Translations under genes and position numbers: made by a program
The notes under the pieces: model-generated
Database searches by the model: none
What the model was told of the DNA's origin: nothing
Seen by the model: the letters and a program-made list of their open reading frames with translations, nothing else
Part shown: in pieces, positions 1 through 64,000 of the stretch
Numbering within the stretch: the stretch's first letter is position 1
Layout: each line of letters opens with the position of its first letter
IMG/VR virus record: IMGVR_UViG_3300034073_000569
Coordinates: 1-64,000 of that record
Strand: one strand, 5' to 3'
Length of the DNA: 64,000 bases
Source of the DNA: a virus

Positions 1-3000
1 AGCATTATATCCATACTTCTGTACATATAGTTCAGATAGTCTTACAAATGCTTTGATAAGATTATCCTTCTCAATATCTGTTAAGTCACGGTTGAATACA
101 CGAATTACTTTATCTCCATAGATCTTCTTACCATTCTCCATGGTGTATTCTTGCATAACCACACGACCTGCTTGAACACCCGCCATTACAACACCACGAC
201 CAGTAGAAACTCTCAGACCAATATTTACATCTGGATTGCTTACACTTCTTAAATCAGTAAAGTCTGGATTGTTAGTAATAACACGACCTTCTACTTCTGC
301 TTTAGATAGTTGACGTTTACCGTCTTCTCCCACTGCAGACGTATACTCAATTCTTTGAATACCAGGCATAGCAGTAACTACATCTAAGTATACGTTACCA
401 CCATCTTTAGTGTTATCCAATAAAGTTTTTTGATAAGCTTTCTCAGCATCAATAGCTTCTTGGATCTCTTCATCTGTAGTTTCAGAATCTACAGTGTATT
501 CTCTTCTTACACGCTCAACTGTCCAGCTATCAATACCAGCTAGTGAACGGTAAATAATATTATCTTTAGTCTGCTCTCCTTCAGGGATAAGCTCATTGTC
601 AACATTTACATATGCATACTTAACACTACCATCTGCTTGAGGTTGTTTCTTAACAACTACAACTTTAATATCATTAGTGTTAAACTCAGTATCACGAATA
701 CCAAATGTATCATTCTCTGCAGTGATTACTTGAAGAGCATAACCTCTTCTAGCTAAGTTAAACTTAGCAGTAAACTTAAAGAATCTATCAGTACCATTCT
801 CTTCATTAGGAACAGTATCTTCTTCGTCTAAGTATTGACGACCAAATGTTTTATTAAAACCTACTTCTTCAAACTTAGGAAGCTTGTTAGTTTTACTAAA
901 TGTTGTAACTGTTTCATTATCTTCTAACTCTTCTGTTTCTTCTTGACCATCTTCATCTACATCTTTCTTAACAGCTTTTTTACGAGTCTTCTTTACAGCT
1001 TGTTTTGTCCAGCCTTCTTTATCTAAAGTAGCAGCTAGCTCTTCTGCATCAATTACAGCAGGGTCACCATCGTTAATCTTAATAGTAACGCTACTATCTT
1101 CTTCATTAACAGCCATAACTTCTAGCTTAGTAACCTCACCGCTATCAGTATCTGTAATGTTATAAATATCACCAGTTACAAACTCTGTAGTATTCTCTAC
1201 ATCATCATCTGTTTTATAAGTAACAGAAAGCTTTGATTGTGTGGGTACAATAGGAGCTGGAGGTTGAGGTTTAGATGCTTGTTCTTTAAGTTGAGCATCT
1301 ACTACAGATAACATCTCATCTGATAATGACTGTAGAAAGTTTTGCTTACCATTAATAGTATCTGCATACTTAGCCCACTCTAAACCAATACTCTTAATAT
1401 GGTTTTGTAACTCACCTTTAAGTTTGATCTTCTTGTTTAAAGTATCAGAGATACCTGGTTGGTTACGATCTTCTTTCTCATATTTATAGAAACCGTTATC
1501 ATCTTTTTCAAGAGCAGCAACAGTGGTCTCATTATCCTTTTGAAGCTTATCAAAGCTTTTCTTTAAACCATCAAGAACTTCTTGAGCTACAGTTTCAAGG
1601 TTTGTTACAAACCCTTTCTTCTGCATAGCTGCAATAACTTCTTCTTGAGATTTAATTCTGTACTGATATTCATTAAGTTGATCTACAATACCATCTGATA
1701 ACGATGAGTTCTCAGTAGATAGTAAATCATTCTTAACTTCAGTTACTTCTGTTAATAGGTCATTTAGAATAGTCTTATAAGCTGCTTGTTCAGCTGCCAT
1801 GTTAACCATCTTATTTTTACGAGCTACATCATCCTGAGTACCATCATACATGATATCAGCATTCATTAACTTGTTCTGTTTAACAATAGAAGCGACTAGT
1901 CCTTTATATCTATTGATCTGAGTATCAATATCTTCACCTAATACAAAGCCTAACTTAGCAATTTGTTCTGGATCAGATTTTCTAACAGCATCTAACTTCT
2001 GATCAATAGTACCTTCTACGCCAGCATTAATATGAGCTACAACAAACTGTGCAAATGCCGTATCTCTTAAAGCATCTTTCTTAAACTTATCATCTACTTT
2101 AGTAGATTCTTCTAATGCAGAGTTAACAGCTCTAAATGATGATGTAACTGCAGCAATTCTTTTTTCATCAAGAACTGGTTGGTTATTCTCATCATAAACT
2201 ACTTTTTCTAATTTTACAGGATTACCTTCAGCGTCAGTACCATCTACTATCTTAGTTTTGTAGATGTTACCAAACTTAAGCCAGTTCTCTTGAGCAGCAT
2301 TGTACATTTCAACTGCAGCTTGAGTTGCAGCTTGATCACGACCAAACTGTCTTACTCCACCAACACCTGCACCAATACCTCCTAAGATACCACCTATACC
2401 AATACTGATAGATGCTTCTGTATCTTTACCCATTAAAGCATCTCCAGTTTGTTTAAAGTATTGTTTAAATACTTCACTGGTGTTAGATAAGTCAGCCATA
2501 CGTCCACTTGTTCCGTATGCTTCATTAATTCTTTGAATAGCTAACTGACCGTTTTCTTCTACGTATCCTTCTGCAAGAACACCTTGACCAATACCACTTA
2601 TAAATGCACCTTTCTTAGAGTTAAGGAAACGCTCAATACCTGACGTAGCAGTTCTTACTCCCATGCTTTCTCCAAACTGAGCAGCACCTGTTACGGCACC
2701 AGCTACACCAGGAGCTTTACCAAATGCTTGACCTAACCATTTAAGTTCAATAGCATTGGTTGCAGCTAATAAAGCTGCGTTCATTAAGAAAGTATTTTGA
2801 GCAGCAGCCCCTGATATACGCTTCTTCTCTTCTTCTGTATAAGGAGTACCGTCTTCTTTATATCTTGTTCTACCAAACTCGTCATAAGATAAAGATTCCA
2901 TCACTTTATCTTTAACAGCTTTAGCTTCATACATGGACTCTGAAGAAGTAGCTAAAGCCCAAGCATTAAACTTATCTAATTTACTAAACGCATTTGCTGC

Positions 3001-3807
3001 ACTCTTTGTATAGTTTACAGCAGCACCAGCTCCTTCAATAGCAGCTTCTGCAGCTCCAACACCTACACGCATACCTGAAGCTAGTCTAGCAAGATTTGCT
3101 CCTAACTGTAACTTACTTAATGCAAGACCAGGAATCCATGCTGATGCAAGAAATGCTAAACCATCTACAGCATCTGTCATCCAGAAATCACCATCTGTAA
3201 ATGCTCTTGACCAAAAACCTTTATCTCTGTCTGCAGCTTCTTGATATGTTGGTAACCAATCATTTTTAGCTTTATCATCAATACTTCTAAATATTTCTGA
3301 AAAGCCATTATCTGAAGCTTTAGTAATAATATCTGCATCCCAGTTATCTGAGTCTAAAAGACCACCGATGTAACCAATACCTTCTCCAGTTTTAGTAAGA
3401 ATACCAAGACCAAGTCTACCTACACCTTTACCAAATGTTTCAAATCCTCCTTCTTGTTGACCATAAAAGTCATCATTATCTATACCATAAATATAACCAT
3501 ACTTTTCACCTCTATATTTTTTAGCAACTTCAGATGGTACAACTTTTGGGTCTACCCAAGATTCTTTAGCAAGAGGAAATGATCTATTAGCCTCTACATT
3601 TATAGCATTAAGAGCTTCATCATAAGACTTATATTTATTTTTTCTAGGTTCTTGATCAGTAAGAACTTGTTGTTCAGGTTGATCAATAGGACTAAGTGCC
3701 TCTACAGGAATGTCAGCTTCTGGCATTTCTTCTGTACTAGGCACGTTTTCAATTATATTCTCAGAAAGATTAGATGAGTAGTCTTGCTCAAAAAGATTTT
3801 CAGCCAT
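1..3807 (-). CDS. Giant virion cargo/ejection protein, C-terminus cut by window edge
   Basis: An uninterrupted reading frame starts at ATG 3807 (MAENLFEQDYSS) and runs 1269 codons to base 1 with no stop, so the 3' end lies outside. The start is 15 bases after the stop of the preceding gene. The N-terminal 100 residues are polar and Pro/Glu-rich. From about residue 130 to 480 there are several Gly/Ala-rich hydrophobic segments (for example GIGGILGGIGAGVGG), then long Lys/Glu-rich helical stretches and acidic linkers. Such alternation is seen in phage internal proteins that cross the cell envelope during DNA delivery, like T7 gp16. In crAss-like phages the large cargo proteins and then the virion RNA polymerase follow the tail genes, so this is probably one of them. 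No catalytic polymerase motif is visible in this part. The reading frame is certain; the function is inferred from position and composition. Confidence 0.85.
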   Translation of the reverse strand, partial: MAENLFEQDYSSNLSENIIENVPSTEEMPEADIPVEALSPIDQPEQQVLTDQEPRKNKYKSYDEALNAINVEANRSFPLAKESWVDPKVVPSEVAKKYRGEKYGYIYGIDNDDFYGQQEGGFETFGKGVGRLGLGILTKTGEGIGYIGGLLDSDNWDADIITKASDNGFSEIFRSIDDKAKNDWLPTYQEAADRDKGFWSRAFTDGDFWMTDAVDGLAFLASAWIPGLALSKLQLGANLARLASGMRVGVGAAEAAIEGAGAAVNYTKSAANAFSKLDKFNAWALATSSESMYEAKAVKDKVMESLSYDEFGRTRYKEDGTPYTEEEKKRISGAAAQNTFLMNAALLAATNAIELKWLGQAFGKAPGVAGAVTGAAQFGESMGVRTATSGIERFLNSKKGAFISGIGQGVLAEGYVEENGQLAIQRINEAYGTSGRMADLSNTSEVFKQYFKQTGDALMGKDTEASISIGIGGILGGIGAGVGGVRQFGRDQAATQAAVEMYNAAQENWLKFGNIYKTKIVDGTDAEGNPVKLEKVVYDENNQPVLDEKRIAAVTSSFRAVNSALEESTKVDDKFKKDALRDTAFAQFVVAHINAGVEGTIDQKLDAVRKSDPEQIAKLGFVLGEDIDTQINRYKGLVASIVKQNKLMNADIMYDGTQDDVARKNKMVNMAAEQAAYKTILNDLLTEVTEVKNDLLSTENSSLSDGIVDQLNEYQYRIKSQEEVIAAMQKKGFVTNLETVAQEVLDGLKKSFDKLQKDNETTVAALEKDDNGFYKYEKEDRNQPGISDTLNKKIKLKGELQNHIKSIGLEWAKYADTINGKQNFLQSLSDEMLSVVDAQLKEQASKPQPPAPIVPTQSKLSVTYKTDDDVENTTEFVTGDIYNITDTDSGEVTKLEVMAVNEEDSSVTIKINDGDPAVIDAEELAATLDKEGWTKQAVKKTRKKAVKKDVDEDGQEETEELEDNETVTTFSKTNKLPKFEEVGFNKTFGRQYLDEEDTVPNEENGTDRFFKFTAKFNLARRGYALQVITAENDTFGIRDTEFNTNDIKVVVVKKQPQADGSVKYAYVNVDNELIPEGEQTKDNIIYRSLAGIDSWTVERVRREYTVDSETTDEEIQEAIDAEKAYQKTLLDNTKDGGNVYLDVVTAMPGIQRIEYTSAVGEDGKRQLSKAEVEGRVITNNPDFTDLRSVSNPDVNIGLRVSTGRGVVMAGVQAGRVVMQEYTMENGKKIYGDKVIRVFNRDLTDIEKDNLIKAFVRLSELYVQKYGYNA

Positions 3808-3822
3808 AAAAGTACAGGGTTA

Positions 3823-6195
3823 TTATTTTGCGTTTGATATAATACTTAATGCATCTGGATTATTAGCTAATACGGAAGCACGAGAATAAGCCTCTAAAGT
3901 TGATCCATAAGGATAATCAATAGGCTTACCATTTACATGTAAAATGTAACTATGGCTTTCAGGAGTATTACCATATAATTTTTTAATAAAGAAAGTAGGC
4001 ATACCTGCTTTACCAGAAATATTAAAATCTACACTTGTTCTATGAGATCCTGGAGTTCCATTATATACCTCAAGACCGGCCAATATATCTCTATGTAAAG
4101 GATTGATATTAGCAAATGGATCTAACTTAGAAGCAATAGTTGGTGCAATTTTACCTACTGTAAACATATCAGTTTTTTCATTATATTTAACATCTTGAGT
4201 ACCTAATCTAGCTGATAGTGATTCAACTACAGCTTTTCTATCTACTGGATTAGTAGCATTAGCATCATCAAGTTTAAACTCAATTTCATATCCATTAGCA
4301 GAAGGAAACCAAGAAATACCAGATACTTTACCTTCTAAACCTGTAAGAGCTTCAAGATAACCTTTTGTAGTTTTAAATCTAGCATCTCCAGTACTTAATG
4401 TAAAGCCTTGTTTAGTTACTGAAGTAACTGTATTACGCTCACTATTAAATTTATTTTTTAATTCAGTATACTTCTTTTCTAACGCCTCACCATTAATACC
4501 TAATTGTTTACCAGCTACAATACCAGAAGTATAGTTTAATACTCTTAAGTCATTGGTAGCACGAGAACCTCCAGTAGGAGAAGATTCATAGTAGTTTTTA
4601 CCAACATCCATTTTAATAGGTTGTCCGCCAGGAGTTAATGAAGGCATTGTTTTAACATATGTCTTCTTAATTGGGTCCCAGTCAACTTTAGTACCACCAG
4701 TAGAAACTACCTTTTGTTTTTGTTGACGATACTGTTGTAAAAGATCATACTCACTACCCATCTCTTGTTGAGCAAATCTTTCAGCATCTTTATTCCAGTT
4801 GTCTTTCCACTGCTTAGCTGCTTCTACTGCTCTAGATGCATTAACAAATGTAAGAGCTTTAGGATGATCAGGATGACTATTTATCCAAGCATCTACATCA
4901 TCTTGCGTTAAACTAGCTCCATTCTTACCAGCATATTTTTGACTTCTATCTGTAGCAACAATATAATCTTTAAGTTCTAAGAACGTAGACTTTTTTGTTT
5001 GCTCTGCAGTTTTTACTTTAGAATCTAAACTAGCATATGTAGTTTTAACTTCTTGTTCTCCTTGTCTAACAGGAAGTAAAGGAAGTTCTTCCTTAGCTGC
5101 TTTTCTAGTCTTCTCATTTTCTGCAGCATCAAAAGCCATACGAGCATACATCATAGCCACTTGGTTAAAACCAATTGTTTGTTCTACATCTGTATGTGAG
5201 AAACCATTAGCTAAACGACCAACAGTTTGACCAATATAAATATTTTCAGCTAACTTCTGAGCATTCTTTTTAAGAAATGAAACATCTCCTTGTTGAATAC
5301 TCTGAATATTACCACGTATTTCTTTAGCTCTTTCTGTATAAAAATCTCTTTCTTGTTGTAAAGCTTGACGCTTAGTTTCATCTTTCTCCCCTTTTAAGGC
5401 AGCATTAACTTGATCAAGTCTACTATCAATTAAAGGTAAATCTTCTCCAGCTTGGTTAATGTATAAACCAGCTACAGAGTTAAGATCAGGATATCTTACA
5501 GCTGCTTCAATACGCATCTGTTGTTTAGCCTTATCAGAAAGAGTAGCACTTAAGTATTTATTAATCTCTTCTTTTGTATAAGAAGCATCTTTGGTAGTAA
5601 CCATGTACATACCATTAACTTTTTCAACCTTAGTAGAACTAGGTTTGAAGTCCTTCATCTTATCTTGAACTTCTTTATTCCAATCATAGTATGGAGTAAA
5701 AGATCTTCTATTAGCATAGTAGTCATTTACAGTAGAGATATCATCTTTAGCAAAAGCTTGTCTCTGCATACGTACATAGTTGATGTTATCATCATTGTAC
5801 TCTTTGCCACCATCTTTTAATCTAAATGATTCTGCAATACCTTCTTGTGAATCCCAGTGTGCAGTTAATGCCATATCACCAAGAACACTACGGTTCTTTA
5901 CAAAAGGTTCAAACACACTAGCAGCTGTTTTAACATTCTGCTGTTGTGATAAATCTAAAGAAGATAAGTTTTTAAGATTCTCTTGAGCTTGTTTAAGAAA
6001 AGTATCTCTAACCTGAACACTATAAGGATTAGTCACGCCTCTGTTTACAAAACCATAGGCACTATTTACTTGAGCAAAACCTTGCTCATATAGTCCCTGT
6101 CTCCTTCTTAGCATTGTATCTAAAAAGGAGAAGTTGGGTGTAAACAGAGCCGGCTCTGGTATTACGTCAGTTACGTTAGGTAAGTAGGTTGCCAT
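3823..6195 (-). CDS. Virion internal (cargo-type) protein, 790 aa
   Basis: The protein is largely helical and polar, with many Gln, Lys and Glu residues and no signal peptide or membrane span. The N-terminal 60 residues (FLDTMLRRRQGLYEQGFAQV followed by NSAYGFVNR) resemble a segment I associate with internal virion proteins of large Bacteroidota phages. It lies between the 987-residue protein upstream and the giant partial gene downstream, in the block that encodes cargo proteins in crAss-like phages. A gap of 76 bases upstream contains an AT-rich inverted repeat. I do not recognise an enzymatic motif. A structural or ejected role is inferred from neighbours and size. Confidence 0.8.
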   Translation of the reverse strand: MATYLPNVTDVIPEPALFTPNFSFLDTMLRRRQGLYEQGFAQVNSAYGFVNRGVTNPYSVQVRDTFLKQAQENLKNLSSLDLSQQQNVKTAASVFEPFVKNRSVLGDMALTAHWDSQEGIAESFRLKDGGKEYNDDNINYVRMQRQAFAKDDISTVNDYYANRRSFTPYYDWNKEVQDKMKDFKPSSTKVEKVNGMYMVTTKDASYTKEEINKYLSATLSDKAKQQMRIEAAVRYPDLNSVAGLYINQAGEDLPLIDSRLDQVNAALKGEKDETKRQALQQERDFYTERAKEIRGNIQSIQQGDVSFLKKNAQKLAENIYIGQTVGRLANGFSHTDVEQTIGFNQVAMMYARMAFDAAENEKTRKAAKEELPLLPVRQGEQEVKTTYASLDSKVKTAEQTKKSTFLELKDYIVATDRSQKYAGKNGASLTQDDVDAWINSHPDHPKALTFVNASRAVEAAKQWKDNWNKDAERFAQQEMGSEYDLLQQYRQQKQKVVSTGGTKVDWDPIKKTYVKTMPSLTPGGQPIKMDVGKNYYESSPTGGSRATNDLRVLNYTSGIVAGKQLGINGEALEKKYTELKNKFNSERNTVTSVTKQGFTLSTGDARFKTTKGYLEALTGLEGKVSGISWFPSANGYEIEFKLDDANATNPVDRKAVVESLSARLGTQDVKYNEKTDMFTVGKIAPTIASKLDPFANINPLHRDILAGLEVYNGTPGSHRTSVDFNISGKAGMPTFFIKKLYGNTPESHSYILHVNGKPIDYPYGSTLEAYSRASVLANNPDALSIISNAK

Positions 6196-6227
6196 ATACT
6201 ACATTATAAATATACAAAAAAATCTTT

Positions 6228-6247
6228 AAAGTTTAGAACTAAACTTT
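6228..6247 (-). terminator. AT-rich hairpin with U-tract, possible weak terminator
   Basis: A 9-base inverted repeat (AAAGTTTAG / CTAAACTTT) with a 2-base centre lies in the 76-base gap. Read on the minus strand it is followed within five bases by ATTTTTTTG. The stem is AT-rich, so termination would be partial. Confidence 0.4.
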
Positions 6248-6271
6248 TAAGGTTTACAATTATTATTAAGA

Positions 6272-9235
6272 TTATCTCCAAGGTCCAACTACTCCACCTA
6301 TGTTAAAACCAAAAGCATTTCTATACATACCTGGCATTTGTTGAGCCATTGTAGTTCTAGTAGTGTTAGGAATACCGTCATTATCTGTATCAGAATAAGT
6401 AGTTCTTCCACCTCTTAGTTGTGCAAGAGCTTCTTTTTCTGCATTAGCTTCAGTCATTCCTAAACGAAGATACTGATTTTTTAATGAAGGAAACTGAGCC
6501 ATTGGTCCAATGTTAGAAGATGCTGTTGCAAAACCTGGAGCTCCAAGCTTGCTAGCATCATATCCTTCTTTAAAGAAAGATAGTCCAGTTCTAGGATCAA
6601 CGTTATAGATAGGATTAACTTTATTAACCATATCTAAATACATTCTATTAGCAAATGCATTATTAGCTGCTTGTGTAATACCAGTTAAGTATTTTCTACG
6701 AGCATTATCTAAGTTTTGTTTAGTTGTTACAAAACCTTCCCAACGCTTATCTCTTGCTGCAGCATTGTATGCGTCATTAGCTGTCTTACGTTGTAACTCT
6801 TGAGCCATAAACTGATTAGCTCTATCTACATTACGAGAGTCTGTTTGAGCAATGTCTTGAGCTACTCCTTCACCAGTTTGTCCTGCTAAGAAAGAAAGAT
6901 TAGAAGCCATAGCTGTACCAGGCTGATATTGACCTAGTGTGTTAGCTGCTATGTTATACGTTTGCTGTCTTTGTTGAGCTTTAGATAACCAATCTTCTAA
7001 AGCTAAATCACCTTGTCTGTATGGTAATTCTGCCACAGAAGGTAAATAAGCTTGAGGAGGATTTAATCCAGCTGTTAACAATGCTAGTTTATCAGGTGTT
7101 AAGAATCCAGCTTTGCTAGGAGTAGTTTTACCAGGAGTAATCTGATTAGGTGTAATACTACCAGCACACTGCATAGCTGCAGCTTGTCTTGATCCTACAG
7201 CTCCATCAGCAGCCATAGCTTCAGCATCCATGTAAGATGACTCAATAATCATAGGATTACCAGCATCATCAATACCTGTACACTTATAACCAATAGGAGA
7301 TTTACCAGGAACCATCTTAGGCTTAGTGCGATAGCTATCATAGTGCTCAGCACCAATCATCATATCATCACCTAACTGAGTACGGTATTGATCACCTACA
7401 AACTTTTGAGCAAATTTTGGATAGAACTGTTTTTCAAAAAAGTTCTTATTAGCATAAAGACTCTTCTTGTTCTTTAATTGATCATCACTTAAGTTAGATA
7501 CATCTATACCAAGTTCTTTAAAGTATGCTTTACGAATATCTAATTCACTCATATTCTTTACAGCCTCTTCTCCTAATGTATCTTCTACTAATCTACGCTC
7601 ATACATATCAGGACTATATCCACCAAAGAATCCAGCTTTCTTACCTTTACTTCCTTTAAAAGTTAAACCAGGTGTTGAGCTTTGAATAACATTATACATT
7701 TTGCCACCCTTTGGATCTTTTCTGCTAAAGCCAAACTTACCTGATAAACGAGCAAATTCCTTAGCATCAGCTGCTGACATAGAGTTAATATTATATGAAC
7801 CTTTCACAAGCTTAGTATCATACTTCTCTAATAGTTGTTTATACTTAGCAAACTCTGGATCATTAACATCAGCTAATGATTTAGGAGATAATGTTTGATC
7901 AATGACTTCAGAAGCATCAGGAACACGTGTAGGTTTAGAAGCAGCTTGACGTCTATCTAAATCTTGTAACAATGCTTGTTGTTGAGCAAGTTGAGCAGCT
8001 TGAGGAAAAATCTGATAAGGATTTAGTGGATCTACTACTTGACCAGCTAATTGATATTCAGGAATATAACCACCATATGCAGCTATTGGCATTTGATCTT
8101 TTGCTCCTTCTACAACAGCTGGAATTCCTTGAGGAAAACCTTTCATCTCTTCTTGTACAAGAGCTAAAGCTGATAACTTCTTGCGATAGTTAGTAAGCAT
8201 CAACTGAGCTGTAGCTTTTGATATTTCATCTGCTTCAGGATCTTCTACAATAGCTTTGTATTTATTAATATCATACTTCTTAGCAATCTCTGCAGGAGTA
8301 TATCCACCAGCTTTAGGAGACTTGCCAAACATGGTTAGAATAGATGGATCTTTAATTTTCATTTTCTTAGTATCTGAGAAAATAAAACTACCTTCAGGAA
8401 CATTAAGAGGCACACCGCCTTGAGAGTGACGCTTACCGTTAATATTCATATGTTCTAAACCACCATCTCCATCTATATCACCATATACGGTTTCCCCGCC
8501 TTCTGCTTCTATATTAGCAGCATAACGTGGTACTTCAGTAATACTATTACTTACAGAGTCTGCTCTTGATTCAGGCATGTCAGTCTGTACTCTACGTTGA
8601 CCAAGATCTAATCCATATCCAGATTGACCACCGTATTTAAACTCTAAGTTTTCTGGTTTACCAGTTATTCTAATCTTTATCATATTACTTGTATTAGCAA
8701 AGTTCTCTTCTCCACCCATTTGAAACATACCTTCATTAGGTTTACGTGTTACATTCTCACGGAATCTACCAGTGTTAATTTCAGCGTTACCTCTAAACAT
8801 AGGATTAACTACTTGATTATCAAACTGGTTTTGTCTAAACGCTCTTTCATAGTCTTTAAGCTTTTTGTTCTGACCAAAGTAATCTACAGCAGCTCCTGTC
8901 ATTAACAAAGCATCAGACCAGTTAGATATGTCATTAGCAGTGTTTACAGTGTCTTCACTAAATAAAGGTTTTCTTTTATTAGGATTTACAATATCAGGAC
9001 TATCAGTAACTGGTGTTCCTTTACTATTATCTACTGCAAACTGTGTAGTAGGCTCACCAAAATCACCAACTGTAGTTTTAGATCCATCAGGATTGATAGT
9101 AGTAACTTTAGGTAATGGTGGCATAGCAGTCTGACCAGGCATTGTCCATGCATAGTTTGGTTGAGACTGATTTAATATTTGACTATTTAAATACTGAGCT
9201 TTAGGTAGTCCTTTTTTTACAATACGTATTTTCAT
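6272..9235 (-). CDS. Large virion-associated protein, 987 aa
   Basis: Function is not recognised by catalytic motifs. Around residues 260-300 it has the segment RHSQGGVPLNVPEGSFIFSD, a pattern (QGGVP, then PEGSFIFSDT) that I associate with internal proteins of large Bacteroidota phages. It carries a Gly-Tyr-rich middle and a long Gln/Ala-rich helical C-terminal half. It begins three bases after the stop of the 405-residue gene, with which it shares Gly-Gly-Tyr-Ile-Pro-Glu motifs (GGYIPEYQLA here, GGYIPEMMYGG there). The shared motif suggests that the two proteins, and the 789-residue one upstream, belong to the same internal assembly. The role as a virion cargo or core protein is inferred. 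Confidence 0.8.
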   Translation of the reverse strand: MKIRIVKKGLPKAQYLNSQILNQSQPNYAWTMPGQTAMPPLPKVTTINPDGSKTTVGDFGEPTTQFAVDNSKGTPVTDSPDIVNPNKRKPLFSEDTVNTANDISNWSDALLMTGAAVDYFGQNKKLKDYERAFRQNQFDNQVVNPMFRGNAEINTGRFRENVTRKPNEGMFQMGGEENFANTSNMIKIRITGKPENLEFKYGGQSGYGLDLGQRRVQTDMPESRADSVSNSITEVPRYAANIEAEGGETVYGDIDGDGGLEHMNINGKRHSQGGVPLNVPEGSFIFSDTKKMKIKDPSILTMFGKSPKAGGYTPAEIAKKYDINKYKAIVEDPEADEISKATAQLMLTNYRKKLSALALVQEEMKGFPQGIPAVVEGAKDQMPIAAYGGYIPEYQLAGQVVDPLNPYQIFPQAAQLAQQQALLQDLDRRQAASKPTRVPDASEVIDQTLSPKSLADVNDPEFAKYKQLLEKYDTKLVKGSYNINSMSAADAKEFARLSGKFGFSRKDPKGGKMYNVIQSSTPGLTFKGSKGKKAGFFGGYSPDMYERRLVEDTLGEEAVKNMSELDIRKAYFKELGIDVSNLSDDQLKNKKSLYANKNFFEKQFYPKFAQKFVGDQYRTQLGDDMMIGAEHYDSYRTKPKMVPGKSPIGYKCTGIDDAGNPMIIESSYMDAEAMAADGAVGSRQAAAMQCAGSITPNQITPGKTTPSKAGFLTPDKLALLTAGLNPPQAYLPSVAELPYRQGDLALEDWLSKAQQRQQTYNIAANTLGQYQPGTAMASNLSFLAGQTGEGVAQDIAQTDSRNVDRANQFMAQELQRKTANDAYNAAARDKRWEGFVTTKQNLDNARRKYLTGITQAANNAFANRMYLDMVNKVNPIYNVDPRTGLSFFKEGYDASKLGAPGFATASSNIGPMAQFPSLKNQYLRLGMTEANAEKEALAQLRGGRTTYSDTDNDGIPNTTRTTMAQQMPGMYRNAFGFNIGGVVGPWR

Positions 9236-9237
9236 AA

Positions 9238-10455
9238 TTACATTATTTCAAACTGATAACCTTGTTGACGAAGAACTTCAAGTTGTTCTGGAGATACATC
9301 TAATATTTCACCTTCTACTGGACCACCCATTTGCTTAGCAAAGTTCTTAGCAAAGTTAGCTTTTTTTCTCATAGCAGGGCTATACTTTCCTTCTGGTGCG
9401 TTAAGTATTGCTGAAGCAGCTTCTTGTACTCCCATGCCCATACGAGTAGCTTGTGCTTTAAATGTTCCTTTCTTAGATGGGTCTAAATGAATACCACCTT
9501 GTTCCATCATCTCTACTGCATAGTCTGCTGGGAATGACATATCATATTCTGGAATAAAACCACCTGCTTGATAGAATGCATTACCACTAAAAGTAGATCC
9601 ACCTTCTTTCCATGTCTTTCTAGCAAACGCTCTAAAGAAAGGATTATTCTCTAAATTCTTTTTATGACGAGCATAGAAAGCTGCTTTACGTTCTGGATCT
9701 TTAGGATGCTGACCTAACTTAGAATCACCAAAGTATTTAACAGTTCCATCAGGACCAGTTACTTTATGTGTTTTACCTTTACGATCATTACTTCTTGTAA
9801 CAACGTATCCGCCATTAGCCATCATTTCTTCTTCATCCTCTTGCTCATACTGCTCCCCCATTTCTTCTCCACCTTCTCCTTGAGCTTCAGGATTATACAT
9901 CATATAATCAGAAATGCTATTTACACTATCATCAATTACAGCAAGCTTAGAAGCAATCCATGGATCTAAGTTTTGTTCAGGAGAAACAAACTGACGTAGC
10001 TTACTCATCTTATCTGCAACAGCAGTCATTTGACCTAAAGCCATACCACCATTAGGTTCTCCACCTTCTTCCATATAATCAAATCCACCATACATCATTT
10101 CTGGAATATATCCTCCATAGGCATAACCATAATCACCCATCTTATCAAGATTACCAGCTGCAGCAAAACGTGCACGAGCAATCTCTGGTGGCATCTTTTC
10201 TCCACCTTCAGCCATATTATCCATAATCTTTTGTTGTACAGCAGGAGGTAATGCCTTAAAGCCTGGGTTATCTGGTGTACCACCATCACCCATTACTTCC
10301 ATACCGTATTCAGCTTTACGCCAAGTACCACCTTTAGACTTATACCATTTAGCAGCCCAGCCGTTAGCATAAGCACTAGGGTATACATCAAATTTAGATT
10401 TGGCCATAGACTTAGCTCTAGACCACAAGGCAGGGTTATTAGGTTTGTTTGCCAT
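9238..10455 (-). CDS. Glycine/methionine-rich virion protein with N-terminal basic domain
   Basis: The N-terminal 50 residues form a compact basic, aromatic domain (PALWSRAKSMAKSKFDVYPS, then AYANGWAAKWYK). I have seen this type of segment in large marine and Bacteroidota phages, where it accompanies the C-terminal domain of the neighbouring 789-residue protein. The middle is unusually rich in Gly, Met and Glu with repeated YGGYIPE / EEGGEPNGG segments, and the C-terminal 60 residues are again basic (SPAMRKKANFAKNFAK). It sits between two large virion proteins with gaps under ten bases and is surely cotranscribed. No enzyme motif is visible. The function is unknown; an internal virion role is inferred. 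Confidence 0.78.
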   Translation of the reverse strand: MANKPNNPALWSRAKSMAKSKFDVYPSAYANGWAAKWYKSKGGTWRKAEYGMEVMGDGGTPDNPGFKALPPAVQQKIMDNMAEGGEKMPPEIARARFAAAGNLDKMGDYGYAYGGYIPEMMYGGFDYMEEGGEPNGGMALGQMTAVADKMSKLRQFVSPEQNLDPWIASKLAVIDDSVNSISDYMMYNPEAQGEGGEEMGEQYEQEDEEEMMANGGYVVTRSNDRKGKTHKVTGPDGTVKYFGDSKLGQHPKDPERKAAFYARHKKNLENNPFFRAFARKTWKEGGSTFSGNAFYQAGGFIPEYDMSFPADYAVEMMEQGGIHLDPSKKGTFKAQATRMGMGVQEAASAILNAPEGKYSPAMRKKANFAKNFAKQMGGPVEGEILDVSPEQLEVLRQQGYQFEIM

Positions 10456-10463
10456 TTTAAATA

Positions 10464-12833
10464 CTATTTATTTCTTTTATGATTATAATCTATACGTTGA
10501 CTGCTAGTTTTACTAGCTTTAAATTTAGCTTTTTCTGCTGGACTCATTTCAGATGATGTCTTAGGTGTCTGAGAGTTTACTCTTTTAGAAGGGCGACATG
10601 CTGGATAACCTTTACGACTTTCTCCTTCTTGTCTACCACATGCTTTACCTGTCTTTACATCAACCCACTTTTCTGCAAACCATCTATCTAATCCACCATG
10701 TTGACCACCTGATGCATTTTTTGGTAATACACCAGTTCCTTGTTTGTAATTCTGACTAAACCAAGTTGCTGCAGAATCAGTAGGAAACTTTATATAGCTT
10801 TTAGTAGAGTCAGCATAATCAAATGCATCTTTACCTAAATATTTTAAACTACCATCAGGCATCTGTACTACTGTTGGATATACACGTCCATCTCCACTTT
10901 CCATAAAGTGAGTAGATCTACCACGTTGTCCAGGTATCTGCATAGAAGGTGTATTCTTTGGATATAATCTCTTTACCCAATTAAGATTCTTATTAGCGTT
11001 TAACACAGAATCAACATACGCTGTCCCACCACCTTGCATCATAGGATATTCATCTACATAAGATGCACCACCAAAGTTATATTCTTGTCCAGGCTGCATC
11101 ATCTGCTCTTGACCATTAGAACCTACACCATATACAGGATAGTTAACACCTTGCATAGTAATATTAGATCCAGGTATACGAGTTACTTTGCCAGGGTGAG
11201 CCCATTGACCACGAGGATCTAAAATAGGTCCACCATATTGAGCCATGTCTGCATCTGATTTAGCATCAGTGTTTTGTGCAATAGTGTTGTTTAGAAGAAT
11301 GATTTTACCAGGACTATACTTCTGCTGCATTCTTTTAAATACAGGGTCATTCTGAATCTGCTTATTCTTTAAAGCTTTTTCATAAATAGTTCTATTAATG
11401 TTATCACCAAACTTCTTAGTAAGACCATTCTTGTATAACAAATGTCTAATACCTGTTAAGTCAGCATAAGACTCATTAGCAAAAACCCCATAACCTCTAT
11501 TATCATAATGCTCGTCTTGATTAGGTATAGTATAAGCAAAGTTCATAAACTTATCAACTTCTGCCTCATTTAAAGAAGTACCAAATTTAGTATTATTACC
11601 AGCCGCTAAGTTATCCCAATACTTACTATTATCATAGTCTGAATCTAAAAGTGTACTTAAAGTTTCACCTTTAAACAAAGAGTGACCAAGCTCATGAGCA
11701 ACAACACTTTCTAAATTAGAACTATTTAATACAGTTTTTCTTTTTTTAGGATCATAATAATCCTTAAACTTTCCAATATTCTTAATCTGAGCAGGTTGAT
11801 TATAAAGATCCATTAATCTATATGATCTTTTAGCAGAAGCTGTAGATTTTTGAAATACTTTAGGGTTTTCATAATAGCTAAGATTATTACCTATATATCT
11901 TTCTGGATGCATAGCCTGTCTTTGTGCATACAAAGGTGACTGAATATACCCAGCCATTTCAGACTTTATCTCATCAACTGTACCTTGATTAATAGGTTTA
12001 AAATCATATGATCCTTCCCAGAATGGATTAGTTACTGTTTGTCCACCTTTTTGTTTAAAGAAACCACCATAAGCTTTTTTATCTTTTGGATAGTAAACTC
12101 TACCATAGATTTTATACGGAACACCTTGCATTTGATTCTGAAGCTTTTCAGGAAAATCATACTGATCAGAGTAAGATAAATAATCACCTTGTTTATCAGA
12201 ACCTCTACTAACTACAAACTTACCTAAAGCTCTTGCACGACTAACCATAGGTCTACCAACTAATGGATTTTCATCATTAGGTCCAAATTTAACCATCTGC
12301 TTATCTCCTTCCCAAAATGCATTTGGGTTACCAGGAAAATAACTATTTACAAAATATTCATCAGTAGGTATTATTTGACCAGGCTTTACTTTATCTTTAA
12401 AACTATCAAATATATCTTGCTCTAACTGTTGATCTGCACTATAGTAAAAACCATTAGGATCAGCGTTTATTGTAGGTTTATACTTAGAAGGTCTAAAGTA
12501 TTCTGGCTTAGATTGTAAACCTAAATACATTTTAAAAGCTTCTTCACTACGAGCATCATCATACTCATCTCTATCATTATTAAAGACATATCTAATATAA
12601 TTCTTTAGATCAGTATAGTCAGTTGGTCGTACAGTCCTATATACTTTTTGTCTATTGGCTAATGTTTCTTGAGGAAATACTCTAGGATCTATAACAGGTT
12701 TTTTAGTTTGAACCTGTCCAGCTTTTTGAAAAGTAGGTAATGCAGTAAAACCCTTCTGAGCTTTAGCTAGATGAGGAAGAAACTTATCTGATACATTACC
12801 TGCACCAATCATATGTTGTAATAGCTTATTCAT
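10464..12833 (-). CDS. Virion protein with HExxH metallopeptidase-like segment and basic C-terminal domain
   Basis: The protein contains VVAHELGHSLFKG with H380-E381-x-x-H384, the zinc-binding signature of zincin metallopeptidases. About 85 residues later ANESYADLTGIRHL provides a plausible third-ligand Glu. The C-terminal 80 residues form a basic Cys-containing domain (GGLDRWFAEKWVDVKTGKAC, then CRPSKRVNSQTPKTSSE) found at the ends of proteins of large aquatic viruses. The middle has Gly-Gly-rich linkers. The start overlaps the preceding gene's stop by one base. A virion-borne protease that opens the envelope, or an assembly protease, would fit. The motif is seen; activity is inferred and the third ligand is a guess. 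Confidence 0.78.
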   Translation of the reverse strand: MNKLLQHMIGAGNVSDKFLPHLAKAQKGFTALPTFQKAGQVQTKKPVIDPRVFPQETLANRQKVYRTVRPTDYTDLKNYIRYVFNNDRDEYDDARSEEAFKMYLGLQSKPEYFRPSKYKPTINADPNGFYYSADQQLEQDIFDSFKDKVKPGQIIPTDEYFVNSYFPGNPNAFWEGDKQMVKFGPNDENPLVGRPMVSRARALGKFVVSRGSDKQGDYLSYSDQYDFPEKLQNQMQGVPYKIYGRVYYPKDKKAYGGFFKQKGGQTVTNPFWEGSYDFKPINQGTVDEIKSEMAGYIQSPLYAQRQAMHPERYIGNNLSYYENPKVFQKSTASAKRSYRLMDLYNQPAQIKNIGKFKDYYDPKKRKTVLNSSNLESVVAHELGHSLFKGETLSTLLDSDYDNSKYWDNLAAGNNTKFGTSLNEAEVDKFMNFAYTIPNQDEHYDNRGYGVFANESYADLTGIRHLLYKNGLTKKFGDNINRTIYEKALKNKQIQNDPVFKRMQQKYSPGKIILLNNTIAQNTDAKSDADMAQYGGPILDPRGQWAHPGKVTRIPGSNITMQGVNYPVYGVGSNGQEQMMQPGQEYNFGGASYVDEYPMMQGGGTAYVDSVLNANKNLNWVKRLYPKNTPSMQIPGQRGRSTHFMESGDGRVYPTVVQMPDGSLKYLGKDAFDYADSTKSYIKFPTDSAATWFSQNYKQGTGVLPKNASGGQHGGLDRWFAEKWVDVKTGKACGRQEGESRKGYPACRPSKRVNSQTPKTSSEMSPAEKAKFKASKTSSQRIDYNHKRNK

Positions 12834-15800
12834 TACCTATGTGACTGTATTAACTTTTGATTAGAAATCTTAAATAACATTTTTAGATCACCACTCTTTG
12901 ATTTTCTCAACCATACTTTATTTACATGATGTCTAAACTTCTTACGCTCTAAAGCTGCTTTACCATAGTCAACATATTGAGGATTAATCTCATACTGATA
13001 ACCATTAGCTTTTGTAACAAACATAGACTGGTTAGTAAGAGTGTTAAACTCACCACGATCCTTTGTTATATCCCAAAACTGATTGAATCTATATTTATTT
13101 TCTTCTTTAGAGAATAATATCTTTATAGAGTTAGGTTGAATCTGAGGATAAGATAAAGCTGCAACAGGGTTGTTTTTAGGTTTAACGCTTAACTCAAGTA
13201 AACCAGACACTTGTTCAGAGTTAGAAATAATAGCTTGATCAAAGTTTTGATCTAATACATGGAACTTATCTGCACAGTTGTTATGTGTCTTATACACTTC
13301 AAGTAAATATTCAATATTTCTTACTGAATTAACCTGCTGACCTGTAGCTGAGATAAACTCCACTTCAAATGGATAATCTTTACCATAGAAGTTTGCATAA
13401 GAATCACAACGTACATTATGCTTCCATATAGAGTTAGTATCTACAGTCATGAAATGAGCCTTTCCTGGAATTACAAACGTTGGATTCCAGTCATGGAATG
13501 ATAACCATGTCTGACTCTTTGGATCATAACTAATAGTCCATGATGCATTTTCAAATGCTAACGGATTATCAAAGTCATAATATGTTTTAAGACCAGCTAT
13601 TGTTCTATAAAACTTACCATCAGCATCATGAGCCATATCATTAAGCAAAGGCTTATAGTCCTTCTTAGTGATATAGATTATCTCATTGGTATTATCATAA
13701 GTCATTTGTACCCCTACACCTTTTACAGGATTATCGTATAATGGATAATTAGGATACTTAGCAAGTAATTCAGAAGGTAGGTATTTAGCAAACCACCATT
13801 TCATACCATCTCTAGATATTTCTTTAAGCTGTCCAGCATATTGGAATATCTTTCCTTGGTTTTGACTTACCCAGAATACACCATGGGTACATCCTAATGT
13901 AGCATACTTACTTTGACATGATCCATATTCAAATGACTCATCAGCATTTACTAATGCTTGAAGCTGTTGTGGACCACTAAATAAAGCTCCATCTCCAATA
14001 GTAATCTTAGCACCAGTACCATCTAGCTTAAGTTCTTCTACACCCATAAACTGCATAGGGCTCTGATAAGCCATCATGAATAAAGCACCTGTTTTATTAA
14101 CAGACTTAATTGATGTAACACGACTACCAAATGTCTTATAGTTGTTAGCTAGATAAACTCTCCAGTTATCTTTCTTACTTTCATCTTGTTGTGGAAGAGA
14201 ATAAATAACTCTATTAACATAATAACTATAACAAGTTTCTGCTTTCTTAGGATCAAAATCTCTATCAAGCATATTACCCCAAGTAATCTGTGAGTTAAAT
14301 AACTTAGATACGCTTAATGAGTAATCATATTTATAGTAGTTAGGTTCTTTAATTATATCTGATCTAAATAAACTACTTAAATCAGTTAATCCATTACTAT
14401 CATAATGGCGTTTCTCTGGACGATCTTCCCAATCTCTATATGCTATATTTACTTCAGATTCTACAAAGAAGTCACGCACGCCAGAGTTAAATAAATAAAA
14501 GTATCCTCTGCTTATATGAAATGTACTAGATTTTCTATGATCTAATACTCTAAATCCACTAGCTAGTTTAAATAAACCTCCAGATAAGTTAGTATTATTA
14601 ATCCAGAATCTAGGATAAGGCATACTAAAGTACATAGAGTAATCTAACTCTGCACCATTAGGTTCTCCGTATAACCAAGTATTAAAGAACAACATACTGT
14701 TCTTTTCTGTAAATCTGTTGATATAAATATCACCACCAAAATATACATTAGATGTAATCTTGCCAGTATTAGATGTAGTTACATCTTCTACACAGAAAGA
14801 AATAGGTATTTGCTTTAAGCTATCTAGTTGACCATACTGTGATGGTAAAGATATCTTCAATGCACCATAATGTCCAGATACAGTACTTTGGTAAGTAGAA
14901 TATAATGAACCATCTCTTTCACTAATCAAGAATCTACTATTATCTACAGTAGTAGGATTGTTTACTTCAGCGTTTGTCTTAAGTATTACAAACTTACCAC
15001 GATTAAAGTTATTAACCATGTAGTTTTGTGAGCTAGCTGTAAATGACTGAATATCAGAGTTTACATAACTAGACTCAACAATTCTTCTTCTTCTATTTCC
15101 TTCTAATGTTGTTCTAGACTTATTATAATAACCATGAGCTACATATTGTGCAGCATATTGCTTATAAGGAATAATAGCTAAAATCAACTTCATGAATTGC
15201 TCAGAAGTAATATCTATTTGTATAGTAGCCATAGCTCCTAATACAACAGCATTAGCTACTGTAATAGCAGTGTTAGCAGCTTGTCTCTTTGATGCACCAA
15301 TACCGCCAAGACCAGGAACACCAAAGTTATTAATAAAACCATTACTTGTACCAAAGAAACTACCAGCAATCATTTCAGCTCTATGTGGAGCAAGTAGGCT
15401 TTGTGTTAATGGAATATCATCTGTTCCTTGAAATTCTACTTTAGCATCTGCTCCAGCTAATGCTCCTACAAGTTTTGCAATTGTAGCAATAGCTGATAAA
15501 ACATTTGTTAAAATATCAGTAAAGTTTGTTGGAAGTTTAAACTTAGGATGTTTATATGGAGTTTCAAATCTACCATTAGCTTCACCATAAATCTCTTGAT
15601 ACAACTTTACTTCACTACTACTTAGGTAAGGACTGCTAAATGTTACATCGGGACCATGAAAAGATAATACATCTTTCTTATAGCCAGACAACTTACTTGA
15701 TTTAGGATCAGGACTACCATTATCACCTAATTGTTCTTGAGAAGTCATGTAACCATCTTCTCTTAAGTCATTAAATGGATAGTTTTGATATAAGCCTGTA

Positions 15801-17452
15801 ACATTAGTTTGATTAGGAACAGAGTATTCTCTCATGTTATTAATCAATCCTTTACTTACAACCGTCTTATGTCCTTCTCTTGATCCACGTAATACTTCAT
15901 ATCCTACAATTGATGTAATAACATTTCCATTAACATCAACAGGTTTAGTAATATTATGAAACTCTACACCTAGAATAATAATATTATTACCATCATTAGT
16001 AAAGTGATTAACTACATCACCACCGGTAATTGTAACATCAGGAAACTTATGATGTCTAATAGGCTGACCACAAAGGTTACCCCATATATCCACTCTGTTA
16101 GAAGGATACAATTCTGTAGATTCCCAATATCCCATCTTACCTTTAGCTACAACACGTCCTCCGTCTGCTAAAACAGAAGAAGTAGTTGTCTCTACAGTAG
16201 CTGTATTACTTACTTGCCATTTTTCTAACTGAACACCATCTTGAGTTTCATATGCATCTGTTCCGTTAGCTAATACCGTATCTGTTGAAATAGGTGCTCT
16301 ACCAGGAATATGATATGACTCAGAGCGTTCTCCTGTATTATACACCCATCTAATAAAGAATGCATATTGTTCATCTCTCATGTATCCAGTGTTGTTACCA
16401 CCTTTTACATAATAGTTTGCAGGATATTCAACAGCAACCCATCTAGCTTGAATACTATTGGCTTGTGGTTGATAGTTAAACTTAGTCTTACTGTATGTAC
16501 CTACACGTAACATGTAATTGTTTACAGTGTAAATAGCATCAGATTTTTCAATAGGTTCAGTTCTAACAACAATCTGAGAAATAGGTATAGTCTCAAAATC
16601 ATTACTTAGAGTATCTATATAAATAGTTCCTTGATTAGTAGAATAGTAACCAACTCTACGTGCAATAGTTTGACCATTGATTTGAGCTAACATAACTAAC
16701 TCAAACTCTTCAAAGTCTTTATCTATAGTAGTAATCTTTACTTCTAAAGAAGAACTGAGATTTTGATGGCTAAATAATGATTGTACTTCTGATAAACCAA
16801 GGTAATCAGATACCTTAACTTTATTAATAGTATAAGCAATAGCTATTTGGTATGATCCATTTGGAAGAGTACCACTAGCTTTACCTTTCTCTAGAATAAT
16901 ACAAGGATGAGTGATAAGGGATGTTAAACGAATCTCTTCACAGTTAAGATCTGTAGAATAAATTTTAGTCACACATCCATTACTAATAGATTCTGTATAT
17001 CTAAAAGGAGGATTTTCTAAGTCCATAAATCTGTCCGGATTTAATCCATCAGACCAATATACAGGACGCTCGCAGTCATAACGTCTACGACTAGTTCCTG
17101 TAATAAGATTAGAACGCTTAAAGTTTAAACAAGGAGAATTAACCTTCTTTGTATAAGAACATTGGCTCTCATCAAAGATACCAATCTCAGAGTTTACATC
17201 ATCAGTAGTAAAGATAGCCCACATATCATCTGTTAGATGTATGCAGCCAATCATAGGGTAAGGAAGAGTTACACAATGTAAATTAGATGGTTCATTACCT
17301 ATAACACCTATCTGACCATCATGTGAGTTATTTACAGCATTACGGGCATGTGTCCACAATCCCTCACCAACGAAGGTTTCATTATAATCCTTAACCATAC
17401 CCTTATTAAAAAGGTTAGTGGTAGATGTAGGGTTCTGTGTATTTTCAGCCAT
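12833..17452 (-). CDS. Tail muzzle / stabilisation-type protein, 1539 aa
   Basis: This giant beta-rich protein opens with a region (NLFNKGMVKDYNETFVGEGL, then WTHARNAVNNSHDG) that matches my memory of the conserved crAss-like tail stabilisation or muzzle family, which forms the distal end of the short tail. The N-terminal 300 residues are beta-propeller-like with many aromatic and Asn residues. One Ala/Ile-rich hydrophobic stretch near residues 660-770 could insert into a membrane or act as a plug. It overlaps the upstream 119-residue gene by 8 bases. Length and position just before the cargo genes agree with the family. The assignment rests on remembered family features and synteny. Confidence 0.82.
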   Translation of the reverse strand: MAENTQNPTSTTNLFNKGMVKDYNETFVGEGLWTHARNAVNNSHDGQIGVIGNEPSNLHCVTLPYPMIGCIHLTDDMWAIFTTDDVNSEIGIFDESQCSYTKKVNSPCLNFKRSNLITGTSRRRYDCERPVYWSDGLNPDRFMDLENPPFRYTESISNGCVTKIYSTDLNCEEIRLTSLITHPCIILEKGKASGTLPNGSYQIAIAYTINKVKVSDYLGLSEVQSLFSHQNLSSSLEVKITTIDKDFEEFELVMLAQINGQTIARRVGYYSTNQGTIYIDTLSNDFETIPISQIVVRTEPIEKSDAIYTVNNYMLRVGTYSKTKFNYQPQANSIQARWVAVEYPANYYVKGGNNTGYMRDEQYAFFIRWVYNTGERSESYHIPGRAPISTDTVLANGTDAYETQDGVQLEKWQVSNTATVETTTSSVLADGGRVVAKGKMGYWESTELYPSNRVDIWGNLCGQPIRHHKFPDVTITGGDVVNHFTNDGNNIIILGVEFHNITKPVDVNGNVITSIVGYEVLRGSREGHKTVVSKGLINNMREYSVPNQTNVTGLYQNYPFNDLREDGYMTSQEQLGDNGSPDPKSSKLSGYKKDVLSFHGPDVTFSSPYLSSSEVKLYQEIYGEANGRFETPYKHPKFKLPTNFTDILTNVLSAIATIAKLVGALAGADAKVEFQGTDDIPLTQSLLAPHRAEMIAGSFFGTSNGFINNFGVPGLGGIGASKRQAANTAITVANAVVLGAMATIQIDITSEQFMKLILAIIPYKQYAAQYVAHGYYNKSRTTLEGNRRRRIVESSYVNSDIQSFTASSQNYMVNNFNRGKFVILKTNAEVNNPTTVDNSRFLISERDGSLYSTYQSTVSGHYGALKISLPSQYGQLDSLKQIPISFCVEDVTTSNTGKITSNVYFGGDIYINRFTEKNSMLFFNTWLYGEPNGAELDYSMYFSMPYPRFWINNTNLSGGLFKLASGFRVLDHRKSSTFHISRGYFYLFNSGVRDFFVESEVNIAYRDWEDRPEKRHYDSNGLTDLSSLFRSDIIKEPNYYKYDYSLSVSKLFNSQITWGNMLDRDFDPKKAETCYSYYVNRVIYSLPQQDESKKDNWRVYLANNYKTFGSRVTSIKSVNKTGALFMMAYQSPMQFMGVEELKLDGTGAKITIGDGALFSGPQQLQALVNADESFEYGSCQSKYATLGCTHGVFWVSQNQGKIFQYAGQLKEISRDGMKWWFAKYLPSELLAKYPNYPLYDNPVKGVGVQMTYDNTNEIIYITKKDYKPLLNDMAHDADGKFYRTIAGLKTYYDFDNPLAFENASWTISYDPKSQTWLSFHDWNPTFVIPGKAHFMTVDTNSIWKHNVRCDSYANFYGKDYPFEVEFISATGQQVNSVRNIEYLLEVYKTHNNCADKFHVLDQNFDQAIISNSEQVSGLLELSVKPKNNPVAALSYPQIQPNSIKILFSKEENKYRFNQFWDITKDRGEFNTLTNQSMFVTKANGYQYEINPQYVDYGKAALERKKFRHHVNKVWLRKSKSGDLKMLFKISNQKLIQSHR

Positions 17453-17804
17453 GTTTAATTACTAACTTCTTCTTGTCCAAAAATTTATATATTTCTCCAG
17501 TAAGATGACCAACCAACCAAGCTTGTGCCTCTTCATCTGTTATATCTCTATCTTCTGTTATTCTAACTACAGCATGATAAAGTTCATGGGCAATGGTATT
17601 ATGAGTTAAGAACTTATCACCTAGTAAAAGATAGTAGTTATCTATATCCGGCATTACTAGTGCTCCTTCAGCCTCTCCTCCAAAATCATCATTAATCTTA
17701 TACTTCTTATAAAGCTTTTCTGCTTCTACAGATACACTTTCCACCACTACTACTTTGAGTTTACAACTATACGTTGGTAATTTTATGGTGGTACTTACTT
17801 TCAT
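17445..17804 (-). CDS. Small HExxH zinc-metallopeptidase-like protein
   Basis: A 119-residue protein with the motif TIAHELYHAVVR: H73, E74 and H77 give the zincin HExxH signature. DEEAQAW with E91/E92 follows 14 residues later and could supply the third ligand, as in IrrE-like or minigluzincin proteins. The N-terminal half is short beta strands (KVVVVESVSV). There is no signal peptide, so it would act inside the host cell or be packed in the virion. It lies between a ring-type protein and the muzzle-type protein and overlaps the latter by 8 bases, which suggests a role in tail maturation or delivery. The catalytic motif is visible; activity and substrate are unknown. Confidence 0.75.
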   Translation of the reverse strand: MKVSTTIKLPTYSCKLKVVVVESVSVEAEKLYKKYKINDDFGGEAEGALVMPDIDNYYLLLGDKFLTHNTIAHELYHAVVRITEDRDITDEEAQAWLVGHLTGEIYKFLDKKKLVIKHG

Positions 17805-17807
17805 AAA

Positions 17808-18680
17808 TTAAAAGCCATCTGTTGACTTAAACATATCGTAATACTTATTATACTGAGCTTTACGGTTCATCTGCCATACTTTATACATCTCTGCAAAGTC
17901 TGGAGTGTTTACAATACTTAACGCATTATTACGAGCACCTCTTAATCGTTGTTCAATAAGCTGCATTTTCTGTGCAACATCTTCACCGTTAATATATAAG
18001 TTTTCAAGAATACGTTGTTTCATTGCATACTCATAGTACTCATTAATCACAGGATGATCTAGTACTAATAAGTTTCCACCATCATCTTCAAGAGCACCTT
18101 GGTAAGAAATAAACAATTGACCCTCATCTACATTTGTATAGATGAATCCATTTTTTATATACCCAGTACGGCCACTTGCATTATCATTAAGAGCATCTAT
18201 CTTTCCTGTAGAAGTAGCAATATGCATACGTTCAAAAGTATCATAAGTACGTGTTTCATACTTACGCTTTTCTACAACCTGTACATGGATATTCTCACCT
18301 GTTTTGCACTCTACAGTGTATGTCTTTTCACAACTACATTGAGGATCAGGTTGTCCACACTTTCTACAAAGATCATGTTTTAAAATAACGTTTTCTGTTT
18401 CACGACCTGACATTACAGATTGAGTTACAGTATAACGTCCACAAAGATGTGCATAGTTTAATACATAAAAATCATCAGGAAGTTTAGTCTTCTTTTTTTC
18501 TATGTCTAATACTTTTTCTTTTGTTCCATGAATTCTAAGACCTAAGTCATAGTTAACTCTTTGTGCTACTTTAATAAGCTGAGCAGGCTCTATCATACCT
18601 TCATTGCTGTAGGTAACAAAGTCTGTTGCAACTTCATCAAGAAGTTGGTCAAAGGTTCTATATTGTAATTCAGTTTTCAT
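17808..18680 (-). CDS. Connector/ring-type tail protein with Cys cluster, 290 aa
   Basis: The N-terminus is helical (RTFDQLLDEVATDFVTYSNE), then comes a beta-rich centre with a Cys cluster, HDLCRKCGQPDPQCSCEK, resembling a treble-clef or zinc ribbon, and then a helical C-terminus (VINEYYEYAMKQRILENLYI). Helix-beta-helix proteins of this size placed directly before the muzzle gene are the ring or head-to-tail adaptor proteins of crAss-like podoviruses, comparable to P22 gp4. It overlaps the preceding gene by four bases (stop-start). The ring role is inferred from layout and position. Confidence 0.68.
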   Translation of the reverse strand: MKTELQYRTFDQLLDEVATDFVTYSNEGMIEPAQLIKVAQRVNYDLGLRIHGTKEKVLDIEKKKTKLPDDFYVLNYAHLCGRYTVTQSVMSGRETENVILKHDLCRKCGQPDPQCSCEKTYTVECKTGENIHVQVVEKRKYETRTYDTFERMHIATSTGKIDALNDNASGRTGYIKNGFIYTNVDEGQLFISYQGALEDDGGNLLVLDHPVINEYYEYAMKQRILENLYINGEDVAQKMQLIEQRLRGARNNALSIVNTPDFAEMYKVWQMNRKAQYNKYYDMFKSTDGF

Positions 18681-19351
18681 CGAAGTACGTTCTGTTTATC
18701 TTGAGAAGTATCTGATGGAATCTGCATCATTCCAATTAGATCTTTAAATACATTATTTTCTATCTCACCAAATAAGTAATCTGGTACATTAAATGGTTGA
18801 TCTGTCTTTTGAATACAACTATCAGCAGCACATGTAAATACAGAGATGTCTTCCTCAAAAATACCTTCTATACGTACCGCATCCCATTCAATATTAGGAA
18901 AGTATAAGTAGTCGTTTAAATACCAATAGTATTTAGACTTATTGTACTTAAAATTTTTAGATTTAGATAGAGATAAGAATGTACTAGGATTAGTAGACTG
19001 AAGTTCTTCAGAGCCATCAATAGATGTAGTAGAACGAATAAGTGGACCATTATATCCTTGCATAAAGATTGGCATCTTTTCTTTTGTACGTTTAATAGTA
19101 CAGTCAGAAGATAATCCTGTGCAACATGCCTCCACCTTATCTACTTCTATTAGTTCTACAAAATCCATGGTTTGAACTACACCGGAATAAGCAAGAAGTT
19201 TGTTCTTACCATCTTCACGTTTCATCAACCACTTAGCATGCTTTAGAATAAATGCATAGATAGCTCTATCAGTCAAGAAAGCATCTTGTCTAACAGCTTT
19301 TATCTGTGTACGCATTCTAGAGATTACATCTCCTATAGTAGTTTTAGCCAT
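18677..19351 (-). CDS. Connector/ring-type tail protein, 224 aa
   Basis: The N-terminal third is helical and basic (TTIGDVISRMRTQIKAVRQD) and the middle is beta-rich with three Cys residues; the C-terminus is helical (LFGEIENNVFKDLIGMMQI). The layout resembles the 290-residue protein downstream, which it overlaps by four bases. The pair probably builds stacked rings between portal and muzzle. This is inference from synteny with crAss-like genomes; no motif proves it. Confidence 0.65.
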   Translation of the reverse strand: MAKTTIGDVISRMRTQIKAVRQDAFLTDRAIYAFILKHAKWLMKREDGKNKLLAYSGVVQTMDFVELIEVDKVEACCTGLSSDCTIKRTKEKMPIFMQGYNGPLIRSTTSIDGSEELQSTNPSTFLSLSKSKNFKYNKSKYYWYLNDYLYFPNIEWDAVRIEGIFEEDISVFTCAADSCIQKTDQPFNVPDYLFGEIENNVFKDLIGMMQIPSDTSQDKQNVLR

Positions 19352-19355
19352 AGCC

Positions 19356-19946
19356 TTAATCTAAATTAAACTCATCATATTCATTATTTTTAATGATATA
19401 CTGAGTTTCTTGTTTCTTAAAATCTTTATACTTTTCCTTTCTAAAAAGTCTGCTTACCCTTACAAGATTATCCACCATCACATACTTCTTCCACTCTTGA
19501 GGATATGTTTGACCAACAGTCCTTTTAAAGTCTCTGATACCAGTAAAGCTCCACATCTCGTTATGCTTGAATCTATACTTAGTCTCAAAGTTTGTGTAGA
19601 ATATCTTAGCAGCATATTGGTCAGATTCCCAGTTTTGATGCTGAATAACTGTACCATACTTTTTACTCTTGCTAAAGTCTACGTTACTCTTTTTACGTGG
19701 ACATGTCCCAATAAAGATATAACCTAGTTGCTCTGGTAATTCTACACCATCTCGCTCATCTATAACCTTCTGCCAAATCTCCCCATTAAAAGTATTGATG
19801 ATACTTTTAAATGTAGCTATATCCATAGAAGCATACTTTGGATTACTAGCAATAAACTTTTTGTAAAAGTCTATATTAGTAAGGTTTAGTTTCTTTGGTC
19901 TATATCTTGGAGCATTAAGATCCGGTTTTTTACATGCTTTTGCCAC
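19356..19946 (-). CDS. Conserved crAss-type protein of unknown function, GTG start
   Basis: A 196-residue basic, aromatic-rich protein. No ATG exists in frame before residue 41, and a TAG lies three codons upstream, so translation most likely begins at GTG 19946 (MAKACKKPDLNAPRY). The C-terminus is very Lys-rich and ends EYDEFNLD. It lies four bases before the 224-residue connector gene and so belongs to the tail block. I recall a similar protein conserved at this place in crAss-like phages, without known function. Nothing catalytic is visible. Confidence 0.65.
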   Translation of the reverse strand: MAKACKKPDLNAPRYRPKKLNLTNIDFYKKFIASNPKYASMDIATFKSIINTFNGEIWQKVIDERDGVELPEQLGYIFIGTCPRKKSNVDFSKSKKYGTVIQHQNWESDQYAAKIFYTNFETKYRFKHNEMWSFTGIRDFKRTVGQTYPQEWKKYVMVDNLVRVSRLFRKEKYKDFKKQETQYIIKNNEYDEFNLD

Positions 19947-20007
19947 AATGATCTACATTAATAATTTACGAAAAATCCATGAAGTTTCCTATTTAAACTT
20001 TTATAGT

Positions 20008-21324
20008 TTAAACATTATGGGTAAATTCAGATACTTTACCTTTAGTTAAGTCATGTATTTCCATAACTGCTTGACGCTTAGAGCCTGTAAACTTGTTATG
20101 GTAATGCCAATAATCTGATTTAGATAGAGAAGGAAGATGTTTAATTGTAAAACCATGTACCTCATTATCCGTCACAAACTCAGTTATCTTCTTTGTATGG
20201 AAGTGTCCTGTATAACATGTACGATATACAGTCTGACCCCACTGATGTGGAAACTCTGTAGCATACACTAAAGCTGTCATCTTCTTAGTTACATCACCAT
20301 GCTCAAACGCAAAGAAATTATTACCCCAAGTAACAACCTTTCTTTCCGCATAAGTAGCATCAAACGTAATAGATATCTCTTGAGTAAAGCACTTAGATAA
20401 AGCATGTACCAAATGATAAGAAGATAATCGGTCATGGTTACCAGGTAGGTAAACCACTTCTAATTCTTTACAGAACTGCTTGATAAAATTAACTGACCAG
20501 AACATGGCATCAAAAGCCTCATCATAAGCATCCTGAGCTCTAAGGTCAGAGTCTACTGGTGTCCCCTTAGTAGTTAATCCACCAAAGGTATCCATGTTAA
20601 GAAGGTCTCCTCCTATCACATATATGATCTTTTCTACTTTATGAGAGTAATAAGATCTTAGTACAAGACTCTTAATGCTCTCTTTAAAGTCATCTACTAC
20701 TGATAGATTACCTTCTTTACCAAAGTGGAGATCTTGAATAGACAAGATCCCCACAGTTGGGTTATCAAATTTGTCATTAACAAATACCTCTGCAACGGGT
20801 TTATATGACGGATTAAAATTCTGTAAAGTTTCTTGTAATAAGTCTTTGGGTTCTAAGACTTTCTGAGTAACCATGGCTGAGATTAGCCAATAGTCTTTGT
20901 GTTGTTTGTTCCAGTAGGAACTAAGCTTCCACTTATCTGTATCTATTTTTAATATCCTAATTATCTCTTCTGGACTCTTAGGTTCAGTAAAGGCTATACC
21001 TTTTACTTCTGCTACACCTTCTTCAAGGTTTTCCTTCCATTCTACGACCTTTTCTTTAGTTTGGTTGATGGTATCTACCAAATGGTTTTCAAGGTCTGAA
21101 ATGTACTGATTCTTGATGGTTTCATCATCTATCAGTTCTAGCATTCTTTTACCAACTAAATCTACAAGACTAATATCTAGTTCATTTTGTAGTAGATCTT
21201 TTGTTTGTAAAATTTGTTTCTTGATCTCTTGGTATTTTTGTAGTGAAATACCTAACTTTAAAGCACAGAACTCATCAGTTTTTTTCCATCTGAGAGAGCC
21301 ATACACCTGATTGATTAACGTCAT
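20008..21324 (-). CDS. Calcineurin-like metallophosphoesterase with N-terminal helical domain
   Basis: The C-terminal half carries all metallophosphoesterase motifs in order: SIQDLHFG (D198, H200), VIGGDLLN (D240), YLPGNHDR (N296, H297), FEHGD (H342) and YTGHFHTK (H374, H376). These residues bind the two metals and the phosphate. The N-terminal 190 residues are helical, starting with a possible helix-turn-helix (FCALKLGISLQKYQEIKKQI), and could bind DNA or a partner. Metallophosphoesterases are known in crAss-like genomes. It could be a nuclease or phosphatase acting on DNA or RNA; the substrate cannot be told. It is preceded by a 167-base gap with hairpins and probably has its own promoter. 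Confidence 0.88.
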   Translation of the reverse strand: MTLINQVYGSLRWKKTDEFCALKLGISLQKYQEIKKQILQTKDLLQNELDISLVDLVGKRMLELIDDETIKNQYISDLENHLVDTINQTKEKVVEWKENLEEGVAEVKGIAFTEPKSPEEIIRILKIDTDKWKLSSYWNKQHKDYWLISAMVTQKVLEPKDLLQETLQNFNPSYKPVAEVFVNDKFDNPTVGILSIQDLHFGKEGNLSVVDDFKESIKSLVLRSYYSHKVEKIIYVIGGDLLNMDTFGGLTTKGTPVDSDLRAQDAYDEAFDAMFWSVNFIKQFCKELEVVYLPGNHDRLSSYHLVHALSKCFTQEISITFDATYAERKVVTWGNNFFAFEHGDVTKKMTALVYATEFPHQWGQTVYRTCYTGHFHTKKITEFVTDNEVHGFTIKHLPSLSKSDYWHYHNKFTGSKRQAVMEIHDLTKGKVSEFTHNV

Positions 21325-21417
21325 AGTTGTTTGGATTGGGTATATGGTGTATAAAGTTAGCTTACTTTATTTATAAATAATACTTTTTATACACAAAATA
21401 TCAACATTTTAAAAATT

Positions 21418-21480
21418 AGCCCCCACTATAGAAATAGCAGGGGCTTTGTTTGTCAGGTGGAAACCAACAAAACCACTGAC
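21418..21480 (-). terminator. Two consecutive hairpins closing the fibre operon
   Basis: Downstream of the 231-residue gene come two inverted repeats: GTCA/GTGG...CCAC/TGAC (21452-21480) and AGCCCC...GGGGCT (21418-21445). In minus-strand reading the second is followed by AATTTTT, as in a terminator. On the plus strand the first is followed by six T residues, so that strand could be stopped too. The rest of the gap to 21324 is AT-rich leader of the phosphoesterase gene; I see no certain promoter in it. Confidence 0.6.
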
Positions 21481-21491
21481 TTTTTTATATC

Positions 21492-22187
21492 TTAATCACC
21501 TACATATGATGCTCCTGGACATGATCCTCCAGTACTAGAATTTCCTGCACATACACCACTAATTGTAGTTGTACCTGTTGAAGTATTACCACCTCCATTA
21601 ACTGTCATAATAGTTAATGATGCTGAAATCATACTAGATGTTGAATTATTTGTAAAGATTGACGTATTAATGTTTACTACACCACCAACCGGAATAGTAA
21701 TATTTTTATAAAGATCTAATGTTACACCTGCACTAGAACCCGGTTGAAAACATCCACTTGTTCCACTTACTAAAAAGTCAGGACTTGTTGATCCCATAGA
21801 AGCACTTAACCATGCTGTATTAGTAGGTGTAAGTAAGCCAGAAATTGCAAGTTTTACTCTAACTACATCACCAACTGTACCAGTAAGATTATAATTACCA
21901 TAACCACTACTACATGGAATACCAACTGCTAAAGTAGCAGCACCACTTGATCCGGCCACTGCTGTAAAACTAGTAGGTGTTGAATAAACTCCACCACCAC
22001 AAGATGCTTCTACAGTACCACTATATGAAGTACCATTAAGACCTGTAATCACTACAGGAGAACTATACGGATTAGGTGTGATTACAATAGCACTAGCTGG
22101 ACTACTTGTAGGCCAGTAAGTAACTCTATAACCTCCTTGAGGATCAGGAGATGTTTCCGCAAACGTTATGGTTAATGTATTAGACAT
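21492..22187 (-). CDS. FN3/Ig-like adhesion protein, 231 aa
   Basis: The N-terminal 75 residues (MSNTLTITFAETSPDPQGGY, then RVTYWPTSSP) form an FN3-like beta-sandwich with the typical VVITGLNGTSYSGTVEASCG end. It is a clear paralogue of the start of the 379-residue gene ([20 protein letters not shown]). The rest is Ser/Thr/Gly-rich and beta-rich, ending in a Cys-Gly-Ser tail (NSSTGGSCPGASYVGD) like many flavobacterial surface proteins. As the last gene of the adhesion module it is probably a peripheral decoration or receptor-binding protein. Start ATG 22187 overlaps the preceding gene by eight bases. Confidence 0.7.
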   Translation of the reverse strand: MSNTLTITFAETSPDPQGGYRVTYWPTSSPASAIVITPNPYSSPVVITGLNGTSYSGTVEASCGGGVYSTPTSFTAVAGSSGAATLAVGIPCSSGYGNYNLTGTVGDVVRVKLAISGLLTPTNTAWLSASMGSTSPDFLVSGTSGCFQPGSSAGVTLDLYKNITIPVGGVVNINTSIFTNNSTSSMISASLTIMTVNGGGNTSTGTTTISGVCAGNSSTGGSCPGASYVGD

Positions 22188-22383
22188 GGCTATTTATCCA
22201 GTTTGTTACGTCATCATTAGATATCAATACTTCACTTAATTCACTATTGTCCTTCATTACAATAAAAAAGTCTTCTTCAAACTTTTTGTATATAATAAAG
22301 TCATGACCATTTTGAACTATAGAATTTTGTTTAGTAAAGTCCGCACCTAAATTACTGACAATTATATTAATTAAATGTTTCAT
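22180..22383 (-). CDS. Small protein of unknown function, 67 aa
   Basis: The frame overlaps the upstream gene by one base and the downstream gene by eight, which supports a real coupled gene. The protein is mixed alpha/beta, slightly acidic (DFIIYKKFEEDFFIVMKDNS), without Cys or a signal peptide. It could be a small chaperone for one of the two adjacent FN3 proteins, as small genes next to fibre genes often are; this is a guess. Confidence 0.6.
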   Translation of the reverse strand: MKHLINIIVSNLGADFTKQNSIVQNGHDFIIYKKFEEDFFIVMKDNSELSEVLISNDDVTNWINSHV

Positions 22384-23522
22384 TATATAGCTGGAGTGGT
22401 TGTATCATTAATATCTATAGTTCCAATATTGGTACTTCTGTTATAAGTAATAACAGCAATTCTCTGTCCTCTAGAAAGATTAGCAGATACGTTTGGTACT
22501 TCTACATCTGAAGATCCTGTAGCTAAACCACCATCGTCTTTATAAGCTGTAATTACTTTGCTTGAAGAAGTTCCAGCAAATGTACCAACAGCTGTAGGAT
22601 TAGTAAAATTATAAGCAGGCGTACCAGATGACCCTTGCTTAACCATACAACCGCCTTTATAAAGTGTAAAGCCAATATTAACAGCTTGTGTTCCTATTTC
22701 TCCCCACCATAAAGCTCTACAATCAATTACTATTTCATTCTGACCTGCAGGAATTAGTGTAAAATCAATCATAGTAGCTTCAAAACCTTGTTGAAGATTA
22801 TCAGACCCCCAAATAGCTAATGGCTTAATAGCTACATTACAAACGTTACCACTTTCTATATAACTTGCTGTTTGAGGAGTTCTAGTATATTGACCAAAAC
22901 CAATGTATGTACCAGCAGGAACTTGTCCTGAAACAACAGGTAATTGATCAGCATAAGTAGTTCCTTCTATGGATACAATCCTTGTTCTTGTATCTAAATC
23001 TCTACCATCTGTAAACTGATAAGTAACAACCATATAGTCAGCATCAAATGTAAATGATGTTTGACCCACTTCAATACTTTCAGTTTTTGTACAAGTAGTT
23101 ACAGTATCGGTAACTGTTACAGTATATGTAACTCCCGCACTTAATCCTGTAGCAGTTTGTGTTGTCTGTATAGGGTTAGTGTTCCAACTATATGTATATG
23201 TTCCAGATCCGCCAGTTACTGATGTAACTGTAGCTGTACCATCTGTTCCAGCTTGGTTAGTAGGATTAGTTGTATTTAATACTAACGCTAACTCACAAAC
23301 TTGATCCTCAAAAGAAACTCTTGTAGAGTTTCCAAAGCTACATACAGATTCAATAGTACCCGTATAAGATGTAGCTGTTAGACCGGTTATTACAGCAGGA
23401 CTACCTGTAACAGTAGTTGTCAAAATAGTACCCGGAGTACTAGTTGCCCAATATCTAACTAGATATCCTCCAGATGGAGCTGGAGAAGCTTCAGTAAATT
23501 CTATAGTTAGTTGGTTAGCCAT
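22383..23522 (-). CDS. Adhesion protein with FN3-like domain and SprB-type repeat, 379 aa
   Basis: Residues 1-70 are FN3-like ([20 protein letters not shown]). About residues 83-152 form a SprB-like repeat with the hallmarks [19 protein letters not shown], then [16 protein letters not shown] and a Cys shortly after. This repeat is typical of SprB and other large adhesins of gliding Bacteroidota. The C-terminal 220 residues are another beta-rich region with [13 protein letters not shown] and [15 protein letters not shown] virion surface protein that binds or mimics host surface polymers is likely. It shares its N-terminal domain with the 231-residue gene two genes downstream. The domain assignment is by pattern; the binding function is inferred. 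Confidence 0.75.
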
Positions 23523-23530
23523 TAATTATA

Positions 23531-23980
23531 TTATTCTATACAAGCACTTAAGTAAGTAAACTGTCCACCCGTTACGCTTCCTTCTACAGCACATACTGTT
23601 TGAGGAGCACCTGAATTATTATAGATACTTATTGGTTGTAGATCAGTACAAGATGTATAACTATAATCCGCAGTATCTAATAATCTATAACTTGCACAAC
23701 TAGTATTAAGACCAGTTACTCCAAATGTTTCTAATTCAGTTAGTTCACCTGTTCCACAATCTGCTAAAATTCTTCCTTCAATACTATAACAAGTTGGTAC
23801 GTTAGGGATTGAAATTGGATTAGTAGTTTTATTAGGAACAGTTTTCCAAGTTAAACTACCTACAACTCTCCATTGAACAGTATATCCACTTGCTGGTAAA
23901 ATATTACTAGCTGATGTATAATTAACAACTAAAGTTTTAAAAGATGAGCAGGGGAAATCCGCTCTATTACTTTCTGGCAT
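23531..23980 (-). CDS. FN3-like virion surface protein, 149 aa
   Basis: A small beta-sandwich protein with an FN3-type core: SGYTVQWRVVGSLTWKTVPN followed by IPNVPTCYSIEGRILADCG. Five or more Cys residues suggest stabilised loops. The C-terminus (SGAPQTVCAVEGSVTGGQFT) resembles a second small beta domain. It lies in the run of Ig-like genes and is separated from its neighbours by about ten bases. It is probably a tail or fibre decoration protein. Confidence 0.65.
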   Translation of the reverse strand: MPESNRADFPCSSFKTLVVNYTSASNILPASGYTVQWRVVGSLTWKTVPNKTTNPISIPNVPTCYSIEGRILADCGTGELTELETFGVTGLNTSCASYRLLDTADYSYTSCTDLQPISIYNNSGAPQTVCAVEGSVTGGQFTYLSACIE

Positions 23981-23992
23981 AATTTAATTAGT

Positions 23993-24649
23993 TTATACAA
24001 TAGTTCCAGTTCCAGATACTTTAACAGGAGATCCTACAAAAGCTTTAAAACTTTGTGGAGTTCCTTGTGTAACAGAAATATTAAATATTTGATGATTAGA
24101 ACCTGTAGCTTTAACTACTGTAGCACCACCTGATAATGCTGTAGTTGGTACTGCTGATGCAACAAACGTTGTTGTTGTAGGTACAGAAAGAACAGTAGAT
24201 CCTGCTGCAAACGCTCCAACACCTGCTGTTACTTCTAATGTCATACCTACAGCTAAACCAGTTGTTGAACCAACTGTAATTGTAGCACTATCACTTGTAG
24301 CTCCTGCTGTAGAAGTATATACAGGACCAAGTCCTAAATAACTTACAACCATAGGAGTAGTTGTAGTAGATGTAGCTGTATAAGTAGTTAACGGAATAGC
24401 TGTATCAATTACACTGTTAACTACTTTATGTAATTTAGTTAATACTGTAAGTAAACGATCACCATTAACAATACCTAAAGCTGGAAGATTTGGTCCAGTA
24501 AACTTTACACAATCTGTAAACAATATCTCATCACAAGGCTCTCCTCCTACACAAGGTGGAAGATTGATAGCATTTGATGGTGGGCAATCTGCACAACCAT
24601 CGTTACAGTTTGCTAAAGGTAAAGCCGTATCGTTACAACCGCATGACAT
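23993..24649 (-). CDS. Cys-rich fibre/adaptor protein, 218 aa
   Basis: The N-terminal 60 residues contain ten Cys and end in CVKFTGPNLPALGIVNGDRL, the same pattern as CVIWQGPDLSCINLCNGDAV in the 413-residue protein. This GP-x-L-...-I-x-NGD motif probably marks a common attachment domain. The C-terminal part is Thr/Ser/Val/Gly-rich beta structure (STTGLAVGMTLEVTAGVG). I interpret it as a fibre or tail decoration protein anchored by its N-terminus. No other function is visible. Confidence 0.65.
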   Translation of the reverse strand: MSCGCNDTALPLANCNDGCADCPPSNAINLPPCVGGEPCDEILFTDCVKFTGPNLPALGIVNGDRLLTVLTKLHKVVNSVIDTAIPLTTYTATSTTTTPMVVSYLGLGPVYTSTAGATSDSATITVGSTTGLAVGMTLEVTAGVGAFAAGSTVLSVPTTTTFVASAVPTTALSGGATVVKATGSNHQIFNISVTQGTPQSFKAFVGSPVKVSGTGTIV

Positions 24650-24674
24650 ATCTATAAATATTTAAATGTTTTAA

Positions 24675-25229
24675 TTAAGTTTCAGGTTCTAGTGTTGCTA
24701 CAACATTTGTAGGAATACTACATACTGGAGGAGCAGCTGTTGTAACATCTTCAAACAAACAATCAGTTTTTGTTAAATCACCAGCTGATGGAACAACTCT
24801 AATTTTATATGTAGTAGATGCAGTTAATCCTGTAAATGTTCCTGTACGTGTTGTTGTTCCTGTAGGAGTAGAAGATGCAACTTCTGTTGTTCCAGCTGAG
24901 TCAAACAACTTAACCACATAAGTATCTACATCACCACCAACTTCATCAAAGGTATATGCAATAGTACTATCAGTAGAAGTAGCTGTAACAGTTGGACAAA
25001 CAATATATATCTTGTTAAGAGTTACACTAGGGGCAGGAGTTCCACCTGAACAATAAGTAACTATTCTAAAGTTATATATTAAATTACTATTAAGCCCTGT
25101 TACAGTTGATGTAGTAGCACTACCACCAACTGTTTCAAATGTTATCCATGTACTAGAACTATTCAGCTTGTACTGAACATTCTGTGAGGTAGCACCAGCT
25201 CCTATTGACCAAGATAACGTTGCGTTCAT
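24675..25229 (-). CDS. Tandem FN3-domain protein, 184 aa
   Basis: Two FN3 domains can be seen: NATLSWSIGAGATSQNVQYK to about residue 62, and CPTVTATSTDSTIAYTFDEV to about residue 160. The protein starts in the middle of strand B of the first domain, and the missing first strand (ITSVSATLE) is the end of the upstream gene, whose TAA lies one base before this ATG. It ends with IPTNVVATLEPET, again the first strand of an FN3 domain. The gene is either reinitiated after the upstream stop or joined by frameshifting. The role is a structural Ig-like extension. Confidence 0.68.
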   Translation of the reverse strand: MNATLSWSIGAGATSQNVQYKLNSSSTWITFETVGGSATTSTVTGLNSNLIYNFRIVTYCSGGTPAPSVTLNKIYIVCPTVTATSTDSTIAYTFDEVGGDVDTYVVKLFDSAGTTEVASSTPTGTTTRTGTFTGLTASTTYKIRVVPSAGDLTKTDCLFEDVTTAAPPVCSIPTNVVATLEPET

Positions 25230-25230
25230 G

Positions 25231-26472
25231 TTATTCTAATGTTGCACTTACAGATGTAATGATAGGGCATGGAAGAGGTACATCAAACGTAGCCACTTTA
25301 GAACATGTGTTACCATTTTTAGTTACACAACCTTCTACAGTAACTGTATAGTTTTGACTAGGACTTAAGGAAGCTCCAGTTACATCAAAGGTAATACCAT
25401 CAGTATCACTTTGAGCTGCTACTAAATCAACATAACCAGTATAAATATGACCAGATGTATCTTTAATTGTTACTTTAGATCCTTGAGCATTGCAGTTTGT
25501 AAAGCCTGCAGGAACTACAGTACTACCAGAGAAGAATAATGTAACTTGTGTACGAGCTTCATTAGCTGCTGCACTAAATCCAAGAAGGAATGCAGAACAA
25601 TCAGTAGTACCAGCTGTATTTTTAAGATCGTAAATAGCTGATCTCATATCACATAACACTACCCATAAGTTTTTAATAGCTCCTGCTACTGTACCGGATA
25701 AAGCATCTCCTGTTGAAGGAACCCATCCAGTTAAACCACTTACGTAGCCAGGTTGACTAAGTGCATTTTGTGTAGCTAAGCCTTGACACTGCTGTCCAAC
25801 AGCTGCAGTTAAACCTGCATTAGTTCCAAGTACACTTCTTAAATTACAATATTGTGCCTCTAATTCATCTACTACTAAATTCATAGCGGTAGGTGTTGAA
25901 GGAAGAATACAATTAGGAGTTACAGTAGGAAGAGTTACACTAGGTGCATTCTCTAATGCAGTAATTCTTGTATTATAAGTAGCTAAAGTAGTTGTATGAC
26001 CATCTACTGTAGCTTTTAGAGTACAAAATTGATTACCTAATCTTAAAGTAAATTGATTATGAACAAGTTGTGTAATAGTCTGACCTGTTGCCGGATCAGT
26101 ATATTGTAAACAAGTAGGTAGTAAAAGATTAGGTTCTTCATAACCACCATCAGCACCTGGTAAATTTTCAATAGTTGTACTTAAACAACACACTTTATCT
26201 ATAATAAAATCCAACACTGCTGACAGGGTTTTATTAGTAGGTGCAGGATTTGTAGATGCACAAAAAGAAACTAGACAAGATAAGTCTAAAGTAGATAAGT
26301 CTAAAGCTGATTGTATTGTACACAGCTGTGTTGCAAGCTTATATACTACATCAGATACAGCATCACCGTTGCAGAGGTTAATGCATGATAGATCCGGCCC
26401 TTGCCAAATTACACAATTTGAGGAAACCGGAGAACAACCCTTATCAGCAGTATTGGATTTTACAGGTAGCAT
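25231..26472 (-). CDS. Cys-rich fibre protein, 413 aa
   Basis: The start MLPVKSNTADKGCSPVSSNC leads into CVIWQGPDLSCINLCNGDAV, the attachment-type motif shared with the 218-residue gene. The middle is a series of Cys-containing helical segments (QLCTIQSALD, QFCTLKATVD, QYCNLRSVLG) spaced by loops, which could form a coiled trimeric stalk. The C-terminal 110 residues are an Ig-like domain (SPSQNYTVTVEGCVTKNGNT) ending at the first strand of a further FN3 domain. It probably trimerises and displays the Ig-like region at the tail. Function is inferred from the pattern of repeats. Confidence 0.68.
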   Translation of the reverse strand: MLPVKSNTADKGCSPVSSNCVIWQGPDLSCINLCNGDAVSDVVYKLATQLCTIQSALDLSTLDLSCLVSFCASTNPAPTNKTLSAVLDFIIDKVCCLSTTIENLPGADGGYEEPNLLLPTCLQYTDPATGQTITQLVHNQFTLRLGNQFCTLKATVDGHTTTLATYNTRITALENAPSVTLPTVTPNCILPSTPTAMNLVVDELEAQYCNLRSVLGTNAGLTAAVGQQCQGLATQNALSQPGYVSGLTGWVPSTGDALSGTVAGAIKNLWVVLCDMRSAIYDLKNTAGTTDCSAFLLGFSAAANEARTQVTLFFSGSTVVPAGFTNCNAQGSKVTIKDTSGHIYTGYVDLVAAQSDTDGITFDVTGASLSPSQNYTVTVEGCVTKNGNTCSKVATFDVPLPCPIITSVSATLE

Positions 26473-26496
26473 ATATTATTGTATATCAATGAGTTA

Positions 26497-27003
26497 TTAA
26501 CAATCAACCACATTGTCTGCACCAAACAGACCTTCTAGTTTTGTTCTTAAATGACTGTAACCAAACGCAAATACATCTACACCTTCTGCAGATGATAAAT
26601 CAGGAACAGTCTTAGTGATTGTTTCTTGTACATCTTGCTCTTGCATCTCAATACGAGTTCTAGTAACAGTAGTAGTCTCAGAATTACCATCTGCATCTGG
26701 AGAACCAGTTACTTCTTCAGTAAATTCTACTTCTACAGGTACAGTACGTCTTACAGTTATCGTTTCTTCAACTTGCTGAGTTAAAGCAACATATAGACTC
26801 TCACCAATTTGTTGGTTACGAGCTACACCACCATTCATTCCTGGATAAGATGATACAGAAGTAGCATCATCCTGACTTTGAAAAAGTTCAATTCTGAAGT
26901 TAGCAGATCCATATTTAGAGATCTGATAATCAGCTATACGTACATATGCTTCAGAAGTAATACCTTTATCGGTTCCAATCTGAGCTGTGATTTTAAGTGC
27001 CAT
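26497..27003 (-). CDS. Virion-type protein of unknown function, 168 aa
   Basis: The protein is beta-rich at the start (MALKITAQIGTDKGITSEAY) and has an acidic Thr/Glu-rich middle (VEVEFTEEVTGSPDADGN). The end is compact and aromatic (VFAFGYSHLRTKLEGLFG). It is the first gene after the 27.07 kb terminator, so it probably begins a new transcription unit that continues into the FN3 genes. I recognise no family. A baseplate or fibre-network connector is a reasonable guess from position. Confidence 0.6.
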   Translation of the reverse strand: MALKITAQIGTDKGITSEAYVRIADYQISKYGSANFRIELFQSQDDATSVSSYPGMNGGVARNQQIGESLYVALTQQVEETITVRRTVPVEVEFTEEVTGSPDADGNSETTTVTRTRIEMQEQDVQETITKTVPDLSSAEGVDVFAFGYSHLRTKLEGLFGADNVVDC

Positions 27004-27028
27004 ACTATTTATGTTTAGATTTTAAGTA

Positions 27029-27049
27029 GTCTACAATATAATATACATT
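27029..27049 (-). promoter_or_regulatory. Possible promoter of the Ig-like gene unit
   Basis: Minus-strand AATGTATATTATATTGTAGA lies 26 bases before the ATG at 27003 and directly after a terminator. Similar TGTATATT...TGTAGA elements lie before the genes at 54138 and, less well, 47199. The -33 TTG is not clearly placed. Confidence 0.35.
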
Positions 27050-27066
27050 ATTTTTGTTGAAATAAC

Positions 27067-27092
27067 AAAAAAACCACCCCAGGTGGGATGGT
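27067..27092 (-). terminator. Rho-independent terminator
   Basis: Minus-strand ACCATCCC-ACCT-GGGGTGGT is an 8-bp stem with a 4-base loop, followed by seven T residues. It lies 28 bases after the stop of the 170-residue gene and separates it from the Ig-like genes. Confidence 0.85.
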
Positions 27093-27120
27093 CTTTTCTA
27101 TAAATAAAGAGAGGGCAGGA

Positions 27121-27633
27121 CTAATTTAAAGGAACCACTTTAGTTTCTTCAATCTTAATAAGCTTAAAGAATGTACCATAGTTCTCAGATGTTTCTACCT
27201 TTTCAAAGTCATCTAATGTAAATGCCTTATACTCAAGCTCTTTCTCTGTTTGAAGAAGTTCATTAAACTCTCTTTCAAAATCTTGATAAGCTGGATTGAT
27301 TACCTTTTTGGTAAACCAGTTACCATCTTTGTCAATATCCTTAACTGGTTGTCCTTCAGAGTCTAACTCTTCAATAACCATAGGAATAGAGATGCCGCCC
27401 TTTTCATCTTCCTTACCATACTTCTTGATAAGGTCGTTCTTTAATTCTTCTACAGAAGCTTTTTCTGCAGCTACTTTCTTACCTAGTTCTGTTAACCAGT
27501 ACTTAGTAACTAAAGATAATTTCTCCTGAATAAGTCCAGAAGCAACTTTCTCACCAGTTTGTTGGTTTGTTAAACCGTTGAGTTCAGCATCTAGATTGTA
27601 GAACTCAAACAATTTTAAAGAAATTTTTTCCAT
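27121..27633 (-). CDS. Phage protein of unknown function with its own promoter and terminator, 170 aa
   Basis: A helical, charged protein with pattern KNDLIKKYGKEDEKGG ... FEREFNELLQTEKELEYKAF ... FTLDDFEK. This resembles a widespread small phage family in which a KYG-x-x-DE-x-G segment is followed by a helix F-x-x-E-x-x-ELL and a V/LEY-KAF strand; I give no Pfam name. It is not a fibre: there are no beta repeats and no Cys. It has a Bacteroidota-type promoter 30-68 bases upstream and a strong terminator directly downstream, so it can be expressed apart from the late operon. A regulatory or early role is possible but unproven. Confidence 0.78.
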   Translation of the reverse strand: MEKISLKLFEFYNLDAELNGLTNQQTGEKVASGLIQEKLSLVTKYWLTELGKKVAAEKASVEELKNDLIKKYGKEDEKGGISIPMVIEELDSEGQPVKDIDKDGNWFTKKVINPAYQDFEREFNELLQTEKELEYKAFTLDDFEKVETSENYGTFFKLIKIEETKVVPLN

Positions 27634-27663
27634 TGTTTTTTAAATTTTTAGATTAATCTGTTA

Positions 27664-27701
27664 CAAATATAACAAATATATACAAATCTAGTACCAAACA
27701 A
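27664..27701 (-). promoter_or_regulatory. Bacteroidota-type promoter for the 170-aa gene
   Basis: Minus-strand TTG (27701-27699), an 18-base spacer, then TATATTTG (27680-27673) matches the flavobacterial sigma-A consensus TTG-N17-23-TAnnTTTG. A second TATATTTG lies at 27671-27664. The ATG is at 27633. Confidence 0.65.
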
Positions 27702-27752
27702 GTTATCCACAAATGTTAATGACTAATTGACAGATAAGTTCATACAATTTAG

Positions 27753-29924
27753 TTATTTACTTATTTTATTAAATACTGGGGTATTTGCATGAGATATAAA
27801 ATATCTATTACCAGTAACACAAGTAAAAGAATAACTACTATTACTTGATACTGCTGACCAATATGTACCATCTGAAGATACATTAACGCCTGATATTAAA
27901 GGAGGACCTAGTGGCCCAGGATATGTCCCAGTTGTGCTATAAGTATCATAACTATCCCATCTATCTGTTGTAAAATAAATTAAACTACTGTTTCCATCAT
28001 TAGCCACAACTGATACTAAACCAACTCTTCCAGAATCATCTAAAGCACAAGAAGTGGCATAACATCCAGATATTCCCCATGGAGTAACCCATGTATTTCC
28101 ATAATCAGAAGATATGTAAATTCTTGCATTGGTGGGATCTGTAGAGGCAAAAGTTCTAAATTTACCATTAGTAGACATTGCAATAGAAACATACCCTTGA
28201 CCAAAATATGAACCAACTCCAGTCCAACTTGAACCATAATTAGAAGAATTATACACAGTAACACTGGTACTATCGCCACCAGGTTCTGTTGCTATCACAG
28301 TCATATATTTTCCATCATGTGATATAGCACAATCTTGAGCCTGAAAACTAACAGTAGTCATATATTGCCAACTTACACCTGAATCAGCAGATCTATATAT
28401 ATAAGATTCATTTGATGGACCATTATATGATGAAGCTAATAAATAGTATCCATCATCAGATACTGCACAACACATCATAACTTGACCAGAAGATGATAAG
28501 TTTGTAGACCATGATGCCCCATAATTACTAGAATGATAAACACTATAGTTAGGAAATCCACCAGGATTATTATCAAGAAGTGCTACTATATATTTACCAT
28601 TATTTGAACCGCCAGATGTTGCTACTTTAGTAAAATATCCAGATAAAGGTAACATACTAAAACTAGTTCCTTGATCAATAGACTTAAATACATTACCACC
28701 AGTAGATATTCCATATATATGTGGAGTTGTATATGTTGTAGTATTTACAGAAATAGATTTAGCACCAGCTATAACACTATCTGCAAACCAAGTATTACCA
28801 TAATCAATAGATCGTCTTCCTTGCTGATATTGAAATTGACCAGAAGCATCTACAGCTTGACCAATAGCTGTACCAATGCTAACTGTCCAACTAATTCCAA
28901 AATCACTTGATGCATAAGTTCTAAGTTGACCTAGTGTAAGTGAATAAGCTGCTACAGTCATATAATCACCACTTGCTGAAACTGAGCAACCTTTAAAAAC
29001 ATCATTTGGAGATAACGGTGCCGTTACTACTGTGACAGCTGTCCAACTACTACCATAATTATTTGAAACATAAAAATAACCTAAAGAAGAACCAGTTGGT
29101 TCTGGAGGTGTTAATAATTGATATTGTCCTGATTTAGACATACCAACACATCCTGTTATTAAAGTTTTTATTCCTTGACACAAATATGTTTTAGTATAGC
29201 TTGCACCAAAAGTATTAGAAGTAAACACATAATAATTAGTCCCATCAGATCCTAATACTGTTGCATAATTTCCCGCTCCAGACATTGCGGCTCCATTAAA
29301 ATTATATCTTATCCCATCTTGATATCCTACTACCCAGTTTACTCCTGCATCATAAGACCTATATATTTTAGCTCTATCAGCATCAAAAGAACCAACTTGT
29401 CTAGTTAAAATCATTAATTCACCATTACTACTCATAGCAGTACTTGTTGCTGAATCATTGGTTGTCATTACACTATCTAATCTTGTAAATGTCTCACCAT
29501 AATCATTAGAGAACCAAGCTCCCCCTCCATCACCACCAGATGTATAAGATCTACCAGCTAATATGCATCTATTATCTATAGAGGAAGAAATAGATGCCCA
29601 TACATCTCCTGCATTATAAAATATTAAAAATATCCAATCTCTGTTAGTATTTCCTAAATAAATAGCGTTGCTGTTAACTGCATATACTTGATTGGATTGT
29701 ACAGCCATATTACTCTTAACAGGTAATTGATTAGCTGACTTAGATCTAAAAGCAGGATAAAGATCCCAAGTATAAATATAGTTTTGTATCTCTGACTTAG
29801 TTACACTTTTATTTGAACTTGTACTAGGGACAGATTCTTTCTGTACAAAAACGCCAGTATTAATAGCATCCTGTAAGTTAGCTCTAGATATTGTTTGATT
29901 ACCAGATATAGACTTCCAACTCAT
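27753..29924 (-). CDS. Asp-box (BNR) beta-propeller receptor-binding protein, 723 aa
   Basis: After an N-terminal adaptor of about 80 residues (SKSANQLPVKSNMAVQSNQV) the protein has at least ten Asp-box motifs of the form S-x-D/N-x-G-x-S/T-W/F: SNDYGETF, SYDAGVNW, SNNYGSSW, SSDFGISW, SIDYGNTW, SIDQGTSF, SSNYGASW, SADSGVSW, SSNYGSSW and SSDYGNTW. They alternate with CAVSDDGYYLLASS-type strands. Such repeats build six- to ten-bladed propellers in sialidases and other glycan-active proteins. No catalytic Arg triad of a sialidase was identified. It overlaps the preceding S74 fibre gene by one base. A glycan receptor-binding or depolymerising tip protein is likely. Confidence 0.82.
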   Translation of the reverse strand: MSWKSISGNQTISRANLQDAINTGVFVQKESVPSTSSNKSVTKSEIQNYIYTWDLYPAFRSKSANQLPVKSNMAVQSNQVYAVNSNAIYLGNTNRDWIFLIFYNAGDVWASISSSIDNRCILAGRSYTSGGDGGGAWFSNDYGETFTRLDSVMTTNDSATSTAMSSNGELMILTRQVGSFDADRAKIYRSYDAGVNWVVGYQDGIRYNFNGAAMSGAGNYATVLGSDGTNYYVFTSNTFGASYTKTYLCQGIKTLITGCVGMSKSGQYQLLTPPEPTGSSLGYFYVSNNYGSSWTAVTVVTAPLSPNDVFKGCSVSASGDYMTVAAYSLTLGQLRTYASSDFGISWTVSIGTAIGQAVDASGQFQYQQGRRSIDYGNTWFADSVIAGAKSISVNTTTYTTPHIYGISTGGNVFKSIDQGTSFSMLPLSGYFTKVATSGGSNNGKYIVALLDNNPGGFPNYSVYHSSNYGASWSTNLSSSGQVMMCCAVSDDGYYLLASSYNGPSNESYIYRSADSGVSWQYMTTVSFQAQDCAISHDGKYMTVIATEPGGDSTSVTVYNSSNYGSSWTGVGSYFGQGYVSIAMSTNGKFRTFASTDPTNARIYISSDYGNTWVTPWGISGCYATSCALDDSGRVGLVSVVANDGNSSLIYFTTDRWDSYDTYSTTGTYPGPLGPPLISGVNVSSDGTYWSAVSSNSSYSFTCVTGNRYFISHANTPVFNKISK

Positions 29925-32068
29925 TATTTTAATTTAGCTTCTAGTTCTGCAATACGTTTTTCTAATGCTGCAATCTTAAGAGTATGCACATCTGAATAGT
30001 TAACAGTAAGATCATCTTTAGTACCACCTACTAAGTCTTCTGATAAAGATCTAACTTGTTGAGCTGAATAACCATATCTAACAATTTTATTTCCTTTTCT
30101 TGTAAACTTAATAACATCAAGCCCATCAAGAGTTATGTTTGGATTAGTCTCAATTACATCTTTATATCTAATATCTGAAGATTCAAAGAATGCATTAGCT
30201 GTAAGATTACCATTATAATCAAGAGTCATGTAAAGAACATTAGCAAGATTATTGTACCATCTATAGTTTAATGATTGCATAGACATACCAACATTAGCCA
30301 TGTCTATAATTTCAACAGTTCCATTACCTGATAAAGTAGTATTACCATTAAATCTATATTTAGCTACTCGTAAACTATTACTATTAATATAAACAGATTC
30401 TGTATTTCCAGCTACAAGAACCAATTCACCAGAAGAAAAGTTACCAACTAACGCATTAAATCCACCTGTTGGATACATTCTAAAACTTGTAGAATTACTC
30501 CCTCCTGTTGCTTCTAATTGTATATATGGCTCTACTGCAAGAACATGTAATGGTAAGTTATTATTAATATTTCTTGTGTCAATAGTAAGTCTACCGCTCA
30601 TAGAATCACCAGTTCTTACAACCCAACCACCATAATTACCTAAGTTATTTGTAAATTCAGATAAAGCTGTTGGTCTTCCTGATATATTAGTCCAATAAGA
30701 TGTACCACTAAAACTAGATGCAGTTACTGAACCAGGAAATGTAGTATTTCCAGAGCCATCTAAAAGTGTAGCTGTTCTTGTGACTGAACTAAATACACCT
30801 GTATATTGTCTTACATATATAGGTTCACTACCATCATCTGCTGTAGCTATTTCAGCCCATCCTCCATTAGATGCCCCACCAACTCTTATTCTAAAGAAGT
30901 CATTATCAGCCATTTGAGCATAGACTAAATTACCTTCTGAATCAGCAGCTATAGTTTGACTTACAGCTGCAGCTGTTCCAGAAGATGTAATCCATCCTCC
31001 GTAGTTGCCTAGGTCATTTGTAAACTGTGATAATGCAGTTGGTCTACCTGTTATGCTAGTCCATGCTAATGACGTAGTAATAGTATCTGCATCATCTCTC
31101 CATGCAGGATTACCTGATCCGTCTGTCTTCCATACTTTATTAGCTACAGCTCCAGGAGCAGCTACATAACCAGCAACGTTTAGTGAGTTAGCAACCCATG
31201 TATTTGTATCTGTAGATGATAAAACACCATTAACATCTATACTAAGATTAGTTCCTACTTTAATTCCTCCTAATACTGTAGCTGAAGCTATTGGTAGTAC
31301 ATAACTATTACCAGCAGAAAGAACCCCATTAGCATCTATAGATAAGTTTGATCCCACTTTAATACCACCAAGAACTGTTGGACTAGCAATAGGTAAACTA
31401 TAGGTAGGTAATGTCTGCCAAGTTTTATCACCACGCCAGTATTGAGATGTACTACCTGATGCAATAGTTGGTTCTTTACCATCTAATGCTGTTTGTAAAC
31501 CAGTAACATTAGCTATAGTATGGGTATGATTAACCAATGCAAAAGTAGCATCAGATTCCACTTTAGTATAATACAATACTTTCTGTGCTCCCCATACCGG
31601 ATCTGTCTCTATATCTACTGGTGTGTAAGTAAGAGCTGTAGTTACATCAAGTGCTGTAAGTGTTACAGCTCCTGTGCGTGTATTAAAACTACTTACACCA
31701 TTAAACTCATTCTGATACTGTGGAATATTTATTACACCAGTAAGTGCATTATAAGTTGCTGGTCCAGTACTACCTGTAGTAGTAACAGATAAAGCAGCTC
31801 TAGCTCTAGCATTACTAAAGTAAAGGTTTGTCTTTTCCTTTACCATGTCAGTATCATAATCTCCAGGTAAAGCTGTAATAGCACCTTGTCTACCAAATAC
31901 AGAAGTAACATCTGTATTGCTAATAAGTTGACTAGTAGCTACTCTAGATATAATGCCTCCTAACCCTGCTACTAATACATGTGTAGGTGTATTAAGAGTA
32001 ATAGGATAATTACCTGCAGATATACCTGCAGGAAAATATGTATTGCCGTATGAGTCAGTACTAAACAA
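29924..32068 (-). CDS. Tail fibre with C-terminal S74 intramolecular chaperone, 714 aa
   Basis: A beta-rich trimeric fibre: the N-terminus is Gly/Thr-rich (GSTGPATYNALTGVINIPQY), then come SLPIASPTVLGGIKVGSNLS repeats and a block from about residue 358 almost identical to one in the next fibre (SGTAAAVSQT ... DNDFFRIRVGGAS ... IYVRQYTGVFSS). The last 90 residues form an S74/endosialidase chaperone domain: SSDIRYKDVIE carries the Ser and Lys dyad for self-cleavage, and a C-terminal coiled coil (LKIAALEKRIAELEAKLK) follows. The domain trimerises the fibre and is then released. It probably binds the host surface. Confidence 0.85.
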   Translation of the reverse strand: MFSTDSYGNTYFPAGISAGNYPITLNTPTHVLVAGLGGIISRVATSQLISNTDVTSVFGRQGAITALPGDYDTDMVKEKTNLYFSNARARAALSVTTTGSTGPATYNALTGVINIPQYQNEFNGVSSFNTRTGAVTLTALDVTTALTYTPVDIETDPVWGAQKVLYYTKVESDATFALVNHTHTIANVTGLQTALDGKEPTIASGSTSQYWRGDKTWQTLPTYSLPIASPTVLGGIKVGSNLSIDANGVLSAGNSYVLPIASATVLGGIKVGTNLSIDVNGVLSSTDTNTWVANSLNVAGYVAAPGAVANKVWKTDGSGNPAWRDDADTITTSLAWTSITGRPTALSQFTNDLGNYGGWITSSGTAAAVSQTIAADSEGNLVYAQMADNDFFRIRVGGASNGGWAEIATADDGSEPIYVRQYTGVFSSVTRTATLLDGSGNTTFPGSVTASSFSGTSYWTNISGRPTALSEFTNNLGNYGGWVVRTGDSMSGRLTIDTRNINNNLPLHVLAVEPYIQLEATGGSNSTSFRMYPTGGFNALVGNFSSGELVLVAGNTESVYINSNSLRVAKYRFNGNTTLSGNGTVEIIDMANVGMSMQSLNYRWYNNLANVLYMTLDYNGNLTANAFFESSDIRYKDVIETNPNITLDGLDVIKFTRKGNKIVRYGYSAQQVRSLSEDLVGGTKDDLTVNYSDVHTLKIAALEKRIAELEAKLK

Positions 32069-32076
32069 AGCTTATA

Positions 32077-34641
32077 TTATTTATTCTGTATTAATAAGTC
32101 TAATTTATTCTTAAGATCTTCTATCTGAGCTTGTTGTTCCTTTATGGCTTCTACTAATACTGCTGATACACCATTGTAGTTCATTGCATATCCTTTTTCT
32201 TCATCATATCTAATGAGTTCTGGAATTACAGGTAGCACTTCTTGAGCAATAAATCCTAATTCAAGTCCTTTGTTTTTAGTTCCATCCTCTCCTTTATCTA
32301 TATATTCATATGAAACACCTCTTAACGCTTTTACTTTGTCTAATGAACTTGTTAATGGTTTAATGTCTTTTTTCATACGAGCATCAGAAGCATTATATAA
32401 TCCAACAGTATATAAACCATAAATAAGATATAAGGTATATCCGGCTACAGGAGAGTCACTTCCAATTGCATAAGACGCTGTACTGTTACCGTAATAGAAT
32501 GCCCATTTACCAATACTTTGTCCATAAAGACCAAAATTTCCACTTTGTGACATAAAAAAAGTACGATAACCAGAGTTATCATGTATTCCATATCCGCTCC
32601 AATTGTTTTGCCCAGTTCCATAAGTATGCACATTACCATATGAACCATATGTATCAGCAGATGTTAAACCCCTTCCACCACTACCAAAATAAGCATGATT
32701 TGTATTTAACGTACCTATTGAAATATCTCCATTACCATCTCTTAGCACAATTTGATTTCCTGCATTACCTGATGTAGCATTTATAGTTGCAGAGTTTGCT
32801 TGTCCTGATATAGAAGCCGCTTGTCCTGATATATTAAAATGACCAGTACCGCTTGTAAATCTAGCTGACCATCCAATACCTTCTCTATGAAATCCAAACT
32901 CTGTTTCATTCATCATTAGAGTCATGCCATTACCACCTCCAAAATGAATACCAGTCCATCCATTTTTTGAGCCTTCTACTCTCCAAACTCCATAAGATAA
33001 GTTCTGAGGATAAAAATGAGCATTATTTACAGAAGGACAGTATAGTCCATGTGTACCTGTTAACTGCAACCATGTAGCTACTTGATAATAAGAATTACCA
33101 TTTTTACCAGGAAAATTATCATAGTGATAACCATCTACAGTATCTGCGTTACTTGCTGAAGAAGCAGAACCTGCAGAGTTTGCGTAAGCTACTTGTACAC
33201 CAGATCCATGATTTGTTGTTAACTGCCAGTAAGACCCTGTCCAGTTATTCACAATATAATAATCATTAGGGTGTGAGGTAGCCCACAGTTTAAAAGCTCC
33301 ATCAGCTTTACCACTAATATTAGTCTGGTCTCCCGTATTTGTACCAGAAGATGATCCACTAAAGTTTGCAGCATTCCAATTACCACTATCATCACACCAA
33401 GCTCCCCATGAGCCTGCTTGTGTTAAGAAACCAATACGGTTAGAGTTACAATGAATTTCACGCTGTCCTTCATCACTATCAGACATATAAATGGAACTAG
33501 ATGAACCAGCTCCAGTTACTGTAAGGTATCCGCCAACATTTAAACTACCTGGTGTACTTGTGTTACCAGATCCATCTAATAATGTAAGAGTTCTTGTAAG
33601 AGAACTAAATACACCCGTATACTGTCTAACATATATAGGTTCTGTTCCGTCATCAGCTGTTGCAATTTCAGCAAAACCAGCATTAGATGCTCCTCCTACT
33701 CTAATTCTAAAAAAATCATTATCTCCTATAGTTGCATATACGAGATTTGCCTCTGAACCACCGGCAACTGTTTGACTAATTGCTGCAGCTGTACCAGATG
33801 ATGTTATATATCCACTAGGGTTAGTTGAATTATATGGTGTATATCCAAGAGCCGTTGTTACATTAGCTGATGTAATACCGGTAATATACCCAGATGGGTT
33901 AGTAGAGTTGTACGGAGTATAACCAAGTGCAGTAGTAACCATATTACTTGTAATACCAGTAATGTATCCACTAGGATTAGTAGCATTGTAAGGTGTAAAC
34001 CCTAAAGCTGTTGTTACTTGGCTAGATGTAATACCTGTTAGGTAAGTATTACCATCAACAGATCCGTCTGCTTTAAGGAACTGAGCTGCTGTACCGCCAC
34101 TCTTTATAAAAGAAGCTGCGGTTAGGTTATTAGTAAACTCAGCATTACCAGTAGTATAAATCTTAAATCTTCCTGCTGAGTTAGTAACGTCATATACTGT
34201 AAAGGTACCGTCCGTGTTACTGATAAAGTAATCAGGGTTGTTGTCTGTATCTGTAAAGTAAAGACGCGGATTAACACCAGATAAAGTCAGATCTCCTGTT
34301 AGGGTACCTCCTGTTAAAGCAAGCTTTCCTCCTATAGAAGTAGCAACTGTTGTAGCAAAGTTAGGATCATCTCCCAGGGCTGCTGCCAGTTCATTAAGGG
34401 TATCTAACGTACTCGGAGCTGCATCTACCAGAGCTGCTATAGCTGACGTTACAGAAGCAGAAGTAGCATAAGACAGGCCAGATACATATGTACGCACCCA
34501 TGCTGTAGTAGGTACTTTAGAATTATTATCTCCTGTTCCCGGAGCTATACTCAAAGTAAGACTTGCTGGTAGAACAACGTGTCCATCAGCATCATACTGA
34601 AATACATTAAGTATATGGGAGGTCTTCCTTTGTTTGTTCAT
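32077..34641 (-). CDS. Tail fibre with C-terminal S74 chaperone and tandem repeats, 854 aa
   Basis: The N-terminus contains the fibre module TLDTLNELAAALGDDPNFAT followed by GGTLTGDLTL, shared with three neighbouring fibres. Residues 203-280 hold three 26-residue repeats (TALGYTPYNSTNPSGYIT type), a beta-helical stalk. A block DNDFFRIRVGGASNAGFAEI ... VYVRQY-like is shared with the 714-residue fibre. The C-terminus has SDARMKKDIKPLTSSLDKVK and ELGFIAQEVLPVIPELI, the S74 peptidase signature with its Ser-Lys pair, ending in a coiled coil. The fibre is probably a receptor-binding trimer with self-cleaving chaperone. Confidence 0.87.
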   Translation of the reverse strand: MNKQRKTSHILNVFQYDADGHVVLPASLTLSIAPGTGDNNSKVPTTAWVRTYVSGLSYATSASVTSAIAALVDAAPSTLDTLNELAAALGDDPNFATTVATSIGGKLALTGGTLTGDLTLSGVNPRLYFTDTDNNPDYFISNTDGTFTVYDVTNSAGRFKIYTTGNAEFTNNLTAASFIKSGGTAAQFLKADGSVDGNTYLTGITSSQVTTALGFTPYNATNPSGYITGITSNMVTTALGYTPYNSTNPSGYITGITSANVTTALGYTPYNSTNPSGYITSSGTAAAISQTVAGGSEANLVYATIGDNDFFRIRVGGASNAGFAEIATADDGTEPIYVRQYTGVFSSLTRTLTLLDGSGNTSTPGSLNVGGYLTVTGAGSSSSIYMSDSDEGQREIHCNSNRIGFLTQAGSWGAWCDDSGNWNAANFSGSSSGTNTGDQTNISGKADGAFKLWATSHPNDYYIVNNWTGSYWQLTTNHGSGVQVAYANSAGSASSASNADTVDGYHYDNFPGKNGNSYYQVATWLQLTGTHGLYCPSVNNAHFYPQNLSYGVWRVEGSKNGWTGIHFGGGNGMTLMMNETEFGFHREGIGWSARFTSGTGHFNISGQAASISGQANSATINATSGNAGNQIVLRDGNGDISIGTLNTNHAYFGSGGRGLTSADTYGSYGNVHTYGTGQNNWSGYGIHDNSGYRTFFMSQSGNFGLYGQSIGKWAFYYGNSTASYAIGSDSPVAGYTLYLIYGLYTVGLYNASDARMKKDIKPLTSSLDKVKALRGVSYEYIDKGEDGTKNKGLELGFIAQEVLPVIPELIRYDEEKGYAMNYNGVSAVLVEAIKEQQAQIEDLKNKLDLLIQNK
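33802..34035 (-). repeat. Three tandem 78-bp repeats in a fibre gene
   Basis: The segment encodes three copies of a 26-residue unit, GITS-x-x-VTTALG(F/Y)TPYN(A/S)TNPSGYIT. The copies differ mainly at silent sites, so length change by recombination is possible while amino-acid identity is kept. Confidence 0.9.
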
Positions 34642-34669
34642 TATCTTTAATTATTATTATTCTATTTTT

Positions 34670-36661
34670 TTAATATGTAGCATATGTTGAATTTATAGAT
34701 ACACTACTATCAGGAACAACAATTGCACTACCATCAGCATTTAACATATGATTTACTCTATAACCAATCCACATTCCGTTTACTTCTGGATTACTTGTAT
34801 AACCTATTGCAATATATCTTCCACCAGCATAGTTTAAATCTACAATATTCATATCACAACCTCCACCTTTATACATACCTGTGATACCAGCAGATCCATT
34901 TGTTGATGAGTAATTTTTCATAATCCAAAAAGAAGACATGTTCCAACATGTATAAGAAGCTGCATTCATATGACCGCTAAGAGAAAATCCAGCTGCATCA
35001 TTTAGATTACAAACAAGCAAATAGTTTCTACTATAAGCAGTATTAAGGTTAGGAGAAAGATTACCTATATATGAGTTACCACTAAATACCCTTGTATTGT
35101 GTTTTATATATCCGTAGAATACAGATGACTGATCTCCTCTAAAATCAACAACATTTACAGGAGCTGCGTTTCCACTTCCACCACCATAAGCTCTAATTCT
35201 TAATGTATTAGTAACTGCGGCTCCAGCTGTTACAGTTGCATCTATACCAATCCATCTATTTATTGAACTAGTTCCACTCTGTAAATCTCCAAAATATCCA
35301 TACTTTATTAAGTTTTCAAAATTTCCATCAACACCAGATGTTGTACAGTATTTAGCTATTTCTCCTTGTACAGATAGCGTAGATGCTGGATTTGTAGTAC
35401 CAACACCAGCATTGCCATAATAAGCATTTAAGTAAGAGTTGCCATTACCAGCTAAGTGTACGTTTGTAGTTCCAGTTGCATATCTTAGTTGAATAAATGC
35501 TCCTACCCCAGAACCACCACCTATTAATACTATATCACCTCCACCTTGAGCACCAACACCTAAATAACTAGCTACCGATAAATTATAAGTAGGACTTGTA
35601 GTACCAATACCTACATTTCCCCCGCTAGCATTAATTATTAAATTGCCATTATTAGGAACTCTTATCATTCCAGCCGTAGCAGAACTTCCGTTTGCATAAT
35701 ATCCTAAAATAACCCCTCTTTTAGCTGAAGTACCTATTTGGTCTACGTGTTCAGAAACGGTAATTTCTCCACTTGTATAAGTTCCATCTCCAAGAACTGA
35801 AAGCCTAGCTCCCGGAGTAGTAGTTCCGATTCCAACGTTACCAGCATTAGTAATTACTAACCTGTCGGCAGTCCCTAAAAGTTCTGGTCCAATTTTAAAT
35901 GTATCTGAATCACTATTATCAATTCCTACATACCAGCTAGCACCAGGTACTCTATATTCAGTAACTGAATCCCCAGTTCCAACGTTTTCAAATTTTATAA
36001 TAGGAGTTGTAGTAGAAGTATTTGCGTAAACTTGAAATAGTCTATTTGTAGGAGTAGTTCCGATTGCTACTGCAGCGTTAAAAGTAGTATCTCCCGAAAA
36101 TATAGTAGCACCAGTAGAAGCTATTGTAAGTCTTGTACTTGTAATACCATTATCTCCATATTGTATTGTTAAATCTCCACCACTGTTTCTAAATCTATAA
36201 TCACCATATCCATCTGCACCCCAAGTTGTATTAGTACCACGCATTAATTCAATATCAGCTATTGGAGTGGTATTTGTAGATGCTTGTACTCTTAATAAAG
36301 CATTACCACTTTCTACAATAAATAAATCACCACTAAACGTAGCACTTGTACCACTTAAAGACCCAGTTAACGTACCTCCACTAAGAGCTAGTTTAGTTGC
36401 AATACTATTAGTTACAGTGGTTGAGAAGTTAGCATCATTACCTAATGCAGCAGCAAGCTCATTTAGAGTATCTAATGCCCCAGGAGCTGCGTTAACCAAG
36501 TTACTTATCTGTGTAGTAACATAGGACTGTGTAGCATAGGTTGCTCCACCACTAGTTAATAAACTACCAGTCACAGTAAGATTAGCTGGTAATACAATAT
36601 TACCACTAGCATCATAACTGATGAGATTTCTTAAAAAGCCTGTATCTTTCGTATTACCCAT
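34670..36661 (-). CDS. Tail fibre protein, 663 aa
   Basis: The N-terminus has the shared module ISNLVNAAPGALDTLNELAA ... NDANFSTTVTN ... KLALSGGTLTGSLS. The central part has NVGIGTTTPGARLSVLGDGT and repeated NVGIGTTSPTYNLSVAS, a repeat common in phage and Bacteroidota fibres and self-assembling trimers. The C-terminus (GGGCDMNIVDLNYAGGRYIA ... GMWIGYRVNHMLN) is a different globular tip. There is no S74 domain at the end. It is one of four tandem paralogous fibres with unlike tips. Confidence 0.82.
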   Translation of the reverse strand: MGNTKDTGFLRNLISYDASGNIVLPANLTVTGSLLTSGGATYATQSYVTTQISNLVNAAPGALDTLNELAAALGNDANFSTTVTNSIATKLALSGGTLTGSLSGTSATFSGDLFIVESGNALLRVQASTNTTPIADIELMRGTNTTWGADGYGDYRFRNSGGDLTIQYGDNGITSTRLTIASTGATIFSGDTTFNAAVAIGTTPTNRLFQVYANTSTTTPIIKFENVGTGDSVTEYRVPGASWYVGIDNSDSDTFKIGPELLGTADRLVITNAGNVGIGTTTPGARLSVLGDGTYTSGEITVSEHVDQIGTSAKRGVILGYYANGSSATAGMIRVPNNGNLIINASGGNVGIGTTSPTYNLSVASYLGVGAQGGGDIVLIGGGSGVGAFIQLRYATGTTNVHLAGNGNSYLNAYYGNAGVGTTNPASTLSVQGEIAKYCTTSGVDGNFENLIKYGYFGDLQSGTSSINRWIGIDATVTAGAAVTNTLRIRAYGGGSGNAAPVNVVDFRGDQSSVFYGYIKHNTRVFSGNSYIGNLSPNLNTAYSRNYLLVCNLNDAAGFSLSGHMNAASYTCWNMSSFWIMKNYSSTNGSAGITGMYKGGGCDMNIVDLNYAGGRYIAIGYTSNPEVNGMWIGYRVNHMLNADGSAIVVPDSSVSINSTYATY

Positions 36662-36696
36662 AATTAGTTATTTTCTACTATCCAAGTTCCGTTTAT

Positions 36697-37056
36697 TTAT
36701 TTATTACTATTAGGTTTTGGATATTTAGCTTTTATTTCTTGACACTTACTAATATAAGCATCTATTTGAGCTTGATTCCCTTTTACAACACCATCAATGT
36801 ATTCTGTAATAGGAGGATACTCAAATTTACGTCTTCTCTGATAATTAGTAGCGTTATACTCTGAAATCAACTCACTTCTTTTTTCTTCAATATCAGCTGG
36901 TAAATCTCCAAAAGGAGTACCATCTAAATTTAAAAGAACATTGTTAACTAAAGCTGCTTTAATTCCGTACTTCTCATTTAGTACAGTTAAGTCATCAATA
37001 TAATCTACATCTAATATTTGATTTTTCTCTATCATGTTGTATATTTTTAAATCCAA
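36697..37056 (-). CDS. Fibre-assembly chaperone-like protein, 119 aa
   Basis: A small helical protein with EYPPITEYIDGVVKGNQAQI followed by DAYISKCQEIKAKYPKP. This Y-PP-I-x-x-x-D ... QAQIDAYI ... KAKYPKP pattern is common in small proteins adjacent to phage tail fibres, where they are believed to help folding. It overlaps the preceding fibre's stop by ten bases and precedes the next fibre, fitting a chaperone for one of them. No Cys or membrane segment. The assignment is by pattern and position. Confidence 0.65.
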   Translation of the reverse strand: MDLKIYNMIEKNQILDVDYIDDLTVLNEKYGIKAALVNNVLLNLDGTPFGDLPADIEEKRSELISEYNATNYQRRRKFEYPPITEYIDGVVKGNQAQIDAYISKCQEIKAKYPKPNSNK

Positions 37057-39374
37057 TACCCTTGAATATATAATGCAAAATAGTGTGTGCCTCCTGAATA
37101 ACCAGATCCTAAATTACAATAAATAGTACCGTTAGCATTTACGTTTATAATACCATTGTGCCAACTACCATAATAATGTGGTCCACCTGATGAACCTGTT
37201 TCAATAGAAGCATCTCCATCATGTTCCATTACAAATGATCCATAGTCAGCTCTGGTAAACGTGTTACTATCATATGGATAGCCACCATTTGTACCTGCCC
37301 AAGGATAAGGAGTTTGATCATTACTAATACCAAACCAAGCCGTAGCATGATCACCTTGACCTTGAGCAGCACCATAGTTTCTAACATGATACCATCCTAC
37401 TACTGAAATGGCTTTTACTCCAGAAGGTAATCCAAGACCAGTTGTTGATATAGTAGTTTGAGTGTTACCGGTGATAGATGTATTCCATCCTATACAAGAT
37501 GTTAATTGAACAAAGGTTAATCCTTTATAGTTTTGACCATGTCTTACATCAAAACCAAAATACACAGTACCATCTTGCTTTATATTCATGGCGTTACCTC
37601 CCCATCCTGGTATTCCTCCACCTGTTAAACCTTTTCTAGCAAAGCCAAAGCCATTTGGGAAGTTACCATCTGTAGAAGTGATTCTACCAGTAAACCACAT
37701 ACCATCAGCTTGACTATCTGCTGCAATTGGATAATATATACCAGCATAACCATTGGCAGTTGAAGGATTTATATAAATACCTTCACTCCAAGAATTACCT
37801 CCTGATGTAAAAGATGCTACTGGAGTTGTACCACTACCTCCAACTACATCTAAACGGTGTGTAGGATCATTTGTACCAAATCCTACATTAGAAAGAAAAT
37901 AAGAAGATGTTCCAGCATAACCTGATAGTCTTGTAACAATATTATCAGCTCCAGTTCTTAATTCTAAATATCCATCTGCTCCAGATTGATACACTCTAAA
38001 TAATTTTGCAGAGCCTCCACTATATCTACCTACAAATAAATCATTACCATCAGCAGCTGCTTTAACTTCAGAATATGAGCTAAAAATACTACCATAAGTT
38101 GTCGCACTACCATTTTTAGTCATAGCAAATGAACTAGATGGTGATGATAGTCCTGATGAAATATAACCACTTAAAGGTGACCATTGTAATCCATTATGAC
38201 CATATGACTCACAATATACTGCTATAGATTGTTCACCGCCTACCCAAAACCCACTCACATAACCTTCAAGATAAGTATAATCACTATCTGTTGTAACTCT
38301 ATAACTACTAAAAGGTGTACTTAAATAGCTTTCAACTTTACTAACATGTATTGTGTTAACCCAATCTTTATATCCAAATATAACATCTTGAGCTGGACTT
38401 AAGTAATTACCTGTTGCTGCTATAGTAATTTTAAAAGCACCTCTTGGTCCATAACCACCAGCATTTTGATTACTTCTTGCTAATTTATACCAACCAGTAT
38501 AAGTAGTACTACCTTGAAAAGAAGGTCCGCCAGAGTTAATTTGAGCATAGTCGCCACCATTTCTTCCATCTAATAAATCAGCATCTAAACCACTTCCACT
38601 ACCATCATTATTATCTCTCCAAATAGTACCACCTGCATATGTTAAAGTATTAGTATCTATAACAAGATTATTTCCACCACTTCTGCCTATTGATATTGCA
38701 CCACCATATGAAACCATATATAATGGCCTACCTCCTGATTCTATTCTACAATTTGATCCATCCCAAAGACCAATTGTCATTCCATTACTACCACCATCGT
38801 TAATAGCTATTCTTGCTCCTGAATACGTTAATGTTAACTGACCAGTAAGAGTACCACCAGTTAATGGTAAAGCATAAGAACCAATATTAGCTTCAGTTAA
38901 TACAATCTTATACGCAGAACCATTATATAGAGCCAATGAACCGATTCCAATTGTAGCATCTGATGTTATAGCTGTAGCATAAATTCTTAACTGATTTGCT
39001 GGTTGATTATAGTATATTCTAGCTGAGCCAGAAGATGCTGCTCCATGATATAATGCTAAATCTACACTATCAGTATTTAATAAATTAAGTCTACCAGTAA
39101 GACTACCCCCAGATAAAGCTAACTTAGATGCTATACTATTTGTAACTGTAGTAGCAAATGAAGCATCATTATTAAGAGCAGTAGATAACTCAGCTAGAGT
39201 ATCCAGAGCAGTCGGTGCTGCATTGACTAGATTAGATATAGCAGTATTTACATATGTTTGAGTAGCTGCTTGTGCACCACCAGGCATAATAAGATTACCG
39301 GTCATGACAATATCACCACTTCCATTAACGGAAATGTAGTTTATTAACTCAGCTATCTGTGTATTTTTTCCCAT
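37047..39374 (-). CDS. Tail fibre protein, 775 aa
   Basis: The N-terminus has the shared fibre module ISNLVNAAPTALDTLAELST ... NNDASFATTVTN ... KLALSGGSLTGRLNL. Two further GGTLTGQLTL-type segments follow. The centre is a long beta-rich shaft with Ser/Gly/Tyr, and the tip contains GFGTNDPTHRLDVVGGSGTT and several Gly/His/Trp-rich loops (YYGSWHNGIINVNANGTIYC). It has no S74 domain. Together with its neighbours it probably forms one of several alternative or heteromeric fibres recognising different receptors. Confidence 0.82.
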   Translation of the reverse strand: MGKNTQIAELINYISVNGSGDIVMTGNLIMPGGAQAATQTYVNTAISNLVNAAPTALDTLAELSTALNNDASFATTVTNSIASKLALSGGSLTGRLNLLNTDSVDLALYHGAASSGSARIYYNQPANQLRIYATAITSDATIGIGSLALYNGSAYKIVLTEANIGSYALPLTGGTLTGQLTLTYSGARIAINDGGSNGMTIGLWDGSNCRIESGGRPLYMVSYGGAISIGRSGGNNLVIDTNTLTYAGGTIWRDNNDGSGSGLDADLLDGRNGGDYAQINSGGPSFQGSTTYTGWYKLARSNQNAGGYGPRGAFKITIAATGNYLSPAQDVIFGYKDWVNTIHVSKVESYLSTPFSSYRVTTDSDYTYLEGYVSGFWVGGEQSIAVYCESYGHNGLQWSPLSGYISSGLSSPSSSFAMTKNGSATTYGSIFSSYSEVKAAADGNDLFVGRYSGGSAKLFRVYQSGADGYLELRTGADNIVTRLSGYAGTSSYFLSNVGFGTNDPTHRLDVVGGSGTTPVASFTSGGNSWSEGIYINPSTANGYAGIYYPIAADSQADGMWFTGRITSTDGNFPNGFGFARKGLTGGGIPGWGGNAMNIKQDGTVYFGFDVRHGQNYKGLTFVQLTSCIGWNTSITGNTQTTISTTGLGLPSGVKAISVVGWYHVRNYGAAQGQGDHATAWFGISNDQTPYPWAGTNGGYPYDSNTFTRADYGSFVMEHDGDASIETGSSGGPHYYGSWHNGIINVNANGTIYCNLGSGYSGGTHYFALYIQGYWI

Positions 39375-39400
39375 TTGCTATATTAATCTTAATGTTTTAT

Positions 39401-39763
39401 TTACGGTACTACAATATCAAGACTACCATTCCAAGGATCTGGAGACTCTTGATTAGACCAAGCTCTAACTGCATTTATAAAGTTACTCATCTTTAATAAC
39501 TCTTGCTCATTTCCTTCTCTTAATACATTAGACTGTTTCCAAGACGGGTAGTACTTATAGATATGTTCTTGTGCAAAGTTATTAATTTCAGACTGTTCCC
39601 ATATAATATAAAGCTCTTCATCTGTTTTTGTATGAACTAATACCGGAGGATCTTGTGTAAAGTCATACACCTGTTTAAGTTTTAAGAAGTCTTCTTTACA
39701 AGAAATTCCCTTGTTTTCTTTTGGTCCATCCCAAACACAGTTTCCGTATTCTATAATTTTCAT
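39401..39763 (-). CDS. Small fibre-associated or assembly protein, 120 aa
   Basis: A small acidic, aromatic protein: MKIIEYGNCVWDGPKENKGI ... YNKYYPSW-like segment (HIYKYYPSWKQSNVLREGNE) ... MSNFINAVRAWSNQ. The helix IYKYYPSWKQSNVLRE is similar to the polar helix of tail-fibre assembly proteins that hold the fibre tip. It lies between two fibre genes, 12 bases from one and 26 bases from the other. Assembly chaperone is the best guess, not proven. Confidence 0.58.
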   Translation of the reverse strand: MKIIEYGNCVWDGPKENKGISCKEDFLKLKQVYDFTQDPPVLVHTKTDEELYIIWEQSEINNFAQEHIYKYYPSWKQSNVLREGNEQELLKMSNFINAVRAWSNQESPDPWNGSLDIVVP

Positions 39764-39774
39764 ATCTATATGTT

Positions 39775-40488
39775 TTAAACTCCTGATGTACCTAATTTAC
39801 CATGAAGAATATATACCATATCTACAATTCTTACTCTGCTACGTGCATCAGTATCACCTCCCCAATTTATTATACGTAATGTATCTGAACTACCAAAAAG
39901 TCCAGGTGAATAGTTTGCTAAACAATACCATCCACCATATGATCCACCACCATAATATTGCCCACTTATTTTTAAATTTGCAAAACTATTTAAACTATTA
40001 TTGCCATCTAATGTTCTTGGCTCAGTATAATTAGGAGTTGGAGCACCAGTTCTTATGTACGCATGATATGCACCAGCTTGATTATGTAACATAGCAATAT
40101 GAGCATATGAATAATCTTCACCAGGATGTGGACTATCACCAACACCTATTTGTGCCCATAGGGAAACTCTACCTATATCACTAATGGCCGTACCGTTACC
40201 TGTTCTTCTTCCATAATTTGAATCATGAACTTTATTATACCAACTATCATGATGTGGAAACATTGGTAAACTTATATCAACATAAGCATTTCCCCCTGAA
40301 GCTGCTCCAGGAGCATAATCATCTGATGAATCAAATAAAGCAGTATGAGCTGTTGAATCATTATACCTTGGATTTATAGTAATAGTACCAATATTAGTTG
40401 CACTATGTTGTACAATAGGTATTGGTATTTGCATAAAACCATGAGGTAAACCTGATGCAGTTAATACGGCTGATGTTCTTATTGGCAT
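39775..40488 (-). CDS. Fibre-tip or adhesin protein, 237 aa
   Basis: The protein is compact, aromatic and Gly/His/Asn-rich with FPHHDSWYNKVHDSNYGRRT and SPHPGEDYSYAHIAMLHNQA, and ends in YYGGGSYGGWYCLANYSPGL ... LRIINWGGDTDARSRVRIVD. It begins two bases before the stop of the 1204-residue fibre. Such a short globular protein without a shaft may be the separate tip or needle of the large fibre. No catalytic motif was recognised. Confidence 0.65.
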   Translation of the reverse strand: MPIRTSAVLTASGLPHGFMQIPIPIVQHSATNIGTITINPRYNDSTAHTALFDSSDDYAPGAASGGNAYVDISLPMFPHHDSWYNKVHDSNYGRRTGNGTAISDIGRVSLWAQIGVGDSPHPGEDYSYAHIAMLHNQAGAYHAYIRTGAPTPNYTEPRTLDGNNSLNSFANLKISGQYYGGGSYGGWYCLANYSPGLFGSSDTLRIINWGGDTDARSRVRIVDMVYILHGKLGTSGV

Positions 40489-40489
40489 G

Positions 40490-43400
40490 TTATATAATTT
40501 CTTCTAGTTTAATTTTAAATTTCTTTCCACTTCTGTTATTTAACATAAAGATTTCAGTCTCACCTTCTTGTAATGTCCAGTCCCCCCATGTACCATCAAC
40601 ATCGTTTTGCTTACCTTTATTAGACAAATGTAAGTCAGTTGTGTAAACATTGGCCCATCTAGCTGTAGTTGAGCCTAGATTCATTGATGCATCTACACCT
40701 GGTAAAAGATTACCACTAGCATCCCAATATCCTTTATATCCACTACTTCCTTCAAAATAATGTATTCCAGGAACTCTCCAATAAGTATCATTAACATAGT
40801 AAGCTAAATACTTGTAATCTGTATAATCGTGAAAATATAAGTATGAGGCTCCAGTGCCTCCAGTAGTTAATCTTATATTACCAATTACATCTAATTTATA
40901 TGATGGAACTCCTGTACCAATACCAACATTTCCATTTGTATTTATAAATAATTTATCAACATCATTAGTAAAAAAAGCAAGATTATGATTACTCCTAGTT
41001 CCAAAACTAGCCCCACCATCACCTAAATACGCTGCTAAATATGTGGCATTAGATGCTCCACCATTTATACCAAAAGCATAACCATTTGCAGCATTAATTA
41101 TTTGCAGTTTATATCCTGGTGTAGTAGTTCCAATGCCTACGTTGCCAGCTGCGGTTATCGTTAAAGCAGGAGATGCAGTAAATGAATTTCCAATAGTTAA
41201 TCCAGTATTAGAATAAAAAACGTGAGTCCCTACTGTTTGTTGATATATAGATGAAGTAGTTGCAGTTGCAATACTTGCTGTACCATTAAAATATGAACCG
41301 CTGCTAATTAAATTATTATTACCATTATTACTTGTGCTTGTTCCAGCAAATTGTAAACCCCCAATGTTAGCTACAGTACCATTTTTTGCAGCTACTAATA
41401 AGTTAGGTGAACTTGAAGAACTTGCACCACTTCCAACAATTACGCTACCGCTAAACGTAGCACTTGTACCATTCAAAGCTCCTGTAAGTGTGCCACCACT
41501 TAAAGGTAAATAAGTAGAAGCTGCACTAGATGTAGTTAAGTATGTACTATTATCATAACTTACTGTAGTACCACTTACTTTTACAAAGCCTGTACCATTA
41601 AGTTGTGCTTGTCCTGTAAATGCACCTACAGAGTATGCATATGCAACTACTTCAATAATATCATTAAGAGCAGCTCCACTAGATAACACTATACTTGTGC
41701 CATTGCTAGCTGTATATTCAGAAGAAGCTAACTTAGATCCATTGTAAAATATATCTACTAAACCAGGAGTGTAACTAACTGTAAATGAAGTCTGTCCAGC
41801 AGTAGCTGTAAAGTAACTTACTTGTCTTAGTGCACTACTAGCTGTAAATGCTGATGTATATTTAATTACATCTACAATGTTACCAGCACCAGTTCCTGTA
41901 GCTAATACTACTGTAGAACCGTCAGTTGCTGTAAAGTCAGCAGAAGTTAATCTAACACCGTTAATAAAGACATCTACTAAACCAACCACATACCCACCTG
42001 TTACAGTGAAAGTAGTTTGAGAAGCTGTAGCTGTATATGTTTGAATAGTTCTAGCAGAAGGATTAACACCAACTGTCCATGAACGATCTGTTGTTAAGTC
42101 GTATGCTGTTCCATTGATAGTCAATGTTCTAGCATTAGTTACAGGAGTATAACCAAGAGCAGTTGTAACATCACTTGATGTAAGAGTAATATCTCCTGTA
42201 CGTGTGTTAAATGATGTAAGACCTGCAGCTATTGACCATGTTCTATTTGCACTTAAATCATAAGTTGTACCGTTGATTGTTAATGTACGAGCATTAGTAA
42301 CTGGAGTGTAAGTTAATGCTGTAGTTACATCTGTATCAGATAATGTAATAGCACCTGTTCTAGTATTAAAACTAGTAACACCACCTTGATATTGAGGTAT
42401 GTTAAGTACACCTGTTACACTATCATATGTAGCTGCACCAGATGTACCAGTAGTTGTTAAACTAATTGATAGTCTAGCTCTAGCATCAGTATAATATAGG
42501 TTACCAGATTCAGTAACCTGTGCAGTGGTATAGTCTCCAGAAGCAGGAGTAATTGCCCCAGTTCTTGTATTGAAAGATGTTACACCTGCTGCAATATTCC
42601 ATGTTCTATCAGCTGATAAATCATAGGATGTACCATTGATAGTTATGGTCCTAGTTAAAGGAACTTTTGTTCCTATAGAAGTAGCAACTGTTGTAGCAAA
42701 GTTAGGATCATCACCTAATGCTGCTGCTAATTCATTTAATGTATCTAAAGTTGTAGGAGCACTATCTACTAAATTAGAAATAGCTGTGCTAACATAAGAC
42801 TGTGTAGCATAGTTATTAGTAGTTAGATAGGTGTTTACTCTAGCATCAGTATAGTAAAGATTAGTTCCCTCTACAATATTTGTAGTTGATGCAGCAATCT
42901 TAGTCCATAAACCAGTTGATGCTACATATTTAATCATATCACCATCTGATGCGTTAGCTACAGATAGATTATGAAGTTCGTCTAGTTCAAAACCATTTTG
43001 TACTTTAACAAAAATCTCACCGTTATTTGATTGTACACGTGTAACAACACCAATAAATACTAAATGAGCTGGTGCTGTAGGTTTATTAGCTAAACCAAAG
43101 ATTAAACCACCATTAGTACCTAACCAAACTGGATCACCTGCCGTAGCAGTAGATGTATCTAAGCCTGCAAGTAAACCTTCTGTTACAACAAACACTTCAT
43201 CATTTGTAACACCGTCAGTCTTAAGAAGACCTAGTGTTTTAGAAGATGTTGCTTCTGAACTATTAGAAGCTTTAGATACAATCATATTTGTACCTGAATC
43301 TCCTGTAGATCCAGATACATAAACGGCAGTACCTGCAGTCATTGTGGCACTAAGTTTTACATAATGCTGTACTTGACTTGTGTAGTTATCTATCCAAGTA

Positions 43401-44104
43401 GTATCATAACTAGTAGCACTTGCTTTTGCAAGAATCTGACCAGCTAAACCATTTGCAGGAACAAGACCTTGGTAGTTTGGAATATTTAAAACACCTGTAG
43501 AAGAGTTATAACTAGCTGCACCACTTACACCATTAGTTGTTAGACTAATAGCTAATCTAGCACGAGCATTTGTATAATATAAATTAATTGTTCCTTCTGG
43601 TACTTGATCAGTAGAAGATATAAATCCATTGTATATTGGGTTATATACAAAAACATCTAACAAGTCCCCACTTATGGATGCATCTGCTAACGTAAAAGTA
43701 TTACCATTAGTTGCATCAATAGCTGTTGGTGTAAGCAATACACCATTTAAGAATACATCAATAAGACCAGGTGTATAACCACCTGACACTGTAAATACTG
43801 TTTGACCCGCTGTAGCAGTAATCTGTTGTAAAGCTCTAATAGCTCCTACACCAGATGCAGCTACAGATACGATACCAGTTCCATCTATAGATAGGCCACT
43901 ACCTATCTTAATACCACCAAGAGTAGTACCAGATGCTATTGGTAAAGTGTATGGCGTAACAAATCCTCTAACCCAAGCGGTTGTAGCCAACTTGGTAGAG
44001 TTATCATTAGCATCAGGCGTCTGACCAGTAGCAGTATTGTTAAGTGTAACTACACCATCTACTGTCAGACCAGCTTTAGCTAGTATGTCAGATAGAAATT
44101 TCAT
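40490..44104 (-). CDS. Long tail fibre protein, 1204 aa
   Basis: A repetitive beta-rich fibre. Modules recur through it: LPIASGTTLGGIKIGSGLSI, the TAGQTVFTVSGGYTPGLIDV ... FLNGVLLTPTAID... type (at least three copies), NLYYTDARARLSISLTTTGT (three copies), and TLNELAAALGDDPNFATTVA shared with neighbour fibres. The C-terminal 300 residues include NVGIGTTTPGYKLQIINAAN repeats and end in a polar domain (GETEIFMLNNRSGKKFKIKL). It is the longest fibre in the window, so perhaps the main shaft. The modular sequence invites recombination with other phages. It follows the 403-residue gene with a ten-base gap. Confidence 0.85.
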   Translation of the reverse strand: MKFLSDILAKAGLTVDGVVTLNNTATGQTPDANDNSTKLATTAWVRGFVTPYTLPIASGTTLGGIKIGSGLSIDGTGIVSVAASGVGAIRALQQITATAGQTVFTVSGGYTPGLIDVFLNGVLLTPTAIDATNGNTFTLADASISGDLLDVFVYNPIYNGFISSTDQVPEGTINLYYTNARARLAISLTTNGVSGAASYNSSTGVLNIPNYQGLVPANGLAGQILAKASATSYDTTWIDNYTSQVQHYVKLSATMTAGTAVYVSGSTGDSGTNMIVSKASNSSEATSSKTLGLLKTDGVTNDEVFVVTEGLLAGLDTSTATAGDPVWLGTNGGLIFGLANKPTAPAHLVFIGVVTRVQSNNGEIFVKVQNGFELDELHNLSVANASDGDMIKYVASTGLWTKIAASTTNIVEGTNLYYTDARVNTYLTTNNYATQSYVSTAISNLVDSAPTTLDTLNELAAALGDDPNFATTVATSIGTKVPLTRTITINGTSYDLSADRTWNIAAGVTSFNTRTGAITPASGDYTTAQVTESGNLYYTDARARLSISLTTTGTSGAATYDSVTGVLNIPQYQGGVTSFNTRTGAITLSDTDVTTALTYTPVTNARTLTINGTTYDLSANRTWSIAAGLTSFNTRTGDITLTSSDVTTALGYTPVTNARTLTINGTAYDLTTDRSWTVGVNPSARTIQTYTATASQTTFTVTGGYVVGLVDVFINGVRLTSADFTATDGSTVVLATGTGAGNIVDVIKYTSAFTASSALRQVSYFTATAGQTSFTVSYTPGLVDIFYNGSKLASSEYTASNGTSIVLSSGAALNDIIEVVAYAYSVGAFTGQAQLNGTGFVKVSGTTVSYDNSTYLTTSSAASTYLPLSGGTLTGALNGTSATFSGSVIVGSGASSSSSPNLLVAAKNGTVANIGGLQFAGTSTSNNGNNNLISSGSYFNGTASIATATTSSIYQQTVGTHVFYSNTGLTIGNSFTASPALTITAAGNVGIGTTTPGYKLQIINAANGYAFGINGGASNATYLAAYLGDGGASFGTRSNHNLAFFTNDVDKLFINTNGNVGIGTGVPSYKLDVIGNIRLTTGGTGASYLYFHDYTDYKYLAYYVNDTYWRVPGIHYFEGSSGYKGYWDASGNLLPGVDASMNLGSTTARWANVYTTDLHLSNKGKQNDVDGTWGDWTLQEGETEIFMLNNRSGKKFKIKLEEII

Positions 44105-44113
44105 TCAGTGTTA

Positions 44114-45325
44114 TTATTTCTTGATGATTACACGATATGCATTAGCTGAAGGAGCTACTGCAAAACTTACAGTTACGGTATTAACATCTGTAATTACTAC
44201 ATCTGTAATAACCTCTTCTAGTGTAGTATTATCTTTTATCATCACAATAACATCAACAGTGTTTAAACCATGAGATAAAGCATATGAAGTACCTGCTCCA
44301 CCAATATTTGCGGCATAACCACCAGTTCTGTTATCTAATAAAGTTTTTAACTTTAAAGGAGTAACAATTCTAGCATCATCAGTACCTGTATCAGTCTCAG
44401 CTTGTGTTGCAATCTCAGCAATACCAGTACGAGTCTCAGTAGCTGTACGAGAAGATAATGCCGCAGGAGTTACTGCTTTATTAGAATCTGTACCAGTTTG
44501 TGTCTCTGCGTTTGTAGCAAGATATACTAAACCTAATACTGTTGTTGTAGCTTGATCTCTGTTAACTTCTAATCTAATCCAATCAACTTTAGAACTTGTA
44601 GAAGCTGCATTGTTTTTAGCAACAATTACATCACCAACATTAAATGGTTCACTATCTACAGTGCCAGCAACTGTTACATACCAGTAATCACCAGCTTTAG
44701 TACCAGCAACTGGAGCTGATCCTACAGGAAAAGATCCTGAAGAAGCATCCCATCCACCTTCTAAATTACCTAAGTTTCCTACATTAGTATCAATATAAGA
44801 TTTAATAGATTGTGATGTAGCAAGAGTTGTACTAGATGCACTAGCTAAATCAGTAACAATTGTTACTTCAGCTGGATTAGCTGTAGCACCAGATACGTTA
44901 CCAATAACAGTTAGATTAGCAACTTGTTGTAACTTATCAAAAGTTACAGCATTAGCATTAATCTTTACAGTAGTAACTGCAGAGTTAGCTAGCTTACCAG
45001 TAGTAATACCTAAATCTTTAACTCTTAAACTATCTGAGTCAATCTCAATAGTTGCGTTATCTACATTAATATCTAATGTAATTACATCTCCATTAGCAGA
45101 TGTAGATGCTGTAAGACCAGCACCACCAAGAACATCTTGGATATCTCCTGACATGTCCACCCATGCGGTACCATCCCAAAAAAACATTCTTAAAACTGAA
45201 GGCGTAGTGTCAAAATAGATTTGACCAACTACTGGACTAGACGGTGCACCAGCTTTATTGTGAACCGCTACATTTAAAATCTGGTTTTGATTGAGGTCCA
45301 GATTGGTTAAAAACTTTTTAGACAT
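44114..45325 (-). CDS. Tail fibre / adaptor protein, 403 aa
   Basis: The N-terminus MSKKFLTNLDLNQNQILNVA ... GQIYFDTTPSVLRMFFWDGT is the module of tail-fibre attachment proteins also seen in the next gene upstream. The middle holds ATSQSIKSYIDTNVGNLGNL and a coil typical of trimeric stalks, then AGDYWYVTVAGTVDSEPFNV. The C-terminal 65 residues (GTSYALSHGLNTVDVIVMIK ... TVSFAVAPSANAYRVIIKK) match a small beta-domain also found at the ends of the two upstream proteins. It probably attaches the long fibre to the tail. Confidence 0.78.
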   Translation of the reverse strand: MSKKFLTNLDLNQNQILNVAVHNKAGAPSSPVVGQIYFDTTPSVLRMFFWDGTAWVDMSGDIQDVLGGAGLTASTSANGDVITLDINVDNATIEIDSDSLRVKDLGITTGKLANSAVTTVKINANAVTFDKLQQVANLTVIGNVSGATANPAEVTIVTDLASASSTTLATSQSIKSYIDTNVGNLGNLEGGWDASSGSFPVGSAPVAGTKAGDYWYVTVAGTVDSEPFNVGDVIVAKNNAASTSSKVDWIRLEVNRDQATTTVLGLVYLATNAETQTGTDSNKAVTPAALSSRTATETRTGIAEIATQAETDTGTDDARIVTPLKLKTLLDNRTGGYAANIGGAGTSYALSHGLNTVDVIVMIKDNTTLEEVITDVVITDVNTVTVSFAVAPSANAYRVIIKK

Positions 45326-45341
45326 AGTATTTGTATTATAA

Positions 45342-45869
45342 TTAGTTTAAAAATGCTTTCCCACTAAATGGTGCAGAAAATTTAACTGTTAATGAATTAG
45401 AATTAGTATGTTGTACTTCTCCAATAACTTCTTCATTACTTGAATCTACTACAGAAACAGATGGGTACTTGTTCAAGTTATGAGTTATAGACCATACACT
45501 TGATGATACTGTTTGATTATGAATATGCGAAAACTTATATGTCTCTTGTATAGAGAGTGTATCTCTATACGTAAGAATAATAGTTCTATTTTCATTATCA
45601 GCAGTTACAGTGATATCAACCACTGTTTTGTTAAAAGCTTCAGCTATTTGAGCAAGTTGACTATCTGATAAACTTACTTGATCCCACTGGTTACCGTCCC
45701 ATGAATACACCATTTTTAATGTAGTATCATAGACAATAATACCAGAGTCATTAGAATTATATCCAGACGCTAAAGCATTTCTTTCTGCAGTGGTTACAGG
45801 TTGTAACTTAGCATTAAGAATACTATTCTTATTAAAATCGTAGTCTACATATATTTTCTGTACTGCCAT
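45342..45869 (-). CDS. Fibre adaptor protein, 175 aa
   Basis: Residues 1-60 (IYVDYDFNKNSILNAKLQPV ... GIIVYDTTLKMVYSWDGNQW) correspond to the start of the 403-residue fibre. The C-terminus (TVSSSVWSITHNLNKYPSVS ... LTVKFSAPFSGKAFLN) corresponds to the ends of the 198- and 403-residue proteins. The middle is a short charged coil. It is thus built of the same attachment and end modules with a short stalk. It overlaps the upstream gene by one base (TAATG). Confidence 0.75.
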   Translation of the reverse strand: MAVQKIYVDYDFNKNSILNAKLQPVTTAERNALASGYNSNDSGIIVYDTTLKMVYSWDGNQWDQVSLSDSQLAQIAEAFNKTVVDITVTADNENRTIILTYRDTLSIQETYKFSHIHNQTVSSSVWSITHNLNKYPSVSVVDSSNEEVIGEVQHTNSNSLTVKFSAPFSGKAFLN

Positions 45870-46465
45870 TATGATAAGTATGCTCTGCCGGCTACGGGTT
45901 GATTAAAGTAAATCTTAAGTCTATTATTATCAATATAGTCTATCACTCCTTGTATATCTGCACCTGTTAAATCTTCTGTTCTAACATTAGGACTTAAGTT
46001 CATACCATGAACAACATCCCACATTGTAGAAGCTGTTTGTTGTGTAAATACAAAAGAACTATTTTGATTAATAGTAATGGCTGGGTTTAAATTAATTCTA
46101 GTAATACATCCACCAGAGTTAATCTCTATAATATTTTGACCAGACTGTTGTGTACCCATGTAGTCTAATCCTACAGATGGACCTTTACCATCTTCAGACA
46201 TAAAGAAACCTGTGCCTCCTTTAGAATATAACACATCATCGTACTTTATACCGAGCCAAGTTTTAAGTTGAACTTTAGTTTCAGATAAAGCTCCTTCATC
46301 TTCATTAGCTTCCCATTCAACTAACTCTTTTCTCATAGAAATGAGTTGGCTATCTTGTTCTGGCTTACAAGAGTCAACACCATAACGCATCTGTTTGTAT
46401 AAACGATGCATTACATCAGCAAACTGCTTATTGTATTTTTCTCTATTCTGTAGATAAGTTCTCAT
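45869..46465 (-). CDS. Fibre/neck adaptor protein, 198 aa
   Basis: The N-terminal half is helical and charged (YNKQFADVMHRLYKQMRYGV). The C-terminal 80 residues (SSFVFTQQTASTMWDVVHGM ... NLSPNVRTEDLTGADIQGVI ... LKIYFNQPVAGRAYLS) are a small beta-domain that recurs in the next two genes. It would link neck or connector to fibres. It overlaps the small zinc-ribbon gene upstream by 23 bases in another frame. Confidence 0.7.
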   Translation of the reverse strand: MRTYLQNREKYNKQFADVMHRLYKQMRYGVDSCKPEQDSQLISMRKELVEWEANEDEGALSETKVQLKTWLGIKYDDVLYSKGGTGFFMSEDGKGPSVGLDYMGTQQSGQNIIEINSGGCITRINLNPAITINQNSSFVFTQQTASTMWDVVHGMNLSPNVRTEDLTGADIQGVIDYIDNNRLKIYFNQPVAGRAYLS

Positions 46466-46619
46466 TCTGTGTATTACTTGTTTGAGCTATTAAAGCTTCT
46501 AATTTAATTTGAGCTTCATAAGATGTGATACAATTAGCACAAACTCTTTTACCATCTGAAGCTATCCTATCTTGACATCCACATGTTATGGATGAATTGC
46601 AATTTGAACACTGTCTCAT
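46443..46619 (-). CDS. Small zinc-ribbon-like protein, 58 aa
   Basis: A short gene from ATG 46619 to TAG at 46443. It has CxxC at residues 4-7, CxC at 13-15 and CxxC at 27-30 (MRQCSNCNSSITCGCQDRIA), followed by a 25-residue helix. This Cys spacing is typical of a zinc-binding ribbon. The ATG follows a leader TAAAAACCAAACATA that is nearly the same as that of two head genes, which supports it as real. It overlaps the start of the next gene by 23 bases. It may be a small structural or regulatory protein. Confidence 0.7.
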   Translation of the reverse strand: MRQCSNCNSSITCGCQDRIASDGKRVCANCITSYEAQIKLEALIAQTSNTQNENLSTE

Positions 46620-46634
46620 TATGTTTGGTTTTTA
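46620..46634 (-). promoter_or_regulatory. Translation leader TAAAAACCAAACATA
   Basis: The 15 bases directly before ATG 46619 match the leaders of the genes starting at 54138 and 50922 (TAAAAACCAAACA). No Shine-Dalgarno sequence is present. Confidence 0.5.
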
Positions 46635-46641
46635 GTGAGCT

Positions 46642-47199
46642 TTAACAGTTTGTTCCACAAAGACCGTTAGTAATTTTATCTAATCTTTTTTTTGCGTATA
46701 ATAAAAGTTCCATACCAGCTTCAGGGCTATGACAATACTCCACCTTAGCTTTAGCTGCATCTATAAAACTTTTTATTAGTCTTAATTCTACAAGTTTTTC
46801 TTTTATGTCTGCATCTGGTTCACACGCACTCATCTCTAATTCACACAAAAGATTGTAATATCTGTTTACAGTTTGTGTAACACGAAGATGATTATACTCT
46901 ACCTGAACAATACTATTTGGAGACATAGAGTAGTTAATAACATAAATACCATCTGGAAGTGGTTGTGCTGCTTCACTACATCCTGTCTTTTGTAATCCTA
47001 AAGTACAGGCTGTTAGTGTTGTGTTAAACCCAGGTAACATTTCAATATTTACAGGAAGATTAAATCCTGGAGAAGTGATACTTAGAACACCGCAGTCTTG
47101 TCCAACTCCGTCAGCATAAATGCTGGTATCAAATATACGTAAAACCTTAATATTATTAGTATCAGGCAGCTCTAAACTTAGCTGATGTTTGCTTGCCAT
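46642..47199 (-). CDS. Neck/tail protein of unknown function, 185 aa
   Basis: The N-terminal 110 residues are beta-rich (HQLSLELPDTNNIKVLRIFD ... NLPVNIEMLPGFNTTLTACT) and the C-terminal 70 are helical with Cys residues (IKEKLVELRLIKSFIDAAKA ... KRLDKITNGLCGTNC). It is the first gene after the strong terminator at 47.3 kb, so it begins the fibre/neck operon. A connector between the head and fibre network is plausible. I do not recognise a family. Confidence 0.68.
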   Translation of the reverse strand: MASKHQLSLELPDTNNIKVLRIFDTSIYADGVGQDCGVLSITSPGFNLPVNIEMLPGFNTTLTACTLGLQKTGCSEAAQPLPDGIYVINYSMSPNSIVQVEYNHLRVTQTVNRYYNLLCELEMSACEPDADIKEKLVELRLIKSFIDAAKAKVEYCHSPEAGMELLLYAKKRLDKITNGLCGTNC

Positions 47200-47276
47200 T
47201 AGTGTAAACTTTAATAGTTTATATAAATTTAAAGACGAAGGTCCTCAATAATAATATACCAAATTTTTGGGAATTA

Positions 47277-47313
47277 TCCAAAAACAAAAAGGGAGGGACA
47301 TTTGTCCTCTCCC
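47277..47313 (-). terminator. Rho-independent terminator after the head operon
   Basis: Minus-strand GGGAG(A)GGAC-AAAT-GTCCCTCCC forms a 9-bp stem with one bulged A, directly followed by TTTTTGTTTTTGG. It lies about 26 bases after the stop of the 451-residue gene. GTATATTATTATTG at 47258-47245 may start the next unit. Confidence 0.88.
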
Positions 47314-47338
47314 TTAATGTTTAGATATTCTTAATATC

Positions 47339-48694
47339 TTATACAGTCTCTAAAGTTACTGCATTACCAGCCGCACTTGCACTAGATGCAATGAAGTTAG
47401 TAATTGAAGTAGTAGAAGTACCAGCAGGTACGTGAACTACGATCAAATACTGATCATTATCAAATGTGCTTGTTGGGTTGTTGAAACGAGGTACATTGTG
47501 TAAGATCAATACTTGATCATACAAACCAGCCTTGTTTACAGTTGCCAAAGCTGGATCAGCTTCGATCTCACGCATACGTAAGCTATCTACACGAGAGCTA
47601 TCAGGATATGCATTTTGTAAGTAACGACCATCTAAGATCAACTCACGTAATACAGTCTCACCTAAACCAGATGCTTGCTTAGGAGCTTGGATCTCTGCAG
47701 ATACAAATCCGTTTACAGCACAAGGATCACCAGACTCATCTACAAATGAAGTGTAGATAAATAATGGCTCTAATTCATAGAAATCAGTTGGAGTAAAAGT
47801 ACAAGCACCAAACTTAGTTTCAACGTAAGCAGCAGTGATCTCTAAGTGAGAATCTACAGCAGCTACATCATTAGCAGCAGTTACAGGAGAGTAAGTACCA
47901 GTTGCTACTTCAGAGTAGATCTTAGCATTACCATCTGTAGAAGCTACAGCATTTTTAGTAAGAACTACATTTGCATAGCCAGAACCAGCTGAATCAGCAG
48001 CACCAACAGAAACTACTTGAGAACCACCAGCTAAAGAAGCATGAACCACTTTTTCACCTGCTTGGAAAGCAGCTGCATCAGCGTTAGCTACAACGATAGT
48101 TGCAGAACCAGCTGTTGGGTTAATAGCTACTGAAGCAGTAGTTAAATTCCACACCTTAGCTTGAACAAAGTCTTTCAACAATGGAGCCTCGTTAATTTGA
48201 TCTTTCCACTTAAGTAAGATCACGTTTTGGTCTACTGTGTTAGTAGTACCTGCAACAGCATCACAACCACTGTGAGCGTCTAATGTCTTGTACAACTGGT
48301 GGTTTAAAAAACGCAACGCAGGTGAACCTTTAACATCTAAACGTAGACGGTAAGTAGTGTCACTGTTAATTGTAGCTGCAGAAGGATCTACAGATACGAT
48401 TTGATTTTGAGCAACATCAGATGTTACTTTGATCAAACGGCTGATGTACTTAGGGTTGATCACTTTAGACTTAACTGACTCTTTGTAACCACCGTGAACA
48501 GGGCCAATTTTGTCAGCAGCAAAGTAAGAACCTTGAGCCAAAATAAAAGGAGCAGCTTGAGCAGTAACAGCTTGGTACGTCTTAGCATCAAAGAAGCCAA
48601 TTTGACCAGCAGTTAAAGCATCAGTACCACCAGAGCTAGCTAAAGTTGTGCTAGCAGGCAAGAATGACTTGCGGAATGCATTAGGAAAATACAT
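47339..48694 (-). CDS. Abundant virion structural protein, 451 aa
   Basis: A beta-rich protein starting MYFPNAFRKSFLPASTTLAS, with an inserted Ala/Val/Gly-rich domain (ATIVVANADAAAFQAGEKVV ... SLAGGSQVVSVGAADSAGSG) and a compact C-terminal part (VLILHNVPRFNNPTSTFDND). Codons are richer in C-ending Asn, Tyr, Phe and Ile than in the fibre genes, as in the major capsid gene, and the 5' leader (AACCCTTAAATTAAAGCC) resembles that of the capsid gene. These point to high expression, so an auxiliary capsid or head-fibre protein, or a major neck protein, is likely. The family is not recognised with certainty. Confidence 0.8.
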   Translation of the reverse strand: MYFPNAFRKSFLPASTTLASSGGTDALTAGQIGFFDAKTYQAVTAQAAPFILAQGSYFAADKIGPVHGGYKESVKSKVINPKYISRLIKVTSDVAQNQIVSVDPSAATINSDTTYRLRLDVKGSPALRFLNHQLYKTLDAHSGCDAVAGTTNTVDQNVILLKWKDQINEAPLLKDFVQAKVWNLTTASVAINPTAGSATIVVANADAAAFQAGEKVVHASLAGGSQVVSVGAADSAGSGYANVVLTKNAVASTDGNAKIYSEVATGTYSPVTAANDVAAVDSHLEITAAYVETKFGACTFTPTDFYELEPLFIYTSFVDESGDPCAVNGFVSAEIQAPKQASGLGETVLRELILDGRYLQNAYPDSSRVDSLRMREIEADPALATVNKAGLYDQVLILHNVPRFNNPTSTFDNDQYLIVVHVPAGTSTTSITNFIASSASAAGNAVTLETV

Positions 48695-48720
48695 AGGGCT
48701 TTAATTTAAGGGTTATAAAT
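48695..48720 (-). promoter_or_regulatory. Leader shared with the capsid gene
   Basis: Minus-strand ATTTATAACCCTTAAATTAA then AGCCCT precedes ATG 48694. The capsid gene has the same core AACCCTTAAATT-AAAGCC at the same distance from its ATG. Confidence 0.5.
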
Positions 48721-48733
48721 AAAAAAAATAAAT

Positions 48734-49147
48734 TTAACTTAAAAACATTAACTTATACTTAGTTGAAGATATTAAACTTTTTACCTCATCAAGTTGGTTT
48801 GTAACTTCTGAAAAAGGCATAAGCTTTTGTAACTCAGTAACTTCTGTATATAGTTCTTTTATATGCGAAAGAGCTTCTTGTACAGATCCACATTTGTATG
48901 GTGTCACTGTAGGATACTCTAACAACTTCTCACGAGCACCTTGATATTGTTCTGCAACAGAATCAAGTAGTCCTGGCATACCTTCATAAAACTCACCTAG
49001 AGCTTTATGTATTGATAATGAACCTGGTCCTGTAATCTTTAGATGTAACTGATGCATACTCACTGTAAAAGATTGTGCATGAGCGATCATAGCTGCTGTT
49101 TCAGTACATGGGCCCATTGGTCCTGGTCTTTGTAACTTCTGTATCAT
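48734..49147 (-). CDS. Dps/ferritin-like four-helix protein, 137 aa
   Basis: The segment HAQSFTVSMHQLHLKITGPG ... SIHKALGEFYEGMPGLLDSV ... AEQYQGAREKLLEY matches the pattern of a phage family with a Dps-like fold (LHLxT-x-x-x-HKALGEFYD-x-x-x-LxD-x-AExYQG). In Dps proteins the corresponding His and acidic residues (here H40, E55, E68-type positions, approximate) bind iron. The protein starts at the last base of the previous gene's stop (TAATG overlap). In the virion operon it might be packed with DNA, protect it, or be structural. The fold is inferred by pattern; metal binding is not shown. Confidence 0.7.
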   Translation of the reverse strand: MIQKLQRPGPMGPCTETAAMIAHAQSFTVSMHQLHLKITGPGSLSIHKALGEFYEGMPGLLDSVAEQYQGAREKLLEYPTVTPYKCGSVQEALSHIKELYTEVTELQKLMPFSEVTNQLDEVKSLISSTKYKLMFLS

Positions 49148-49851
49148 TAACTATTTCTTTGTGCGTTTTGTACTTCTCTCTGATACTGATTCATAGACTC
49201 TATATCACCAGCTAAGATTGCAGCAGCTTCATCAGCTATAATCTCACAGATATCATCTTTTAACTCACACTCTACAGCAGTAGTAAAGGTTTGTCCAGTT
49301 GCAATATTAGTACAACCTAAAATCTGAATATCTTTTGGTTTTCTATAATATACTAATTTAGAATCATGTACAGTAAATAAACCATTTGTATAGATTCTAA
49401 TCTTATCTCCAAGTATTGTACAAAAAGTCTCAGCCCATTCAAAGGAAGGTGACTTAAAACTATCTGCTAAAAGAATATCTACGTTTGCTTCTTCTGCTTG
49501 ATAGATAGTACTTAAAGCTCTTTTTGGACAACAATCATTCTTTACATTAGCACTAACTCTTACAAAGTGTAAGTAGTTAGCTGGAATAGCATCAGTTTCA
49601 AAGTACTTTGGCTTTTCTAAACCACGTAATTCTATTTCACTAAGTAGTATCTGAAGATCATCAACCACTGTAACACTCTGTTCAGAAGATTCTTTAAGGG
49701 CATTTAATCCGTGTAAACGTCTACGTACCCACTCAATTTGAGCCTTATTGAAAGCCTCTTGGATCATCCAACACTCAATGTTGTCATAATCAAAAGAGCC
49801 AAGCTTATTAAGCCTCTGCTTGATTTTTATCTGTAACAGGTTGTTGTTCAT
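49147..49851 (-). CDS. Head-tail connector/ring-type protein, 234 aa
   Basis: The N-terminus is helical (YDNIECWMIQEAFNKAQIEW ... VRRRLHG), the middle is beta-rich (LGDKIRIYTNGLFTVHDSKL ... VYYRKPKDIQ), and the C-terminus is a helix, DICEIIADEAAAILAGDIES. The last helix, with the pattern I-x-D-x-AA-x-I-LAGDIES, is shared by ring or adaptor proteins in crAss-like phages, where several stacked rings lie below the portal. It begins 54 bases after the 338-residue gene's stop with a hairpin between. Confidence 0.72.
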   Translation of the reverse strand: MNNNLLQIKIKQRLNKLGSFDYDNIECWMIQEAFNKAQIEWVRRRLHGLNALKESSEQSVTVVDDLQILLSEIELRGLEKPKYFETDAIPANYLHFVRVSANVKNDCCPKRALSTIYQAEEANVDILLADSFKSPSFEWAETFCTILGDKIRIYTNGLFTVHDSKLVYYRKPKDIQILGCTNIATGQTFTTAVECELKDDICEIIADEAAAILAGDIESMNQYQREVQNAQRNS

Positions 49852-49862
49852 ATTTTATAAAG

Positions 49863-49897
49863 ACCTGGGTGCTGTTCTCACGGGAAGCAACCCAGGT
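49863..49897 (-). terminator. Hairpin between head genes
   Basis: ACCTGGGT / ACCCAGGT is a perfect 8-bp inverted repeat with an inner GCT/AGC. There is no long T-run after it on the minus strand (CTTTATAAAA), so attenuation or mRNA end protection is possible. On the plus strand TTTTTT follows. Confidence 0.5.
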
Positions 49898-49905
49898 ACT
49901 GTTTT

Positions 49906-50922
49906 TTACTGGTTCCAGTATTTCTCAACTTTCTTAGTTAAGTCTACCAAGATCTCTTCATTTAGAGGGTTCTTTAGGTATTCTGCACAATCGGAAGGAG
50001 TACGTCCTAACATTGTTGTAGTTTCCATGTGGTAGATAAATCCATCAGCTTTAGTTGCAATAAACTTGTAATATGTACAGTCTTTTACAATAGCTCTGAT
50101 TTTTAATGTTTCCATATCTAAAGTGGCAACATCTAAGAATCTTTCAGCTGTTTTACGCTTATCTTTTTCTACAAGATCACCGTTAATATATTTATCCATG
50201 TTGTCATAGACAATATCATTTGGTGTAGATTTCTTATACTGAGCACTGTTAGCATCTAACACTTTTGCTACATATAGAAGTTTATTCTGATTCTTGTTAA
50301 ATAACTTTTCAAGTTCAGCCAATGCCTTATTACGCATTTTCTTAACTTCAGTATTTACAGATGCAGTTTCTTCTAACTTATCTAAGTAAAATTTAGGAGG
50401 AACTGGCATTCTACGAGCTTCTTCTAAACTTTTAGCAACGATTGAGAAACCACCTGCTTCAATTGCATATAATCTAATTAAATCATATGGATCTTTATCA
50501 GGCTCTAAGTAACTTGGTTCGTTACCACATCTAATTTTGATCTTATCCCAGAAAGCTGAATTATCAGGTTTCAGTAATTTAATCTTATTCCAGAACTGCT
50601 CATCTGTAGGTTCTACTACGTTTGCTGCTAATTCTTTCTCTAACTGAGCTACAACTACACGAATCTGCTTAATCTTAGCTTCTTGTTCTTCTGCAGGTAG
50701 CCCTTTAACATCTGGAGAAAACTCATTTAATCCAGTAATGTATCTTACAATACCGTTAATCTCTAGACAAGCTAATTGTTCCTCGTGGAACGCTCCGTCA
50801 AAAAGACTTAACCCATACTTCTGTAATCCCATATTGTCTACATTAGCATCAAAGAATGGTCTAATGGCAATAGTAGATTTCTTGTTTTGTGGATACTTTT
50901 CCACGATTGTTACTCCGCTCAT
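49906..50922 (-). CDS. Capsid-module protein, candidate auxiliary capsid protein, 338 aa
   Basis: A helical, charged protein placed directly after the major capsid gene. It contains KNQNKLLYVAKVLDANSAQY and FLDVATLDMETLKIRAIVKD ... YKFIATKADGFIYHMETTTM, with a C-terminal helix DLTKKVEKYWNQ. In crAss-like phages the gene after the capsid gene encodes a head-associated protein, so auxiliary capsid or scaffold are options. Its leader (AAAACCAAACAAACC) matches that of the scaffold-like gene. The mRNA carries a structured segment just before it. No catalytic motif. Confidence 0.68.
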   Translation of the reverse strand: MSGVTIVEKYPQNKKSTIAIRPFFDANVDNMGLQKYGLSLFDGAFHEEQLACLEINGIVRYITGLNEFSPDVKGLPAEEQEAKIKQIRVVVAQLEKELAANVVEPTDEQFWNKIKLLKPDNSAFWDKIKIRCGNEPSYLEPDKDPYDLIRLYAIEAGGFSIVAKSLEEARRMPVPPKFYLDKLEETASVNTEVKKMRNKALAELEKLFNKNQNKLLYVAKVLDANSAQYKKSTPNDIVYDNMDKYINGDLVEKDKRKTAERFLDVATLDMETLKIRAIVKDCTYYKFIATKADGFIYHMETTTMLGRTPSDCAEYLKNPLNEEILVDLTKKVEKYWNQ

Positions 50923-50943
50923 GTTTGGTTTGTTTGGTTTTTA
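50923..50943 (-). promoter_or_regulatory. Translation leader AAACCAAACAAACC
   Basis: Minus-strand TAAAAACCAAACAAACC precedes ATG 50922 with the CCAAAC unit repeated. The same TAAAAACCAAACA core lies before ATG 54138 and ATG 46619. Confidence 0.55.
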
Positions 50944-50951
50944 CTATAACT

Positions 50952-51131
50952 GGTCACAATATATGACCTTTTATATTTAGAACCTATTAGAAGTTGCGAA
51001 CTTCCCATGTGATCAGTCATGGTACGCGTACAATAGGTGACCTGGGGATACTATCCACAGGGTGGTAAAATGACTCAGACTAGTGAGGGTGTTTTAGCCA
51101 GTTAGACTGGTGTCCGCTATCCTTTCTGAGT
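50952..51131 (-). ncRNA. Structured RNA between capsid gene and next gene
   Basis: A GC-richer island in which almost all bases can pair (plus-strand coordinates). Hairpin A: GGTCA 50952-50956 with TGACC 50964-50968. Junction stem ACCTATT 50982-50988 with AATAGGT 51032-51038, enclosing GAAGTT-GCG-AACTTC 50990-51004 and CCATG-8-CATGG 51005-51022, and possibly GTAC-GC-GTAC 51022-51031. Hairpin CCTG-G-GGAT-ACT-ATCC-A-CAGG 51041-51061. Long stem ACTCAGA 51073-51079 with TCTGAGT 51125-51131, enclosing CCAGT-TAG-ACTGG 51098-51110. No open reading frame with a plausible start fills it. It could be a stable 3' fragment of the capsid mRNA, a regulatory element, or a packaging RNA. The structure is hand-folded; no family was recognised. 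Confidence 0.55.
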
Positions 51132-51152
51132 ACTGTTACTTTTATATCTTTT

Positions 51153-51176
51153 GGCAGGGGATTTTAACCCCCTGCC
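51153..51176 (-). terminator. Strong GC hairpin directly after the capsid gene
   Basis: GGCAGGGG / CCCCTGCC is a perfect 8-bp stem with an 8-base loop, 14 bases after the capsid stop. It lacks a T-run on the minus strand (AAAAGAT follows), so it may act as an RNA 3'-end stabiliser or Bacteroidota-type terminator. Confidence 0.6.
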
Positions 51177-51189
51177 TCAGATACTATTT

Positions 51190-52809
51190 TTAGAATGATC
51201 CTCCAGTAACTGGGTTTCTCATAACAATCTTCAACACCTTAGTTGGGTCTTTTACCCAGATTGCTGGCATTGTTTGTGTCATGAATACACGGTAACCGTT
51301 GAACTGTCCAGAAGACTGGAAGCCTTGAGTACGACCCATGTAGTCCATTGTACCGTTTTGGTAGAACCACTTCAATTGATTATCCCAAGATAACTTCAAC
51401 AAGAAGATGTTGTCGTTAGTGTTCTCAGTAATATCAAAGATAATGAAATTGTAAGAAGATAATGGGAAACCATCAATGATTGGGTTCTCAATATCATTAG
51501 TGTGGATGTTATCAAACGCTGGGTTCAATACAAACTTAACGTTAGCCAAGAAAGGAATAACGTATTGAGTGTATGCAAAACCAAAGTTTAAGTCCATACC
51601 TTTACCAGTGATAGCTCCTACCTCTGATGCATTAATTACTAAGCCAGAGTTGATAGCTTCACGCTTGATAGCTTCGTTAACAAGCTTCATACCACCAAGG
51701 CCAGTTTGTACAACTAACTCACGCTTAGGATCTGGACCTTGGAATTCAACCTTACCATTAAAGAAGTTGAAGATCTCAGATTTAAACAAGTCTAAGTTGA
51801 ATGAACCTTTGTTGTAAATACGCTTGTAAGAGTTATCTAACTGCTTCCAAAGACCTACAGATAAACGAATATCATCTGGACCATCTTGCTTAACCTTACC
51901 ACCTTGACCCCACATTAAGTAAGTTTCAATGTCGTTAGCAATCTTAGTCAAATGAGCTGCTTCCATAGAAGTTAAGAATGTACGAGTAAGCTGTCCTGAT
52001 TCGTAAGCTTTCTTTACATAATCTTTACCCATTTTAGAAGCCATAGTTTCTAAAGAAGATACAGAAGGATCAACGTTCTTATCGAAGTTTCTCCACATTT
52101 CAATTACAGGAACTGTACCGTCTGCTTTCATTCCACCTTTCATCATTAAGTCAGCACGAGAGCTAACAGAATAGTGAACGTGAGCTTCAGCACCACCTAC
52201 ATAGTTGTAGAATTCACGGAAACCTGCATTGATGTTACCGATATCAGAGAAACGCTCACCGTATTCACCACGAGCAGATCCTTTACGGAACACCTTAGTA
52301 CCCACCTTTAAGTACTTGTTATCCAAATACTTAGCATTGTCGTTGTTTACCAACTGAACAGTATAGATGAAACCGTCACCTGCTGGGATAATATCGTCAG
52401 CTGTGATGTACATCTCAACACCGTTGTACTTGTCATAAGTGATGATATCACCATGACCAAAAGAACGCTTATTCAATTTAATCTTGAAAGACTGACCATC
52501 AATACCTTTAGTGGCATTTGCTGATTCAATATCTTCTGTAATGTATGGAAGATCCTGCGTTACTGGAATCTGCCACTTGTACTCACCACGTGCGTTATCT
52601 ACTGAGATAACGTTCTTACCGCCAAAGCTAGACATCTGGTACAAAGGCATTTCTACCTTTTGAGCCATAGCCCATAAATCTACAGGACCTAAGTCTGTAG
52701 GTTCTGCTGACTTTAGCAAGTTTGAAAGGTGGTAGCTGTCTACGTGCGAGCTAGTCTGATAGCTGGTATCTCGTAGAAATATACCATTGTTCAAAACTGG
52801 AGTTGCCAT
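51190..52809 (-). CDS. Major capsid protein (HK97 fold), 539 aa
   Basis: The sequence (MATPVLNNGIFLRDTSYQTS ... GPVDLWAMAQKVEMPLYQMS ... ARGEYKWQIPVTQDLPYITE ... SVSSRADLMMKGG) matches the crAss-like major capsid family as I know it, slightly longer than the usual 490-500 residues. The N-terminal region, E-loop-type segment and long middle domain (TSMEAAHLTKIANDIETYLM) agree with HK97. Codon usage is C-rich (AAC, TAC, TTC, ATC, CGT), unlike the fibres, as expected for the most expressed gene. It follows the scaffold-like gene and is followed by a stable hairpin and structured RNA. Start ATG 52809 has a leader shared with the 451-residue gene. Confidence 0.92.
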   Translation of the reverse strand: MATPVLNNGIFLRDTSYQTSSHVDSYHLSNLLKSAEPTDLGPVDLWAMAQKVEMPLYQMSSFGGKNVISVDNARGEYKWQIPVTQDLPYITEDIESANATKGIDGQSFKIKLNKRSFGHGDIITYDKYNGVEMYITADDIIPAGDGFIYTVQLVNNDNAKYLDNKYLKVGTKVFRKGSARGEYGERFSDIGNINAGFREFYNYVGGAEAHVHYSVSSRADLMMKGGMKADGTVPVIEMWRNFDKNVDPSVSSLETMASKMGKDYVKKAYESGQLTRTFLTSMEAAHLTKIANDIETYLMWGQGGKVKQDGPDDIRLSVGLWKQLDNSYKRIYNKGSFNLDLFKSEIFNFFNGKVEFQGPDPKRELVVQTGLGGMKLVNEAIKREAINSGLVINASEVGAITGKGMDLNFGFAYTQYVIPFLANVKFVLNPAFDNIHTNDIENPIIDGFPLSSYNFIIFDITENTNDNIFLLKLSWDNQLKWFYQNGTMDYMGRTQGFQSSGQFNGYRVFMTQTMPAIWVKDPTKVLKIVMRNPVTGGSF

Positions 52810-52840
52810 GAGGCTTTTAAATTTAAGGGTTAATAAATAA
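52810..52840 (-). promoter_or_regulatory. Leader of the capsid gene
   Basis: Minus-strand TTATTTATTAACCCTTAAAT then TTAAAAGCCTC directly before ATG 52809. It shares AACCCTTAAATT-AAAGCC with the leader at 48695-48720 and has no Shine-Dalgarno motif. Confidence 0.5.
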
Positions 52841-52851
52841 TTTAAGTAAAA

Positions 52852-54138
52852 TTAGCGTTTAAATATGTTTGTAGGTCTAGCAATCTTTCTAGTCCTAGTT
52901 TCATCTTCATCCTGATAAGTAGAGACGTTTTTACGAGCTTGCTCTGTCTTTAACTGTCTCACTGTTTGTTCTACCGCTTGGTTCTTTCCTTGTTTTACCA
53001 AGTTCTGACGGTATTCTTCAGGATTAGATAATAACCATAATGCTTCAGCAATCAATGGGTAGTTAGGTTCTACAAACTGATACTTCTCTAAAAGATGACC
53101 CAACTGGTTAGTTGGTCGTCCACTAATAGAAGGATAGTTAGGTTGAACTAATCCACTATATAACTGAGCCTGAGTCTTTTTATCCAACTTAAGTCCGTTA
53201 ATCTCTGCTGGTCTCAAAGCTTCAAATACATTTTTCATGTATGCTTCAGCAGCTTGTTCTTGTTGCTGCTTTCTGCTTTCTTGCTCTGCAATCTGAGATT
53301 GTACAATCTCTTCTTGCATCTGATCCAACTTTGGTTTAAACTGCTTGGCTTTCTTTTCTAGTACACCTAGATCTTTCCAAGTAGTAAGTTCTTCTTCAAT
53401 CTCCTCTTCTGTACCAAAACCAGTAGCTTGTAAATAAGACTTTACAATACCTTCTTGGTCGTTCTCATTAGTAGGATCTAACTGACGAACCTGTTCAACC
53501 TGAGCTAGAGCTTGGAAAAGACCTTTTAAATCTTGTCCTCCATCTGCTACGTACTTAGCTGCATATTGCAACTCTTCTGGTAATGACTCAAAAAACTCTT
53601 GAGGAGTCTTTGCAGCAACTTCTTGTTTTAAGTTATCAATGTTGGCTTGCCATAGCTCCTCAACATCTTTCTCTCCAAGACCACCTAAGTAATCTTCTAA
53701 AGACTGCTTACTCTCATCATAATCATCAAAGGCAAACATTTCCTTTGACTCAATACGTTTTTTAAGAAACTCTACTAAGCCAGACTTTTCTGTCTTAGGT
53801 CTTCCACCTTTAGATTTAGCAGATTGATCATCATCATCATCTTGATCACCATCATCATCCACATTCACAAGGTTGTCAATAAAGTCTTTAGCTGCAGCTG
53901 GATCTTTATCCTTTTTATCATCTGCACCATCTGGATCTTTATCATCCGTGTCATTATCATCCTCATCTAAAAAGCTTGTGTCAAACTTTCCTTGACTAAA
54001 GATGTTGGGTTTTGGATCTTTTTTATCTTCAGTTGTAGGAGTTACAATGCTATCTGCACCGGGTGCTCCTAACCAACTATCAATATCAAGATCTACTTGC
54101 TGCACAGAAGTCTGTACATTGTTTTGATTATCAGTCAT
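52852..54138 (-). CDS. Acidic scaffold-like head protein, 428 aa
   Basis: The N-terminal 120 residues are extremely acidic and low-complexity (DDDGDQDDDDDQSAKSKGG), then follow helical, Gln/Glu-rich stretches (QIAEQESRKQQQEQAAEAYM) and a short basic tail (RKIARPTNIFKR). Position between portal and major capsid protein, high charge and helicity are those of phage scaffolding proteins, whose basic C-terminus binds the capsid protein. The 115-base gap before it has a promoter-like element and the CCAAACAAA leader. Scaffold function is inferred. Confidence 0.72.
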   Translation of the reverse strand: MTDNQNNVQTSVQQVDLDIDSWLGAPGADSIVTPTTEDKKDPKPNIFSQGKFDTSFLDEDDNDTDDKDPDGADDKKDKDPAAAKDFIDNLVNVDDDGDQDDDDDQSAKSKGGRPKTEKSGLVEFLKKRIESKEMFAFDDYDESKQSLEDYLGGLGEKDVEELWQANIDNLKQEVAAKTPQEFFESLPEELQYAAKYVADGGQDLKGLFQALAQVEQVRQLDPTNENDQEGIVKSYLQATGFGTEEEIEEELTTWKDLGVLEKKAKQFKPKLDQMQEEIVQSQIAEQESRKQQQEQAAEAYMKNVFEALRPAEINGLKLDKKTQAQLYSGLVQPNYPSISGRPTNQLGHLLEKYQFVEPNYPLIAEALWLLSNPEEYRQNLVKQGKNQAVEQTVRQLKTEQARKNVSTYQDEDETRTRKIARPTNIFKR

Positions 54139-54153
54139 TTTGTTTGGTTTTTA
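54139..54153 (-). promoter_or_regulatory. Translation leader TAAAAACCAAACAAA
   Basis: The 15 bases directly before ATG 54138 match the leaders at 50923-50943 and 46620-46634. Confidence 0.55.
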
Positions 54154-54160
54154 TGTGTAT

Positions 54161-54181
54161 CTCTACATAATCAATATACAA
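54161..54181 (-). promoter_or_regulatory. Possible promoter before the scaffold-like gene
   Basis: Minus-strand TTGTATATTGATTATGTAGA shares TGTATATT...TGTAGA with the element at 27029-27049. A promoter for the head genes is possible; spacing to a -33 box is unclear. Confidence 0.35.
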
Positions 54182-54253
54182 CTTAAATCTTAAAAATTTA
54201 CTTTTCCTGTAATTTTTTTATCTAAGGTGTGGATAATAGAGCTATAATTATTC

Positions 54254-57001
54254 CTACTTTTTTGTAGAAGTTTTACCTCCGACATCATACTTGTTCTTAT
54301 TCTCTCTAGCAATCTGTAATTGTTTGTCTGCAATCTCTCTCTGAGTCTGAATTTTCTCACGCTCAATGTTTAACTTTTGAGCACCTTGTTCTTTTCTAGT
54401 CATCTCAGATTCACGTTTCAAGTTCATTTGATCTTGATAACGTTGTTCTTGACGAATACCTTCTAAAGCATCTTGATAGTCAGATTGTTGATTTTGGTTA
54501 ATATCTACACCAGCACCATATCCTGCAGCTCTAATTTCTGCTACAGTAAGCTGAGTTTGTCTATCAAGATCAGCCTGCTCAGCTCTAAATTGTAAGTCCA
54601 TCTGCTTCTGACGCTCTTGAGACTCAATCATTTGCTGCTGCATTTCTTGTTGCTGCTGTAACTCAGATTGTTTAGCTGCTTGAGTCTTTTGCTCAGCATC
54701 TTTAAGAACACCTGTAAGTTCAGCAATAGACTCAGATTTAATAACATTACCTAAATCATAGATAGAAGCACCAGTAGTATTGTTATTAAGAGCAAGTTGT
54801 TTAAGCTGCTCCATTACATTTCTAGCATTAGTCTTAGTAGTACAGAAGATATTTAAGTCTCTCATTAATAACTCAGTACCATTCATCTCAAAGTTAACCT
54901 TCTCATCTTTACCAGTAATGTACTGAAGACGTACGCTAGGTTTCTTAGAGTGATAATATTGAGCTAAGTCTGTACGCATTTGGTGAACTCTTGGCATTAA
55001 ATTATCAGAGTGTTGGATAAAATACTGCTCTGTTTGTGCATAAGAAGCGTTCATAGCTTGTTCTATACCAGTAGCAGTTTCTTGACCAATCATCTGACCC
55101 ATACGCTGAGGGTTCAAACCAATCACCTCAAAAGCTTGATTCTTAAAGTAACTAGCTAAGTTTACACGAGATAGTAAACGATTAGTTTGTTCTAAGTTTA
55201 ATACTTGGTAGTGTTGGAAGTTAAGAGCATTCTCAGTGTTAGTAATAGACGTATCTAAAGGTAACATCTGGAAGTTCTTCATGGCTACATAAGCCTTAGC
55301 CATATTATTCTTACCCCAATCTTCACCCATAGAGTGACGTGGTAAAGAGTTCTGGTCTAACATGATAACTGTTCCTAGCTCATCTACTAAGATGTCAGCA
55401 ATCTGGTTATTTACAATATTATAACCTATCTGATATGGCTTCATAAGATCTACCAATGAAATACTGCGGGTGTTTCTATCACCAAACACAGAACCTTCAA
55501 CTGGAAGTTTACATCCATAAAGTGTTGCATCTCCTTTAAACTGGAATGGAATACGTCCTGGTTTACCACCATTAAGACCTAAATAAATAGGATTGATACC
55601 TCCAGGGTTATTCATACCCCAGAACGCAGGACGGTTAGGTCCAATCTTAACGCCACCCCAAGTTTCGTTAATCCAAATCCAGTCAATATGTTCTCCAAAG
55701 ATTAAGTTATCTTTAGACTTTTGCTTGTATATAGAAGTATTATACAGAGGTTTATCTGTAACTTTATAGCTTTCACCAATGATATCTTGGATAATTTCTC
55801 CTTCTTCTGTAATCTTAGTCAAGTGACCAATCTTACGTTGAGACTTCCAATAGATTGTAGATACACGTAGTAAATGAGACTTGCCAAAATCCACTGTATC
55901 CTCAGAATCCGCTAAAATCCACTCTACAATATCTCCTGTACCAAACTGTGTGTCGTATAAAGAAGCATATTGTCTATAACCTAATGATGGCATTTCTGTA
56001 TTCCAATCATGAGATTTAGTAGGATCATAGTATGTACCGTCATTCTGGTATCCTTGTACAGCATACCCAGCTGAACGTACAGGATAGATGGCTTCTAAGG
56101 ACTCCAATTGATCTTGGGTCATCATCCATCCATACTTGTCAATAACGTCTGATACAGACATCATATCCATCTTTCCTACCCAGTTTCCTTGAGAGATGTA
56201 ACGTACATCTGGAGACTTGTGATAGAAAGTAAGTAATGGGTTCCAAAGCTCTACATCATAGTCGTCCTCATTCATCTTAAAATGCCAGAACTCCCTATCT
56301 GTAATAAGCATATCTCTAAATGCACGCTCTTCAAGCTCTTGCATTTTAAAGCGTTCTTCATCTACTGACATCTGGTGGGTAGCCCACTCTTCAATCATAG
56401 ATCTGTAATCTTTACGGAAAAATCCTTCAATCTCAGGAAGCTGTTGTAGATTTTCTGGGGCTAAAGCTTTCTGCATTTCTTCAGAATCTAGCTCAATACC
56501 CATATTCATCATCTCAATCATCATCTTTCTCTCAGCATCCTCTAGTAAAACTTTCTCTACCATGGAACGCTTTTCCTCCATCATTTCATTATATGAGATG
56601 TCGTCAATAGCCTTAAACATGATACGTGAGCTTCTCTTAGAGAACTCATTACATAACACGTTGATTACGTTAGGAATAATAGGATAGAACTTAAGCTCTA
56701 ATGCAGACTCATCCTCTTTTGTTAATGTGTCAATAAGATCAGCCATCTCATTGTCTTCTTCTACAATGTAGTCAGCCTTATCAATAATACCCTTAGCCAG
56801 CTTGTAGTTCTTCATAAGTCTACGAGCATTACGTCTAAGTTGTTTCATACCTTGGAATTCTAGCCAATCTAGGTTCCATGCTCTCCATTCCTCATCCTTC
56901 TCTTTTTCAGATATAAACTGGATAGGCTGGGTAAGTGTACCCATTTTGTTATAATCCGCCTTTTTTCCAGATTTAAGATCTAGAGCATTGTATATCTGCA
57001 T
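54254..57001 (-). CDS. Portal protein, 915 aa
   Basis: A crAss-like portal: N-terminal clip and stem-type helices (EFQGMKQLRRNARRLMKNYK), FYPIIPNVINVLCNEFSKRS, a conserved SISLVDLMKPYQIGYNIVNN segment, and the stem/wing region ending in LNPQRMGQMIGQETATGIEQ ... AMNASYAQTEQYFIQHSDNL. The C-terminal 170 residues are a Gln-rich coiled coil (QQQQEMQQQMIESQERQKQM) that probably forms the crown inside the head. It lies five bases after the 100-residue gene and ends with TAG. It forms the dodecameric entry for DNA. Confidence 0.9.
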   Translation of the reverse strand: MQIYNALDLKSGKKADYNKMGTLTQPIQFISEKEKDEEWRAWNLDWLEFQGMKQLRRNARRLMKNYKLAKGIIDKADYIVEEDNEMADLIDTLTKEDESALELKFYPIIPNVINVLCNEFSKRSSRIMFKAIDDISYNEMMEEKRSMVEKVLLEDAERKMMIEMMNMGIELDSEEMQKALAPENLQQLPEIEGFFRKDYRSMIEEWATHQMSVDEERFKMQELEERAFRDMLITDREFWHFKMNEDDYDVELWNPLLTFYHKSPDVRYISQGNWVGKMDMMSVSDVIDKYGWMMTQDQLESLEAIYPVRSAGYAVQGYQNDGTYYDPTKSHDWNTEMPSLGYRQYASLYDTQFGTGDIVEWILADSEDTVDFGKSHLLRVSTIYWKSQRKIGHLTKITEEGEIIQDIIGESYKVTDKPLYNTSIYKQKSKDNLIFGEHIDWIWINETWGGVKIGPNRPAFWGMNNPGGINPIYLGLNGGKPGRIPFQFKGDATLYGCKLPVEGSVFGDRNTRSISLVDLMKPYQIGYNIVNNQIADILVDELGTVIMLDQNSLPRHSMGEDWGKNNMAKAYVAMKNFQMLPLDTSITNTENALNFQHYQVLNLEQTNRLLSRVNLASYFKNQAFEVIGLNPQRMGQMIGQETATGIEQAMNASYAQTEQYFIQHSDNLMPRVHQMRTDLAQYYHSKKPSVRLQYITGKDEKVNFEMNGTELLMRDLNIFCTTKTNARNVMEQLKQLALNNNTTGASIYDLGNVIKSESIAELTGVLKDAEQKTQAAKQSELQQQQEMQQQMIESQERQKQMDLQFRAEQADLDRQTQLTVAEIRAAGYGAGVDINQNQQSDYQDALEGIRQEQRYQDQMNLKRESEMTRKEQGAQKLNIEREKIQTQREIADKQLQIARENKNKYDVGGKTSTKK

Positions 57002-57006
57002 GATAT

Positions 57007-57309
57007 TTAATTATTTAAGTCTGCTGGTTCTTCAGCAATTGAATTAGTAAACGAAGAAGTTGTTGTTAAAATACTAGATGGATTACTTGTACCCATACTA
57101 ACATTACCAGAACTACTGATAAACATTGGCATAGTATAGTTTGGAGTAGTACTAGTATGCCAAGTACCTGTTGATGTAGAAGGAATATGCACAAGTTCTT
57201 TTTCCTCTTCCTTTAAAAGAAGTAAAGCCTCTTCGAGTGTAATATAGTTTTCTTTAACTAGTCTAGATAAGATCTTTACCTTTTCTGTGTGGAGCTCATT
57301 GTTTTCCAT
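57007..57309 (-). CDS. Small protein between terminase and portal, 100 aa
   Basis: The N-terminal 38 residues form a leucine-rich amphipathic helix pair (KVKILSRLVKENYITLEEAL), like a short regulatory helix-hairpin (LEEALLLL). The rest is low-complexity Ser/Thr/Asn. The gene fits exactly between TerL and portal with one- and five-base gaps. A small packaging or portal-associated protein is possible; function unknown. Confidence 0.62.
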   Translation of the reverse strand: MENNELHTEKVKILSRLVKENYITLEEALLLLKEEEKELVHIPSTSTGTWHTSTTPNYTMPMFISSSGNVSMGTSNPSSILTTTSSFTNSIAEEPADLNN

Positions 57310-57310
57310 A

Positions 57311-59503
57311 TTATTTCATATTTTTAAAGGGATTACGAGGGGCTCTTGACATACCTCCACCACCTTTAGAACCACCAATATGTCTAAAGGGGCTCCAATT
57401 TAATTTACTAAATTTCTGGGAGTTATCCAAGTTTTCTTTTGTAACTTCTACACGTTTAGTTAGTCCTCTATTACTCTGTTGTACCTTAGCAAACGCTATA
57501 AGGGCACAAAATGCTACTAAACGGTCAACGTTTAAGCCATCTCTATAAGCTTGCATCTCACGTAAAAGCATGATGTCAGGGATACGTTCTACACCATAAA
57601 CAGTTTTTACGATGTCACCGTTTTCTTTAGTCTCATGATCCAGCTCTTCTTTTAGGAATTCAATACCATAAGATAGTACGTTTCCTTTAAAGAGTGTACC
57701 AACGTTTTTCCATCCATACTCTTGGAATACGTTACGGTTGGCACCAATATCTTTTAAGAACAAAATCATGTCTTTTGGTACTAAGTATCGTTGCTTTCTT
57801 TTAGAGATCATATACTGAATGAATAAAGCTACGTTATTTTCCACAACTGTCCAAGCATTATACCACTCTATAAGAAGCTCAAGTCTTTCATGAGTTTTAT
57901 TAAGATCGTCAAAACGTCCACACCATGATGCTACAATCATGTCACGTTCTATCTCATTTTTAACCATTCCGTTACCATCATCTTTGATCACCTCTACTGG
58001 ATTCTTATATACGTATATAGAACATAGTGATTCTGAAGTAGTTGTCTTTCCTTCTCCAACAGGGTCCACAGAAGCATAGTACATCCCAAAAGGAGGATCT
58101 TTATGTGGTCTCTCGTAAATACACAACACTCCTTCTTTATCTTCAGTCTTTTTAGATATAGGAAACTCCATGATAGGAATCTTTCTAGATGGTTTATCTA
58201 TAATCTTTCCTTCAGCGTTACGAGAAAGCTCTAAATATTCTACAGGATATTCTTTATCTTGAATACGTTGCATCTGTTTAGCTACCAAGTGTGGTGGGAA
58301 TACACTCACCTTACGTGTAGCAAAAGCTTCTTCAATACAACGTGGTTGCTGTGAGACTGTCAACTGATAAGCTGCCGGATCTAAATCCTTCTTCATCTTA
58401 TCAAATTCTTTCTCTAGAGCCTCTAAAGCTTCCTCAACCTTAGAATTACCCCACTGATCAATATACGGAGGCATAGACCACTGTTCTGGGATAAATAGAC
58501 CGGTAATTCCTATTGTCCCATCTTTGTCTACAAGATTAGACTCTACACCATAGAATCCATTTTCTTCTGGATGCATGATATATTCTTTCATAGGTTCACA
58601 TTGATCCAAGTCACCGACAGATCCTGCTGCTATAAACTGACCAGTAATCATATGACCAGACTTTAATGCTGGCTTCATGAAACCATATGTGTCATCCATT
58701 TTAGGAGCAATACCAGCCTCCTCGTGAAAGAAGTATGTTACGGGTCCACCGACACCATGGGTAGGATCTTTCTCAAAAGAGTATAGGTTGATCGTGGATT
58801 TCAAACCTTTATAAGTATCACGACCACCTATCCTCACTTTAATCTGTTGCTGCCACGCCCCGACTTTGTCAGGCTCAGCTGGACGATACCAGGCTGTATG
58901 TTCATTTAAGAAGTTCTTATATTCATTAAGAAACTTCCATGAGCCTTTCTCGTTTATATAATCCTTTAGAGAAGCACCAATCTTTAACACAGCTCCTTCT
59001 TCAAACCAATACTGGTTAATTAGTTTAGCCATGTGGAAATAAGAAGATGCTATCTGACGCTTTTTTAGAATGATGGCATGCTTCCAATGCATTTCAGCAA
59101 GATGTTCATATAATGCCATGTGATATTGGGCATCTCTCACCTTAGCAAAGTCAAACCTCTTTTCTTCTTTATCATAGATAGGTAAGAAGTTTAACCACAT
59201 GTAATAATCTCTACTAACATACCAAGCTTTTCCGGCATCTTTTATGATTATACCATTACGGCATTTTGCTTTCTGATCATTCCAGTAAGCAATAAAGTCT
59301 TTAGTCTTTACAGGTGCTGCACAATAGTATCCTTGTTTCTGAAACTTACGACCTTCTTCATTGAAGATCTTACTAGTTTCATTAAACTCATACTTACCGG
59401 GTTCTTTGAATATAGATAATAAGAAGTCTCTAAACTCTTCTCTTGTATAGAAGGTAGTTACATCCCATGCTCCATTTTCATATGTAGGTATTTCTTTAAA
59501 CAT
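57311..59503 (-). CDS. terL: Terminase large subunit, 730 aa
   Basis: The ATPase part has the Walker A-like KKRQIASSY (147-155) and Walker B YFFHEEAG (257-264). The nuclease part has the RNase H-like motifs ASVDPVGEG with D480, TVVENN with E555, and GLNVDRLVAF with D660. The length of 730 agrees with crAss-like TerL. It packages DNA into the prohead and cuts the concatemer together with the portal. It overlaps the upstream 95-residue gene by 8 bases and is followed by the portal block. Confidence 0.93.
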   Translation of the reverse strand: MFKEIPTYENGAWDVTTFYTREEFRDFLLSIFKEPGKYEFNETSKIFNEEGRKFQKQGYYCAAPVKTKDFIAYWNDQKAKCRNGIIIKDAGKAWYVSRDYYMWLNFLPIYDKEEKRFDFAKVRDAQYHMALYEHLAEMHWKHAIILKKRQIASSYFHMAKLINQYWFEEGAVLKIGASLKDYINEKGSWKFLNEYKNFLNEHTAWYRPAEPDKVGAWQQQIKVRIGGRDTYKGLKSTINLYSFEKDPTHGVGGPVTYFFHEEAGIAPKMDDTYGFMKPALKSGHMITGQFIAAGSVGDLDQCEPMKEYIMHPEENGFYGVESNLVDKDGTIGITGLFIPEQWSMPPYIDQWGNSKVEEALEALEKEFDKMKKDLDPAAYQLTVSQQPRCIEEAFATRKVSVFPPHLVAKQMQRIQDKEYPVEYLELSRNAEGKIIDKPSRKIPIMEFPISKKTEDKEGVLCIYERPHKDPPFGMYYASVDPVGEGKTTTSESLCSIYVYKNPVEVIKDDGNGMVKNEIERDMIVASWCGRFDDLNKTHERLELLIEWYNAWTVVENNVALFIQYMISKRKQRYLVPKDMILFLKDIGANRNVFQEYGWKNVGTLFKGNVLSYGIEFLKEELDHETKENGDIVKTVYGVERIPDIMLLREMQAYRDGLNVDRLVAFCALIAFAKVQQSNRGLTKRVEVTKENLDNSQKFSKLNWSPFRHIGGSKGGGGMSRAPRNPFKNMK

Positions 59504-59783
59504 TATTATTAAACTCAGTGTCAGTTAACTTATGTACAGCATTAATGTCACCTTTTCCTCTATGCAATAAATATAAAAGAGTATTGATATCTTTACTACG
59601 TAGTATACCTTTTATTTCATAGTTACTCCAATAAGCTGTATATAAACTTCTTGGAATAGCATTCCATAATCCTGTATAAGGATTAAAATGAAATGTCCAA
59701 TCATGCATGAATTCATCTTTTACATCTGATACAGCTGCAAACTCTTTGATGTTCTCATAGTCTGTGTAAACTTCCTGTTTCAT
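59496..59783 (-). CDS. Small conserved protein upstream of TerL, 95 aa
   Basis: An aromatic, acidic protein (WTFHFNPYTGLWNAIPRSLY ... TAYWSNYEIKGILR). It overlaps the TerL start by 8 bases, so it is translated with it. It may be a small terminase subunit or a packaging accessory, but it lacks a clear helix-turn-helix. No family is recognised. Confidence 0.65.
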   Translation of the reverse strand: MKQEVYTDYENIKEFAAVSDVKDEFMHDWTFHFNPYTGLWNAIPRSLYTAYWSNYEIKGILRSKDINTLLYLLHRGKGDINAVHKLTDTEFNNNV

Positions 59784-59814
59784 ATTTTTAACATTTAATA
59801 TTTAATATTTTAGG

Positions 59815-59847
59815 AAAGCAGAAGATGGGTGCGTGGACATCTGCTTT
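59815..59847 (-). terminator. Hairpin before the TerL operon
   Basis: AAAGCAGA / TCTGCTTT is an 8-bp inverted repeat with a 17-base loop in the 124-base gap between the coiled-coil gene and the gene upstream of TerL. On the minus strand it is followed by CCTAAAATATTAAATATT, with only short T-runs. It may be a weak terminator or a leader structure. Confidence 0.4.
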
Positions 59848-59907
59848 TACGATTGGCTTTTCTAACCGGTTTGGCCCCTATGAGCAAATTCCAATCAACC
59901 TAAGTTT

Positions 59908-60315
59908 TTACTTATTGAATATTCTTTCTAAAAGACTTCTAGATTTTAAATACTCAATTTCTTCTTCTGCTTCAGATAAAGAACAAGATAATGACATCAT
60001 TTCTACTCTTAACATACGAACTGCTTCTTGTAGCTCATCTATAGCTTTTGAAGCTTTCATACCTTCAAAATTTACATGAAATAGTTCTGAACAATCTCTC
60101 TTTCTAGCATATGCATAGCCATATACAGAGTTTTTGCTCTTCATTTCTTTAAGTTTTTTTAACTCATCTTGTAACTCATGATACTCATCATAAGATACAG
60201 TTACGGTTGGTCTGTGTGTCATATCTTCTGTTTCTTGGTTTGTTTTATTTACTACATAGTCACTATAACTAGATGACATATGGTTAAGTAATAAAGGAAA
60301 TAACATTGGTCCCAT
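59908..60315 (-). CDS. Coiled-coil protein of unknown function, 135 aa
   Basis: The frame is open up to 60378, but the part above 60331 overlaps the tRNA-like RNA, so I choose ATG 60315 (MGPMLFPLLLNHMSSSYSDY); ATG 60279 (MSSSYSDYVV) is possible. The protein is mostly charged coiled coil (YHELQDELKKLKEMKSKNSV ... DELQEAVRMLRVEMMSLSCS). No transmembrane segment is convincing. It could be a structural rod or a regulatory protein; no family is recognised. Confidence 0.6.
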   Translation of the reverse strand: MGPMLFPLLLNHMSSSYSDYVVNKTNQETEDMTHRPTVTVSYDEYHELQDELKKLKEMKSKNSVYGYAYARKRDCSELFHVNFEGMKASKAIDELQEAVRMLRVEMMSLSCSLSEAEEEIEYLKSRSLLERIFNK

Positions 60316-60330
60316 GTTTATAAAATTAGC

Positions 60331-60498
60331 TGTAGAGGGTGGACTCGAACCACCAAGGTGAGATTCAATTGATAACACAACGCTTGCAAGCTGGTGGTCT
60401 ACCCCATATTATCAATCTATTTCTGTATCACCGCCCACGAGACAGGTGGGTACGTTTGCCGTGGCCATACTGAGACAGCCATATTTCGTCACTCTACA
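60331..60498 (-). ncRNA. tRNA-like RNA with expanded interior (168 nt)
   Basis: Read on the minus strand, the 5' end TGTAGAG (60498-60492) pairs with CTCTACA (60337-60331), and directly before the latter is a perfect T-arm, GGTGG-TTCGAGT-CCACC (60354-60338). A 5-bp hairpin CCCAC-CTGTCTC-GTGGG (60450-60434) looks like an anticodon arm with GUC (Asp) in its loop, and the base after the acceptor is G as in tRNA-Asp. However, the D-region is too long and about 80 bases lie between that arm and the T-arm; within them ATTGATAA/TTATCAAT (60416-60409 with 60375-60368) forms another stem. No CCA is encoded. It is an interrupted, degenerate or novel tRNA-like RNA. The T-arm and acceptor are seen; the interior fold is uncertain. 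Confidence 0.5.
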
Positions 60499-60505
60499 AT
60501 TTTAC

Positions 60506-61180
60506 TTATTTATTATACTCGTAGTTTAATATCTGTCCTACTAAGTCACTACGGTGGTTCTCTTTTAGTTTAATCCATTTAATGCCATCAATCTTTTTAG
60601 ATAGTTCAATAGCATAAGTTAATCCAGTGGTAGCATCTTTTGTATCTTGCTGCTCATTATCACCGTTCACAATAATCTTACCAGTCTTACCAAGTCTAGT
60701 TAAAATAGCAAGCATCTCAGCTTTACTCAAGTTTTGTGCTTCTTCTACAACAAGAATATCGTCAATGGTTTTACCACGGATAAACTGTACGGGATAAGCT
60801 ACGATCTTCTCGTCTTTTACCATAGCTTGAATCTTAACTTTATCTGCACACTTAACCAAGTTTTCTTGGAATGCTTCTAAATAAGGGTTAAACTTGTCTT
60901 CTAAACTACCCGGTAAATACCCTAATGAATTACCCACTTCTATAGTAGCACGTGTGATATAAATATGATCACATTGTTTCTTGTTTAAGAAATCTAGTGC
61001 ACTTAATGCACATACTAGCGATTTACCAGATCCAGCTCTACCAGTTACTATGACAATCTGATTTTCTATAATCAAACGTCTAGCTTCTTTCTGCTCATCA
61101 TTAAGATTAACATGATACTTGATCTCTTGTTTACGTTCTCTGTTTGGTTCTTTCATAGTTTTCTTATTGGTCATATGCAA
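60506..61180 (-). CDS. phoH: PhoH-like ATPase, 224 aa
   Basis: A PhoH domain: Walker A GRAGSGKS at 47-54, Walker B DILVVEEAQNLSKAEMLAIL (about 136-155), then TRLGKTGKIIVNGDNEQQD, and an Arg-finger-type KLKENHRSDLV near the end. PhoH-like proteins are common in phages and act as RNA or DNA helicase-type ATPases; the exact role is unknown. The start MHMTNKK overlaps the upstream gene by 17 bases; ATG 61174 is an alternative. It precedes the tRNA-like RNA. Confidence 0.9.
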   Translation of the reverse strand: MHMTNKKTMKEPNRERKQEIKYHVNLNDEQKEARRLIIENQIVIVTGRAGSGKSLVCALSALDFLNKKQCDHIYITRATIEVGNSLGYLPGSLEDKFNPYLEAFQENLVKCADKVKIQAMVKDEKIVAYPVQFIRGKTIDDILVVEEAQNLSKAEMLAILTRLGKTGKIIVNGDNEQQDTKDATTGLTYAIELSKKIDGIKWIKLKENHRSDLVGQILNYEYNK

Positions 61181-61676
61181 GGTTTTGTCCGCCTCTAACT
61201 TGTGATTGTTGTTCTTCCATTAAATCTCTGTACACACCTTTAAAGCTTTGTCTAACAGAGTCAAATCTTTCTGCAATTCTAAGAATAGCTGTAGCAGATC
61301 CATCTCTACCAGAGGTTACCTTTTCTGTGGCCATAAAACCTGCCATATTATCTAGGGCAATCTTTATACCTTGGTATGCTCTATATGTAGGAGTCTCATA
61401 CATTTTCTTACACATTCTTAATGCATTCACTACAAGATCATCTTCTGTAGAAAAGTCTCCATCCACCTCACCAAGAATTATTTCTTCTTTGTCCGTTTCT
61501 GGTACATCAAAGAAAGGATTTAAATCTGGGTTAGGACAAGTCATGTAGAATAGATATGAATAAACCTTTGTAGATTCATCACCATATTCTTCCATAATGT
61601 CTTTTAAAAATTTCAATGTGTAACAGTGTTCACTAGGAACCACTTTACCATTAGCTATATCAAATAGTCTTACCAT
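61164..61676 (-). CDS. Conserved phage protein of unknown function, 170 aa
   Basis: An alpha-helical protein starting MVRLFDIANGKVVPSEHCYT. It has an acidic middle (FFDVPETDKEEIILGEVDGD) and a long C-terminal helical region (LRIAERFDSVRQSFKGVYRD) ending in Gln-rich residues. Its start overlaps the small basic gene by 17 bases, and its end overlaps PhoH. Similar proteins are part of this block in related phages as far as I remember. No motif allows a function. Confidence 0.68.
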   Translation of the reverse strand: MVRLFDIANGKVVPSEHCYTLKFLKDIMEEYGDESTKVYSYLFYMTCPNPDLNPFFDVPETDKEEIILGEVDGDFSTEDDLVVNALRMCKKMYETPTYRAYQGIKIALDNMAGFMATEKVTSGRDGSATAILRIAERFDSVRQSFKGVYRDLMEEQQSQVRGGQNLAYDQ

Positions 61677-61824
61677 TATTTTTCATTTTACGTCTGTTCT
61701 TTTTCTTCTTAATACTCCATTTATTAGTATTAAGATCTCTAACTAACTCATCCCACCTATTTCTTTGTTTTAAGCTGTATATTCTCAACATTTCTACAAG
61801 CTTATCACTTATTTGTTCTTTCAT
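61660..61824 (-). CDS. Small basic protein, 54 aa
   Basis: A short gene with ATG at 61824 overlapping the previous TGA (ATGA) and TGA at 61660, 17 bases inside the next gene. The sequence is helical (KEQISDKLVEMLRIYSLKQR) followed by a Lys/Arg cluster (KKKKNRRKMKNN) suited to nucleic-acid binding. The tight coupling to both neighbours and its full occupation of an otherwise empty 144-base gap argue that it is real. The function is unknown. Confidence 0.65.
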   Translation of the reverse strand: MKEQISDKLVEMLRIYSLKQRNRWDELVRDLNTNKWSIKKKKNRRKMKNNGKTI

Positions 61825-62336
61825 GACCAATGTTTATTTTCTCTTTCAAAATAAAATGTGAGATCTTCTTCATCATCATTGTAATACTTTCCAACTACAT
61901 CACTCTTAAATCTACTACCTATATTCTCATACAAAGAACTAGTAATCACTTCTCCTGTCACTTTATTTCTAAATAACTTAGTAAGCCATGTATAAGTGCC
62001 TCCACGAATAACACCTGCTTCTACTAAAAGATAATACTTATATTCTGTATCAGAGAACTTAAACCATGAGTCTATGTCACTATCCGCTTTTCTAACATAC
62101 TTGTGTACTTCTTCATCTGGATAAGCTACATGTATAGGAAGAATATCACACATCTCCCCATCCTTACTTAGATTGTGAGCTATATGCATTGCCACTGTAG
62201 CAGAATAGTCAGGACTCACCATAACCACTAATGTATTAGCTGGAGAAATATCTGGATAGGTTTCTAATATCTTTTGAGAAAGATTATAAATCATATCTTT
62301 CTCTTGAATTCTAGAAATAAAAAGCGGTTCTCTCAT
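61821..62336 (-). CDS. Phosphoribosyltransferase-like protein, 171 aa
   Basis: The core pattern is ANTLVVMVSPDYSATVAMHI (beta-loop-helix) and YKYYLLVEAGVIRGGTYTWL, where LLVEAGVIRGGT resembles the phosphoribosyl-pyrophosphate loop (V-V-x-D-D-V-x-T-G-GT) of type I phosphoribosyltransferases. The usual Asp pair is replaced by Glu-Ala, so catalysis is doubtful. It starts at the stop of the nuclease gene (one-base overlap). It may be a degenerate nucleotide-salvage-like or regulatory protein. The fold is inferred from a short motif only. Confidence 0.6.
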   Translation of the reverse strand: MREPLFISRIQEKDMIYNLSQKILETYPDISPANTLVVMVSPDYSATVAMHIAHNLSKDGEMCDILPIHVAYPDEEVHKYVRKADSDIDSWFKFSDTEYKYYLLVEAGVIRGGTYTWLTKLFRNKVTGEVITSSLYENIGSRFKSDVVGKYYNDDEEDLTFYFERENKHWS

Positions 62337-63175
62337 TAGTGTTTAGCTTTAAGGTTATCTCGGTTGTCTTCTAACCAATGCAATATACTGATAACTTCTG
62401 ACTTTAAGTATGGAAGATCATATTGAATAATATCTTTTACTATAGGATCACCATTTGTATCAAGAGCAGTGATTGGATTACCGAACTTATCTTTACCCAC
62501 TTCTTCAAATAATATATGATGTATAGTCAGCACACCTGGCTTTAATTTTGGATTGTGCTTAAGAATGATATACATATATAAGCTAAGCTGTAAAGCATAG
62601 TGGTTTACATTGCAATCATCTAGATGAGCCACTGGTGAGTTCATCTTAGTAGTCACACCTTCCCAGTTAGTAAAGCCTTCTGTCTTGATTTCTTTGTTAG
62701 TCTTGTAATCTGTAATATGCACTTCTCCATTAATTACTTCTACTAAGTCAGACTGACCACATAGTCCTGCAGATTTTAAGTAAACCATGTGCTCAGGATA
62801 TACACCATCTGTGAGCTTCTGATTTGGAGAAAATTTAGTACCGTCAATCTCAATCGGTTTAAAAATAGGCACAGTGTTACCATGTCTTTCTATTGTCTCT
62901 AATGAACATATATCTGATTCTCTGCAGTTGTGGTACCACGTACCAAGTGTTGTAGCACGTAGAGCTTCATTAGCCCATGCTTGTTTGATTTCTTCTGGCG
63001 TCATGCCATACCATTTTGACTTCTTAGACTTAGATGTTTTTAAAGCAATCTTATCTGCGTCAAATGGTTGTTTGAAGTTACTTATAAAGGATGTAACTGA
63101 TATCCATTTAATATCCTCTTCAGGATTAATACTTTTGTAACTGTGGTCTTGTGGGGTGAATCTCAAAATGCTCAT
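62336..63175 (-). CDS. PD-(D/E)XK nuclease, RecB/Cas4-like, 279 aa
   Basis: RecB-type nuclease motifs are in order: TLGTWYHNCRESD (H82), GQSDLVEV (D143), HITDYKTNKEI with D156 and K158, and YALQLSLYMY with Q196 and Y200 (the Q-x-x-x-Y motif). These bind metal and cut DNA. There are no Cys clusters as in Cas4, so an iron-sulfur centre is unlikely. PD-(D/E)XK nucleases next to IHF-like and PhoH genes are a known crAss-like arrangement; the protein probably processes DNA ends in replication, recombination or packaging. Confidence 0.88.
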   Translation of the reverse strand: MSILRFTPQDHSYKSINPEEDIKWISVTSFISNFKQPFDADKIALKTSKSKKSKWYGMTPEEIKQAWANEALRATTLGTWYHNCRESDICSLETIERHGNTVPIFKPIEIDGTKFSPNQKLTDGVYPEHMVYLKSAGLCGQSDLVEVINGEVHITDYKTNKEIKTEGFTNWEGVTTKMNSPVAHLDDCNVNHYALQLSLYMYIILKHNPKLKPGVLTIHHILFEEVGKDKFGNPITALDTNGDPIVKDIIQYDLPYLKSEVISILHWLEDNRDNLKAKH

Positions 63176-63186
63176 ATGTTTATTGT

Positions 63187-63516
63187 TTATATTCCTAACT
63201 TCTGATTAATCATGTCCTCCTCTTCCTGACTCACTTCAGCTTGCCAATGTCCCTTTGGACATTCTGAAGATAAAGATCTAGTCTTAAATCCTAAGCTACA
63301 TCCACAACCTCCTAACTCTTGATTACAACATGGTGTAGTACCAGCTACCATACATCCCTCATTATGCACTGTATAAAGTGCACAATCTTTACAAATCTGC
63401 ATTCTGTATAGTGCAATTTCTTCTACGTCATCTCTTTTAAAGATAGAATTAGTCACTCCCTCCAGGATCTGACCCTTTGCTTTCCATATCTTGATTATGT
63501 TCTCTTTTAGACTCAT
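63187..63516 (-). CDS. Cys-rich small protein of unknown function, 109 aa
   Basis: The frame opens at 63567, but I choose ATG 63516 (MSLKENIIKIWKAKGQILEG) because the first residues overlap the IHF-like gene more deeply. There are seven or eight Cys residues: QICKDCALYT, GCMVAGTTPCCN and GGCGCSLGFKTR, then SSECPKGHW. They could form two zinc sites. The N-terminus is helical. A DNA-binding or structural zinc protein is possible. It still overlaps the IHF-like gene by 68 bases. Confidence 0.65.
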   Translation of the reverse strand: MSLKENIIKIWKAKGQILEGVTNSIFKRDDVEEIALYRMQICKDCALYTVHNEGCMVAGTTPCCNQELGGCGCSLGFKTRSLSSECPKGHWQAEVSQEEEDMINQKLGI

Positions 63517-63880
63517 CACTTTTATTTTTATGAAGCTTAATAAAATCTTTTCTTTGTTTCTCTTCATCCATTAAAACCTTGATGGCTTTTAAATCAAAGA
63601 GAGTTTCATCTGTTCTAAATCTAGTGACAATTTCTTGTAAGCCTCTTTGTCTAAAGTTCTCTTTAAAGTTTTCTAGCTTATCTATTTTGTCATCTAGTTT
63701 CCAATGTTTGATTGTAAAATCTCCTAAGTTAGTAACATGTATTCTACTATGTTTCAAACTTGACAAACTCTTTCTTATTTCTTGCCAATAAAAGGATGTC
63801 ACATCTGACACCATTTGTTGTGACAAGTTTAGCTCTTCTGCTACAATAGGGATTAGATCTTTAGACTTTCTAGGCTTCAA
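63449..63880 (-). CDS. IHF/HU-like DNA-binding protein, TTG start, 143 aa
   Basis: The HU/IHF core is seen: KDLIPIVAEELNLSQQMVSD (N-terminal helices), SFYWQEIRKSLSSLKHSRIH and VTNLGDFTIKHWKLDDKIDK, which is the strand that carries the DNA-binding arm. The C-terminal tail is long and charged. No ATG precedes it (a TAA lies two codons upstream), so translation probably starts at TTG 63880, overlapping the previous stop by 11 bases. IHF-like proteins are typical of crAss-like genomes and bend or compact DNA. Confidence 0.82.
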   Translation of the reverse strand: MKPRKSKDLIPIVAEELNLSQQMVSDVTSFYWQEIRKSLSSLKHSRIHVTNLGDFTIKHWKLDDKIDKLENFKENFRQRGLQEIVTRFRTDETLFDLKAIKVLMDEEKQRKDFIKLHKNKSDESKREHNQDMESKGSDPGGSD

Positions 63881-64000
63881 CGCTTAAAAATTTATAGTCT
63901 AACAAAATATTTCCATTAGCGTGTAACTTAAGATCAGGATTAATAAAGATCTTCTTCTTATTCTTTCCTTCCTTTTTAATAAGTCCTTTCTTCTCTGCCT
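63870..64000 (-). CDS. C-terminal end of a basic protein, cut by window edge
   Basis: The frame is open from the window end to TAG at 63870. It encodes about 43 residues, with KKGLIKKEGKNKKKIFINPD and ending LLDYKFLSVEA. The Lys-rich segment followed by short beta strands tells nothing certain. The last 11 bases overlap the TTG start of the IHF-like gene, so both are translated from one mRNA. Confidence 0.6.
   Translation of the reverse strand, partial: AEKKGLIKKEGKNKKKIFINPDLKLHANGNILLDYKFLSVEA

Follow-up and report, generated by a model that had tools for sequence, protein, structure and literature searches.

What occupies the long gap between the major capsid protein (MCP) gene and the following head-region gene of this virus, and what might it do there? 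The window analysed here, a stretch of 64,000 nt, belongs to an IMG/VR record of 127,624 bases, whose virus is crAss-like as judged by the matches of its MCP gene (51190–52809, minus strand; PF23898 Crass_capsid, 4.7e-31; phrog_11589, 8.1e-31) and by the portal gene upstream of it (phrog_6547). The next gene (49906–50922, minus strand) encodes 338 aa with no Pfam or PHROG match, and its ATG is preceded by an A-rich leader, AAAAACCAAACAAACCAAAC (50923–50945, minus strand), of a kind found before the next gene across relatives. The two genes are separated by 267 nt (50923–51189). The genes around this gap all run on the minus strand; it is thus the reverse complement of the window sequence that gives the RNA of interest. 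A first-pass annotation had described a 267-base, GC-richer gap in a genome with almost no spacing; its length and composition were confirmed (40% G+C vs 35% in the window) and by our ORF calling no other gap in the window is as long, but the remark on spacing was slightly overstated, as several other gaps measure 115–230 nt. On the transcribed strand, the gap region folds with a z-score of −4.2 relative to dinucleotide shuffles, none of which (0 of 200) equalled it, so that the concern that shuffled sequence might fold equally well does not hold; the opposite strand gives −3.1.

In transcript order, the gap contains the units E1, B, C, A and D. All helices drawn by hand in the first-pass annotation were found: the GC hairpin at the capsid stop (51153–51176), the 7-bp stem 51073–51079/51125–51131 (7/7 pairs), which is the outer stem of B and encloses CCAGT (51098–51102) and ACTGG (51106–51110), the hairpin with a G-A mismatch at 51041–51061 (hairpin C), the 7-bp junction stem 50982–50988/51032–51038 (7/7 pairs), which closes A, and the 5-bp hairpin near the next start (50952–50968). 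They do not make up the single RNA of about 200 nt that had been envisaged, but a string of separate units, in which only C and A form a conserved core (about 85 nt); B comes and goes among relatives, and a pseudoknot in A had been overlooked. The central proposal of an uncharacterised structured RNA is strongly supported, with compensatory changes in every helix of A, and also in B and, with a selection bias, in C. The suggested Rfam search returned nothing for the whole window at gathering thresholds (Rfam 15), and for the gap at E up to 10 it gave four far sub-threshold matches, of which the one over A was to a miRNA model and lay on the other strand. ARAGORN detected no tRNA or tmRNA gene in the window, and nucleotide similarity in named phages was limited to weak matches of 28 nt overlapping annotated protein genes of Erwinia and Serratia phages.

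Element A (50980–51039, minus strand) is almost certainly a real structured RNA element, its fold being maintained across changing sequences. Covariation, the minimum free energy (MFE) fold and a covariance model all describe a three-way junction, in which P1 (51032–51038/50982–50988) is joined by P2 (51018–51021/51006–51009, extended by 51022/51005 in the MFE fold) and by P3 (51001–51005/50989–50993). All three stems form in the MFE structure of the window copy, which scores 71.1 bits against the covariance model (E 9.3e-17). The folding energy of A alone is weak relative to shuffles (z −1.9 only) and by itself not decisive; covariation is. For comparison, we retrieved 80 IMG/VR loci with related MCPs. 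A first set of 49 distinct copies had 96% paired cells and compensatory changes in 14 of 19 pairs. A covariance model built without the pseudoknot was then used to gather 67 distinct homologues, in which 96.1% of pair cells are standard pairs and 18 of the 19 pairs show compensatory changes, the covariation that the first-pass annotation had asked to see. Double-changed cells number 206, against a shuffled mean of 43.7 (0 of 500 shuffles reached this value), and the covariation score of 0.484 falls to at most 0.101 when pairing partners are slid by 1–3 columns. The copies in L018, L019, L023, L046, L068, L044, L053, L269 and L274 were obtained by MCP-based retrieval and model detection and are hence independent of our sequence patterns. 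The conserved letters GUA.GC and GCAA were part of those patterns, so the invariance of unpaired letters (G9, U10, A11, C18, U41, A45 and A46 of alignment A2) is partly built in; the columns that covary were not fixed by them, being free or degenerate.

P2 is an optional part of this fold, being replaced by a UUCG-capped form in L051 and missing in L026, L036, L044 and L053. Its apical loop in the window, UGAUCA (51010–51015, minus strand), is self-complementary and a possible site of loop–loop contact. In alignment A5, GAUC is kept in nearly all P2 loops; three other copies carry the palindromes GGCC, UUAA and GUAC, and L220 has CUAG by eye, while the loop of L068 has no palindrome. As proof of dimerisation we rate the palindromic loop only suggestive, because a 4-nt palindrome arises by chance at a rate of 0.15–0.41 per shuffled short non-GAUC loop. 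A small ORF within A was also considered and rejected, since the length of P2 differs by 1–3 nt between copies and the ATG is not conserved. In L050 (4634–4667), a plain hairpin, CCTGGTGGAGGCTCGTAACTTCCACCAGG, stands where A would be and is perhaps a shortened form of it.

The junction of A pairs with the P3 loop in a 3-bp pseudoknot (51025–51027, GCG, with 50996–50998, CGC, minus strand; letters 13–15 with 42–44 of alignment A2). Across the 67 copies its pairs are A-U 46, G-C 13 and C-G 5 at the outer position, C-G 63 and U-A 2 at a second one, and G-C 63 and G-U 3 at the third. Since the pseudoknot was not part of the covariance model and its pairs covary all the same, we count this in its favour. 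In the 49-copy set the outer pair was A-U or G-C with zero exceptions; it is C-G in L018, L023, L201, L208 and L212, and L046 carries GUA/UAC. The window combination GCG/CGC varies in concert to GCA/UGC, GCC/GGC and GUA/UAC. By eye, distant copies also keep the pairing: ACG/CGU in L036, GCC/GGC in L059, L041 and L220, ACC/GGU in L221–L224, and GUA/UAC in L013, L015 and L017. In pattern scans that permitted mismatched combinations, all listed departures were matches outside the capsid gap. Counts from the one search that demanded the pseudoknot were excluded from this evidence, as were L274, in which the register is ambiguous, and L050 with its shortened-hairpin appearance.

The pairs of P2, P3 and the pseudoknot also bear on the transcribed strand. 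Read in the MCP sense, they contain 35 G-U against 15 A-C cells (p 0.007 by cell count, the cells not being independent), nine of the 15 A-C cells lying in P2, and 15 pairs show a G-U compared with six showing an A-C. This excess fits an RNA transcribed in the sense of the capsid gene and disfavours a hairpin acting at the DNA level. Similar reasoning was used to orient the L17 downstream element (PMC2864571).

The units around A differ in their constancy. E1 (51144–51184, minus strand) is the hairpin 3′ of the capsid stop, with a 10-bp core at 51153–51176 and a short outer stem GUAUC/GAUAU. It has the G+C-rich hairpin of an intrinsic terminator but not the U-tract: the hairpin is followed by AAAAGATAT, with only 2 T among 9 nt. 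At these positions, 1–3 T are present in most of the relatives closest to the window, compared with mostly 5–8 in relatives without A; a U-rich tail follows the capsid hairpin in some A-bearing relatives (L019, L025, L031 and L043). Element B (51064–51137, minus strand) is an optional module with an outer stem (51126–51131/51073–51078), a 3-bp inner stem and the CCAGU/ACUGG hairpin, and is followed by CAUUUU. In 10 distinct homologues 98.6% of its cells are paired and four pairs show compensatory change, and all 21 of 21 pattern matches lie inside the MCP/next-gene gap. B is structured, but it is gained and lost among relatives, being missing from L003 despite a 99% identical MCP. B and some capsid-downstream hairpins (L043, L274) have a common start (AACAGTACTCAG / ATAGTACTCAG), as if one were derived from the other.

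Hairpin C (51041–51061, minus strand), just 5′ of A, is a 21-nt, 9-bp frame with an AGU triloop, and most copies that have it place it 3–5 nt ahead of P1. Compensatory change was seen in eight of its nine pairs among 28 distinct homologues, a count biased by the choice of hairpins for their pairing. Upstream of C lies a C-rich tract, which in copies lacking C stands immediately before A. Hairpin D (50952–50968, GGUCA/UGACC, minus strand) has counterparts of differing sequence at the same place in many relatives. It appears to be part of the next gene's leader, since in L021 D stays beside the next gene with A far upstream.

A is confined to one place in the genome. Two pattern scans of IMG/VR placed 66 of 68 and 102 of 108 matches between the MCP gene and the next gene in the MCP sense, and whole-record model searches found one convincing copy per record among the 92–131 kb records that have A. 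Eleven pattern matches outside the capsid gap were treated as chance: those in L111 and L128 lie within ORFs, those in L151, L154, L165, L182, L185 and L194 have no MCP or next-gene neighbour, and the covariance model rejects or only just accepts those in L207, L210 and L211. One pattern scan of cellular genome contigs gave five matches, none backed by the covariance model, and the model found no match in the MCP regions of Cellulophaga phi4:1, csAssE and Leptolyngbya Lbo-JY46 or in the IMG/VR kin of the last. On a 94-row MCP tree, the presence and absence of A require 3 changes compared with a shuffled mean of 22.9, and an entire sister clade is without A. These comparisons show that A is inherited vertically with the capsid locus, and that it is a structured element with a defined transcribed sense, a single copy and a fixed location. 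The sister clade without A also indicates that A is not indispensable.

The surroundings of A are variable. Relatives differ in the length of the MCP–next-gene interval (about 70–1921 nt); in one clade it consists of a terminator and the A-rich leader only, and others carry inserted small genes. Where such genes are present, often no more than about 10 nt separate the upstream stop from the start of the C–A unit, and about 11–32 nt its end from the next start. For several kinds of inserted downstream gene, A ends 11–32 nt ahead of the start codon while its distance to the upstream stop varies between 9 and 266 nt, and where the 338-aa gene is downstream, 21–75 nt and usually hairpin D lie between A and its start. 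As the gene downstream of A is not always the same, what A is constantly associated with is the border of the late region on its capsid side and not one target gene.

Several observations on this part of the genome stand on their own. Across L010–L080, the interval serves as a hot spot for the insertion of small genes, of the types MAGNPKTPKS..KKKC (about 50–77 aa), MISLKK..PGSPD (about 150 aa), MKKF..PKSPD (about 178 aa) and MKARLGQ/MALEIYTRLG (about 75 aa). Directly after the capsid gene, L015 has an ORF resembling a LAGLIDADG-type homing endonuclease (gap positions 78–1034; PF14528, 7e-06), and L018 has a similar one, judged by its N-terminus (63–1007). In the window, the MCP gene and the gene for a 451-aa protein (47339–48694) have a common leader, AACCCTTAAATT..AAAGCC..ATG, at 52810–52835 and 48695–48720, respectively. 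Most A-bearing relatives have an MCP leader of this AACCCTTAAATT type, and most of the clade without A has a AACAAATAAAC-type leader instead. A hairpin 3′ of the 338-aa gene (49852–49905; ACCTGGGTTGCTTCCC..ACAGCACCCAGGTCTTTATA) is nearly identical to the post-MCP hairpins of L014, L023, L026, L035, L038 and L051, and such hairpins thus appear mobile between gene borders. A 137-aa gene among the head genes (48734–49147) matches DUF5856 and phrog_858, annotated as ‘starvation-inducible transcriptional regulator’.

Based on this anatomy, we propose, with a probability of roughly 40%, that A, usually with C 5′ of it, is a cis-acting boundary element in a read-through capsid transcript. The compact junction, locked by its P1/P2 junction–P3 loop pseudoknot, would act in an mRNA running in the capsid-gene sense into the following head genes. 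Because E1 lacks the U-tract of an intrinsic terminator, transcription probably passes through it into the downstream genes. The folded region would then mark the border between the capsid and downstream messages, where E1 and neighbouring hairpins may be sites of processing or halt nucleases at a 3′ end and A may serve as a stable block, setting the amount or lifetime of capsid versus downstream message for translation. Control of capsid mRNA stability or of the protein ratio, as raised in the first-pass annotation, is compatible with the anatomy of the gap; nothing observed points to the packaging role also suggested there. Several features speak against the boundary proposal: the U-rich tail in the four A-bearing relatives named above, the dispensability of A in the sister clade, the tight spacing on both sides, which is expected of any element in a compact phage genome, and the A-C cells, which are not zero.

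The short distance between A and the start of several kinds of inserted gene, next to the variable distance on its stop side, would also suit a 5′-UTR regulator of the following gene, that is a translational leader or one bound by a capsid or head protein (feedback) or a small molecule, for which the invariant letters left unpaired in the junction and in the P3 loop could provide a binding site. We regard this as possible but rather doubtful: typical riboswitches and leaders keep their downstream gene whereas A does not, a spacer and usually D intervene ahead of the 338-aa gene, and the invariance of the letters is partly a product of the search patterns. If the hairpins formed an array that ends the capsid transcript, with E1, B, others and A as its parts, one would note the canonical terminator at the same place in relatives without A, the CAUUUU after B and the U-rich tails of several A-bearing relatives; with a U-tract following neither E1 nor A in the window, and with a pseudoknotted junction and invariant loop letters that termination does not need, such an array seems quite improbable.

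Processive antitermination, in which nascent A would bind RNA polymerase so that late-operon terminators are passed, is suggested by analogy with HK022 put and the EAR/epsC type of Bacillales. Like these, A is a compact cis-acting RNA of similar size (put, about 70 nt; PMC9378689), pseudoknotted as is EAR (PMC2864571), and it lies inside a long same-strand late region with terminator-like hairpins downstream (about 49852–49905 and 47280–47320). However, put consists of two stem-loops downstream of early promoters (PMC9378689), whereas A forms a three-way junction and lies among late genes; A had no epsC match in Rfam, the terminator-like capsid hairpin lies 5′ of A, on the wrong side for protection, and relatives without A keep the same MCP–next-gene order. 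We therefore consider this role unlikely. The self-complementarity of nearly all P2 loops raises the alternative of an RNA that acts in trans or has a structural role, such as a processed RNA of about 60 nt that dimerises through these loops and serves head assembly, packaging or host interference. The chance rate of such palindromes, the palindrome-free loop of L068 and the copies with a UUCG tetraloop or no P2, in which the loop is dispensable, leave little likelihood for it, and we give slightly less again to the more specific conjecture of a phage RNA class that homodimerises via P2 and acts on capsid expression or head assembly as an RNA machine, not as a passive UTR hairpin. Although the small fold of A, with its junction, its pseudoknot and letters that are unpaired yet invariant, is reminiscent of a self-cleaving ribozyme cutting the message at the capsid border, the absence of any Rfam family match even at the lax threshold indicates that A is of no known ribozyme class, and this role is highly unlikely.

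Intercistronic stems are familiar from T7-type phages as the RNase III processing hairpins of their mRNAs, and A resembles these as a structure that could shape phage mRNA ends; it differs by its pseudoknot and invariant junction letters. A phage-encoded structured RNA with loop–loop association is known in the phi29 pRNA. The same holds for GOLLD and ROOL RNAs (PMC12286853), whereas dimerisation of A is only suggested by its palindromic loops; many GOLLD members exceed 800 nt, often near tRNA islands (PMC12286853), compared with about 60 nt for A. The L17 downstream element (RF01708; PMC2864571) is, like A, a structured RNA directly 3′ of the gene for an abundant structural protein and in the sense of that gene. 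It differs in being found in Lactobacillales and Listeria downstream of a ribosomal protein gene, and A does not belong to RF01708, which gave no match and has another gene context. With no Rfam match and no earlier description found in the open-access literature (subscription papers and preprints lie outside this scope), A represents a new RNA family within a broad kind already known, the structured intercistronic RNAs. In this candidate family, ‘crAss-like capsid-downstream RNA’, the window copy combines the P1/P2/P3 pairing, the junction–P3-loop pseudoknot and the location between the MCP gene and the next gene in MCP sense.

Few conserved pseudoknotted RNAs have been documented within phage structural operons, and likewise few structured RNAs that lie 3′ of a gene instead of in a leader; in bacteria, regulatory structures in 3′-UTRs have been called highly unusual (PMC2864571). 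The carriers of A are freshwater and soil crAss-like viruses, members of a widespread order in which little is known about gene regulation. The covariance model and the 67 aligned copies make A directly testable.
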